Source: Phycisphaerae bacterium
Lineage (GTDB): Bacteria > Planctomycetota > Phycisphaerae > UBA1845
Assembly (NCBI GenBank): GCA_029260165.1
Contig: JAJDDT010000080.1
Coordinates: 1 to 41,758, forward strand
DNA length: 41,758 bases
Reading direction: 5' to 3'
This document shows positions 1-41,758 of the stretch, in pieces. The notes below the pieces were generated by a model, which searched no databases, was not told the DNA's origin, and saw nothing but the letters and a program-made list of their open reading frames with translations. The translations under genes and the position numbers were made by a program. How positions within the stretch are numbered: the stretch's first letter is position 1; every line of letters starts with the position of its first letter.

Positions 1-360
1 GGCGGAACAGCCGCGGCACACGTCACGTCATCACCCGGCGACGCCAGACAGGCTCCAAACCCATCACACCGCTCAGCCGTGCAAAGGTCAGCCCCATCCT
101 CGCAGTCCGTTGTACTCGGCGCATCCGGCAGCGCATCGCAATTACCCGTCGCCGGATTGCAAAGCTCACCGCTCTCACAAGGCGGAACAGCCGCGGCACA
201 CGTCACGTCATCACCCGGCGACGCCAGACAGGCTCCAAACCCATCACACCGCTCAGCCGTGCAAAGGTCAGCCCCATCCTCGCAGTCCGTTGTACTCGGC
301 GCATCAGGTAGCGCATCGCACAATCCGGTGTTCTCGTTGCAGACCTCGCCACCTTCGCAA
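1..360. repeat. 180-bp in-frame tandem repeat
   Basis: Bases 1-125 and 181-305 are identical, a period of 180 bp or 60 codons. The rest of each unit (126-180 against 306-360) is clearly related but diverged. The repeat encodes Cys-rich units of the partial gene and continues past the left edge. Identity at synonymous positions points to recent duplication or gene conversion. Confidence 0.9.
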
Positions 361-1103
361 GGTGGATTGGTTGCCTGACAGATCACGTTCTCGCACAGCG
401 AAAGCACGAGATTGTCCAACCCGCCCGAACCCGCCATCACGATCAAGATCGAGGAGATGCTGTTCACGTTGAAACCGGGATCCGTCACGGCAGAGGTGGA
501 TGGCGAACCAGGATTCGGAGCAGCCTGTGGCAAACCGGAATTGAGAAACAAAGTACCAAAACCCGGCGCACCGGGCGTACCAATCTGACCCGTCCATTCG
601 TCAGGTACCGAAATCACACGTTGAAGACCACCCGTATCCGTGACCGTGATGGTCATCATGCCACCACCGTTGACATCGACCAGGTCAATCGAAACCGCTC
701 CCGGAGCAGCCGGTGCAACCGAAAAATCAAACAGAATCGATCCGCCCACCTGATCGTTGGGTACGTCAAAAAATCCCGGAACGGTTTGCGTCGGCGACGC
801 AGTGGCCTGGATGATGACGATGTTACCCGTGTTGACCAACAGATCGGCATCAGGACCACCCGTGTTAGGCCCCGGGTCCGTCGAGTCAAAAATCGCAGGA
901 CCCAACCCACCTGTTCCACTGATCGTAAAGATCGTGCCAAACTCCGGCGGCGACGAAAGATCCTGTCCGTCAGCCAACGGCGTGACAAGATCATCCTCGG
1001 TCGAAAAATCAAACGTCACCGCTGCGTGGACTTGAGCAACCCCAAACGCCACACCGCACGCGCCCAATACCACCAGCTTCCGCAGCTTCCGAAAATCAAC
1101 CAT
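1..1103 (-). CDS. Exported Cys-rich repeat protein, 3' part cut by the window edge
   Basis: 367 codons are open and the frame runs off the left edge without a stop. I start at the ATG at 1103, behind a purine-rich AAGGGAAAAGAG. Residues 1-28 are a signal peptide (basic VDFRKLRK, hydrophobic core, cleavage near VHA). Residues 29-236 form a Gly/Thr/Val-rich, almost Cys-free domain that I do not recognise; it could be a beta-sandwich. From residue 237 the protein is Cys-rich, with 60-residue units carrying pieces such as GELCNPATGNCD and DCEDGADLCTAERC. Two units share a perfectly identical 125-bp stretch. An exported, disulfide-stabilised surface or matrix protein is inferred; no enzymatic motif is visible. 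It lies in the same orientation as three other large Cys-rich secreted proteins. Confidence 0.8.
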   Translation of the reverse strand, partial: MVDFRKLRKLVVLGACGVAFGVAQVHAAVTFDFSTEDDLVTPLADGQDLSSPPEFGTIFTISGTGGLGPAIFDSTDPGPNTGGPDADLLVNTGNIVIIQATASPTQTVPGFFDVPNDQVGGSILFDFSVAPAAPGAVSIDLVDVNGGGMMTITVTDTGGLQRVISVPDEWTGQIGTPGAPGFGTLFLNSGLPQAAPNPGSPSTSAVTDPGFNVNSISSILIVMAGSGGLDNLVLSLCENVICQATNPPCEGGEVCNENTGLCDALPDAPSTTDCEDGADLCTAERCDGFGACLASPGDDVTCAAAVPPCESGELCNPATGNCDALPDAPSTTDCEDGADLCTAERCDGFGACLASPGDDVTCAAAVP

Positions 1104-1471
1104 AGCTCTTTTCCCTTCGCCCGACCGCCCGAATCCGGACGCGCCGACCCTGCAACCCGCGCCCACCACCAGATCCCGGACACGGAATCAAGCACGAACA
1201 CGGCACTACCAAGTCAAATCAAGCGATGTTTCAGAACAGGTAAAGACGCGCTCACACAACCATTGGAACACGAGGCAGCAGCCCGCCGGATACGTCTTCC
1301 TCCTCCGAAAATTCCGCTTCTCCAGTCGCCGAGGTTACGGCATTTGCCCCGGTTTTTCAAGACTCTTCAAACAAACCAAAGAAAAAACCAGAAAATAGAA
1401 GCGGCACTTCAACGCCCGAAGCAAAATCAACCGCGGCACAACGATCCGCCCATGCTTGCAATAATTAAGTG
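1104..1471. other. Intergenic region, 368 bp
   Basis: This lies between two minus-strand genes. It should hold the end of the transcript of the metalloprotease gene and the promoter of the left-edge gene. The only structure I see near the protease stop is a short hairpin, GAAG-tgccg-CTTC on the minus strand, followed by a T-rich stretch around 1375-1400. That is weak evidence for a terminator. No small gene is convincing here. Confidence 0.4.
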
Positions 1472-4400
1472 CTACTTCCTGCCCGCCGCCGAGTAAACCG
1501 TCACTGCAACAGGCATAACCTCCGAAACCGGGATCATCTCAATCGAGCTTCGCCACATCGAAATCCCGCCAGGTCGCGGAGAAACAATCAACTGTCCACG
1601 CGCGTCGTCGGGCAAATCGATTTCAAACGTGCCAAGATAAACCCGCCTGGTATCTGGTACTGAAGTCCGATAACCGACCGCCACCGCGCCAAGGCGATCA
1701 AGTTCGTCATCCACGAGCGGAACATACTCGCCGGAGGAAAAGACAAACTCCCCGGTCATCGTGTCAACCACCGGTGTGACGCCGAGCGCGACGCGTGCAT
1801 CCTTGCTCACGATCGCAAAATCAAGTGCCACTTCATATCCGGCCAGGCCGTCCACACCGTTCGCATGAACATCGACCCTGATGGTCTCACCCGATCGGGC
1901 GGATCGACGATCTGCGACAATCTCGATCACTGCCTCCGGGCTGTCACCGAAGAATCGAATCGGAGCTGAGAAGGTGACCGCGTCACCTGAAGCAGCCGCC
2001 GGCGCGGTGGGACAACCGCACGGATCGGTTCCACCGAATGCGTCAACGATGGCAAGAATATCGTCGGTCCCGATCGGAATTCCTGAAACGACACAACCGG
2101 CAATGTCCGCATTGGGGCATTGGCAGTAGTTTCCGAATGCCTGAACACCGCAAGAAATATCGCCCGTTGAAACAAAGCTGCCGAATGGCTGCTCAACGTC
2201 TCCATAGCGCGTCGCGAATTCCGAACATCCACCGCCACTGCAGGACTGATGCTGACAAACGTCCGAGCCTGCGGTCACACCGGGATCAAGCACGACGACG
2301 CACTCACAGTCCATCGTACACGCACAGGGATCAGCTCCGTCGCAGTTATCGCCACCCGAAAACGCGCCACCAAATGTATTGAAACAATCGAACGCCGTCG
2401 TAATCGAGCAACCCAAAGGTGGCTGGCCGTCGTCATCGAAACAGCATCGGCCGATCGGAATGGACAAACGGAGCCCATCAAAATTCAATGGGAGCATGTC
2501 ACCATTCAGTTCCGTCAGGACCATCGCACAGCCACTGTCTCTGAGGCAGGTTGGCTCGACGATGTACTGGCCGGATGCCGCGGATGGGACCTGGAATTCA
2601 AAATCGCCGAGATATCGCGGGGCTGGAAACGGAGGCGCGGAATTGGGGTCAAGCAACACCGACGCCACCCGGGGCAAAATCACACTGCATGTGTCAGGGG
2701 TGCCGTTCATATCGGTATCGATGCAATCGCTGTTGCCCACCGGGCAATCAGCAAACGTCGTACATGAGATGGCGTCATCACACTGGCCTGGGTCAATCGC
2801 AGGAAAAACGGAAAGCCCCGGATACGCGAAATCCAGACGCAGGGAATCGACACTGGATGAATCAGCCACATAGGAAATGTCCGGAGCCCCGACGTCACTG
2901 CTGCTCGAGGTACAATCCATGGCGACAGCGTAACTTGCGATTCGGGCAAAATCACTTTCAAGGAACGCTTCGACCACAATGGACGTCCCCCCGACAGCGA
3001 CCGCGTCAAATGGCTGACCCGGGGTGGCCAACAATGGATTGGTGCCTGCGGGGACAAAGAAGAGACGCGGCGTCTGTTCGCAGGTGTCGGCTGTATCGTT
3101 GCAAATAGCGAACGCGGGGTTGGTACACGGATCTCCCGACCCGACGCACAGACCCGCTGAACACGTCTCAACACCATTGCAAAACAGTCCGTCGTCGCAG
3201 GAGGCATTATCAAAAACGGAAAGGGTTGCGGGGTCGCTGAGCACATTCCCCTCGATGTTGGACACGCGACAGGTATAATCGCCGCTATCCGAAAACGAAG
3301 CGCTCGCGATGGTGAGAATCGGGTTCAGCTCACCTGCCAGAGGCACCGCGTCCTTGAACCACTGGTACGTAAGCGACGGCGTACCGACGGCCATCACCTC
3401 AATAGCGACCATTTCTCCGACGCAGGCACCGACGCTGGCCGGCTGACCAACAATTGTCGGTGGCACGTCCGTCGAAACCGAAACATCGTCCACATACCAG
3501 TCGTCATTGGTGCCGTCCACGTTTGTCCGAAACCGAAGTCGAAACCGACTGTGGAGCGCACCGGAAGGCAGCAGATGCGTGTGGAAGGTGAAACTCGTCT
3601 GATTGACACCATCGGAAATGACCTCGTTGAGTTCTATCCAGCGGCGTGTGGTTCCGACGACGGACCAGTAATCGACGATCAGGGACTCGCCCGATTCAAC
3701 GCCGATATGCTGGGTGAAATAGGAGACCGTCCCATCAGCCGCACCATTGAGGTTGATGAAATTGGTCCGGGCTTCGTTTTCCTGGAAATCTCCCGCCCCT
3801 GTAGCGTCAAGATTCATGGCGCGTGTTCCGCTCGGAGGATTGACCGAGGTCGTGCTGCCGAACACACCATCGACATACGTCCACCGATTGCTGTTCAACG
3901 CACTCGTCGGGAAGTCGTCGAAGAATGGAAGCGTCTCCGGAGGTGGAAGCGGAGACAAACAACCAAGACCCGATGCGAATCCCGATATTTGTGCCGACGC
4001 GCTCGGACCGAAGGTGAACGGGCTAAGCCCGGTACAACCCCCAAGACCGGAGCACATGATTCGACAACTCGCGGTCGCGTTGCAATGGCCTGCGCCAAAG
4101 CTGTGACCAAGCTCGTGCGCGGTGAGTGCGATGCGGTTGATCGTTGAAGCGGACCAGCGGGATTCGCTCAGACCGTAATGAAATCCATTGAAGCTTTGAC
4201 AGACCGAGGCGACCGCGGCGATGCCAATGGTTGGCGCGTCGATGTTGATTCCGGTGAACAGATGGGCAACGTCCCGACGAATACTGGACTCCGGTGATGT
4301 TCGCCATGTATCGCGAAACTGGTCAAGCAGGATGTCCGGGTCGCTCGATGTGTAGGGATCAACGACGTTGGTTCGAACAATAATGGTCGTGATTTCGTAG

Positions 4401-5245
4401 GTGATTCCGAGGACTTCGTAAGGGTTTGCGACAGCGCTCGTCAAGGCTGTGGTAAACCCGTTCATCACGCGTTCGACGTCGACAACGGTATTGGTGACAC
4501 TTGATCCGTTCAGCAGAAAGAACGAGTGGTCCGCATCGATACCGATATCGGTAACCTCAAGCCCCGTGCCTGCGGCTGATGGCTGGTTCGGATCGAAAAA
4601 CTGTCGGTCCCGCAGTGCGTGTTCGCTGACGCCGCACGATCCCGCCCTTGAGTTAAGCGCATCCGAGCCTCGGTGAACGAGGTATGCATCGGTGTCCGCT
4701 TCAGGAACAGCGTGGGAAATCGACTCGATGCCGTAGCTTTCAGTCCCGGTAAACACCACTGCGTTGAATTTTCCCTCAATCAGGGAGGCGCGCACCACGG
4801 CTGTCGGCATGTTGTCAATAAAACCCTGATAGGTGCTCACCGGAGGCGGATCGACCGAAACCAGTTGTCCGGATGCGTCGGCCTGGATCAGTACCTGGAA
4901 GTCGTTGCTGCGGATGGAATGCTTCTCGAGGCGAATGGTGACCGGCTGCTGCTCGATTTGGACAACCGTGCGAAACGAGTCAGGTCGACCAACCGGAACG
5001 GTCAGCCGCTGGAGTGTCGAATCCGCAACGTCGAAGTACGCGTTGGCAGCAGCCTTCCAGTCAGCGCGCTGGATCAATTCGACGGACAGGGATTCCGTGA
5101 GTGAGTCACCGGATGTTTCGTCGGCAACCCGATCGGCAGGAGACGACACCTCCCCGGCAAACGTTGTTCCGAAAGCGAGGACGAAAATCGCCACGAAGCT
5201 CCCTGTCCCAACCGATCTCAAACTGAACACCGTAGGCACTAGCAT
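1472..5245 (-). CDS. Secreted reprolysin-like (M12B-type) zinc metalloprotease, multidomain
   Basis: 1257 aa from the ATG at 5245, chosen because GGAGGT sits 7 nt upstream and a signal peptide follows (MLVPTVFSL... to TTFA, about 30 residues). The open frame extends 80 codons further upstream, but that part looks non-coding. Residues ~220-430 are a metzincin catalytic domain: zinc motif HELGHSFGAGH at 377-387 (E378 catalytic) and a Met-turn at M397 within CRIMCSG. Then come a MAM/jelly-roll-like domain (~440-590), an Ig-like domain (~595-677, with W629 and the YTC strand), a short Cys-rich unit (~682-722), a module starting FFVPAGT shared with the next gene (~728-930), a Cys-rich dockerin-like segment (~1012-1078) and a terminal beta domain ending in MWRSSIE plus 21 residues. 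A role in protein degradation outside the cytoplasm is inferred. Confidence 0.85.
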   Translation of the reverse strand: MLVPTVFSLRSVGTGSFVAIFVLAFGTTFAGEVSSPADRVADETSGDSLTESLSVELIQRADWKAAANAYFDVADSTLQRLTVPVGRPDSFRTVVQIEQQPVTIRLEKHSIRSNDFQVLIQADASGQLVSVDPPPVSTYQGFIDNMPTAVVRASLIEGKFNAVVFTGTESYGIESISHAVPEADTDAYLVHRGSDALNSRAGSCGVSEHALRDRQFFDPNQPSAAGTGLEVTDIGIDADHSFFLLNGSSVTNTVVDVERVMNGFTTALTSAVANPYEVLGITYEITTIIVRTNVVDPYTSSDPDILLDQFRDTWRTSPESSIRRDVAHLFTGINIDAPTIGIAAVASVCQSFNGFHYGLSESRWSASTINRIALTAHELGHSFGAGHCNATASCRIMCSGLGGCTGLSPFTFGPSASAQISGFASGLGCLSPLPPPETLPFFDDFPTSALNSNRWTYVDGVFGSTTSVNPPSGTRAMNLDATGAGDFQENEARTNFINLNGAADGTVSYFTQHIGVESGESLIVDYWSVVGTTRRWIELNEVISDGVNQTSFTFHTHLLPSGALHSRFRLRFRTNVDGTNDDWYVDDVSVSTDVPPTIVGQPASVGACVGEMVAIEVMAVGTPSLTYQWFKDAVPLAGELNPILTIASASFSDSGDYTCRVSNIEGNVLSDPATLSVFDNASCDDGLFCNGVETCSAGLCVGSGDPCTNPAFAICNDTADTCEQTPRLFFVPAGTNPLLATPGQPFDAVAVGGTSIVVEAFLESDFARIASYAVAMDCTSSSSDVGAPDISYVADSSSVDSLRLDFAYPGLSVFPAIDPGQCDDAISCTTFADCPVGNSDCIDTDMNGTPDTCSVILPRVASVLLDPNSAPPFPAPRYLGDFEFQVPSAASGQYIVEPTCLRDSGCAMVLTELNGDMLPLNFDGLRLSIPIGRCCFDDDGQPPLGCSITTAFDCFNTFGGAFSGGDNCDGADPCACTMDCECVVVLDPGVTAGSDVCQHQSCSGGGCSEFATRYGDVEQPFGSFVSTGDISCGVQAFGNYCQCPNADIAGCVVSGIPIGTDDILAIVDAFGGTDPCGCPTAPAAASGDAVTFSAPIRFFGDSPEAVIEIVADRRSARSGETIRVDVHANGVDGLAGYEVALDFAIVSKDARVALGVTPVVDTMTGEFVFSSGEYVPLVDDELDRLGAVAVGYRTSVPDTRRVYLGTFEIDLPDDARGQLIVSPRPGGISMWRSSIEMIPVSEVMPVAVTVYSAAGRK

Positions 5246-5589
5246 TTCGATACCTCCATGGCAGGATATTGAGAAGGTTTTCCCACCGTCATCAACATGT
5301 CGCAAACCCCGTCGACCGATTCGCACACACCATGCGTTATCGCGACCTGACGAACCCGCCCACCAGGCCCGTGACCACCACGAGCCTGCCGACGCGCCAT
5401 TCTGATGGCTGGTTCGACGAAAAACAAGAAAAACCGCCGGAACAATGAAGCAACGCTTCACGCCGGAAAAACGACGCCGTGGCAATCGCCGACTGGTTCG
5501 AGGCGACCGTCAGAAGAAAAGAGGCCGGCGGAGGTAAGGACACACCCCGCCAGCCTCGTCAAACCTAAATCATTACTACAACCATTCGT
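5246..5589. other. Intergenic region, 344 bp
   Basis: It separates the start of the metalloprotease gene from the stop of the 2193-aa gene. It holds the intrinsic terminator of the latter (5513-5557) and presumably the protease promoter. I could not pick a confident -35/-10 pair. An open frame covering 5246-5485 is continuous with the protease gene but lacks its coding character and sits upstream of the well-placed ribosome binding site. Confidence 0.5.
5513..5557 (-). terminator. Rho-independent terminator of the 2193-aa gene
   Basis: GAGGC-c-GGCGG (5521-5531) pairs with CCGCC-a-GCCTC (5547-5557), a 10-bp stem with one internal mismatch. Read on the minus strand it is followed by TTTTCTTCTG (5520-5511). 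It lies 33 nt beyond the stop codon. Confidence 0.75.
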
Positions 5590-8500
5590 CTACCGCGCGC
5601 CCAGGCGACGTTCGCCCTGAACGACGGTTATCACGACGGACTTGACCGGGTCAAGCGCGATCGACTCGATTGACGATTTCCACAAACCGGTCGCATCCAT
5701 GCGTACCGAGATAACGACCTGGCCACCGACACTCGGAGCCTCGAACTCAAAGGTGCCGAGGTAAGCCCGCTTGTTCGCGTTCACATCGGTTCCTGCATCC
5801 AGCGTGACGGCACCGAAGCGCCCCCCCTCGCTGTCCACCAACGGGATACTCTCGGACCCGGCAAACACATAGTCGCCATGTGCATCCTGTACACGCTGAC
5901 TCAGCAAGGTCAACCTCGTCGGCTCGGCAAGGCGATCGCGTCGCAATTGTTCGGCAGTCAACGACAGTTGGTACCCGGTCAACTGATTCACACCGGAAAC
6001 ATAGGCATCGACGAGAATCGTCTCACCGACTCCGACGTTTCGATTTCGCGGGACCAGGGTAATCACGCCGGGGTCGTCATCGGCGACGAATTTAACCGGA
6101 GCCTGGAAAACAATCGCCTCGTCCTGGGATGCGGCCACCGGACCACCCATGGGGATTTCGCAACCACAGGGATCGTCACCGCCGAATGCGTCGACGATCG
6201 CGAGGATGTCATCGGTTCCTATAGGGATGCCCGAAACGAGGCACCCGGCGATATCCGCATTCGGACAGTCACAGTAGTTACCGAAGGCGGTCACGGCGCA
6301 CAGAATATCGCTCGTCGCAACAAAACCGCCGAACGGCTCGGCTACGTCGCCATACCGCGTGACAAGCTCCTCGCAACCGCTCACCCCGCACGTCTGCTGC
6401 AGGCAGGTATTTGAACCGAGCGAAATACCTCCAATGAACGGGAACACACAATCGCAGTCTGTTTGACAGCCACATGGGTCCAGACCATCACAAGTACCAA
6501 TATTGAACGTTCCGCCCAAAGCAGCGCACTCGGTCAACGTCAACTCGAAACACTCAAGTTCGGGGTCTGCATCGTCCTGCAGGCAGCAACGCCCAACAGC
6601 GATACTCACAATCAGACCATCGCTCGTGAACGGCAGCGGCGCTGTCGAATTCTCAATCATCGTTGCAGAAAGCGCACATCCATCGTCAGGCGTACAGACA
6701 AAACCGATCGCGTACTGTCCACGTGCCGACGTCGGGAGATCGTATTGGACCGAACCAAGGTAACGCGGATCGGTGAACGCAACCTTTCCCGCAAAGGAGA
6801 CGCCAGCCACCCGGGCAGGGAACGTTGCACAGTGGTCCGGAACCTGATCGTTGTCGGTGTCGACGCAACTGGGGTGCTCTTCCGGACAATTAGCCGACGA
6901 TGAACACGGAATACTGGAATCACATTGCCCCTGGTCAACGGCCTGGAACGCATTGATGCCCGAGAAAATGTAATCCGTACGACCGGAATCGATATTCGTG
7001 GAACCGATCACCAACGAGGCACCGAGCGCACCCTCAGAACTCGCGTAGGAGCAACCGAAGCCGGCGTTGTAGGTTTCCAACGGCACCAACTGATTCTCCA
7101 GGAAGACCTCCACCGTCAAACGGTCACCCGCATTGACAACAATCTCCAGGTTTTCGCCCGGCGTCGTCACAGACGGATCCGTACCAGCCGGTACCAGGAA
7201 CATTCGCGAGGCGGACAGGCAGGCCGTCCCGGTCTCATCGCAAATATCGCCCGGATTGCACGGCAGCGCACCGCTTTGACACTGGCCGCTCACGTCGCAG
7301 AATTCCGCACCGTTGCAGAACACCAGGTCATTGCAGTCCCCGTTGTCGTTGCACAAACAGGCGTCGGCTCCTTCATCACAGGCCAGACCCGGACACGGAT
7401 CACTACCGGCAACACAAAGATCATTCACGCACGTCTCAACGCCGGTGCAGTAGGCACCGTCGTCGCAGTGCGTGTCCACAACGCAGTCGACACAGGCGTC
7501 TCTGGATTCGATACAGAACACCCCGGGGACGCAGGGCGATGTGCCGCTCTGACAGGCACCGAGATTGCAAATCTCAGCGCCGTTGCAAAACAGGCCGTCA
7601 TCGCAATCACCGTTATTCAGACAATCAACGCAGGTGTTGGCAATCTCGTCGCACAACTGGCCCGGGCATGGGTCCGCACCGGCGATACATGATTGACTGA
7701 CGCACGTCTCAGCCCCGTTGCAAAACTGGCTGTCGTCGCACTCCGGATTGCTCATGCAACCTTCGCAGTCATCGGGCACACCGTTGTATCCCACGTCCAC
7801 CTGCGTTCCTGCCTCCAGCTCGCACGCATCGGTCGCTCCGTCGGTATCGCAGTCGGCAAACGGACCCTGACACGCATCAAGGATTTCGTCAGGCCGACCC
7901 CGGCTGCCGCGCGGCGTCGGGAACTGCGAAAGGTAAGCTTCGATATTGGCAAAATCCTGCTGCGTGAATTGCGGGAACTGACCGCCGGGGTGTGTACCGT
8001 CGGCACCAATCTTGTTCCAGATGACCACACGCGATTTGCCCTGGATGTTCGGCCCCGTGCCACCACTGCCGTCAATGCTGTGGCAGAAGAGACAGTTGTT
8101 GGAGACAAACGTCGTCTCGCCGTCCATAATCACACCGACCGGTCCGCCCTCACAATCCACAGTGGGGTCGGCGACAATCTCGCAGCCATCGGGCGTACCG
8201 TTGGTGTTGCAGTCAGCACATTCCGGATCACCGGTGCAGTTCGCGATTTCATCGGCATCGGAGATACCATTGAAATCGCAATCAGACACCTCGATCAGGC
8301 AGTTTTCATCACAACCATCGCCCGGTACAATATTGTTGTCATCGCACTCCTCGCATCCCTCGAGGATGCCATTGCCACAGGCGGCACAAGGCGATCCGGA
8401 GTTTCCGATCGTGATCGTTCCAACCCCCTGACTGCCGTCGTTCCATCCGCCAACACGAATCAGGTAGCAGTTGCCCCCTGTCACGCTGATCTGCGGATAG

Positions 8501-11500
8501 GCCTGCCCGTTCGCATCACCATCACCGGTCGACGGAAGTTGAGAGCGAAAGCCCTGCGTTCCACAATGGTCATCGTTGCAACCCAGCAACGTATTCGAGT
8601 TTGTCGGACACACACAGCCATCGTAGACAACAAGATCCGTATCATAACCGGAATTGCATATATCCACCGAAAGGTTGCCGGAACAGGGAGCGGTGTATTG
8701 ATACCAGATGTCGTGATAGGTCTGACCATCGAACGCACACCCGGCACCTAGGTGAGACGGCCCGTCGGTCCCCATTCCGTTCGTATCGAAGGACCAGGAC
8801 CCCTCGCTGATCGGACCCGCATCCGCACAGAAATCCGCGGATTCGGTCGTGCATGTCGCACTGCAACCGTCGCCGGGGGCGTTGTTGCCGTCGTCGCATT
8901 GCTCGGTGTTGGATAGAATACCGTCACCACAGAAGCCGCAGTTCTCGTTGATACACGTCGAACTACACCCATCCCCCGAAAACGGATTCCCGTCGTCACA
9001 CGCCTCACCCGGTTCGAGCACGCCATTTCCACATTGTGGACCACAGGTATCACATTCGATCTTGAAAATATCACCACCGTGCGAGACAACGTACAGTTCC
9101 CCCTCACCGTCCTCACCGAATGACACAACGGACGTCATCGAACCGATGTCCGGAGTCAGCTCCAATGTGCGATCCGTCAATTCAGACACGACGCCCGATG
9201 TTGAATCATACCGAAACGTGCGAATGAAATTCCCGCACAAATCGGAGTAGAAATAGGTTCCCGACAATCCGGAGATAGCACAACCCCGATAGACGTGACC
9301 ACCCGTAATCGAGCAGACGCCCAGCACCGGGTGCGCAATTTCGTGAATCGGATCGATCAACGTCGGATTCGTGGCAACACATCCATACCCGTTGTTGTTG
9401 GTTGGTGTGGCGATCGAGCCTTCCTTGCAGTCCCAGCCATAGTTTCCACCACCTGCAAAACCAGCCGGCTCGAAATCGATCTCCTCGCGAGCGTCCTGTC
9501 CGACGTCACCGATATACATGTCGCCAAGAAGACGGTCGAAACTGAACCGCCAGGGATTACGCAATCCATACGCCCATATCTCATTGCCGAACGGATTGCC
9601 GACAGCAATGTAACCCGGTGGGTTGTCGACGTTCAGCCGCAACATCTTGCCGAGCAGCAATTCGTTGTCGGGCAGCACGCTGAGATTCTGTGAGCGATTC
9701 CCCGGATCGTCGAAACTGCCACCGTCGCCGGTTGCGACGTACAGAAATCCGTCAGGCCCGAAGTGCATCCCGCCGCCATTGTGATTCGAGAACGGCTGAC
9801 CGACTGTCAGCAGAATGTTCCCCGCCGGATTGGCGGTGTTGGCTGCGGCGCTCGCTGCTGAGTATTCCGCAATCACGGTGTCACCACCGGTGTTGGTGTA
9901 ATTCACATAGAACCGGGGATCAGCCTGAAAATTGGGATGGAACGCAAGACCGAGCAGACCCTGTTCGCCGCCGCCATTGGTCAGGGACGAAATATTGAGA
10001 TAGGCAACCGGATTCACCGTCTCGGTGACGAGATCAAGGATTTTGACCAGCCCACCCTGCTCAATGATGAACAACCTCCCCGTGTCGCCCGGAGGTGCGT
10101 AGACGCCGACCGGTGATGAAAGTCCAGCCGCGACCCGCCGGGCATGCATGGGATTCAGTGTGTCGCAATCGTCCGGACGTCCGTTGTTGTCGCAATCCGT
10201 CGCCAGGCCGCTCGCGATTTCGAGACTGTCCTCGATCCCGTTCAAATTGCAGTCTTGGGGCCCCACAGCCTGCGGACCCTGCGTCGCAACATTCATCGAT
10301 CCGCCGGTCTTGAAGAATCCGACGGTGGAGTTGATGTTTACAGGCGGCGAATTCGCATCGAATCGGAAATTGTACAGCGTCCCGAAACGAATCGCGTTGG
10401 CCTGCGTGTTCTGGGCAAAGGTTTCCGATTCCCAGGTCGCCGTTCCACCGTTGCTGGTAAACGTCCACGGCATGTTCGAGTATTGCTCCGAGGCCGCCAC
10501 TCCGGGGTCGTTGTGATTTCGCGGTGCGTGAAACTCGGCGTTGTTCACCACGACACCCGACGGAATCGGTATGCTGAACGCCTGAATCGACCGGTCCAGA
10601 TGCTCGTTGTACACAGCATACTCGTAGTGCCACGTCTGATTGCCGAGATCGGTCACCTTCCAGTACACAAACGCACGCCCATCCACCTGAAACGCCGGCT
10701 CGATCAATGTCGAGCCCGCGCCGGTCCAGGCCTGGACACCCGCCTGTTCGCGAACGGTCGCCCCAACGTTGCCAAACGAGAAACTGCCCGCGGCCGGCTC
10801 GGTAACCGATACCTCGCGGTAGGACACATTGTTGTTCATGTTCTGGTTCGCAAACGCCTGCGTGTCGTTGAATTCATGCGGTGTGATGTACTGCCCCTCG
10901 ATGAAATAACGCGCGCCGGCGTTCATCGACGGCATCAGATCGACATCCTGAACCTGACAGCGGTGCGCGATCCCATCGTGCGTGTGACCACCATGATTCC
11001 GGGAGGGGTAGTTGCCTCCGCATGGCGCGCCGCCCTGGTTTGATCCGCCAGTCATCACACCCGTGTACGGATTCACATGCGACCTCGCCCCCAGCCCGCA
11101 GTGACCACCGTTGCGACCTACATTGTACGGATCAGAACAACCCACACCGAGCTTGGTACCACCTGCGTTGGCATCAATGCAGCCAAACTGGCAAAAGTTC
11201 GCATTGATCGCGAAAAAGCCATGCTTCATCCAGCTCGCGCCAACCTGCTCGAACCGCTCGCTGCCATCCACTGTGTGCAAACGATAAAGATTCTGTGGGA
11301 TCACCGGGTGGTCAAGAAGAGGCAACTGAAACCAGTTGAAATCAACGTTTCCCTTGTTGCACGAGGTGGTTCCGACCGAAATTCCGACCGTACCCGACCC
11401 GGGCGTCCCTGTGCGACCCTGCTGCGCGGTGGCAGGCAGGTCACCAACGATGACGTCCGGTCCCGACGACGGGAATCCGCCGGCCGCCGTCGGCATCGTC

Positions 11501-12171
11501 CGCATCGTTACCGACTCCAGTGTCGCTTCCGGTGTGTATTCACGCGTCTCAACCAGCACCATGACCATCTCGATCGTGACCGCTCCAATGGAAATCCCGG
11601 ACAGCCCTGGAGCGCCCAGCTTCCGCGCCATCGACTCGGTCAGGTACAACCGACCGCTGATCGAGAGCAACCCTCGTTCAACGTCAAATTCAGAATTCGT
11701 CTCGTCAACACCGAAAACGCCCGTCCGCCATCCCCGGTCTGCCACGAGAACAAACTCGTGATCCAGTCCGCCCTCCAGATCAAGCGCAAGGAAAAGCCTG
11801 TTCGTCTCGTAAACGGTCTCGGAGAGTCCTGCCAACGTGATCAGATCATCGGCGACGAGCACCGTCCCACCAAGCAGACCGCGGTAGACCCCGTTCGAGA
11901 CAATCGCGTTGATCGGCGTGTCGCTCCCGGTCTCAGTCAGCGAAATCGTCGGACCCGCGATCGTCTCGCCATCGCGAGCGACCGAAAGCCGTATGCCATT
12001 CTTGGCGAGAATGACCTCGTCCAGCGCCAACTCCACGACGCTGCCCCGGGTGGCGTAAGTCTCCTGGATTTCCACGGGCACCTGCAACAAGGCGCGGTCC
12101 GAACCCAGTAGAGAGTACGACGCTACCGCAACAAACAATCCGACACGATGAATCAGGCAATTGTAACTCAC
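5590..12171 (-). CDS. Giant exported sorbosone dehydrogenase-like / cytochrome c-motif protein
   Basis: 2193 aa with a GTG start at 12171 behind AGAGGAAAGGG. Residues 1-30 are a signal peptide. Residues ~30-640 are not recognised (beta-rich, His/Asn-rich around 390-450). Residues ~641-669 hold an Asp/Asn type-3-like calcium motif (DCNLNGIEDSLEI). Residues ~680-1042 match the glucose/sorbosone dehydrogenase propeller (EQGLLGLAFHPNF, NHNGGGMHFGPDG, RNPWRFSFD). DUF4215-type units follow (~1047-1107 and 1265-1291), flanking a pre-peptidase-like domain (~1112-1256). A CLFCH haem motif (C1360, C1363, H1364) lies in a short cytochrome-like region. Four Cys-rich repeats (~1471-1652), a VPAGT module (~1656-1862), a dockerin-like segment (~1940-2004) and the terminal beta domain with LWKSSIE complete it. 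Oxidation of a sugar or alcohol with electrons passed to the haem is inferred, not shown. Confidence 0.85.
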   Translation of the reverse strand: MSYNCLIHRVGLFVAVASYSLLGSDRALLQVPVEIQETYATRGSVVELALDEVILAKNGIRLSVARDGETIAGPTISLTETGSDTPINAIVSNGVYRGLLGGTVLVADDLITLAGLSETVYETNRLFLALDLEGGLDHEFVLVADRGWRTGVFGVDETNSEFDVERGLLSISGRLYLTESMARKLGAPGLSGISIGAVTIEMVMVLVETREYTPEATLESVTMRTMPTAAGGFPSSGPDVIVGDLPATAQQGRTGTPGSGTVGISVGTTSCNKGNVDFNWFQLPLLDHPVIPQNLYRLHTVDGSERFEQVGASWMKHGFFAINANFCQFGCIDANAGGTKLGVGCSDPYNVGRNGGHCGLGARSHVNPYTGVMTGGSNQGGAPCGGNYPSRNHGGHTHDGIAHRCQVQDVDLMPSMNAGARYFIEGQYITPHEFNDTQAFANQNMNNNVSYREVSVTEPAAGSFSFGNVGATVREQAGVQAWTGAGSTLIEPAFQVDGRAFVYWKVTDLGNQTWHYEYAVYNEHLDRSIQAFSIPIPSGVVVNNAEFHAPRNHNDPGVAASEQYSNMPWTFTSNGGTATWESETFAQNTQANAIRFGTLYNFRFDANSPPVNINSTVGFFKTGGSMNVATQGPQAVGPQDCNLNGIEDSLEIASGLATDCDNNGRPDDCDTLNPMHARRVAAGLSSPVGVYAPPGDTGRLFIIEQGGLVKILDLVTETVNPVAYLNISSLTNGGGEQGLLGLAFHPNFQADPRFYVNYTNTGGDTVIAEYSAASAAANTANPAGNILLTVGQPFSNHNGGGMHFGPDGFLYVATGDGGSFDDPGNRSQNLSVLPDNELLLGKMLRLNVDNPPGYIAVGNPFGNEIWAYGLRNPWRFSFDRLLGDMYIGDVGQDAREEIDFEPAGFAGGGNYGWDCKEGSIATPTNNNGYGCVATNPTLIDPIHEIAHPVLGVCSITGGHVYRGCAISGLSGTYFYSDLCGNFIRTFRYDSTSGVVSELTDRTLELTPDIGSMTSVVSFGEDGEGELYVVSHGGDIFKIECDTCGPQCGNGVLEPGEACDDGNPFSGDGCSSTCINENCGFCGDGILSNTEQCDDGNNAPGDGCSATCTTESADFCADAGPISEGSWSFDTNGMGTDGPSHLGAGCAFDGQTYHDIWYQYTAPCSGNLSVDICNSGYDTDLVVYDGCVCPTNSNTLLGCNDDHCGTQGFRSQLPSTGDGDANGQAYPQISVTGGNCYLIRVGGWNDGSQGVGTITIGNSGSPCAACGNGILEGCEECDDNNIVPGDGCDENCLIEVSDCDFNGISDADEIANCTGDPECADCNTNGTPDGCEIVADPTVDCEGGPVGVIMDGETTFVSNNCLFCHSIDGSGGTGPNIQGKSRVVIWNKIGADGTHPGGQFPQFTQQDFANIEAYLSQFPTPRGSRGRPDEILDACQGPFADCDTDGATDACELEAGTQVDVGYNGVPDDCEGCMSNPECDDSQFCNGAETCVSQSCIAGADPCPGQLCDEIANTCVDCLNNGDCDDGLFCNGAEICNLGACQSGTSPCVPGVFCIESRDACVDCVVDTHCDDGAYCTGVETCVNDLCVAGSDPCPGLACDEGADACLCNDNGDCNDLVFCNGAEFCDVSGQCQSGALPCNPGDICDETGTACLSASRMFLVPAGTDPSVTTPGENLEIVVNAGDRLTVEVFLENQLVPLETYNAGFGCSYASSEGALGASLVIGSTNIDSGRTDYIFSGINAFQAVDQGQCDSSIPCSSSANCPEEHPSCVDTDNDQVPDHCATFPARVAGVSFAGKVAFTDPRYLGSVQYDLPTSARGQYAIGFVCTPDDGCALSATMIENSTAPLPFTSDGLIVSIAVGRCCLQDDADPELECFELTLTECAALGGTFNIGTCDGLDPCGCQTDCDCVFPFIGGISLGSNTCLQQTCGVSGCEELVTRYGDVAEPFGGFVATSDILCAVTAFGNYCDCPNADIAGCLVSGIPIGTDDILAIVDAFGGDDPCGCEIPMGGPVAASQDEAIVFQAPVKFVADDDPGVITLVPRNRNVGVGETILVDAYVSGVNQLTGYQLSLTAEQLRRDRLAEPTRLTLLSQRVQDAHGDYVFAGSESIPLVDSEGGRFGAVTLDAGTDVNANKRAYLGTFEFEAPSVGGQVVISVRMDATGLWKSSIESIALDPVKSVVITVVQGERRLGAR

Positions 12172-12349
12172 AAACGACCCTTTCCTCTCACGCTTTGAGA
12201 GACACTGCGACTAGAGCAATACCCCCCGCGTCAAGTTGGACTTAACAAGACGTGAGTTTTCCGAAGTTTCAGTTAGCCAGCAATAATTCTCGCCAGGACC
12301 CCTTCGCCCCTGGAACCACACCCGGGCAACCCTCCGAGCGCCAGCGCCG

Positions 12350-12378
12350 AATATATCAGACGTCAATGCCAATTGCAA
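12350..12378 (-). promoter_or_regulatory. Candidate sigma70-type promoter of the 2193-aa gene
   Basis: On the minus strand TTGCAA (12378-12373) and TATATT (12355-12350) are separated by exactly 17 bp. The -10 box matches the consensus at 5 of 6 positions and the -35 box at 4 of 6. Transcription would start near 12343 and give a leader of about 170 nt before the GTG start. Confidence 0.5.
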
Positions 12379-12464
12379 TCGCCGTCCGATAATTTTCATG
12401 ATCGTTACCGCACTCCTGACGATTGGATACCAGGCACACGCCTATACACAAAAAAGAGGTGCTT

Positions 12465-12508
12465 ACAAAAATAAAGAGTCGGTTAGCGACCTGCGCCTGC
12501 CGACTCTT
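12465..12508 (-). terminator. Rho-independent terminator of the 915-aa gene
   Basis: AAGAGTCGG (12474-12482) pairs with CCGACTCTT (12500-12508), a perfect 9-bp stem. On the minus strand it is followed by TATTTTTGTAAG. It starts 42 nt after the stop codon, the usual spacing for an intrinsic terminator. Confidence 0.85.
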
Positions 12509-12549
12509 CATTCCGGAACTCTTATGTTTTGTAGCCGTTGCCGTTCGGG

Positions 12550-15297
12550 CTATTTACCCGAGCTCTCAGCCACAACCATCACAACAATTTCATTGACCAA
12601 CTGCGTGCGAACGCGCTCGATGGACGACCTCCACATCCCGTTGAAATCAGGTGATGCTGTCAATTTCACAGTGCCGACCGCGTCATCCGCGACGCGATAC
12701 GCAAATGTGCCCAGATACGCTCGCTTTTGCTTCGTAACTTCGACGCCGCCGCCCAGCGAAACTCCGCCAATGCGACCGAACTCCATTTCGTGCAATGGAA
12801 TATTTTCGACCGCAGCGAAAATGTAGTCGCGGCGATGCTCATCAACCGAGACGGTTTCGAGCTCGACACCCCCCTGCCTCATCGCGCCCGCGACCAGCGC
12901 CAACTCGTAGCCACTGACCTCGCTCACCTCGGACGCAAAAGCGTCGATTTCAATCAACCCGCCCGGATGGACAACGCGCGAGCGGGTGTGCAATTCGATG
13001 GTCACGGGGGTGTCTTCACTGATGACGACGATGGACCCCGCGGTGACTGGACCGCTTGCGGCGGATGCCTGTGGCAGGACCGGGCACCCACACGGATTTT
13101 CACCGCCAAACGCAGCCACGACGGCGAGAATATCGTCCGTTCCGATCGGTATCCCGGTGGCTGAGCATCCTGCGATATCCGCGTTGGAGCATGTGCAGTA
13201 GTTACCGAATCCCTGGACCGCACAGAGAATATCATTCGTTGAAACAAAAGGCGGCAGCGAGAAGGGCGCGATGACGTCGCCGTAACCTGCCTGGAAAGAG
13301 GTACAACCTCCGGCAAAATCACAGGTCTCGTGCATGCAAACACTCGTCCCGGGCAACGGTTGATTATCGGCACCAAGCGTGCATGGACATTCGTTGCAGG
13401 GTACGGTCACCGTGACCGGCATCGCTTCCTGAAGAATATCGATTCCCGCAACCATGTCATCCACGACAAGAGTGGTATTCTGCGAAAGCAGATCGCGACG
13501 GAATCCGATCTGATCAGCACCCTGCCCAATAGCGCGAAATCGGAATTTGGCTGCGAGAAGCCCTGTGCCGACCGTTGCGACAGGAAGGGGGTTCGGCGGC
13601 AATTGTCCGAACGACTGGAAGAAAGCGTCACCATCATCAAATACGTTATTGAATCCGTCATTGGCGGAGTCATCCGGAAGCCCCGCTCCCAGCCAGTCGT
13701 ACGGATACTGGAATTCCTTTTCCGTGATGTACCCTTCAAACTGGAGCACGGACGGGTTCCAGATCAGGATCGCCTGTATCGCGATAAAAGGCTCGGAAAC
13801 CCCGGTAATGGAATTCACCCGCAGTTCGACCTCGAACACCTCGTTCAACGATACCTGACCAGGCGCGAACAGCCTCATGTTGACCTGACAACCGACATCA
13901 CCGCATGGGGGACACTCACAACTGGCGTTGCACTCAAGCGGGCACCCGAAATCATCGCTTCCGTCACACTCCTCGCCGACATCGGTGATACCATCGCCGC
14001 ATGTTGCAAACGTGCAATCCGTGCGACATGTAATTCCGGGCAAACCGGGGTTGTCATTGTTGGCCAAACCGAGATCACACTCCTCCATGGAATTCAGGAT
14101 GCCGTCTCCGCAGCACGCCGGCGTCCCGTGACAATCGACATCCCGGCAGTCGAAATCGCCGTCACAGTCGTTGTCGAGGTCGTCGTCACAGGTGGTTTCG
14201 GGGTCTTCCAGGCTGACACCGCAGTCGGCGACACAGGTGCACTGGTCCTCGCCCGGACGACACACCCCATCACCGCAGCACACGGGGTTGGTAAAACAGT
14301 CCGAGTCGTCGCAATTCCTGGGACCATCGCAGTCGTTATCAAAGATGTCGTCGCAGGTCGTCTCGACATTGCCCTCGTGGAACGCCCCACAATCGGCACA
14401 ATTGCATGTATCCTCGAGGTTGCCTATGTCACAAATGCCGTCGCCGCATCGGCGAAACGTGCAGTCGGTGCGGCAGTTTGCATCGGGAGCGTCCGAATTT
14501 CCAGCGCCCAAATCGCAATCCTCACCCGTATCAATCACTCCGTCGCCGCAGCCCGCGTTGGTACAATCAAGCCGACAGGCATCGGACACGGTATCAGAGT
14601 TCGCCAGCCCATTATCACATTCCTCCAGGGTGTCCGGAACACCGTTGCCACAACAAGTGTTGAAGCAACTGTCGTCATCGCAATCGACCGTACCATCACA
14701 GTCGTTATCGATTCCGTCGTCGCAAGTCGTCTCAGGATTTTGAATTGCGCCACAATCGAGGAGACAGTTACACGGGGTTTCCGTCGGGTCACAGGTTCCA
14801 CTGCCTGTCGGTGGCGGACATGTGCAAATGAGCAGCAGGGCACAATCACTGTCTGCACAGTCCACATCACCGTCGCAATCGTTGTCAGTACCATCGTTGC
14901 ACGTCAGCTCGGTCGGGGTCTGCGTCGCGACACAACAATCGAGTGAATCAACACACTCCGGGTCAACGCAGTCAGTGGCGCCGTCGCAGTCATTGTCGAC
15001 ACCATCGCCACAACTTGTTTCACCCGTTGGCTGGGTGATCGGGCAGTCCACCACACAACTGCAGGTCGAAAACTCGACGGGGTCGCAAAACCCCAGCACA
15101 TCCAGAGGGCCGCAGCAAACTGTCACTCCCCAGCAATCACTGTCAAGACAATCGGTCACGCCATCATTGTCATCATCAAATCCGTTGACACACTGCGCGG
15201 GGTTGACCGACCCCTCCTGCGCGTGAGCCACGGATCCCGCGAAGAAAAAACCCAAGACCAGTGCCGACAACACGCCAAGCCAATTGCGACTTTGCAT
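12550..15297 (-). CDS. Exported MopE-like repeat protein with cohesin-like domain and dockerin-like tail
   Basis: 915 aa from the ATG at 15297 (MQSRNW), with AAGGA about 10 nt upstream and a clear signal peptide ending near SVAHA. The frame is open 31 codons further, but those lack a signal sequence. Residues ~36-395 carry six Cys-Asp units of the form CDDGIDNDCDGTVDC, like the metal-binding MopE motif (PF11617), mixed with DUF4215-like units (CGDGVIDTGEDCD). Residues ~472-632 look like a cohesin-type beta-sandwich and resemble the N-terminal domain of the divergent gene at 16009. A short Cys segment (~634-665) is followed by the dockerin-like segment (~672-738) and the terminal beta domain ending in MWRSSIE plus 21 residues. 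Calcium or copper binding and a structural surface role are inferred. The third paralogous tail in a row makes an assembly function plausible. Confidence 0.85.
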   Translation of the reverse strand: MQSRNWLGVLSALVLGFFFAGSVAHAQEGSVNPAQCVNGFDDDNDGVTDCLDSDCWGVTVCCGPLDVLGFCDPVEFSTCSCVVDCPITQPTGETSCGDGVDNDCDGATDCVDPECVDSLDCCVATQTPTELTCNDGTDNDCDGDVDCADSDCALLLICTCPPPTGSGTCDPTETPCNCLLDCGAIQNPETTCDDGIDNDCDGTVDCDDDSCFNTCCGNGVPDTLEECDNGLANSDTVSDACRLDCTNAGCGDGVIDTGEDCDLGAGNSDAPDANCRTDCTFRRCGDGICDIGNLEDTCNCADCGAFHEGNVETTCDDIFDNDCDGPRNCDDSDCFTNPVCCGDGVCRPGEDQCTCVADCGVSLEDPETTCDDDLDNDCDGDFDCRDVDCHGTPACCGDGILNSMEECDLGLANNDNPGLPGITCRTDCTFATCGDGITDVGEECDGSDDFGCPLECNASCECPPCGDVGCQVNMRLFAPGQVSLNEVFEVELRVNSITGVSEPFIAIQAILIWNPSVLQFEGYITEKEFQYPYDWLGAGLPDDSANDGFNNVFDDGDAFFQSFGQLPPNPLPVATVGTGLLAAKFRFRAIGQGADQIGFRRDLLSQNTTLVVDDMVAGIDILQEAMPVTVTVPCNECPCTLGADNQPLPGTSVCMHETCDFAGGCTSFQAGYGDVIAPFSLPPFVSTNDILCAVQGFGNYCTCSNADIAGCSATGIPIGTDDILAVVAAFGGENPCGCPVLPQASAASGPVTAGSIVVISEDTPVTIELHTRSRVVHPGGLIEIDAFASEVSEVSGYELALVAGAMRQGGVELETVSVDEHRRDYIFAAVENIPLHEMEFGRIGGVSLGGGVEVTKQKRAYLGTFAYRVADDAVGTVKLTASPDFNGMWRSSIERVRTQLVNEIVVMVVAESSGK

Positions 15298-16008
15298 CTT
15301 TCTATGTCCTTTTCCCTGAACCAAAACCATGCACGACCCCGCGCAAAAACATCTCTTGAACCCGGTTCTCTGACGATATGAGGCAGGCAAAGTGTGCCAC
15401 CAGCCGGTGACAACCCCGGAAACATCAAACCCGCGAACTTACCGCGCACCGGTCCGCTGATTCCGTACCCACGCTCCAATTCCCATTCCGCACGCGTGGC
15501 GGGGTAACGCGATCGAATTCCCCGAAGCCGTCGTGCGACCCCCAAGGAACCATCCCCACATCCGCACCACAAACACGCGCCCGAGATGTGCGAAAGGTGC
15601 CTCAACTTTCGATGCGGTGACCGGACAGTCGTCGATCGCCCTTTCCGCCGTGAAAAGTGTATCGCGAAGCCCACCGACTTTCAAGGTCATACTGACGACA
15701 GGTGAAGGGAAACGATCGGGGCGGCTCCCCGGACAGAGTGATAATACCGCTCCTGAGACCCTCACTGATGGTTTTGGTACGGTGAAGTTCCCCAAATCTC
15801 CCGTTATTATGACCACCGGACACCAGGCCCGACACGTTGCTAAAGTGTCGCTTCACGGTGCCGATAACCTGACGACGTGGCGACATGGCCCCTGCCTTGC
15901 ATCTGCCAGGCCATCTGCCTATAGTTGGTTGCAGTCCCCGTTTCGGCGCCTCCGAGGCTTTGCCTTGGGCGTGTCGGCTGGCTGGGGTGCGTGGGAGGAG
16001 CGGAAGGG
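15298..16008. other. Divergent intergenic region, 711 bp
   Basis: The longest gene-free stretch of the window separates the 915-aa gene (minus) from the cohesin/dockerin gene (plus) and must hold both promoters. Several open frames of 100-200 codons cross it on both strands (for example 15439-15816 minus and 15533-16120 plus). None has a recognisable motif or a good ribosome binding site. I see no tRNA, riboswitch or repeat that I can name. Confidence 0.4.
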
Positions 16009-16821
16009 ATGCAATTCGGATCAAGTCGGGCGCGTGTCTATATACTCGCAGCGGGTGTCTTTGCCGGTGCGGCGTCGGTGTCGTTTGCGCAGCTCTGCGA
16101 GAACATCCAGAATCGCGTGAACCTGGAATGGCGTCCTGATCTGCAAACCGCACTGGTCGGAGACACGGTCGATTTCGGCATTTACGCGGTCTCCGCAAAC
16201 CAGTCGACCAGCGAGTCGATGGCTGCGTTGCAGATTATCCTGCAGTGGGATCCCGAGGTCCTGCAACTTCTTGGAAACATCAACAACGGTCCGTACGAAT
16301 GGCTTGATACGATCTACCCGAACGACGTCAACCTCGACGGGCTGAACGCTCCGTTTCTGGGCGTGCCCGGTAATGACGGTGATGCCTTCCTCATGCTTTT
16401 TTCGCAGTTGGCACCCCCTCCGTTCGGGCCTGGTTCCGCTCGTGCGACTCCTGAGGGACTTCTCGTGACGACCTTCAGATTTCGCGTGCTCGCTCCTGCT
16501 GTCATGACGGAGATCACCATCCCCGCGGCGCTCGGCGAACACAGTTCGACTATTGTCGCATCGGGAATCGTGGCGGGCTGCGACATCAAGGGCACGCTGG
16601 ACAGCGCCAATCTCCGCTCCACTCTGGAAACCGTTTTCCCGGGGGATGGCGACGGTGATTCGGACGTTGATCTTCTCGACTTCGGTCGGCTTCAGGATTG
16701 TGCAACCGGACACCCGGATGAAAGTGTCACGAACGACTGCGTCGCGTTCGATTTTGATTTTGACATCGACGTCGATCTGGACGACTTCAGTGCGTTCCAG
16801 GACGCAAGGACCGCGGAATAG
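16009..16821 (+). CDS. Exported cohesin-like protein with C-terminal dockerin
   Basis: 270 aa from the ATG at 16009, directly behind GGAGGAGCGGAAGGG, with a signal peptide (MQFGSSRARVYILAAG to SFAQ). Residues ~35-200 form a cohesin-like beta-sandwich: ALVGDTVDFGIYA, IILQWDPEVLQLLG, and a late strand VTTFRFRVLAPA. This matches the internal domain of the 915-aa protein in layout. Residues ~211-270 are a planctomycete-style type I dockerin with two Asp-rich loops (GDGDGDSDVDLLDF and FDFDFDIDVDLDDF); the Gly positions of the second loop are Phe. Calcium binding is expected from the family. Having both partner folds in one chain suggests self-association or chain building, which is inference. It is divergent from the Cys-rich genes and convergent with the ATPase/TOPRIM pair. 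Confidence 0.8.
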   Translation: MQFGSSRARVYILAAGVFAGAASVSFAQLCENIQNRVNLEWRPDLQTALVGDTVDFGIYAVSANQSTSESMAALQIILQWDPEVLQLLGNINNGPYEWLDTIYPNDVNLDGLNAPFLGVPGNDGDAFLMLFSQLAPPPFGPGSARATPEGLLVTTFRFRVLAPAVMTEITIPAALGEHSSTIVASGIVAGCDIKGTLDSANLRSTLETVFPGDGDGDSDVDLLDFGRLQDCATGHPDESVTNDCVAFDFDFDIDVDLDDFSAFQDARTAE

Positions 16822-16915
16822 CGGTCCGCCTGCCTGAAATTCCCACTGGGTTTTCCGATTTGAACGGGACCATGTCTCGTCACTGTGTCATCGGCATCGG
16901 TGTTTTTGTCGTTGG

Positions 16916-17608
16916 CTATGCTTCTTCCGTTTGGGAGGTCGACTCGAGGCATCCGAGCCAACGATCAAGCCACGGGCAGCCTTGCCGCAACGTGTCGACG
17001 CCAACTTCTCTCACGGCGGTCACACCCCAAGCCATTTTGTCGTAACCGGGGACGATGCCTTTGATCTGCTTCGATGGCGCGGTTACGGGTGAATCATTGA
17101 TTCGTTCGACTCTTCCCTGAAAACCATTCCTGATTCCGGCAAGTTGGTCCGCGATGGTTCGGTGCGAAGACTGCCCGCTGCCCCCTGCAATGTAGCGGGC
17201 GGAAATTTCCGGGTCGACGAAGATCAGGCTTTCAAACTCATGCAGTTGCACGCATGGGATGAATTGTGTGCCAAGTTCACTCTGCAGATCCTCGCGAAGG
17301 CAGGACTCGACGTACGTTCCCCTTTCCTCAACAGGCGTTGAGGGAGCCCCCTCTCGCCCAGGCCAACATAGCGGCATGGCGTAGTAATCCACCAGAACAG
17401 CGACATGGTGCTCGGACCTCTGCTGCCCCAGTACAAGTATCTCCCTGCGACACTTCTCCCATCGCAGAATTCCGCCCTGCTTCTTGTTTGGCTTTCCGGC
17501 AAGCGTGCCCCGTACCCAAACCCCGTGGGCCCGCATATGTTCTGCGACAACGCTGTTGCAGAACTCCCTCTCGGAATCACCTTCACACAGAACCAGAATT
17601 TCAGACAT
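16916..17608 (-). CDS. DUF4276 family protein (TOPRIM-like), partner of the AAA ATPase
   Basis: 230 aa from the ATG at 17608 (MSEILVLCEGDSE). This start overlaps the stop of the upstream ATPase gene by 8 bp (ATGTCTGA), which indicates translational coupling. Family hallmarks of DUF4276 are visible: CEGDSE at 8-13 (the TOPRIM-like acidic motif), VLVDYYAMP at 71-79, QLHEFESLIF at 121-130, the PSKQI segment near 178, PGYDKMAWG at 187-195 and CPWLDRWL near 211. In related two-gene modules (OLD/PARIS/AbiL-like) the TOPRIM partner is a metal-dependent nuclease controlled by the ATPase. Nuclease activity here is inferred. The extra 23 codons upstream of 17608 lie inside the ATPase gene and are not used in my call. 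Confidence 0.8.
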   Translation of the reverse strand: MSEILVLCEGDSEREFCNSVVAEHMRAHGVWVRGTLAGKPNKKQGGILRWEKCRREILVLGQQRSEHHVAVLVDYYAMPLCWPGREGAPSTPVEERGTYVESCLREDLQSELGTQFIPCVQLHEFESLIFVDPEISARYIAGGSGQSSHRTIADQLAGIRNGFQGRVERINDSPVTAPSKQIKGIVPGYDKMAWGVTAVREVGVDTLRQGCPWLDRWLGCLESTSQTEEA

Positions 17609-18707
17609 GGTTGATTCCGCCTCGAACATTCCCTTTTTGCCAAAGCTCGCCGAGGCTGAAATCCTCGAGCCAAACACTCAGGTCCTTTTCATCCAGCCGG
17701 GAAAACCGCGACGCACCGTCCACCTGATCGACCGTGATTACCTGGTCAGGGTCGAATTCGCTGAGCAAGGCGGGGGACTGGGTTGCGACGATGATCTGCG
17801 TTCGTGTTGAGGCTGACCGAAACAGCCCTGCGAGAACGGCGAGTGCTTCGGGATGCAACCCCAATTCGGGTTCATCAATGACGATGGTCGATGGTGGATC
17901 GGGCTGGAGGAGCGCCGTGGTCAGACAGATGAAGCGGATGGTGCCATCTGAGAAGTGGCCTGGAGAAAAAATATAGTCTGTGCCTTTTTGTTTCCATGTG
18001 AGGCGGACCTGATCCTCCGCGCCGACGCGTCGCACGCTCAGCTTGAAGTCATCGAAGTATGGTGCGATTCGTTGCACCGTCTTGCGGATAACCTGATACA
18101 CGTCGGGATGCTCTTCCCGAAGGACCAACAGGAATGCAGCCAGATTTTCCCCGCTCGGCGAAAGTCGCTCTGTTTGCTCGATACCTCCCTCTCGACGCAT
18201 CCCCGCGGTCGCGCTTGTATCGTGAAAATGGTAAACTTGGCATCGTGCAGCAGCTTTCAAAACGTAGTTTGCACTCTGTCCCTGAAACGGTACTGGGGCA
18301 TCGGGTGTATCGACTAAGTGCGATTCCTCATGCACTCCGACATATAAGCTTGTCATCTTATCTTCCGGGAGGTACATGGTTTCTTCGCACGCAATGAGCA
18401 TATTGCCAGCTGCATTCGCCTCAATGTGAAACGTGTGGCAATTCTGACCTGCAACGAGGTCTATCTCTATACGCTTCGTATGCTTAATCCCGTTGTAGAA
18501 AAAACCATCGGCGGGGCTGTTTCTCTTGATGTAGTCTTGAAGCCGCCCCTTCACAATCGCGCCCAAGAATCGAAAAAACTCAACGAAATTGCTTTTGCCG
18601 GCACCATTGGCACCAATCAGGATGTTGAGAGGGCCCAATTCGAAGTCCTCAAGCCGCTCGATCGACTTGAAGCCTCGAATGGTCAACTTGTCCAGACCTC
18701 GTCCCAT
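17601..18707 (-). CDS. AAA family ATPase (COG4637-like, RecF/OLD-type)
   Basis: 368 aa with an ATG start at 18707 behind AAAGGAA. Walker A is GANGAGKS at 32-39, right after the N-terminal LTIRGFKSIE strand typical of RecF/OLD/SMC-like ATPases. The ABC-type signature is SPGHFSDGT (248-256), Walker B TIVIDEPE with a D-loop GLHPEA (274-287), and the switch region is VATQSP (307-312). The C-terminus SLGELWQKG is typical of the COG4637 group. It is the first gene of a two-gene unit with the DUF4276 protein. A sensor or regulator of a nuclease, acting on DNA ends or phage signals, is the likely role by analogy. A housekeeping role cannot be excluded. Confidence 0.85.
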   Translation of the reverse strand: MGRGLDKLTIRGFKSIERLEDFELGPLNILIGANGAGKSNFVEFFRFLGAIVKGRLQDYIKRNSPADGFFYNGIKHTKRIEIDLVAGQNCHTFHIEANAAGNMLIACEETMYLPEDKMTSLYVGVHEESHLVDTPDAPVPFQGQSANYVLKAAARCQVYHFHDTSATAGMRREGGIEQTERLSPSGENLAAFLLVLREEHPDVYQVIRKTVQRIAPYFDDFKLSVRRVGAEDQVRLTWKQKGTDYIFSPGHFSDGTIRFICLTTALLQPDPPSTIVIDEPELGLHPEALAVLAGLFRSASTRTQIIVATQSPALLSEFDPDQVITVDQVDGASRFSRLDEKDLSVWLEDFSLGELWQKGNVRGGINHV

Positions 18708-18846
18708 CTTGACATTCCTTTCTGACGCAACCCCGCTTTCCTCAACTGTTCATCGTAAGCCGCGATTGCGGGCTACACCAGCGTCGTTTCGGTCATGGCC
18801 ATTTTTTGCTGCCATGTGCCCAGGCCCACTCAAGCGTCACCTCAGA

Positions 18847-19695
18847 CTAAACGGGGGCTTCGGGGTCGTCTTCCGTGTGGCCATTGGTGCTGAGCAGGTT
18901 TAGGACGCGACGAATGAGTTTGTCTCTGAGCGGGTCGCGGGGATCCTGGGGATCGCAGCAAAAAAGTGTCCGGCGGGTTTCGTCCTGTCCCCGGACGTGG
19001 GTGAGGACTTTTTCGAGGCGGCGGACACAATCATCGACGACGTGGGACGTGCCGCCGATGGCTTTGTTGACGACGACGATGTCACTCTCGATGAGTCCAT
19101 GATAGCAAGGCTGGAGCAGGATGCGGGTGGCGAGTTCGTCGCCGAGGGGCGAGTTGATCAATCCGCGGAGTTCGTTGGCGGTGATGGTCGATCGCTGTTC
19201 GGTCCCGCCGACGTCGAATTTGTCGTCGTCTTCGACAAGTCCGTAGATTTCGCCGGCAAAAGCGGCGGTATCGTCGAGGACCGCTTTGAAGGCGGTGGCT
19301 GCCTGAAAACTGGTGCGGAAGATTTCAGAAGGTCGATGCGGGGCGGGCATGACGAATACGCGACAGTCGTAGGGGTAGGCGTGTCGGAGGAGGGGGTCTG
19401 CGTCGGCTTCGATGATCACGACGGCGTGTCGATCCTGGTGGTAAATGCGTCGCAGGGCGACCGGAAGGAATTCGAAAACGTGGTCTTCGTCGTAATTGAC
19501 CCATTGGGCGGTAGCGACGCCGCAGTCTTTGGCTGGAGCCCTCGCGTCGAGGGGTTGGCGTTTGTCGCCCTTGACATTTGTGATGCGTATGTAATGCGGC
19601 GCCGACGGCGCACCGGCAGCGCCGCAGAACTGCTGAATGACCGCACTTTTCCCCGATCGTCTGGGGCCGCTGACGAAGAGCACTGTCAGTGCCAT
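18847..19695 (-). CDS. P-loop NTPase of unknown function
   Basis: 282 aa with an ATG start at 19695 behind AAGGTGAG. Walker A is GPRRSGKS (10-17) right after the first strand, and a Walker B-like VVIIEADAD lies at about 91-99. This layout recalls MobB/deoxynucleoside-kinase-like P-loop proteins, but no specific family is evident. The middle and C-terminal parts contain NELRGLINSPLGDELA and an acidic tail (EDDPEAPV). No membrane segment or signal peptide is present, so it should be cytoplasmic. It lies 139 bp upstream of the ATPase/TOPRIM pair and 122 bp downstream of a membrane coiled-coil gene on the same strand. Confidence 0.65.
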   Translation of the reverse strand: MALTVLFVSGPRRSGKSAVIQQFCGAAGAPSAPHYIRITNVKGDKRQPLDARAPAKDCGVATAQWVNYDEDHVFEFLPVALRRIYHQDRHAVVIIEADADPLLRHAYPYDCRVFVMPAPHRPSEIFRTSFQAATAFKAVLDDTAAFAGEIYGLVEDDDKFDVGGTEQRSTITANELRGLINSPLGDELATRILLQPCYHGLIESDIVVVNKAIGGTSHVVDDCVRRLEKVLTHVRGQDETRRTLFCCDPQDPRDPLRDKLIRRVLNLLSTNGHTEDDPEAPV

Positions 19696-19817
19696 GTCTC
19701 ACCTTCAATGTGCCTTGCAGAAATGTGATCCGCGCCCATCATTAAATCCCAGGCGCCATCATCGGTCAAAGAGAGCGTTGTTGCCCTGGTGTTTTTTTCA
19801 ATTGACGTCACTCCCGA

Positions 19818-20399
19818 TCACACGGCAGCGGTGGCGGAGAATCGGGCTTTCCCTGCGTTGTACATAGCCACGATCAGCTCGACCTCACCGAGGGAGCGTC
19901 CCAATTTTACTGCAATATCTTTTGGGACGAGGCCCCTGTCTGTCAGTGCGTGGATTTTTTCGGGGTCAGGGCCGCTTTTCCTGCGCGCCGGCGAGGGTTC
20001 AAGCGGGTGATCGTCGCCAACGGTGACATCAAGGGCCGGCGAGCCTTTGGACCGGCGGACGAGGCGTTCCAGCTCTTCGATGCGGAGGTCAGCGTCTTTG
20101 AAGGCGCGTTCGATGCGGATGAGCTTGGCGTCGAGGTTGGCGTTCATTTCGCGGGAAAACTGCTGCAAATGCATGAGAATGTCGTTGAGGTCGGACTCGA
20201 TCGTTTTTTGTCGTTCGAGACGGTTCATCTGTTCGCGGGCGTAAGCTCGGGGGGATGGGCCTCTTTCGCGATGTTTGCGACGGATGGAAATGAGGGAAAG
20301 CGCGATGGCTGTGATGAGCACGAGCAGGACGACGGCTTGTTTTCCCGACATGAAGGACTCGGCAAGCGGGGCGGAAATCGTGGCTGACAGTATTGGCAT
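19818..20399 (-). CDS. Membrane-anchored coiled-coil protein, DUF2802-like
   Basis: 193 aa from the ATG at 20399 with GGAGGG 10 nt upstream; an internal ATG at 20351 lacks a ribosome binding site. One membrane segment (about 22-40, VVLLVLITAIALSLISI) is followed by a basic stretch, a long coiled coil (about 55-115, NRLERQKTIESDLNDI...) and a C-terminal helix-turn-helix-like part (IHALTDRGLVPKDIAVKLG). The last part resembles DUF2802. The order membrane anchor, coiled coil, HTH-like tail suggests a scaffold; no activity can be named. It starts 39 bp after the stop of larC, so the two are probably co-transcribed. Confidence 0.65.
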   Translation of the reverse strand: MPILSATISAPLAESFMSGKQAVVLLVLITAIALSLISIRRKHRERGPSPRAYAREQMNRLERQKTIESDLNDILMHLQQFSREMNANLDAKLIRIERAFKDADLRIEELERLVRRSKGSPALDVTVGDDHPLEPSPARRKSGPDPEKIHALTDRGLVPKDIAVKLGRSLGEVELIVAMYNAGKARFSATAAV

Positions 20400-20438
20400 G
20401 TGGGTTCGCCCTCCCTGGCGGTTTGGTGTTCAACCCTG

Positions 20439-21626
20439 CTAATGACGCTTTCGGTGGCAGTCCTCTGCGATGGCCATCACTTCGCGCAACGGCACGTTGT
20501 GCTCCCGGGCGGCTCGTTTGCAGTCCTCGTATTCGGGGGCTGCGGTGATGACCCGACCCTGACGGAGGCCGATTTTCATGCGGATTTCACCGAAAGGCGT
20601 CTGCACGGGTTCGATTTTCCTTTCGACGCACGACCGTTGTACCTCGTGCTTTCGAATGCCGAGGGTGGTGGTCTCGGCAAAAATGATGTTTTCCAGCGCT
20701 TCGACCGTTGCCTGCTCACAAATGACGGCGAGCAGATGTCCGGGTCGTGATTTTTTCATTTGTATCGGCAGGCAGTAGGCATCGAGTGCACCCGCATTGA
20801 GGAGTTGTTCTGTCGTATAGCCCAAAACCTCGGGCGTGGTGTCGTCGATGTTGGCTTCGAGAATGGTGACGCGATCGTGGGGATCGGTGGTCTGCGCGTC
20901 GCAATCCGTGGCATGTCCCAGGAAAACGCGGAGGATGTTGGGGCGAGGCAGGTCTCGATGACCGGCCCCGACACCGACGGATTCGGTGGTCATCGGCGGG
21001 AGAGCACCGTAGTGGTCGGCGAATTCGGTGAGGATGGCTGCCCCGGTGGGGGTGAGCAGTTCGGACTGAATATCGGTACCGACAATGGGGATTCCCTGGA
21101 TGAGTTTTGCGGTGGCAGGGGCGGGGACGGGCATCAATCCGTGGTCGCAAAGGACGGTTCCAGAGCCTGTGGCGACAGGTGAGCAGGTGACGCGCTGGAT
21201 GCCGAGGCGGTCGAGGGCGTAGCAAGCGCCCACGATGTCGAGGATGGCATCGACGGCACCGACCTCGTGAAAATGCACCTTTTCGACGGTGGAGCCATGA
21301 ACGGCAGCCTCTGCCTCGGCGAGTCGCTGAAATACGGCGATCGCGCGGGTTTTGACGTTTTGGTGCAGGTTTGCCTCCTCGATGATTTTTCGGATGTGGT
21401 GGAGGTGGCGGTGGGGTTGTTTTTGGGATTGGTCCAGGGTGATGGTCACGCGGGTGGCGGCGAATCCCCTGGTGTTGATCTTTCGGGCGTCGAAGGTGTA
21501 GCCCTCGACGGGAATCATTTTGAACATCTGCTCGAGATTGGAAGGGTCGAGTCCGGCGTCGATCAGGGCAGAGAGGATCATGTCCCCCGAGGCGCCGCTG
21601 AAACAGTCGAAATGTGCCGTTTTCAA
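20439..21626 (-). CDS. larC: LarC, nickel insertion protein for the nickel-pincer nucleotide cofactor
   Basis: 395 aa with the complete LarC architecture in one frame. LarC inserts Ni into pyridinium-3,5-bisthiocarboxylic acid mononucleotide in a CTP-dependent reaction, the last step of the cofactor used by lactate racemase-like enzymes. Family motifs visible: DCFSGASGDM at 7-16, a His-rich loop around 72-77 (PHRHLHH), HFHEVGAVDAILD, DHGLMPVPAPATAKL and a C-terminal TTLGIRKHEVQR region. In Lactiplantibacillus the two halves are joined by programmed frameshifting; here they are one continuous gene. larB, larE and a LarA-type enzyme are not in this window, so the client enzyme is unknown. It diverges from greA and probably heads a transcript with the next minus-strand gene. 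Confidence 0.92.
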   Translation of the reverse strand: MKTAHFDCFSGASGDMILSALIDAGLDPSNLEQMFKMIPVEGYTFDARKINTRGFAATRVTITLDQSQKQPHRHLHHIRKIIEEANLHQNVKTRAIAVFQRLAEAEAAVHGSTVEKVHFHEVGAVDAILDIVGACYALDRLGIQRVTCSPVATGSGTVLCDHGLMPVPAPATAKLIQGIPIVGTDIQSELLTPTGAAILTEFADHYGALPPMTTESVGVGAGHRDLPRPNILRVFLGHATDCDAQTTDPHDRVTILEANIDDTTPEVLGYTTEQLLNAGALDAYCLPIQMKKSRPGHLLAVICEQATVEALENIIFAETTTLGIRKHEVQRSCVERKIEPVQTPFGEIRMKIGLRQGRVITAAPEYEDCKRAAREHNVPLREVMAIAEDCHRKRH

Positions 21627-21830
21627 GAGATGGCCCCGATCGATGGTTCGGTTGGCGTTGACTGACCCATGCCAGCTAATGCCCGCCGATGTTCTGAATG
21701 TCGGAGTCTAGCCGGGTGCGAGACGATGATCAAAACCGGTCTCGCTCGACAAGGGCGTCGATTTGGGACAAGATGCGGTGCTTTGCGCGAGAGAAAACAG
21801 GTTGTCGTCGTCATTGGAGTTTTTTAGGGG

Positions 21831-24035
21831 ATGCAGGTGCAAGAGTTGATCAGGCTGGCGGGTTCGGGAAATGTGAAGGATGTTGAGCAGGAGTGGCTGA
21901 CGTTTCTCAGCGAGTCGGATGCGAGCGCGAAGGCGCTGTCGCCGGCGGTGAAAGTGATCGAGGTGCTCAAGGATCAGAATCGCACTGATTTGGCGGAGTC
22001 GTTGGCGTGGACGGCGATCGAGTCGGTTCAGGAGCGGACCTCCGCGGAGGAAGCCTTGAGCGCCGCGCAACCGATGTTGTTGAAGCTGAACAAGAGCACC
22101 GAACTGCGTGGGCAGGTGACGCAGTTGTATCGACAGGTCTACGAGGGTCGGGCGGGTCTGGAACGGTTGATGGAGGAGGCGGGTCTGGAAGGGGGTCGGC
22201 CTCCTCGGCGTGCGATGCGGACGATGGACGTGTGTTTGGCGATGGAGCCTGGGACGTTTGTTGTTGGGCGACACGAGGACGTTGCGGGTCGGGTGGAGTC
22301 CGTCGATACAGATTCCTGGACGATTGAGGCGACCGTTTCCGGGCGGGTAAAGACATTTGAAGCGGTCGAGTTTGCGGATCAGTTCATGGAAGCGGACGCG
22401 GAGGACTATCGCGTGTTGGCGGCGTTTGATCGTGATCGGCTTTCAAAGCTGTTGACGAGCGACCCTGCGCGGGTCATTGAGAGCGCTCTGATTGTCCACG
22501 GCGAACAGATGACCGACGACGAATTGCAGCAGATTCTCGTGCCGAAATATATGGCGGCTGGGGATTGGTCGAAATGGTGGACGAAAGCGCGAACGGCGGT
22601 CAGGCGGTCGCAGAACATCAGGATGGAGGGACGATCGCCCTACATTCTCGAATACACCCCTGGTGGTCCGGGACATCACGAGGAGTTTGAGGAGCAGTTT
22701 GGAAAATACAAGACAGCCGAGGATCGGTCATCGGGGCTGGAGGGGTACCTGCGGGAATGCAAGGCGCGGAAGAACGAGGCGGACAAGGCGATGCTGGAGC
22801 GTTTGCATCAGACGTGTCAGGAGCGTGCGGCGCGGTTGGCGAAAAACGGGGCTGCCACTGCGTTGTCGGAGTTGATCGTCGCGTGGCAGGTTGGCGAGAG
22901 CGTCGGCGTAACCGATGGCAGGCAGGCGTGCGAGGAACTGCTGGCTAAATCGGGCGATCCGCTGGCAATGATTCGGGCTTTTGGAAAGACCAAAAAACTG
23001 TGGTCATCGGGATTGGCGTGTTTGGAGACAGCCTGTCCCGACAACTACCTCGAGCTTCTTGTGTCATTGTTTCCAGCAGCACCGGCGCAGGTTTGCGATG
23101 ATCTGGCGGATCGGATGGAAAAGGCGGGACTTGCGGACGATCGGTGCGGCACGCTGATCGGGGAGATCACGTCGAACGGGACAACGTGCTTCGGAGCACT
23201 GTGCTGGCTTTGGGATCGCGGGGTGACACGCTCGTCGTGGCAGGTGATGGAGCCTGTGTCCGTGCTGACGCGGATGTTGCAACTGGCGGGGGAGATTTCG
23301 CGCGACGATCGGCTTGAGAAGACGCAGGTGCGAACCATCCGGGATGCGTTGAAGTCGTCGCTGACCGCCCGAAAGTACGAACGATTCAACGCGTGCCTTT
23401 TGCAGATTGAGAGCGGAATGGGGTCGGCGTTGCTGACACAGGCCCGACGGCTTGAGAGTCTGGGGCGTAATGTTCGCGAGGATTTGCAGAATCGGATCAC
23501 GCGACAATTTCCGGACCTGATACGCAAGAAGGAGATTCCGGTCTGGCTTCGCGAGGACACGATTTACGCGACGCGTGCGGGTGTCGTGAAGTTTGACGCG
23601 GACATCTCGGACCTGGTGAACGTGAAGATGCGCGAAAACGCCAAGGCGATCGGCGAGGCGGCGGAGAAGGGGGACCTGAGCGAGAATTCGGAGTACAAAT
23701 TCGCGCTGGAGGAGCGCGACCTGCTGCGGGCGCGATTGGCGCAGATGCAGAAGCAGCGGGTATTGGTGCATATTCTCACCCCCGAAGAAGTGCCGACCGA
23801 CCATGTCTCGGTGGGAAGCAGGGTGGGACTTCGCCATGTCGAGAAAGGCGTCGAGTTGGAAATATCGTTTCTGGGGCCTTTCGAAGCCAACATCGACGAG
23901 AGTATTTACAACTATCTTGCCCCGTTTTCACAGGAATTGATGGGGCACAAGGTGGGTGACATAGTCGGGTTGACGCTGACCGATCCACAGGGCGATTACG
24001 AAATCGTTTCGACACAGGCGTGGGCTTCCGAATAA
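21831..24035 (+). CDS. greA: GreA-type transcription elongation factor with ~570-residue N-terminal extension
   Basis: 734 aa. Residues ~575-734 are a GreA: a coiled-coil tip GDLSENSEYKFALEE (614-628) with the acidic residues D615 and E618 expected to enter the RNA polymerase secondary channel, then the FKBP-like C-terminal domain (VGSRVGLRH, LGPFEANID, GHKVGDIVGL). GreA rescues backtracked polymerase by stimulating RNA cleavage. The first ~570 residues are helical with no motif I recognise. Chlamydial GreA is also about 700 residues, so a long extension is a PVC-group trait. AGGGG lies directly before the ATG and GGAG 11 nt upstream. The gene diverges from larC across 204 bp. Confidence 0.9.
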   Translation: MQVQELIRLAGSGNVKDVEQEWLTFLSESDASAKALSPAVKVIEVLKDQNRTDLAESLAWTAIESVQERTSAEEALSAAQPMLLKLNKSTELRGQVTQLYRQVYEGRAGLERLMEEAGLEGGRPPRRAMRTMDVCLAMEPGTFVVGRHEDVAGRVESVDTDSWTIEATVSGRVKTFEAVEFADQFMEADAEDYRVLAAFDRDRLSKLLTSDPARVIESALIVHGEQMTDDELQQILVPKYMAAGDWSKWWTKARTAVRRSQNIRMEGRSPYILEYTPGGPGHHEEFEEQFGKYKTAEDRSSGLEGYLRECKARKNEADKAMLERLHQTCQERAARLAKNGAATALSELIVAWQVGESVGVTDGRQACEELLAKSGDPLAMIRAFGKTKKLWSSGLACLETACPDNYLELLVSLFPAAPAQVCDDLADRMEKAGLADDRCGTLIGEITSNGTTCFGALCWLWDRGVTRSSWQVMEPVSVLTRMLQLAGEISRDDRLEKTQVRTIRDALKSSLTARKYERFNACLLQIESGMGSALLTQARRLESLGRNVREDLQNRITRQFPDLIRKKEIPVWLREDTIYATRAGVVKFDADISDLVNVKMRENAKAIGEAAEKGDLSENSEYKFALEERDLLRARLAQMQKQRVLVHILTPEEVPTDHVSVGSRVGLRHVEKGVELEISFLGPFEANIDESIYNYLAPFSQELMGHKVGDIVGLTLTDPQGDYEIVSTQAWASE

Positions 24036-24190
24036 CCCGGCTACGCCGAAATCCTCCTTTTCCTTGCGAGTAGCAGCCCGTCCGCGACGACGCCAGGCGG
24101 CTCCGCGCGAGAATTCGCGTCTCTCTTTGTGGTTGTGGCTTTGCGATGTTACCATGGGCGAGATGTGTCAATGCGACGGGAGGTGCGAGC

Positions 24191-24721
24191 GTGTCTGATG
24201 CGACAATTCAAACGTGTGGTTCCTGCGGTTCGAGTGTTTACCCTGAGCATATCGCCTCCGGAAAGGCCGCAGAGACAGAGGGGAAATTGTTGTGTGCCTT
24301 GTGTCTGGTAGATTACAAGCGCACCCATCATGTCGACGAGACGAGGTACGCCGGGCAGACGACGATGAGAGCGCCGGGCGAATCGGATGTGGGTGAGCGA
24401 ATCGCGCTGGCGGAGGATTCGGGATCGTCGTCACTCGGCTCCACACAGGTTCGAGCCTTCGGTCAGGACACGTTGGCTGGGGCGACGATTCATGACGACT
24501 CGCAATACAAGCGACCGCTGTTGGGGCCTGGTGAGGGAGCGACACGGTGTCGAACGTTTCACGCGAAGCTGAACGACGGAGCCGTCGGGTTCATGAATCG
24601 CCAGATATGCGATTGGGCCGACGCCAACCCGGAGATTTCGATCAAGTTCGCGTCAACGACGATGGGTGTCTGGGAGGGAAAAAAGTCCGACCCGACACTC
24701 ATCGTGACAGTTTTCTATTGA
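24191..24721 (+). CDS. Small zinc-ribbon protein of unknown function
   Basis: 176 aa from a GTG at 24191, chosen because GGGAGGTG sits 7 nt upstream; the open frame starts 15 codons earlier without a ribosome binding site. Four cysteines (C9, C12, C35, C38 in CGSC and CALC) form a likely zinc ribbon. A Ser/Asp-rich linker (about 50-110) joins it to a C-terminal domain (TFHAKLNDGAVGFMN... to LIVTVFY). That domain ends on beta strands and looks like a conserved planctomycete domain, though I cannot name it. No signal peptide or membrane segment is seen. Cytoplasmic regulation or ligand sensing is only a guess. Confidence 0.7.
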   Translation: MSDATIQTCGSCGSSVYPEHIASGKAAETEGKLLCALCLVDYKRTHHVDETRYAGQTTMRAPGESDVGERIALAEDSGSSSLGSTQVRAFGQDTLAGATIHDDSQYKRPLLGPGEGATRCRTFHAKLNDGAVGFMNRQICDWADANPEISIKFASTTMGVWEGKKSDPTLIVTVFY

Positions 24722-25021
24722 ACGACTCCTGCTCTTGTCACGAACCGGCTCCTGAGGCTGAGTTTCGAGCGTGTACCTGCTCAACATGAATTGCACATTC
24801 CCTGATCCCGGGCCGGCGTGTTCCATTACATTGAAATGTTCCATAATCGAGAGCGTATTCATGACGCCCTGGGTTACATAACCCCGGAGCAGTACGAAGC
24901 CGTCAACACCGCGACACCAGGAGTGGCGTAAACGATACCAACCCGGAGTCCGCCATTCCCGGGCTACCGCACACATTGTTTCCCACAACACCCGGATCAA
25001 TTCCTGGGGAGCACGCTGGTT
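24722..25021. other. Intergenic region with transposase relic, 300 bp
   Basis: It lies between two convergent genes. The centre holds a decayed IS3-family transposase fragment, listed separately. I found no convincing inverted terminal repeat or target duplication around it and no intact gene. Confidence 0.6.
24806..24931 (+). pseudogene. Relic of an IS3-family transposase C-terminus
   Basis: A 41-codon open stretch ending in TAA at 24929-24931 encodes HYIEMFHNRERIHDALGYIT followed by PEQYEA. This is the hallmark C-terminus of IS3/IS150-type OrfB: the last catalytic helix, NRxRxHxALGYxxPxxYE. A TGA at 24803-24805 closes the frame upstream and the DDE catalytic core is missing. The copy is a dead fragment, probably the trace of a once complete insertion. 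Confidence 0.85.
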
Positions 25022-26008
25022 TCAGGTGAGGGTTTTGAGTCGTTCGGAGACGCCTGATTTTCCGATGAGGATCAGGATGTCGCCCTCCCTGATGATTTCG
25101 TTGGGGGTGGGGCTGTAGATGGGGTCCTGGTTGGCGCGGTTGATGGCGACGACGATGGCGTCACTGGCTTCGCGGATGGGGGCGTCCCTAAGCGATTTGT
25201 TGCAAAAGGGGGAGTTCGGCTCGATGACGTGTTCCTGCATCTCCAGCTCGACGCCGTCGGCAGCGACCTCCATCAAATCGACGACGTTGGGGCGGGTGAC
25301 CATGTTGGTGATTTTGGTGGCACCGACCGCCTGTGGGGAGACCACGCGGGTCGCGCCGGCACGAAGAAGCTTGCTGCTGGCTGATGGTTGTTCCGCTCGC
25401 GCGATGATGTTGAGATCGGGTCTAAGCCCGCGGGCGGTCAGGGTGACGTACAGGTTGTCTGCGTCGTGGGGCAGGCAGGCGACAAGTGTTCCTGCGGTTG
25501 CGACACCCGCGCTGGTCAGCACATCCTCTTCGGTGGCGTCACCGTGCAGGTGTGGGATGTTTGCGTCGGCCAACTCGCTGCAAACCTCGGTGCTGAATTC
25601 GATGACGATGACGGCGACACCCTGGTTGCGGAGGGAATCAACCGCGAGTTTTCCCATGCGTCCGTACCCGCAGTAGACAACGTGGTCCTTGAGATTTTTG
25701 ACGTAGGCGTCCAATTTTCTTCTCCCGATCATGGCTCGAACGTCGCCGCTGACCATCAGGCTGAACAGCGACGAAAGCGCGAACGATGTTCCGCCGAGTC
25801 CGAAGAGGATCAGCAGGATGGTAAACATCTTTCCGGCGTGGTCCAGTTCGATTGATTCCTTGAAGCCGACGGTCGACAGTGTGATGGCGGTCATGTAGGC
25901 GGCGTCGAAAAGCGAGGCGTCCTGCAGAAGAGCGTACCCGACCGTGCCGGCGAGGTAGACCCCGACCAGAATGACGATGGATTGTCCGAGTCGTGCCCTT
26001 GGGGACAT
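25022..26008 (-). CDS. Potassium channel with RCK (TrkA-N/TrkA-C) domains
   Basis: 328 aa from the ATG at 26008 (MSPRARLGQ), with GGAGG 5-6 nt upstream; 30 codons of extra open frame precede it. Two membrane helices (about 9-29 and 61-85) flank a pore loop with the filter TLSTVGFKE (43-51). The canonical TVGYGD is replaced by TVGFKE, a variant seen in some bacterial two-helix channels. Residues ~108-230 are a Rossmann RCK domain (VVYCGYGRMG, GxGxxG, then E137), and ~240-328 a TrkA-C domain. Ligand-gated K+ flux is expected from the family; the ligand (nucleotide or Ca2+) is unknown. The membrane-protein gene upstream ends 16 bp before it, so both probably form one operon. Confidence 0.9.
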   Translation of the reverse strand: MSPRARLGQSIVILVGVYLAGTVGYALLQDASLFDAAYMTAITLSTVGFKESIELDHAGKMFTILLILFGLGGTSFALSSLFSLMVSGDVRAMIGRRKLDAYVKNLKDHVVYCGYGRMGKLAVDSLRNQGVAVIVIEFSTEVCSELADANIPHLHGDATEEDVLTSAGVATAGTLVACLPHDADNLYVTLTARGLRPDLNIIARAEQPSASSKLLRAGATRVVSPQAVGATKITNMVTRPNVVDLMEVAADGVELEMQEHVIEPNSPFCNKSLRDAPIREASDAIVVAINRANQDPIYSPTPNEIIREGDILILIGKSGVSERLKTLT

Positions 26009-26024
26009 GTTGCCTCCGCGCCGG

Positions 26025-26849
26025 CTATTCCCACGACCAGGCGAACAGATGCCTGTGGTGCCGATAGTACAGGCCGATGACGCGCATCGCCACCACAAAG
26101 GAGTAGCTGATGACCAGGGTGATGGCCAGTGAGGCAGGTAGCGGGTGGTTGCCGACGATTGACGTGCCGCCGGGTGTTGTTGGTGTGAACATGTATCGGA
26201 TCAGAACGAAGGATGCGGCGAACGCGACAATGAGGAAAAACCAGATGACCAGATAGGCACCGAACGAGCGAAACACGCTGACGACGATCAGGTCGATGCG
26301 GACAAGTGCGGATACGCCACCAATGGATACGACGAGAATGGTGATGGGGAACAGTGCCAACGCGACGAATGCGTTGATTTTGACCAGAATGGGGGGGATT
26401 TCAAAGCCCATCCTGGCTGCGAGTATTGCGAGCAACAGGGTCGGTGCGAACAGACAGATGACGATGGCGTTGACGGTGAAGATGGGCTTGATGAAATCCT
26501 CGATGAACCCCTCGCCGGAGGTGAGTGGGAGGATGTCTTCGCCGTCGGCGGTTTCGGCCACGATGCGCAGATACAATGCGAAGATGAAGGCGAAAACGAG
26601 CATGTCCATGAAGATGATTCCGATCGGCAGCACCCGGGCACCGGGAAAAAACTGTCCCACCCAAATTCCGCCACCCGCGACCGCGAGGACGAAGAGTCCG
26701 GCGAAGTTGGCGATCCAGATCACCATGAACGTGATGATGTTGGTGGGTTCAATGAAAAAGAGGAACGAAAAGAGGATGTCCTCGCCGAAGGTACGTCGGG
26801 ACGTGTTGGGGATTGGCTGGGGTCTGGAGGCATCGTACGCGTTGGACAT
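26025..26849 (-). CDS. Polytopic membrane protein of unknown function
   Basis: 274 aa from the ATG at 26849 (MSNAYDASRPQ). No strong Shine-Dalgarno is visible, and a longer frame reaches back to a TTG at 26939 that I reject. Six or so hydrophobic helices are evident (for example FMVIWIANFAGLFVLAVAGG and FLIVAFAASFVLI), with a loop carrying AETADGEDILPLTSGEG. The order is like Yip1/DUF4013-type membrane proteins, but I cannot assign a family. It lies 16 bp upstream of the K+ channel gene on the same strand. A joint role in ion or osmotic balance is an inference from the operon. Confidence 0.65.
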   Translation of the reverse strand: MSNAYDASRPQPIPNTSRRTFGEDILFSFLFFIEPTNIITFMVIWIANFAGLFVLAVAGGGIWVGQFFPGARVLPIGIIFMDMLVFAFIFALYLRIVAETADGEDILPLTSGEGFIEDFIKPIFTVNAIVICLFAPTLLLAILAARMGFEIPPILVKINAFVALALFPITILVVSIGGVSALVRIDLIVVSVFRSFGAYLVIWFFLIVAFAASFVLIRYMFTPTTPGGTSIVGNHPLPASLAITLVISYSFVVAMRVIGLYYRHHRHLFAWSWE

Positions 26850-27152
26850 GAGGCTGATTGTACGGTTTGGGGGAATATTGCCAAATGAGCTGGAGGAAGC
26901 AGGTTGGCTTGGGTGCATGACCATTTCGGCGGGACGCAATGGACCGTTGCAGTGTCACTCATCGTGGCTGACGGAAACACGAAACGACGTCTGTCTGCGA
27001 TCGCGCCGCCCACAAGGGGCGACGCTACAGAACGGGCACCTGCAGGACACCACGATCGTACCCGCCGATTCTGTCACGCACCCGGTTGGTTTTCGCGTAT
27101 GATGCAATAGGTTAAGAGCTGTGACGTTTTGGATTGAAAGGAGCGACGACCT
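26850..27152. other. Divergent intergenic region, 303 bp
   Basis: It separates the membrane-protein gene (minus) from the SEC-C gene (plus). A short palindrome (27007-27021) with a relative at 39780-39798 lies in the middle. A TATGAT at about 27090 could be the -10 box of the SEC-C gene, but no matching -35 is present. Nothing else is recognised. Confidence 0.4.
27007..27026. repeat. Short palindromic repeat, copy 1
   Basis: CGCCC-acaag-GGGCG followed by acgCTACA. A related palindrome in the same orientation lies at 39780-39803. The common core is CGCCCACAA, a 3-6 nt gap, GGGCG, then CTACA. It may be a REP-like intergenic repeat; two copies are too few to be sure. Confidence 0.35.
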
Positions 27153-27353
27153 ATGTCGAAGAAGGATACGGGTGATCGATTTCACGCACGCGAGGATCGC
27201 AGGAAGGACTATGAAAAGCAGTTGCCTGGTGAAGACGATCCGGAATTGCCGCCTCCGGTCGAGCCACTCCAGTCGGAGGGCAGGCATGGGCGTAATGATC
27301 CCTGTTCCTGTGGTAGTGGCAAGAAATACAAGAAATGCTGCGGTAAGGAGTAG
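27153..27353 (+). CDS. SEC-C motif protein
   Basis: 66 aa with AAAGGAG upstream of the ATG. The C-terminal 22 residues are a SEC-C zinc motif ([19 protein letters not shown]), the element found at the C-terminus of SecA and in many small proteins, where it binds Zn and SecB or the ribosome. The N-terminal part is charged and Pro-rich ([12 protein letters not shown]-like, PELPPPVEP) and looks unstructured. Its end carries the AAGGAG that serves as ribosome binding site of the next gene. A chaperone or adaptor role is inferred from the motif only. Confidence 0.85.
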
Positions 27354-27359
27354 TGCTTT

Positions 27360-29126
27360 GTGACGGACGGTTTGATGCATCCTCAGCGCCTGGGTGGCCC
27401 ACCGCAGCATGGGTGGCCCACCTCTTTAGAGGTGGGGGATTCGATTACCGGTTTGGATTCGACTCCCCCAGGGCTAAAGCCATGGGCCACGCAACCATCA
27501 AACGACAGGCATCGAAGCGGTAGGTTCCTGCGTACGCTAGGTGTGTTGGGATTGGCTGTGTTGACGGTTGCGATGGCGGTCGTGGTGGTGGCTGAGCCGC
27601 CGGCGTATTCGGGTGATTCGGAGAAACTGATCGCGCCGTTGCCGCTCGAGAAACCGTCGGTTCCTGACGCGTCGGGCAGGTTAAACAACGAGATCGACCA
27701 ATTCATCGCGAACCGCTGGTCGGATCGTGGGGTTCGGTCGGCGCCGTTGTGCGATGATCTGACGTTCGTTCGGCGGGTTTACCTCGATATCGCGGGCGTT
27801 ATTCCGAACATCAGGCAGGTCAACGCGTTCAAGGGCGAGGGTTACAACAGGCGGTCGAAGCTGATCGACGAACTGCTGGGGTCGGATCGTTATGCGGATC
27901 ACTGGTCGACATTCTGGGGTGATCTACTTCGCGAGCGTACACGGATTCGAGGGGCGGATCCGTTCGCGTTTCGCGACTACATCCGCGATGCGCTTGCGAA
28001 AAACAGGCCATACGACCAATGGGTTCGCGAGATGGTGGCAGCGGAGGGCACGCCGATCGACAACCTTGCTGCTGCGTTTGTTCTCACGAATGGTGACGAT
28101 CGCGACGAGTTGACGATCTCGACGACGCAGGTGTTCATGGGTGTGCAGCTCAAGTGTGCACAGTGTCATGACCATCCTTTTGAAGCATGGAAACAGAGCG
28201 ATTACGAAGGCATGCGGGCGTTTTTCGATGGCACGCGTCGCCGGATTGCGGTCGATGAGGAGGTTGAGCGCAACGGTCGAAAGGTGCGGCGGCGGATTTT
28301 TGAAGTGATCGATCGCGATCGCGGGACGGGCCGATTTGTGACGGAGGCGACGTCCGGGAAGGGTCGCGGGCGTCAGGGGTTGGCTGATCTGTTGACCGAT
28401 CGATGGAATCCGTATTTCGCGCGGACGGCGGTCAATCGGTTGTGGGCGAAGCTGTTCGGCGCGGGACTGGTCTCGCCTCCGGACGGTTTCAGCCCGATGA
28501 ATCCGCCTTCGCATCCGGATCTGCTCGATTGGCTGGCGGTTGAATTTGTCGAAAACGGATACGACCTCAAGAGCATGATTCGACTGATGTGCAACGCGCG
28601 GACGTATCAGTTGGCCAGTCATGGTGGACGTCGCCCCGGGGAGATTCCCGACCACGAGCGGCTGTTCGAGAAGATGTCGCTGCGACGAATGACGGCGGAG
28701 CAGTTGCACGATTCGCTGTTGGTGACCACGGGATTGATCGGTTCAAACCGCCGCGCGCTGCAGCCTGCCATCGAACAAAACCACCCGCCGCGCCCCGGTT
28801 CATTCCTGGCTACTTTCGGCGCTCACGACCGTCGAACAATTCACGAACGCAGTACGGACGCCACCATTCCGCAGGCGTTGACGTTGCTCAATGGCCCGTT
28901 CATCAACCGTGCGGTTCGTATGCACGAGCGTCACCCGACCAGGTTGTGGCTTGATATGGGTGTGTCGCGTCAGGAGACGATGAATGCGTTGTTTCTGAAC
29001 ACGCTGACCCGCGAGCCGACCGGTCAGGAGCGCAAGTTCGCCCTCGAAATCGCCCAGAACGCCGAAGGCTGGTCCGACGTGCATTGGGCGCTGATCAACA
29101 CGCCCGAGTTCATGTTCATTCGATAG
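27360..29126 (+). CDS. DUF1549/DUF1553 domain protein with element-derived N-terminus
   Basis: 588 aa from a GTG at 27360, which has AAGGAG about 10 nt upstream; the ATG at 27375 is the alternative. Residues ~4-48 are encoded by the palindromic element at 27370-27503 (the SLEVGDSITGLDSTPP part). The old signal peptide follows (GRFLRTLGVLGLAVLTVAMA, 54-73). Residues ~108-310 are DUF1549, including a CAQCH haem-like motif (C266, C269, H270), and ~370-585 are DUF1553 (WNPYFARTAVNRLWA, EQLHDSLL). These planctomycete proteins are often paired with DUF1501 proteins, which I do not see here. A periplasmic role linked to c-type haem is suggested. It converges on cysE with a 25-bp gap. Confidence 0.88.
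   Translation: MTDGLMHPQRLGGPPQHGWPTSLEVGDSITGLDSTPPGLKPWATQPSNDRHRSGRFLRTLGVLGLAVLTVAMAVVVVAEPPAYSGDSEKLIAPLPLEKPSVPDASGRLNNEIDQFIANRWSDRGVRSAPLCDDLTFVRRVYLDIAGVIPNIRQVNAFKGEGYNRRSKLIDELLGSDRYADHWSTFWGDLLRERTRIRGADPFAFRDYIRDALAKNRPYDQWVREMVAAEGTPIDNLAAAFVLTNGDDRDELTISTTQVFMGVQLKCAQCHDHPFEAWKQSDYEGMRAFFDGTRRRIAVDEEVERNGRKVRRRIFEVIDRDRGTGRFVTEATSGKGRGRQGLADLLTDRWNPYFARTAVNRLWAKLFGAGLVSPPDGFSPMNPPSHPDLLDWLAVEFVENGYDLKSMIRLMCNARTYQLASHGGRRPGEIPDHERLFEKMSLRRMTAEQLHDSLLVTTGLIGSNRRALQPAIEQNHPPRPGSFLATFGAHDRRTIHERSTDATIPQALTLLNGPFINRAVRMHERHPTRLWLDMGVSRQETMNALFLNTLTREPTGQERKFALEIAQNAEGWSDVHWALINTPEFMFIR
27370..27503 (+). mobile_element. MITE-like palindromic element, copy A
   Basis: It begins GTTTGATG (27370-27377) and ends CATCAAAC (27496-27503), 8-bp inverted ends. 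The interior holds the palindrome CCCACCTCT-tt-AGAGGTGGG and a GGGTGGCCCACC unit. Copy B at 30929-31081 is in the opposite orientation and highly similar over the core around GGTTTGGATTCGACTCCCCC. No transposase is encoded, so movement in trans is inferred. The element is read through in frame by the DUF1549 gene. Confidence 0.75.
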
Positions 29127-29151
29127 CGATTCGCCCGCCACGACGTCGGAA

Positions 29152-30129
29152 TCAGATTTGATAGTCCGGCACGATCTGTCGCTGCTCGTCGGGACCGGTG
29201 CGATTGGCTCCGTCGCGGGTTTTCACGCGAAGGTCGGGCGGGGTGATCGTCACGGTGGACCAGGGTGGAACGGTCGTCGTCAGGAACACGGATCCGCCAA
29301 TCACGGAATGCTCGCCGATGACGGTGTCCCCGCCAAGGATAATCGCGTTGGCGTAAATCGTGACGTGGTCCTCGACCGTCGGGTGTCGCTTCTGTTCGCG
29401 GATGATCCTGCCCTCGGTGTCCTTGGGAAACGACAACGCACCCAGCGTCACGCCCTGATATATTTTGACGTGCTCGCCAATATCTGTCGTCTCGCCAATC
29501 ACGACACCGGTGCCGTGATCGATAAAAAAGCTGCGTCCGATTTTCGCGCCAGGGTGAATATCGACGCCTGTTTCGCGGTGTGCCCATTCAGACATCACGC
29601 GGGGCATCAACGGCACCTTCAATTTGCACAACTCGTGGGCCAGTCGATGAACCGTGACCGCCAGCATGCCCGGATAGGCCAGAATGATCTCTTCGGTGTT
29701 CTCCGCGGCAGGGTCGCCATCCAGGGCAGCCTGCACATCGTCGGCCAGAATGTTGCGGACGCGCGGGATCGAGTCGAGAAACGACGCCGTCAGCTCGGCT
29801 GCCCGCTTTTGAAAGACAGCCAACCGGTGCTCGCCCTCGGATTCCATTTCGTCGTGGACCAGGCTTCGATAGATTTGCCGATAGGCTAGGTGTCCGACCC
29901 GTGGCAGCAATTCACCGACATGATAACCGATGTTGAAATCGTTGAGGTCCTGGCGACCGATGAAACCCGGATAGACCAACTCCAGCAGCTTCTCGATCAG
30001 GTGCGTGATTTCGGTATTGGACGGGAAAAACCGTCGTCCGATGTGCCGCGTTCGCGGATCGTCGTTGTAGCTGCCGACGATCGAATCCACCAGTTCAGGT
30101 AGTTTGTCACCAATCTCAAACGAACCCAT
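29152..30129 (-). CDS. cysE: Serine O-acetyltransferase (CysE/EpsC type)
   Basis: 325 aa with an ATG start at 30129. The upstream MBL gene ends one base before it (TGAgATG), with AGG close by, so translation is coupled. The enzyme makes O-acetylserine from serine and acetyl-CoA, the first step of cysteine synthesis in the cytoplasm. The N-terminal ~170 residues are helical (RAAELTASFLDSIPRVRNIL), longer than in enteric CysE and typical of the EpsC group. Residues ~190-290 are a left-handed beta-helix of hexapeptides with the catalytic signature HRETGVDIHPGAKIG and IDHGTGVVIGET, then YQGVTLGA. The C-terminus ends in IVPDYQI; a C-terminal Ile is what O-acetylserine sulfhydrylase binds in the cysteine synthase complex. 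Confidence 0.9.
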   Translation of the reverse strand: MGSFEIGDKLPELVDSIVGSYNDDPRTRHIGRRFFPSNTEITHLIEKLLELVYPGFIGRQDLNDFNIGYHVGELLPRVGHLAYRQIYRSLVHDEMESEGEHRLAVFQKRAAELTASFLDSIPRVRNILADDVQAALDGDPAAENTEEIILAYPGMLAVTVHRLAHELCKLKVPLMPRVMSEWAHRETGVDIHPGAKIGRSFFIDHGTGVVIGETTDIGEHVKIYQGVTLGALSFPKDTEGRIIREQKRHPTVEDHVTIYANAIILGGDTVIGEHSVIGGSVFLTTTVPPWSTVTITPPDLRVKTRDGANRTGPDEQRQIVPDYQI

Positions 30130-30130
30130 C

Positions 30131-30865
30131 TCAACCTGCCTTGATCCCGTCCGCCGTCCACGTCATCGATTCACCCGCTTTGGGTACCACAAGCCGATCC
30201 TTCAGCGACGCATCCAGTTCCGCTCGAAATGCATCGGGTGTGCCATGCAGCATCGGAAACGTGCCATAGTGCATCGGAATGATCGAATTCGGATTCAGGA
30301 ATTTCGCCGCCAACGCTGCACCCTTCGGACCCATCGTGAAATGGTCCCCGATCGGCAACACCGCCACCTTCGGTGCGAACAACTGTGCGATCAACTGCAT
30401 GTCGCTGAAAACGTCCGTATCGCCCGCGTGATAGCACGACGCGACGCCGTCGGCTGAGACGATCATCCCGCAGGGCATCCCCGTGTAGAACGGTCCGTTG
30501 ACCGACGCGATGCTCGACGAATGGTAGGCCCGCGTTAACGTGAACGAGACGTCGTCGATTGTTTGTGTTCCGCCAATGTTCATCGGCGCGAATTTACCAT
30601 TCGGCGACCCCTGACCCAACACGTCGCACAACTCAATGATGCCCACGACATGCGGATCAAACTTCTCGATCAGGTCAGCCACGTCCTCGGCATGGTCAAA
30701 ATGCCCGTGGGTCAGCGCGATAAAATCGCAACGCGAAACGTTTTTGCATGAATCGGGACAACCGGGATTGTTGGCCAGCCACGGGTCTATCATGACAACG
30801 CGCTCGTCGGGCAGCGTCAGTTGACACGTCGCATGTCCAAGAAAGGTGAATATTCCGTCAGCCAT
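30131..30865 (-). CDS. MBL-fold metal-dependent hydrolase (UPF0173-like)
   Basis: 244 aa from the ATG at 30865 (MADGIF), which has GGAGCG 8 nt upstream; an ATG five codons earlier lacks one. Metallo-beta-lactamase fold residues: THGHFDH (H53, H55, D57, H58), YHAGDTDVF and IPMHYGTFP for the remaining ligands. The length fits the UPF0173/UlaG-like hydrolases, which have a varied substrate range. Only one base separates it from cysE, so it is probably co-transcribed with it. The substrate cannot be named. No signal peptide is present. Confidence 0.85.
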   Translation of the reverse strand: MADGIFTFLGHATCQLTLPDERVVMIDPWLANNPGCPDSCKNVSRCDFIALTHGHFDHAEDVADLIEKFDPHVVGIIELCDVLGQGSPNGKFAPMNIGGTQTIDDVSFTLTRAYHSSSIASVNGPFYTGMPCGMIVSADGVASCYHAGDTDVFSDMQLIAQLFAPKVAVLPIGDHFTMGPKGAALAAKFLNPNSIIPMHYGTFPMLHGTPDAFRAELDASLKDRLVVPKAGESMTWTADGIKAG

Positions 30866-30928
30866 TGTTTGTCGCTCCATCTGAGAATTTGCACGTCATT
30901 GCGAGTGCCTACTGTGTCGTTACTCGTC

Positions 30929-31081
30929 GTTTGATGGTTGGGTGGCCCATGGCTTTAGCCTTGGGGGAGTCGAATCCAAACCAGAAATCGAGTCCCCCAC
31001 CTCTAAAGAGGTGGGCCACCCGCACGAAGGTGGACCACCCGTGCGGAGGTACGCCACCCCTGTGTTGATGATGTATCAAAC
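30929..31081 (-). mobile_element. MITE-like palindromic element, copy B
   Basis: Inverted relative to copy A. It runs from GTTTGATG (30929-30936) to ATCAAAC near 31081 and contains CCCACCTCT-aa-AGAGGTGGG. It is 19 bp longer than copy A because of an extra GGTGGACCACCC-like palindrome. It sits between the MBL gene and the selenoprotein gene, mostly in intergenic sequence. Together the two copies bracket about 3.4 kb containing the DUF1549 gene, cysE and the MBL gene. Confidence 0.75.
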
Positions 31082-31097
31082 CATCTGTCATGATGCA

Positions 31098-31325
31098 TTA
31101 ACTGGACCTGGCTGCGATGAGGTCGAGGATTTCCTGGTGTTCGGGAAATCGACCGACGTCTTTCTTGCAGAAAATCAGCTCGTCGTTGAGCCTGACGTCG
31201 AAGATGCCGCCGCCGCTCTCGATCATCTCGGGATCGATACCATGCTCCTTCTTGATCGCTGCCGCCAAACTGGAGGCTGTCGGAAAGTAATTTCACTGCA
31301 TGCAGTACTTGATGGACATTTTCAC
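31098..31325 (-). CDS. SelW/Rdx-like selenoprotein with in-frame TGA (Sec)
   Basis: 75 residues if the TGA at 31295-31293 is read as selenocysteine. I start at the GTG at 31325 because GGAGA lies 7 nt upstream; the ATG at 31319 is the alternative. Near the N-terminus stands IKYCMQUNYFPTA, a CxxU redox motif after a first beta strand, as in the SelT/SelW/SelH (Rdx) thioredoxin-like family. The remaining frame stays open to a TAA with family-like features: SGGGIFDVRLNDELIF, then CKKDVGRFPEHQEIL. Cys homologues in bacteria have CxxC at this place. A redox role with glutathione-like partners is assumed. A bSECIS-like hairpin follows the TGA. Without Sec insertion only 10 residues would be made. 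Confidence 0.8.
31261..31277 (-). promoter_or_regulatory. bSECIS-like hairpin for Sec insertion
   Basis: On the minus strand GCC-u-CC-AGUUU-GG-c-GGC starts 15 nt after the UGA. The stem has five G-C pairs and one mismatch. The loop is AGUUU, with a G in its first two positions, 21 nt from the UGA. These distances fit the bacterial SECIS pattern (loop roughly 16-37 nt downstream with an exposed G). Confidence 0.65.
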
Positions 31326-31505
31326 GGGAGATTCTCCATTTCGTTTCCCATCGAGGTCGCGACCGATGTCACTCCAACCGGATGACGCGTTATTCGGACG
31401 CGTCGACATCTTGATCTTACTACGGAATCGGCGATTGTTGCCACCGTCGATGGATTTTTCTGCAATAATGGCGTCGTGGGGACGTTTTTCCCATCAGAGC
31501 AGGAT

Positions 31506-32084
31506 ATGCCCGGAATGGACGAAAAGAGGCTTGAACAGTTGATCGCAGGCGCGCAGGCGAAGAACGCCGACGCGTTCGATGCGTTGATCGACCATTTCGG
31601 CCCCAGGCTGCTTGGCTATTTGTCCAGACTGACCGGTTCGCGCGATCATGCCGAGGATCTCGTGCAGGAGGTATTCCTGCGTGTGGTTCGCAGGATCGAT
31701 GGTTATCGGCACGACGACCTGTTTGAAGCGTGGTTGTTTCGGATCGCGACCAATCTCGTGCGGGATCGGATTCGTCGATTGAAACGAACGCCCCCGATGG
31801 GGTCGATCGACACGGAGGCTGTCGGATCGGTCGAGGAGCGGAACGTGGGGAGACGACATTTGTCCGATTCGCCCGCCGTTGCGATGGAGCTGCGCGAGGA
31901 AACGGACCGGCTGCAGGTTGCGTTGGACCAGTTGCCCGAGGCGGAGCGTGAGGTTGTGATGTTGCGACATTTTTCGCAGCTCAGTTTCGCAACCATTGCA
32001 AAGATGATGAAGACGCCGCTCGGGACCGCGTTGGCCCGCTCGTACCGCGGGTTGGCCAGGCTTCGCACGATGATGGAGCCATAG
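31506..32084 (+). CDS. ECF-type RNA polymerase sigma factor
   Basis: 192 aa from the ATG at 31506 (MPGMDEK); a GTG at 31476 and an ATG at 31515 are alternatives. Region 2 is clear (FGPRLLGYLSRLTGS, then AEDLVQEVFLRVVRRIDGY and WLFRIATNLVRDRIRR). Region 4 has LPEAEREVVMLRHFSQLS and IAKMMKTPLGTALARSYRGL with the DNA-reading helix. Length and the lack of sigma-3 fit the ECF group. The TAG stop touches the GTG start of the following gene, an anti-sigma-like membrane protein. A cell-envelope signal is probable; the target promoters are unknown. Confidence 0.92.
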   Translation: MPGMDEKRLEQLIAGAQAKNADAFDALIDHFGPRLLGYLSRLTGSRDHAEDLVQEVFLRVVRRIDGYRHDDLFEAWLFRIATNLVRDRIRRLKRTPPMGSIDTEAVGSVEERNVGRRHLSDSPAVAMELREETDRLQVALDQLPEAEREVVMLRHFSQLSFATIAKMMKTPLGTALARSYRGLARLRTMMEP

Positions 32085-32666
32085 GTGATGATCGAAGACC
32101 AATACAACCCATCCGAAATTGATCGCGACGAACGTTGGTTGGCTGAGCAGTTGGCTTCGACCGGTCAGGCCGAAGCGTTGTCGCGCGCGGAAGTGTTGTC
32201 GCACGTCAAGGCTGCCGTTCGTGCGACGGTCGAAGCGGACCAGGTCGCGATGCGCCCGACTATCGACGCCGACACGCTGACCCGTTTGTCGCGCGTGAAG
32301 CATGTTGTTCGCGAAAAGCTGATCGGTCCTGCCGACGCCGGAGAGGTAACACCCCCGGTTGTTTTCAGGCCTTTCGCTCCGCTGATGGTGGCTGCGGCGG
32401 CGGTGGCATTTGCGTTCGTCACGCTGAACGGAGGCGTGTTCAGCGAGTCGCCGATGGAACGCGACCTTGATCTTTTTGTCAGCGTGATGGACGACGGCGT
32501 GTCTGATGCGACCGAGGTGGACGTGATGTTGGCGGACCTCGCCGGCGACGTAGCCTACATCGAGACCTCGTCGTCGTATTGGGGTGAATTCGGGCGTGAA
32601 TTTGACGTGTTGCTGGACGAAGTTGAGAGCGTGCTGGACGGCGAATCGCGCGAGGGCGCGTCGTAA
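32085..32666 (+). CDS. Single-pass membrane protein, anti-sigma-like
   Basis: 193 aa. The GTG at 32085 follows the sigma-factor stop directly (TAGGTG), with GGAG 6 nt upstream; the next codon, ATG at 32088, is equally possible. The N-terminal ~85 residues are soluble and charged. One membrane helix spans about 101-117 (LMVAAAAVAFAFVTLN). The rest is acidic and outside (DLDLFVSVMDDGV, VDVMLADLAGD). No zinc HxxxCxxC motif is visible, so it is not a classical ZAS anti-sigma factor. Its position and topology support an anti-sigma role; the sequence alone does not prove it. Confidence 0.7.
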   Translation: MMIEDQYNPSEIDRDERWLAEQLASTGQAEALSRAEVLSHVKAAVRATVEADQVAMRPTIDADTLTRLSRVKHVVREKLIGPADAGEVTPPVVFRPFAPLMVAAAAVAFAFVTLNGGVFSESPMERDLDLFVSVMDDGVSDATEVDVMLADLAGDVAYIETSSSYWGEFGREFDVLLDEVESVLDGESREGAS

Positions 32667-32687
32667 AATGAACGGGTGAGCGTGGTG

Positions 32688-33437
32688 ATGAAAACGGCGA
32701 GATGGTTTGGATCGGTGGGTATGTTGAGTGCGTTCATTTTGAGCGTGCCGGTTTTGGGCGAGGTGGGGCCGCCGCGTGATCGCGACGACAGGGGTTTGCC
32801 ACCGTTGCGGATATTTGATTGGGAAGACGAGGATGGCCCGCCACCACATGAGCGAAGGCGCGGGTCGCGACGTGACGGTCAGCGTGATGGTCGACGCGGA
32901 GGGTTCCATCGTGAGCGGGGAGCACCGGGCAGGCCTGGTAACGGTCGACCGGGTGATTCACCGCAAATGACGCGTCAGGAGATGCATGAATTTCGCCAGC
33001 GCGCCATCGAGTTCGTCAGGAATCATTTCCCGGAGCGTCACGAGCAGATGATGAATCTTCGCGAATCGGACCCGCGAGAATTCCGTCGTCGAATGATGGA
33101 GTTGCTGCCGAGAATCCGTCAGGCGATGACGTTGATGGAAAGGGACCCGGAGATGGGCAGGCTCGTGATCCGGGAGCGGCAGGTTCATTTCCAGATCGAG
33201 AAGGCAGGCCGGGACTATTCCGAAACGGACAGCGTAACAACCCGCGATGCCATCCGTCGCGACATCCGCCGGATGGCAGAGGAGATGCACGAAATACGGT
33301 CCGGGATCGCCGAGCACAAGATCGCCCAACTCGAAAAACGTCTTGAACAGGTCAGAAATCGCCTCGAACGCGACCGCGAGCGAAAGAATCAGCGAATCGA
33401 GGAATTTATCGAGAAACTGGGGATTCTGGAAAAGTAG
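32688..33437 (+). CDS. Exported Arg-rich coiled-coil protein
   Basis: 249 aa from the ATG at 32688; three GTG codons up to 32676 are alternatives. A signal peptide is visible (MKTARWFGSVGMLSAFILS to VLGE). Then comes a highly charged, low-complexity Arg/Gly/Asp segment (about 30-95, HERRRGSRRDGQRDGRR) and a long amphipathic helical part (about 100-249) with LIEKRLEQVRNRLERDRER-like coiled coil. The helical half resembles periplasmic Spy/CpxP/ZraP-like proteins only in general layout. Being third in the sigma/anti-sigma operon, it may be an envelope stress effector or sensor. A strong terminator follows. Confidence 0.7.
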   Translation: MKTARWFGSVGMLSAFILSVPVLGEVGPPRDRDDRGLPPLRIFDWEDEDGPPPHERRRGSRRDGQRDGRRGGFHRERGAPGRPGNGRPGDSPQMTRQEMHEFRQRAIEFVRNHFPERHEQMMNLRESDPREFRRRMMELLPRIRQAMTLMERDPEMGRLVIRERQVHFQIEKAGRDYSETDSVTTRDAIRRDIRRMAEEMHEIRSGIAEHKIAQLEKRLEQVRNRLERDRERKNQRIEEFIEKLGILEK

Positions 33438-33462
33438 GCGCGGGTCTCATCCGCGGGATGGT

Positions 33463-33505
33463 CGGATCAGTTGCTCGATAGCGAGCCATGCTGATCCGAT
33501 TTTTT
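33463..33505 (+). terminator. Rho-independent terminator of the sigma operon
   Basis: CGGATCAG (33463-33470) pairs with CTGATCCG (33491-33498). An inner stem GCTCG-atag-CGAGC (33473-33486) stacks on it, and ATTTTTTC follows. It lies 26 nt after the stop codon. Confidence 0.85.
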
Positions 33506-33601
33506 CATGCGCCCCCCCCAATGCGCGACTGTTGCACATCCGACAATTCAATGACGTCAGGAATACTGAAAAAACAGGAATCTCGCAGAACACCCGGAAC
33601 G

Positions 33602-35575
33602 CTAACGGGGGCCTGTTGCGGCAGCGTCGTTCCTGGCGCGAAAGAGCACGGCTGCTGCCGCACAGAGCAGAAGAAACAGCACGACGAACCCGAATCGAGA
33701 CGCCGCGGGAACGGAATTTCCGTCAACGAGAATAGCCACATCGCCGGGTTGTATCGTGACGCTGGTGACCGATTCGTACACCGCCAGGCCGTCACCGCCA
33801 GCCAGTGGCGAAAGTCCACCCTCAACCGAAAGCAGATCCATCGTTCTTCCAGGTGCGACCACTTGTGGCGCGAGACCGTTGTTGTAAATCACGCGACCGC
33901 TGTCAAAGTCTCTCGACAACAGGTTGGGGTTCGCAGGGTCCACAAGGTCTGCAAAATCGGTTGTCGGGGCGATCGGCTGACCGAGCGGAACGTCCCATTC
34001 GGGGAAATAGACGACGGATTGATTGAATTCGTCTCCAAGCTCGTTGTAGAAATAGGTGTTGTCATCAGTGACGAACAAATAGAACGCGAAAGACTTGAGA
34101 CGACCTTCCAGGTTGAGCCTGTTCGCCCCTGCCAGACAGAAGGCAAGCTTGCCCATCGATCGCAGTCGCCAAACAGCGCCGAGCGACGTGGCTGTATTGC
34201 TCTGAATCGAAGTCGCATCAGCGTCGTTACCGATGACGAAGAATTCAACATCCGCTCCGTCAACGTGCGGCATGTACCTGTCAAAGAGATTGGAGGGATC
34301 GTTGACGGCCCATCGCCCGTTGATGGTCAGGATCGCCTCAGGGCGGCTCGCCTTGATCGTCGCGAGGAAGGTCTCAACGCTGTCGGCGATACGGGTGTCA
34401 CCGGTACCGACGACCCAGTCCGGAGGTACACCGCTGGCTGCCCAGTCGAGTTCGAGCGTGTCAAACGCGAAATCAAACCGCATGCCCGCGAATCCCAATA
34501 CCAGGGCAGCATCCAGTCTCTCCAGCGTTTGTGCGATATGCAAAGGGTGCGACGCCCAAATCAGGTACGGATCGTGCGAACGAGAGTTAATTCGGTTGTT
34601 AAGCCTTGCTGTCTGATACGCCCCCAATACAGGGCCGCGAACGGTCTGTGTGTCACCCGTGACAACAGCCCGAAAGCTCTGTAAATCGGCGGCCACCAGC
34701 GGATTGGTTGTCGGTCCGGTGAACAGCGTACCACCATCCCCGAAAGCAGCCACCGTGGCCAACGGGAATCGCTCGCTGACCTCGAAGACCTTGTTGTTGT
34801 TAAGGTCTACCTCAAGACGCGCATTGGCTGGGTCGGTTGGCGCGTCGCCGTAGCAAAGAATGGTCATGTCGCCGCCCAAAGTGACCGAAGCGATAGCGAC
34901 GGAAATCGTCGCGGTGAGGTCGATCTGCGCCGTCCATGAAAAATCAATTACCCTGTCATCGAGGAGGCGCGTTCTAATGCGGTAAAATCGCGATGCGTCG
35001 ACCGTACTGTCCACCGCGTTGTAAAACATGAAGCCCTGGTCCGGTATCGTTTGAAGCAGGGTCCAGGGCCCCGTAGCGTTCGGTGCCCATTCGACAAGGT
35101 ATTCAGTGACACCGGGCGGCGTGTATTGTGGCGCAATTTGAGCGCCACGAATATCCTGAATAAACCACAGTGTTGTCTGCGTGCCATTGACAGACGCTGT
35201 GAGGCTTGCGGGATCCGCACTATGGATGAACACGTCTTCCACGACGTCCAGCGCTTCCATTCGAGCGCTATCTCCGGGCTGTACGTCCATCGCCTCCCAC
35301 TGGGCGAGAGACACGGCGTCGGGATTGATGGCCAGGACTTCGTCGAAAGGTCCTGGGAAGGAAATCCCGCCCCCGTCGGGACCATTGAGAATGCCCATGT
35401 GGTTCGCCATCACCTGAAATTCCTGGTTCGTAAACCACTGTGTGGGTGGGATAGGCCGCTGGCGATGGACCATGCCGAAGATGTGCACCGGCGTGTTTTG
35501 TGGTGCCTGGGCCTGGACAGCCCGGGGACCCGGAATTGCCGTCACCCAAAACGCGATAAATGTCCCAATTCTCAT
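33602..35575 (-). CDS. Exported putative glycosidase (GHL15-like) with sorting-like C-terminal tail
   Basis: 657 aa with an ATG start at 35575, AGGGGCG 7 nt upstream and a signal peptide (MRIGTFIAFWVTAIPG to VQAQ). Residues ~150-330 contain a fibronectin-like or beta-sandwich part (YLVEWAPNATGPWTLLQ). Residues ~330-590 look like a putative TIM-barrel hydrolase of the GHL15 type (GMRFDFAFDTLELDW, AILTINGRWAV, VYFPEWDVPLGQP, SGRVIYNNG). The tail VPAASRFGFVVLFLLLCAAA plus Arg-rich residues resembles an IPTL/PEP-CTERM sorting signal, with a short motif, membrane helix and basic end. Surface retention and polysaccharide cleavage are inferred; catalytic residues cannot be assigned with confidence. 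Confidence 0.7.
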   Translation of the reverse strand: MRIGTFIAFWVTAIPGPRAVQAQAPQNTPVHIFGMVHRQRPIPPTQWFTNQEFQVMANHMGILNGPDGGGISFPGPFDEVLAINPDAVSLAQWEAMDVQPGDSARMEALDVVEDVFIHSADPASLTASVNGTQTTLWFIQDIRGAQIAPQYTPPGVTEYLVEWAPNATGPWTLLQTIPDQGFMFYNAVDSTVDASRFYRIRTRLLDDRVIDFSWTAQIDLTATISVAIASVTLGGDMTILCYGDAPTDPANARLEVDLNNNKVFEVSERFPLATVAAFGDGGTLFTGPTTNPLVAADLQSFRAVVTGDTQTVRGPVLGAYQTARLNNRINSRSHDPYLIWASHPLHIAQTLERLDAALVLGFAGMRFDFAFDTLELDWAASGVPPDWVVGTGDTRIADSVETFLATIKASRPEAILTINGRWAVNDPSNLFDRYMPHVDGADVEFFVIGNDADATSIQSNTATSLGAVWRLRSMGKLAFCLAGANRLNLEGRLKSFAFYLFVTDDNTYFYNELGDEFNQSVVYFPEWDVPLGQPIAPTTDFADLVDPANPNLLSRDFDSGRVIYNNGLAPQVVAPGRTMDLLSVEGGLSPLAGGDGLAVYESVTSVTIQPGDVAILVDGNSVPAASRFGFVVLFLLLCAAAAVLFRARNDAAATGPR

Positions 35576-35702
35576 CGACTACGCCCCTGGTTCAAGGCAC
35601 CCAAATAGAATTCACCGTTGACCACCAGTCTACCACACCGTTTCCAGCTATCCCATATCGGCGAGTTGGCAAAATCGCCCTGCGTCATTACGATCTCCCG
35701 GA

Positions 35703-36746
35703 ATGATAAAATTGCAGGAATACGTTCGTTTTTTGTGCATGATTGGCGGGTTGGGCGCGGTGATGGTGTCAGCCACCGGCTGTATCGTGGGACAGAGGCC
35801 CGGGAAGGGTGAGTGCCTGTTTTTGCGTGAAAGCTCGACCAGGGCAGCCTATTGGCTCTATTTACCGGAAGGCTACGGTCAAAAGAACCCCAAAACAGGC
35901 GAAAAGGAACCCCACCCGCTCGTTGTGACCTTGCACGGGCTAAAGCCGTTCGACGATGACAATCGTCAGATTCGCGAGTGGCAGCAGGAAGCGGATCGCT
36001 ACGGATTCGTGGTGGTAGCTCCGAGCCTGGCGGTACCGACGCTGTTCAGTCCGTTGCCATTGAAAAATCCCGACAACACGAGCTTGAAAAAAGATGAGCA
36101 GCGTATCCTGTCCATCATGGACGAGGTTTATCGGACTGTCGATGTTGATCCGAATCGCGCCCTGGTGACCTGCTGGTCGTATGGTGGTTATGTGGCTCAT
36201 TACATGATGAATCGCCATCCGGAGCGGTTCAGTTGTCTGGTGGTCAAGCAGTCGAATTTTAATGAAGACCTTCTCGATCCGATGCGCGTGCCGGAGTATC
36301 GGGATCGGAAAGTGGCCGTTTATTTTACGGAGAATGATTTCGCCATCTGTCGGCGGGAGTCGCGGTTGGCGGCGGAGTGGTACGCGAAGCACGGGTTTGA
36401 TCTGACCTATGCGGTTTTTCAGGAGAAGGGTCATGAGCGTACGCCGAGTGTGGCTGCCGAGTTTTTCGCCCGTCAGTTGGGCGTCACCGCGAAGACGCCT
36501 CCGGAGGAACTGAGCCAATTGCAGGTGAAGATCATCGACGTACCCGGCGCGCGATCGATGACGGGTGTGACGGACGGAACCAACGAGGTTTCCTCGTCTC
36601 GCGGGGTGCCGACGTGGTCTCCGACCGGCACGCGGGCGGATTGGTCGACGCGGCGGTCGAAACGGGCGGCGTTGCGGTCGCAGCCTGTTCCGGCGGACAA
36701 GGGGCCTGCGATTCCCGAGCGACGTGGGCCTGAGAAGGGTGACTGA
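35703..36746 (+). CDS. Alpha/beta-hydrolase lipoprotein
   Basis: 347 aa. A lipoprotein signal peptide ends in SATGC (C27), so the mature protein is probably lipid-anchored. The alpha/beta-hydrolase fold follows: oxyanion strand LVVTLHGLKPF (73-83), nucleophile elbow CWSYGG (157-162, S159; a Cys replaces the usual first Gly), acid D212 in TENDF and H244 in EKGHER. This is the layout of PHB-depolymerase/LpqC-like esterases. The last ~70 residues are Arg/Pro/Ser-rich and look disordered. An esterase acting in the periplasm is likely; the substrate is unknown. The TGA stop overlaps the ATG of yidD (TGATG). Confidence 0.82.
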   Translation: MIKLQEYVRFLCMIGGLGAVMVSATGCIVGQRPGKGECLFLRESSTRAAYWLYLPEGYGQKNPKTGEKEPHPLVVTLHGLKPFDDDNRQIREWQQEADRYGFVVVAPSLAVPTLFSPLPLKNPDNTSLKKDEQRILSIMDEVYRTVDVDPNRALVTCWSYGGYVAHYMMNRHPERFSCLVVKQSNFNEDLLDPMRVPEYRDRKVAVYFTENDFAICRRESRLAAEWYAKHGFDLTYAVFQEKGHERTPSVAAEFFARQLGVTAKTPPEELSQLQVKIIDVPGARSMTGVTDGTNEVSSSRGVPTWSPTGTRADWSTRRSKRAALRSQPVPADKGPAIPERRGPEKGD

Positions 36747-37012
36747 TGATTTCGGGATTGCGACATTTTGTGGGTCGGGTTGTGACGGCCGTTCTGGTGG
36801 GCCTTGTGGTGTTTTACCAGGGGATGATTCGACCGTTGTTGGGTGGGGGTTGCCGGTACTGCCCGACGTGCAGTGTCTACGCCATCGACGCATTGCGAAC
36901 GCATGGTCCGACTCGTGGATTGTGGTTGGCGGTGCGGAGGTTGGGGCGTTGCCATGGATGGTCGGCAGGTGGGTTTGACCCGGTTCCGCCACGAGCGGAT
37001 GGTCCTCGCTGA
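36746..37012 (+). CDS. yidD: YidD, membrane protein insertion efficiency factor
   Basis: 88 aa, and the length fits the family. The signature is complete: an amphipathic start (FYQGMIRPLLGGGCRYCPTC) and SVYAIDALRTHGPTRG, then GRCHGWSAGGFDPVP. YidD helps YidC insert inner-membrane proteins at the cytoplasmic face and is usually next to rnpA and yidC; here it is instead translationally coupled to a lipoprotein hydrolase gene, with a one-base stop/start overlap. An 82-bp gap separates it from the ABC transporter genes. Confidence 0.9.
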   Translation: MISGLRHFVGRVVTAVLVGLVVFYQGMIRPLLGGGCRYCPTCSVYAIDALRTHGPTRGLWLAVRRLGRCHGWSAGGFDPVPPRADGPR

Positions 37013-37094
37013 CGACGCCGATCGTGCAAATCCATCGGGATTTCGCCAGAATCCTTGTCCATTATTTTTTTGACCAGAACAAGAATGTTTTTAG

Positions 37095-38090
37095 ATGGCT
37101 GCGATTGAGGTTCGCCAACTTGAAAAGGTCTACCGCGTCCACCAGAAGCAGGAGGGTCTGCTGGGATCGGTGCGGTCGCTGTTTCGCCGCAGGTACAAGC
37201 GGGTGCGGGCGGTGGACGGGATCGATTTTTCGATCGAGGCGGGGGAGATGGTCGGGTTTCTGGGGCCTAATGGTGCGGGCAAGACGACGACATTGAAGAT
37301 GCTGAGCGGGTTGATCTATCCGACGGCGGGCGAGGTGTCGGTTTTGGGGTTTGTTCCGTGGGAGCGGAAGGACGCGTATCGACGTCAGTTTGCGTTGTTG
37401 ATGGGTCAGAAGAATCAGTTGTGGTGGGATTTGCCGGCGTCTGAGTCGTTCCGGTTGCATCAGGAGATTTACGAGATTGAGGAGGGGCAGTTTTGCAAGG
37501 TGCGGGATGAGCTGACGGATTTGTTGGAGGTGTCGGGATTGCTGGATCAGCCTGTGCGTGAGTTGAGCCTCGGCGAGCGGATGAAGATGGAGTTGATCGC
37601 AGCCTTGTTGCATTCGCCGAAAATTCTGCTGTTGGACGAGCCGACGATCGGGTTGGATGTGGTGGCGCAGACGAACATTCGCGAGTGTCTGCGTGATTAC
37701 AATCGGCGGAACGGGATCACGATGCTGCTGACGAGCCACTATATGCAGGACATCGAGGCGTTGTGCGATCGGGTGATGATCATCAATCACGGGAAGATGG
37801 TACTGGATGGTCCGTTGTCGGAGGTGGTCGATCGGTTCGCAACGCACAAGGTGGTGACGCTGCGGTTTCAGGATGGGCAGGTGCCGGCGGGTCTGGATCG
37901 GTATGGTGAGATTATGGACGCGTCACCGCCGATGGTGAGGTTGCGGATGAACCGGGAGACGGTGGCGGGTGAGGCGAGTCGTTTGTTGAGCGAGCACACG
38001 GTGAGTGATTTTACGGTCGAGGACCCGCCGATTGAGGAAACGGTGTCGCGTATCTTCGCCGAGACCGGACCGGAGCGGGGCGATGGGTAA
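37095..38090 (+). CDS. ABC-2 type exporter, ATP-binding protein (COG4586-like)
   Basis: 331 aa. Walker A GPNGAGKTT (57-65), Q-loop MGQKNQLWWDLP (103-114), signature LSLGERMK (157-164), Walker B ILLLDEPTIGLD (177-188) and H-loop TSHYMQD are all present. The extra loop after the first strand (KQEGLLGSVRSLFRRRYK) and the C-terminal ~100 residues are typical of the COG4586 group, whose partners are the two permeases encoded next. It probably energises export of a small molecule or polymer from the cytoplasm; the substrate is unknown. Its TAA overlaps the ATG of the next gene by 8 bp. Confidence 0.92.
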   Translation: MAAIEVRQLEKVYRVHQKQEGLLGSVRSLFRRRYKRVRAVDGIDFSIEAGEMVGFLGPNGAGKTTTLKMLSGLIYPTAGEVSVLGFVPWERKDAYRRQFALLMGQKNQLWWDLPASESFRLHQEIYEIEEGQFCKVRDELTDLLEVSGLLDQPVRELSLGERMKMELIAALLHSPKILLLDEPTIGLDVVAQTNIRECLRDYNRRNGITMLLTSHYMQDIEALCDRVMIINHGKMVLDGPLSEVVDRFATHKVVTLRFQDGQVPAGLDRYGEIMDASPPMVRLRMNRETVAGEASRLLSEHTVSDFTVEDPPIEETVSRIFAETGPERGDG

Positions 38091-38886
38091 ATACTGGTCG
38101 GTGTTTCGCATTGCGTTGGCGGACAGACTGGTTTATCGCGGGGATTTTTTCCTTTCGACGTTTCTGCATTTTGTGCCGATCGTGACGACGATTCTGTTGT
38201 GGGATGCGATTTTCAAGGGTTCGGGCAAGGCGACGCTTGGGGGCATGCACTATACCGAGATGGTGTCGTACTATCTGCTGGTGATGATCACGCGCGTGTT
38301 TGGGAGTATGCCTCGGTTGGCATCGGGAATCGGGTTGGACGTTCGCGATGGGGGATTGCGGAAGTATCTGTTGCAACCGATTGATTATGTCGGGTATCTG
38401 TTGGCGTGGCGGGTCGCGCACAAAATCGTTTTCATGATGATGGCGACCGGTCCTTATGTGATCGTGTTCTGGGTGTGTCGCGGATTTTTGCCGGGTTGGC
38501 CTGGGCTGACGACGCTGGGACTGTATGTGACGAGTCTGGTGCTGGCGTTTTTGCTGGGGTTTTCGATCAACTGTTTGATCGGGATGTTTTCGTTCTGGTT
38601 TCTGGAGGTGGCCAGCTTCCTGCACCTGTTCATGACGGTGCAGTATTTTTTGTCGGGGCACATGTTTCCGTTGAGCATGCTGCCTGATTCGGTGCGGCAG
38701 GTGGTGGTCTGGTTGCCGTTCGCGTACGAGACGTACTATCCGACGTTGATTTTTCTGAAGCAGTTGAGTGTGGGAGAGTCGTTGCGGATTATCGCGGTGC
38801 AGGCGACGTGGGTTGCACTGATTTGGGCAGGGATTCGGTTGGCGTGGTCGCGCGGGGTGCGACGTTACGCAGCCTATGGGGGGTGA
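38083..38886 (+). CDS. ABC-2 type permease (COG4587-like)
   Basis: 267 aa from the ATG at 38083 (MGKYWSVFRIAL). The start overlaps the ATPase stop by 8 bp, which favours it over the open frame that begins 26 codons earlier. Six hydrophobic helices are visible (for example FLHFVPIVTTILLWDAIF and YVTSLVLAFLLGFSINCLIG). An N-terminal amphipathic segment and the layout fit the COG4587 permease of the three-gene exporters. It works with the ATPase and the next permease as a heteromeric channel in the inner membrane. Confidence 0.85.
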   Translation: MGKYWSVFRIALADRLVYRGDFFLSTFLHFVPIVTTILLWDAIFKGSGKATLGGMHYTEMVSYYLLVMITRVFGSMPRLASGIGLDVRDGGLRKYLLQPIDYVGYLLAWRVAHKIVFMMMATGPYVIVFWVCRGFLPGWPGLTTLGLYVTSLVLAFLLGFSINCLIGMFSFWFLEVASFLHLFMTVQYFLSGHMFPLSMLPDSVRQVVVWLPFAYETYYPTLIFLKQLSVGESLRIIAVQATWVALIWAGIRLAWSRGVRRYAAYGG

Positions 38887-38890
38887 CGCG

Positions 38891-39691
38891 ATGGTGCGGT
38901 ATGGGCGGATATTGCTTCGGTTCTGGAAGAACAGCCTGATCCGGGAGATGACATTTCGGGGGCATTTTTTCGTTCAGGTGGTTGGTGAGGTGTTGTGGAT
39001 CGCGATGATCCTGATGTTTGTTCGCGTGATCTACACACAAACGTCGAGCATTCAGGGATGGTCGGAACATCAGTATCTGTTTCTGACCGGCACGCACCTG
39101 TTGGTCAAAAGTTTGTTTGAGACGTTTTTCTTCGGGAATTGCTGGCGGGTGAGTCATCTTGTGCAGACGGGTGATCTTGATTTTGTGCTGTTGCGACCGG
39201 CAAGTGCACAGTTCTTGTTGAGCGTGGAAAAGGTCGATTTTACCGCGCTGGCCAACGTTCCGGTGGCGGCGGGGATTTGCATCTGGTCGGCGTCGGAGGC
39301 GGGTGTTTCGGTGACAGTGGGACGGGTTGCGTTGTATCTGCTGGTGCTGGGGTTCAGTGTGACGCTTCTCTATTCGCTGCTGTTTACGTTTGCGATGACG
39401 AGCGTGTGGTTTGTGCGGCAGACGGGTTTGCAGAGTATGTGGTTCTATGTCGTTAGCCTGGCGCGGTATCCGTCGGAGATTTATCAGCGGTTTGCAGGCG
39501 GCGTGTTGTGGTTCGTGCTGGTGTTTGTGATTCCGGTGCTGCTGGTGTCCAACGTGCCCGCCAACGTGATCGTACGCGAGCTGGACATGCGGTTTGTCGG
39601 TTACCTTGGTTTGATGGCGTTTGTGATGCTGTATTTGTCGACCGTCATGTTTCGGTTTTCGATGAGGTGGTATCGTTCGGCGAGTAGTTGA
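38891..39691 (+). CDS. ABC-2 type permease (COG3694-like)
   Basis: 266 aa from the ATG at 38891 (MVRYGRILL), behind GGGGGTGA; an upstream ATG at 38876 overlaps the preceding gene and is less likely. Six hydrophobic helices are seen (VVGEVLWIAMILMFVRVIY, VLWFVLVFVIPVLLVSNVP among them). Family-type segments include SLFETFFFGNCWRVSHLVQ and GDLDFVLLRPASAQF, the latter being the characteristic LRP loop of COG3694 permeases. This is the third member of the exporter operon 37095-39691. The stop is followed by 277 bp up to the convergent FG-GAP gene. Confidence 0.87.
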   Translation: MVRYGRILLRFWKNSLIREMTFRGHFFVQVVGEVLWIAMILMFVRVIYTQTSSIQGWSEHQYLFLTGTHLLVKSLFETFFFGNCWRVSHLVQTGDLDFVLLRPASAQFLLSVEKVDFTALANVPVAAGICIWSASEAGVSVTVGRVALYLLVLGFSVTLLYSLLFTFAMTSVWFVRQTGLQSMWFYVVSLARYPSEIYQRFAGGVLWFVLVFVIPVLLVSNVPANVIVRELDMRFVGYLGLMAFVMLYLSTVMFRFSMRWYRSASS

Positions 39692-39779
39692 GGCGTAATG
39701 GAGCGTTACCGTTTCACTCGTTCCTGGGAGACTGCCAGATCAGGCTGCCCATGCACAAGCAGTGGTGCTGCCTGCACGT

Positions 39780-39803
39780 CGCCCACAATATGGGGGCGCT
39801 ACA
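39780..39803. repeat. Short palindromic repeat, copy 2
   Basis: CGCCC-acaatatgg-GGGCG followed by CTACA. It shares the CGCCCACAA...GGGCG...CTACA pattern with 27007-27026. It lies between the ABC operon and the terminator at 39911. Confidence 0.35.
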
Positions 39804-39910
39804 TTCGGATTGTTCTTGATCTGGTTTCGCTGGTGTGATGACAAAACGGGGAAGCGACGACGTTGGCGATCTCCATCCGGGCGGGGGGCGATATAGCGGC
39901 TTATGAAGAT

Positions 39911-39945
39911 AAACAGGCACAAGCGACTCCCGCTTGTGCCTGTTT
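39911..39945 (-). terminator. Rho-independent terminator, probably bidirectional
   Basis: A perfect 15-bp stem, AAACAGGCACAAGCG (39911-39925) with CGCTTGTGCCTGTTT (39931-39945), has a 5-nt loop. A/T-rich sequence follows on both strands (TTTATC on minus, TTTATTG on plus). It lies 23 nt after the stop of the FG-GAP gene and also downstream of the ABC operon. Confidence 0.88.
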
Positions 39946-39968
39946 ATTGCCGAAGCGCCGAGTTGCGT

Positions 39969-41261
39969 CTAGGGTGTCTGGAGCTTCACGATGGTGGTGA
40001 AGTTCTCGGCCGTGAAACCGGAGACTTCCAGCAAGCTGCCCGCGCCCACAAGATCAATCGCCCCGTCGTTATTGATATCTACCATCTGAAAGATCGCTAC
40101 ACTCGTTGTCGGCCCGAACCCCAGATTCTGAAACTCGGGGAAGCCTCGCTCCCCATCGCCGTAGAGAATCTGGGGAACCGATGCGCCAATTGCCTTTCCG
40201 ACAAGGTCCAGATTGCCATCGCCGTCGACATCCGCCACGTCGAAGCGCCAAGCACCGATGCCCGTCGGCCTGACCGACTCGCCGAACGCCCCGTTGCCAT
40301 CGCCGAAAAAGATATGATAAGCATCGAGTTGATGTCCCACAATCAGGTCAAGGTGGCCGTCGTTGTCCATGTCGGCAGCAGCGATATTGTCCGGTACCAG
40401 CCCTGCGCCTAACCTAAGGAGACCACCAAAAGCACCTTCGCCGTCGCCAAACATGATCCCTGCCTGGTTAAGCCCCGTTCCCTCAGCATCCGATACGAGT
40501 GAGAACAGAAGGTCGAGATGATTGTCTTCGTCCATGTCGCCCAGCTTGATGTCGCCGACCAGATCCGGGAATGCCATAGTCGTGGCCGACCCAAATGTGC
40601 CGTCGCCATTGCCAGGATAGACACTCAGCGTAGTTGTCTTGCTGGTGACAACGAGGACATCGAGATGACCGTCTTCGTCCACATCCCCCACGGTCACATC
40701 CGATGGGTTCGTATCGCTACCTGGCAAAAAAGCAGACGACGTGAATCCTCCGCTGTTGGTGAAAACGACGACCCCTCCAAAGGTGTCGGGCGGAATGCCG
40801 GTGTCCAGGGCGATGATCTCCGCATCGCCATCTCCCGTAAGATCGACGGTGAGCACCTCGAACGCTCCATCAAGACCGCTTCCTGTCTGAACCGCCGGAG
40901 CGCCGGGGAATCTGCCGTTTCCGTCATTTTGCAAAACCTGAAGCACGCCGGAATCCGCTCCGACCGTAACATCTCCGATAATGGCCACGTCGGCGAAATC
41001 GTCTCCCCCGGTGAGCTTGCCGACGCCGCTGACGAGCGTGCCGAGCGACCCATACCCCGCATCTGCCTCAAACATGACCCGCTCAACCTCGATCGGGTCG
41101 GAGCCGCTGCCGTTGTCGTTCGTATTGTTATTTCCGTTGTTGTTCATGTTCCCATTGCCGTTTGCGTTGCCGTCGGGAACCATGGGGATACACGCAATCT
41201 GGTTGATTGCGACGGTGGTGATGAACGTAAGGATGGCCAGGTTGCGCAGATGCGTGAACAT
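39969..41261 (-). CDS. FG-GAP/VCBS repeat beta-propeller protein, lipoprotein-like
   Basis: 430 aa with an ATG at 41261 behind AAGGGAG. The N-terminal hydrophobic segment ends in NQIAC (C24), close to a lipobox although Q at -3 is unusual. An Asn/Gly-rich linker (about 30-53, DGNANGNGNMNNNGNNN) follows, then about six FG-GAP repeats with Asp-rich calcium loops (DLTGDGDAEI, DVDEDGHLDVL, DMDEDNHLDLL, DMDNDGHLDLI, DVDGDGNLDLV, DINNDGAIDLV). This is an integrin-alpha-like seven-bladed propeller fold, common in planctomycetes on the cell surface. A calcium-stabilised adhesion or binding protein is inferred; no catalytic motif is visible. Confidence 0.85.
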   Translation of the reverse strand: MFTHLRNLAILTFITTVAINQIACIPMVPDGNANGNGNMNNNGNNNTNDNGSGSDPIEVERVMFEADAGYGSLGTLVSGVGKLTGGDDFADVAIIGDVTVGADSGVLQVLQNDGNGRFPGAPAVQTGSGLDGAFEVLTVDLTGDGDAEIIALDTGIPPDTFGGVVVFTNSGGFTSSAFLPGSDTNPSDVTVGDVDEDGHLDVLVVTSKTTTLSVYPGNGDGTFGSATTMAFPDLVGDIKLGDMDEDNHLDLLFSLVSDAEGTGLNQAGIMFGDGEGAFGGLLRLGAGLVPDNIAAADMDNDGHLDLIVGHQLDAYHIFFGDGNGAFGESVRPTGIGAWRFDVADVDGDGNLDLVGKAIGASVPQILYGDGERGFPEFQNLGFGPTTSVAIFQMVDINNDGAIDLVGAGSLLEVSGFTAENFTTIVKLQTP

Positions 41262-41622
41262 GGAAATACTCCCTTCGAGTGTACTGTGGTTTCTGTTGAC
41301 AATTTGTCCATCGAGATGACGGGGGAGTCAAGGCTTTGCAGCCTCGCGCCAACTCATGCGAGGGGGGATGGTAGCGGATTCCAGTTGGGGGTGCAAGTCG
41401 GTGAGATGAGGTCGCAACATGTCTGTGCCCTGCACGTCGGCGAGTGTTTGCCGGATAATGATTGTGAAAAAACCAGGAGGGCCAGTGCCATCCCGTCACC
41501 CACAAGAAACTATGAAAGCCGGGGCTCCTGGGGGATGATTGGCGGGATATTGTCCCAGTCTTTAACGGGCTGATCTTGTGGATCGCCCAAAATCATTGGC
41601 CCCCTTTTCAGGAGACGCGGCG
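41262..41622. other. Intergenic region upstream of the IS110-type gene, 361 bp
   Basis: It holds the promoter of the FG-GAP gene on the left and, on the right, the non-coding left end of an IS110-family element. In IS110-group elements this part encodes the bridge RNA. Candidate hairpins: CTGGG...CCCAG around 41528-41558 and CCAA-aatca-TTGG at 41588-41600. The exact element end cannot be set without the other end or an empty site. Confidence 0.4.
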
Positions 41623-41758
41623 ATGAACATTCTGGCGATTGATGTCGGCAAAAGCAAGTGTGTGGCGTGTGTTTTTGAGGCGGACAGTGGGGAGCATTGT
41701 TTTGAAACTTTTTCCACAACACCGCAGGAACTCGAAACAATCCCGGGTCGGTTGCGGC
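41623..41758 (+). CDS. IS110-family transposase, N-terminal fragment cut by the window edge
   Basis: 45 codons are visible before the right edge, from an ATG behind AGGAG at 8 nt. The start MNILAIDVGKSKCVACVF carries the first Asp (D7) of the RuvC-like DEDD catalytic domain in the setting typical of IS110 recombinases. The next residues (GEHCFETFSTTPQEL) also fit the family. IS110 enzymes recombine with a bridge RNA as guide and leave no long inverted repeats. Whether this copy is complete lies outside the window. Confidence 0.85.
   Translation, partial: MNILAIDVGKSKCVACVFEADSGEHCFETFSTTPQELETIPGRLR

Follow-up and report, generated by a model that had tools for sequence, protein, structure and literature searches.

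Bacterial SelW-like selenoproteins carrying a CxxU motif have been described since 2005-2006 (PMC1242214, PMC1794560) and are covered in reviews (PMC9312934, PMC13188914). Very few or no Cys homologues were reported for them in Sec-using organisms (PMC1794560), and SelW-like genes were named among those missed in epsilonproteobacterial annotation (PMC4607533). The SelW of C. jejuni was confirmed at full length by Ribo-seq and proteomics (PMC11955535). For planctomycetes, one study described selenoprotein genes in two isolates and reported that G. obscuriglobus and I. pallida, too, have full sets of Sec-insertion genes; its main text contains neither 'SelW' nor 'Rdx' (PMC4807772). Judged by titles and abstract openings, none of the open-access papers that literature searches returned on planctomycete or Phycisphaerae selenoproteins deals with SelW in this group.

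We analysed a stretch of DNA of 41,758 nucleotides, referred to as the window, from a bacterium of the Phycisphaerae, a class of Planctomycetota. An initial annotation of the letters had pointed to a SelW/Rdx-type selenoprotein gene on the minus strand. We found that this gene is a well-supported further case of the established bacterial SelW-like selenoproteins: it is almost certainly a SelW-like gene of the Rdx family in which codon 11, a UGA, specifies Sec. The gene, its family, the conserved TGA, the hairpin constraint at family level, the Sec machinery, the coding constraint and the predicted fold were all computed, and beyond them we infer Sec insertion, catalysis and a substrate.

Reading frame, family and surroundings of the gene

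Re-translation of the minus strand from 31325 to 31098 with TGA taken as U gave 75 residues followed by TAA (VKMSIKYCMQUNYFPTASSLAAAIKKEHGIDPEMIESGGGIFDVRLNDELIFCKKDVGRFPEHQEILDLIAARSS), in agreement with the frame through the TGA and the CMQU motif that had been read initially. With the initial GTG taken as Met the product starts MKMSIKYCMQUNYFP, and this GTG aligned to the ATG of the nearest relative, which belongs to the same genus. The features are collected in Table 1.

Table 1. Coordinates of the selenoprotein gene, its elements and its downstream neighbour in the window
Feature	Position	Strand	Basis
SelW/Rdx-type selenoprotein gene, 75 aa, GTG start, TAA stop (31100-31098)	31098..31325	-	profile matches, conserved TGA
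In-frame TGA, predicted Sec-11, second redox position of CxxU	31293..31295	-	one TGA in 84/84 matches; Cys three codons before U in 110/110 U loci
GGAG, possible ribosome binding site, 8 nt upstream of GTG start	31334..31337	-	read from sequence; inference
Bacterial SECIS-like hairpin GCCUCC-AGUUU-GGCGGC, 15 nt after TGA, one U.C mismatch	31261..31277	-	near-frozen synonymous sites, covariation; own fold imperfect
Apical loop AGUUU (GGUCU in same-genus relative)	31267..31271	-	sequence
Downstream neighbour, metallo-beta-lactamase-fold metal-dependent hydrolase (NF001911/PRK00685)	30131..30880	-	profile match

An open frame across a TGA proves nothing alone, because such frames are common: 346 read-through frames of at least 60 codons across one TGA were counted in the window. 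It is the family match together with the conserved TGA and the synonymous constraint that puts this gene beyond chance, unlike a bare frame. At the same site the ORF list contained an in-frame ORF of 56 aa with a TTG start (31268-31098) and an out-of-frame ORF of 97 aa (31296-31003), and ORFs of 147 aa and 57 aa ran over it on the plus strand; a gene caller might therefore give a truncated or wrong gene. The description of the gene as invisible to gene calling was thus only approximate, in that the site may be prone to wrong or truncated calls but the in-frame 56-aa ORF does appear in the list.

With the TGA taken as a residue, the protein scored 58.1 bits against the Pfam Rdx profile PF10262, whose curated cut-off is 22.6, so that an Rdx (SelW/SelT/SelH) assignment first made by recognition of the pattern was borne out; an Rdx profile search of the genome gave the match through the TGA at 49.8 bits. 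TIGR02174 scored 52.4-52.5 bits against a cut-off of 34.2, and NF041051, the Campylobacter-type SelTWH equivalog, scored 83.2-83.3 bits; because this is under the cut-off of 88 bits, the protein is classed only as a relative of that equivalog. In an AlphaFold2 model built from five sequences (mean pLDDT 91.2), C8-M-Q-U11 sits between strand E3-8 and helix H14-28, which gives the CxxC/CxxU motif after the first strand and the thioredoxin-like alpha/beta fold that mark Rdx proteins. The best Foldseek matches of the model were the bacterial SelW-type structures 2fa8, 3dex, 2ojl and 2obk; the 22 matches at E <=0.001 consisted of bacterial SelW-type chains and 2ljk, and mouse SelW, 2npb, came next. 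A sequence search of the PDB to E 0.01 returned 2ljk, 3dex, 2fa8 and 2ojl, the best being 2ljk (1.6e-9), which has CxxC. These results support a SelW/Rdx-family protein with a thioredoxin-like fold. The product would be a small protein of this fold, its Cys-x-x-Sec redox pair placed after the first strand and before the first helix, and most likely a putative thiol/selenol oxidoreductase that would act on a partner through a reversible selenenylsulfide.

The neighbourhood was surveyed as ORFs of at least 100 aa within 2.5 kb at 110 loci, many of which end early at contig or fetch ends, with profiles run on the neighbours in the window. An ORF related to the hydrolase lay downstream on the same strand at 13 of these loci, the window included. 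A redox partner explaining the function was sought among the neighbours of the 110 loci and none was found. At 20 of the 110 loci (for example L118), the Rdx gene is directly preceded on its own strand by an ORF that, judged by eye, resembles the transcription terminator Rho.

Just downstream of the gene in the window there is also an imperfect palindromic repeat of about 80-100 bases, at 30925-31021 on the minus strand and again at 27392-27506 on the plus strand. The genome search gave at least 62 matches to it, of which at least 41 were strong (scores from 82 bits upwards, own copy counted) and at least 21 were weaker and fell on the opposite strand of strong-match places, all of these being lower bounds from 40 scored candidates out of 101. 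As a single strand, 30930-31040 has a much stronger fold than its shuffles (z -4.66), and the repeat looks like a dispersed REP/MITE-type element.

Selenocysteine machinery, conservation of the TGA and competing readings

The host genome (4.43 Mb in 119 contigs, estimated to be 100% complete and 1.71% contaminated) was searched for selA, selB, selC (tRNA-Sec) and selD, and all four are present; a lack of selB and selC would have spoken against the initial annotation. selB (315.4 bits, or 361.3 with the neighbouring stretch) adjoins selA (541.6 bits) on contig C5; selD (367.8 bits) lies on contig C10, and tRNA-Sec with a TCA anticodon on contig C64, at 68.1 bits against a gathering score of 47. 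The selD gene (G000:C10:9728-10648, L011) carries an in-frame TGA of its own within an SCAGU motif, followed by a predicted GGTC-containing hairpin; from its sequence it is likely to be a selenoprotein gene itself.

SelD produces selenophosphate, Ser-tRNA-Sec is turned into Sec-tRNA-Sec by SelA, and SelB delivers the latter to the ribosome. In the mechanism that we propose for this gene, the host's SelD would supply the selenophosphate and its SelA the Sec-tRNA-Sec, which SelB would carry to the ribosome while gripping the mRNA hairpin just downstream of the UGA. Codon 11 would be read as Sec because SelB both brings the tRNA and holds the hairpin.

Conservation was examined in 100 genomes, consisting of the host and 99 relatives. 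We found 84 Rdx matches in 79 of them (host included), every one with exactly one TGA. A total of 114 loci were read out, namely these 84, the window included, and 30 from the best 31 listed phylum matches, a non-random choice; L001, a duplicate of the window, was excluded. The residue at the site is U in 110 loci and Cys in four (L054-L057), and a Cys codon stands three codons upstream of the U in all 110 U loci. The Cys homologues that the initial annotation had expected to align across the TGA therefore exist, L057 being among them in the alignment, and the locus shows what characterizes bacterial selenoprotein genes, a UGA within the frame whose position is conserved and for which there are homologues with Cys.

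Further afield, 143 of 392 genomes in a phylum sample had Rdx, and among the matches listed 11 had no stop and the others one TGA. When genomes were scanned with the single protein, four of 123 candidate stretches proved to be relatives, all four with U and the same kind of hairpin; their hosts are a Phycisphaerae MAG, a Planctomycetota MAG, a Calditrichota MAG, which belongs to another phylum, and 'bacterium SM23_31'. Viral contigs searched with the single protein yielded no relative. Either selA or selB exceeded its cut-off in 74 of the 79 Rdx-bearing genomes, and neither did so in five (G005, G017, G022, G045 and G062, completeness 63-83%). The presence of selA in 70/79 genomes with Rdx versus 13/21 without (p = 0.008, kinship ignored) is supportive but weak, because most Rdx-less genomes also retain selA. 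In family f5 (for example G067, G070, G073, G079 and G085), all 13 sampled genomes were without an Rdx match, yet five of the 13 carry selA and selB over cut-off. With Rdx in 79 of the 100 genomes sampled around the host, the data suggest that it is usual for members of a large and little explored group of Planctomycetota to have a SelW in the Sec form, encoded by genes that are easily missed.

After the TGA, pS exceeded pN in all 71 comparisons with the window (means 0.589 and 0.274; 0.59 and 0.13 for the same-genus relative), so the excess of synonymous change predicted for this part of the frame was indeed found. Protein-level selection of this kind bears on whether the locus could be a decayed gene or a sequencing error, that is, a Cys-type Rdx gene in which TGC or TGT had become TGA by a point change. 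Cys forms do occur in the family, at four of 114 loci, and a single base change does make a TGA, but this reading is refuted by the conservation of one TGA in 84/84 matches from 79 genomes; in the loci that were read out, this TGA falls at the U of CxxU. The selection on the frame after the TGA and the Sec machinery in the genome also speak against it, and we regard it as so improbable that it can be discounted.

It is very unlikely, too, that a changed genetic code, or a suppressor tRNA causing read-through in general, makes the TGA stand for an ordinary amino acid. Such a reading would agree with the open frame on both sides of the TGA, but TGA serves here as a normal stop, since it terminates three of the eight long ORFs checked in the window, two of the three having family matches (the hydrolase and an acetyltransferase-like gene). 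Against it stand also the place of the TGA exactly at the redox Cys position, the presence of selA, selB, selD and tRNA-Sec, and a hairpin under synonymous constraint. The real product could in principle be short, either a 10-residue peptide or the 56-aa frame from the TTG at 31268, with the full-length reading unused; that frame is in the mechanical ORF list, and at low selenium termination at the UGA is expected. We consider this highly improbable: the seven codons that precede the TGA and encode strand 1 with the first Cys show protein-level conservation in the alignment, with pS > pN in 59 of 71 comparisons over these seven codons only. The full-length selenoprotein is favoured over a short product because the constraint on the hairpin makes sense only if the UGA is recoded.

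The hairpin downstream of the UGA and its loop

The hairpin with its AGUUU loop lies 15 nt after the TGA, as the initial annotation had stated, but its claimed fit to bacterial SECIS geometry was upheld only in part. Published rules give a loop of 3-9 nt with G in the first two positions, an upper stem of 4-16 bp, a UGA-to-loop distance of 16-37 nt and an MFE <= -7.5 (PMC13188914). The loop and the 21-nt UGA-to-loop distance of the window fit these rules, whereas the five pairs are split by a mismatch: three pairs are followed by the U.C mismatch and two further pairs (three counting the loop A-U), with no run of four in the arms. The folding energy is modest and borderline against -7.5, at -7.7 kcal/mol for 24 nt and -6.2 kcal/mol for the bare 17 nt. 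A synonymous-recoding energy test gave no clear signal, with a mean z of -0.57 after the TGA versus -0.44 and -0.35 in control stretches; the z of the window itself was +0.15, and four Cys-form controls gave no signal either (-0.48, -0.04, 0.71 and -0.13). An Rfam search of 30900-31400 returned nothing near a gathering score.

Across the family, the layout that begins 15 nt after the UGA comprises an arm of 6 nt, a loop of 5 nt and an arm of 6 nt. Of the six pairs, four or more are standard in 107/110 sequences, and a run of at least four pairs occurs in 96/110. The free 54-nt fold showed at least three of the five core pairs in 91/110, the window included; the outermost arm pair forms in 46/110 only, and a U.C or A.C mismatch at the place of the window's mismatch was seen in 10/110. 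The alifold energy was -1.9 over all 110 sequences and -9.1 over the 84 from the relatives search.

Codon use was tested in the 72 of the 84 sequences that have an xF[DEN][VIA] motif at equal distance from the TGA, with pairwise averages taken from the first 60 of the 72. The results revealed that the hairpin codons are near-frozen in these 72 gap-free sequences. Numbered from the TGA, +6 Ala is GCC in 68/72, +7 Ala GCC in 59/59, +8 Ser AGT in 53/53, +9 Leu only TTG (43) or CTG (29), and +10 Ala GCG in 67/71, where the expected same-codon rates for +6 to +10 are 0.29-0.42. Most codons outside the hairpin were near expectation, the exceptions being +42 Ser, +46 Thr (0.63 vs 0.36) and +28 Gly (0.60 vs 0.40). 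Codon +42, which corresponds to Cys-53 of the window, is AGC in 53 of 55 gap-free Ser sequences (0.93 vs an expected 0.29), a bias that may go back to an ancestral Cys codon, TGC, still present in the window.

Covariation was counted in the 105 distinct sequences of the 110, except where 110 is given, against shuffle controls that ignore kinship. Stem pair 20-32 formed in 101/105 (shuffle mean 80.8, max 89), as C-G, G-C, G-U, U-A, A-U or U-G; pair 21-31 formed in 95/105 (mean 87.7, max 92) and pair 22-30 in 105/105 (mean 99.8, max 103). Pairs 18-34, 19-33 and 23-29 were not above shuffles in the 105 sequences, because they vary hardly at all or on one side only.

The least ordinary part of the finding is the covariation within the loop, which is mostly AGUUU or GGUCU; the synonymous Leu codon there follows the base that lies three positions upstream. 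In the 110 sequences, loop bases 1 and 4 (positions 24 and 27) are A-U in 48, G-C in 45, A-C in 15, A-A in 2 and G-U in none. On a rough tree built without the hairpin, position 24 changes 13 times and position 27 changes 17 times. Among 36 disjoint nearest pairs, base 4 differs in 8/11 where base 1 differs versus 5/25 where base 1 does not (p = 0.006); one of the pairs with both loop bases changed is that of the window and its same-genus relative. The fifth loop base, position 28, is U in every sequence, so although 24-28 pairs in 105/105, position 28 is unable to covary, whereas 27 does. The published bacterial SECIS consensus pairs N1 with N2 across the loop (PMC13188914).

Our tentative proposal, which we hold to be possible rather than probable, is that in this planctomycete order, where SelW was found only as the Sec form (84/84 matches, 100 genomes), SelB reads the SECIS loop of SelW as a G-U step that is kept in place by a base 1-4 pair able to swap between A-U and G-C, with the fifth base an invariant U, and that the synonymous Leu codon is accordingly selected to match the preceding Ser/Gly codon. 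If true, the swappable 1-4 pair would define the loop more finely than the bacterial consensus published so far. The many natural hairpins are material for testing how SelB reads the loop.

Comparison with known SelW-type systems

The closest described systems are the bacterial SelW-like proteins (PF10262) such as C. jejuni SelW (NF041051) and that of Geobacter sulfurreducens. They belong to the same family as the present gene, have CxxU, are often unannotated and have few or no Cys homologues in organisms that use Sec; C. jejuni SelW is of similar length (80-81 aa vs 75 here), and epsilonproteobacterial selenoprotein genes likewise have a 5/6-bp hairpin a few nt past the TGA (PMC4607533, PMC1794560, PMC11955535, PMC1242214, PMC9312934). 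Unlike the Campylobacter and Geobacter genes, the one described here has a Planctomycetota, Phycisphaerae-like host, and its product, at 83 bits, falls short of the 88 bits set as cut-off for NF041051. The loops read here, those of the planctomycete loci, are mostly AGUUU or GGUCU, with bases 1 and 4 covarying.

The structural-genomics SelW-related bacterial proteins 2fa8, 3dex, 2ojl and 2obk have the same predicted fold (TMq 0.79-0.92) at 20-31% identity. In the alignment 3dex has CxxC at the site where CxxU stands here, and we take 2fa8, 2ojl and 2obk to carry Cys there too. Mammalian SelW (2npb) and MIEN1/C17orf37 (2ljk) have the Rdx fold in common with the product, the fold match to SelW being weaker (TMq 0.63). 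In eukaryotes the SECIS is located in the 3' UTR, unlike the hairpin of the present gene, which lies in the coding sequence.
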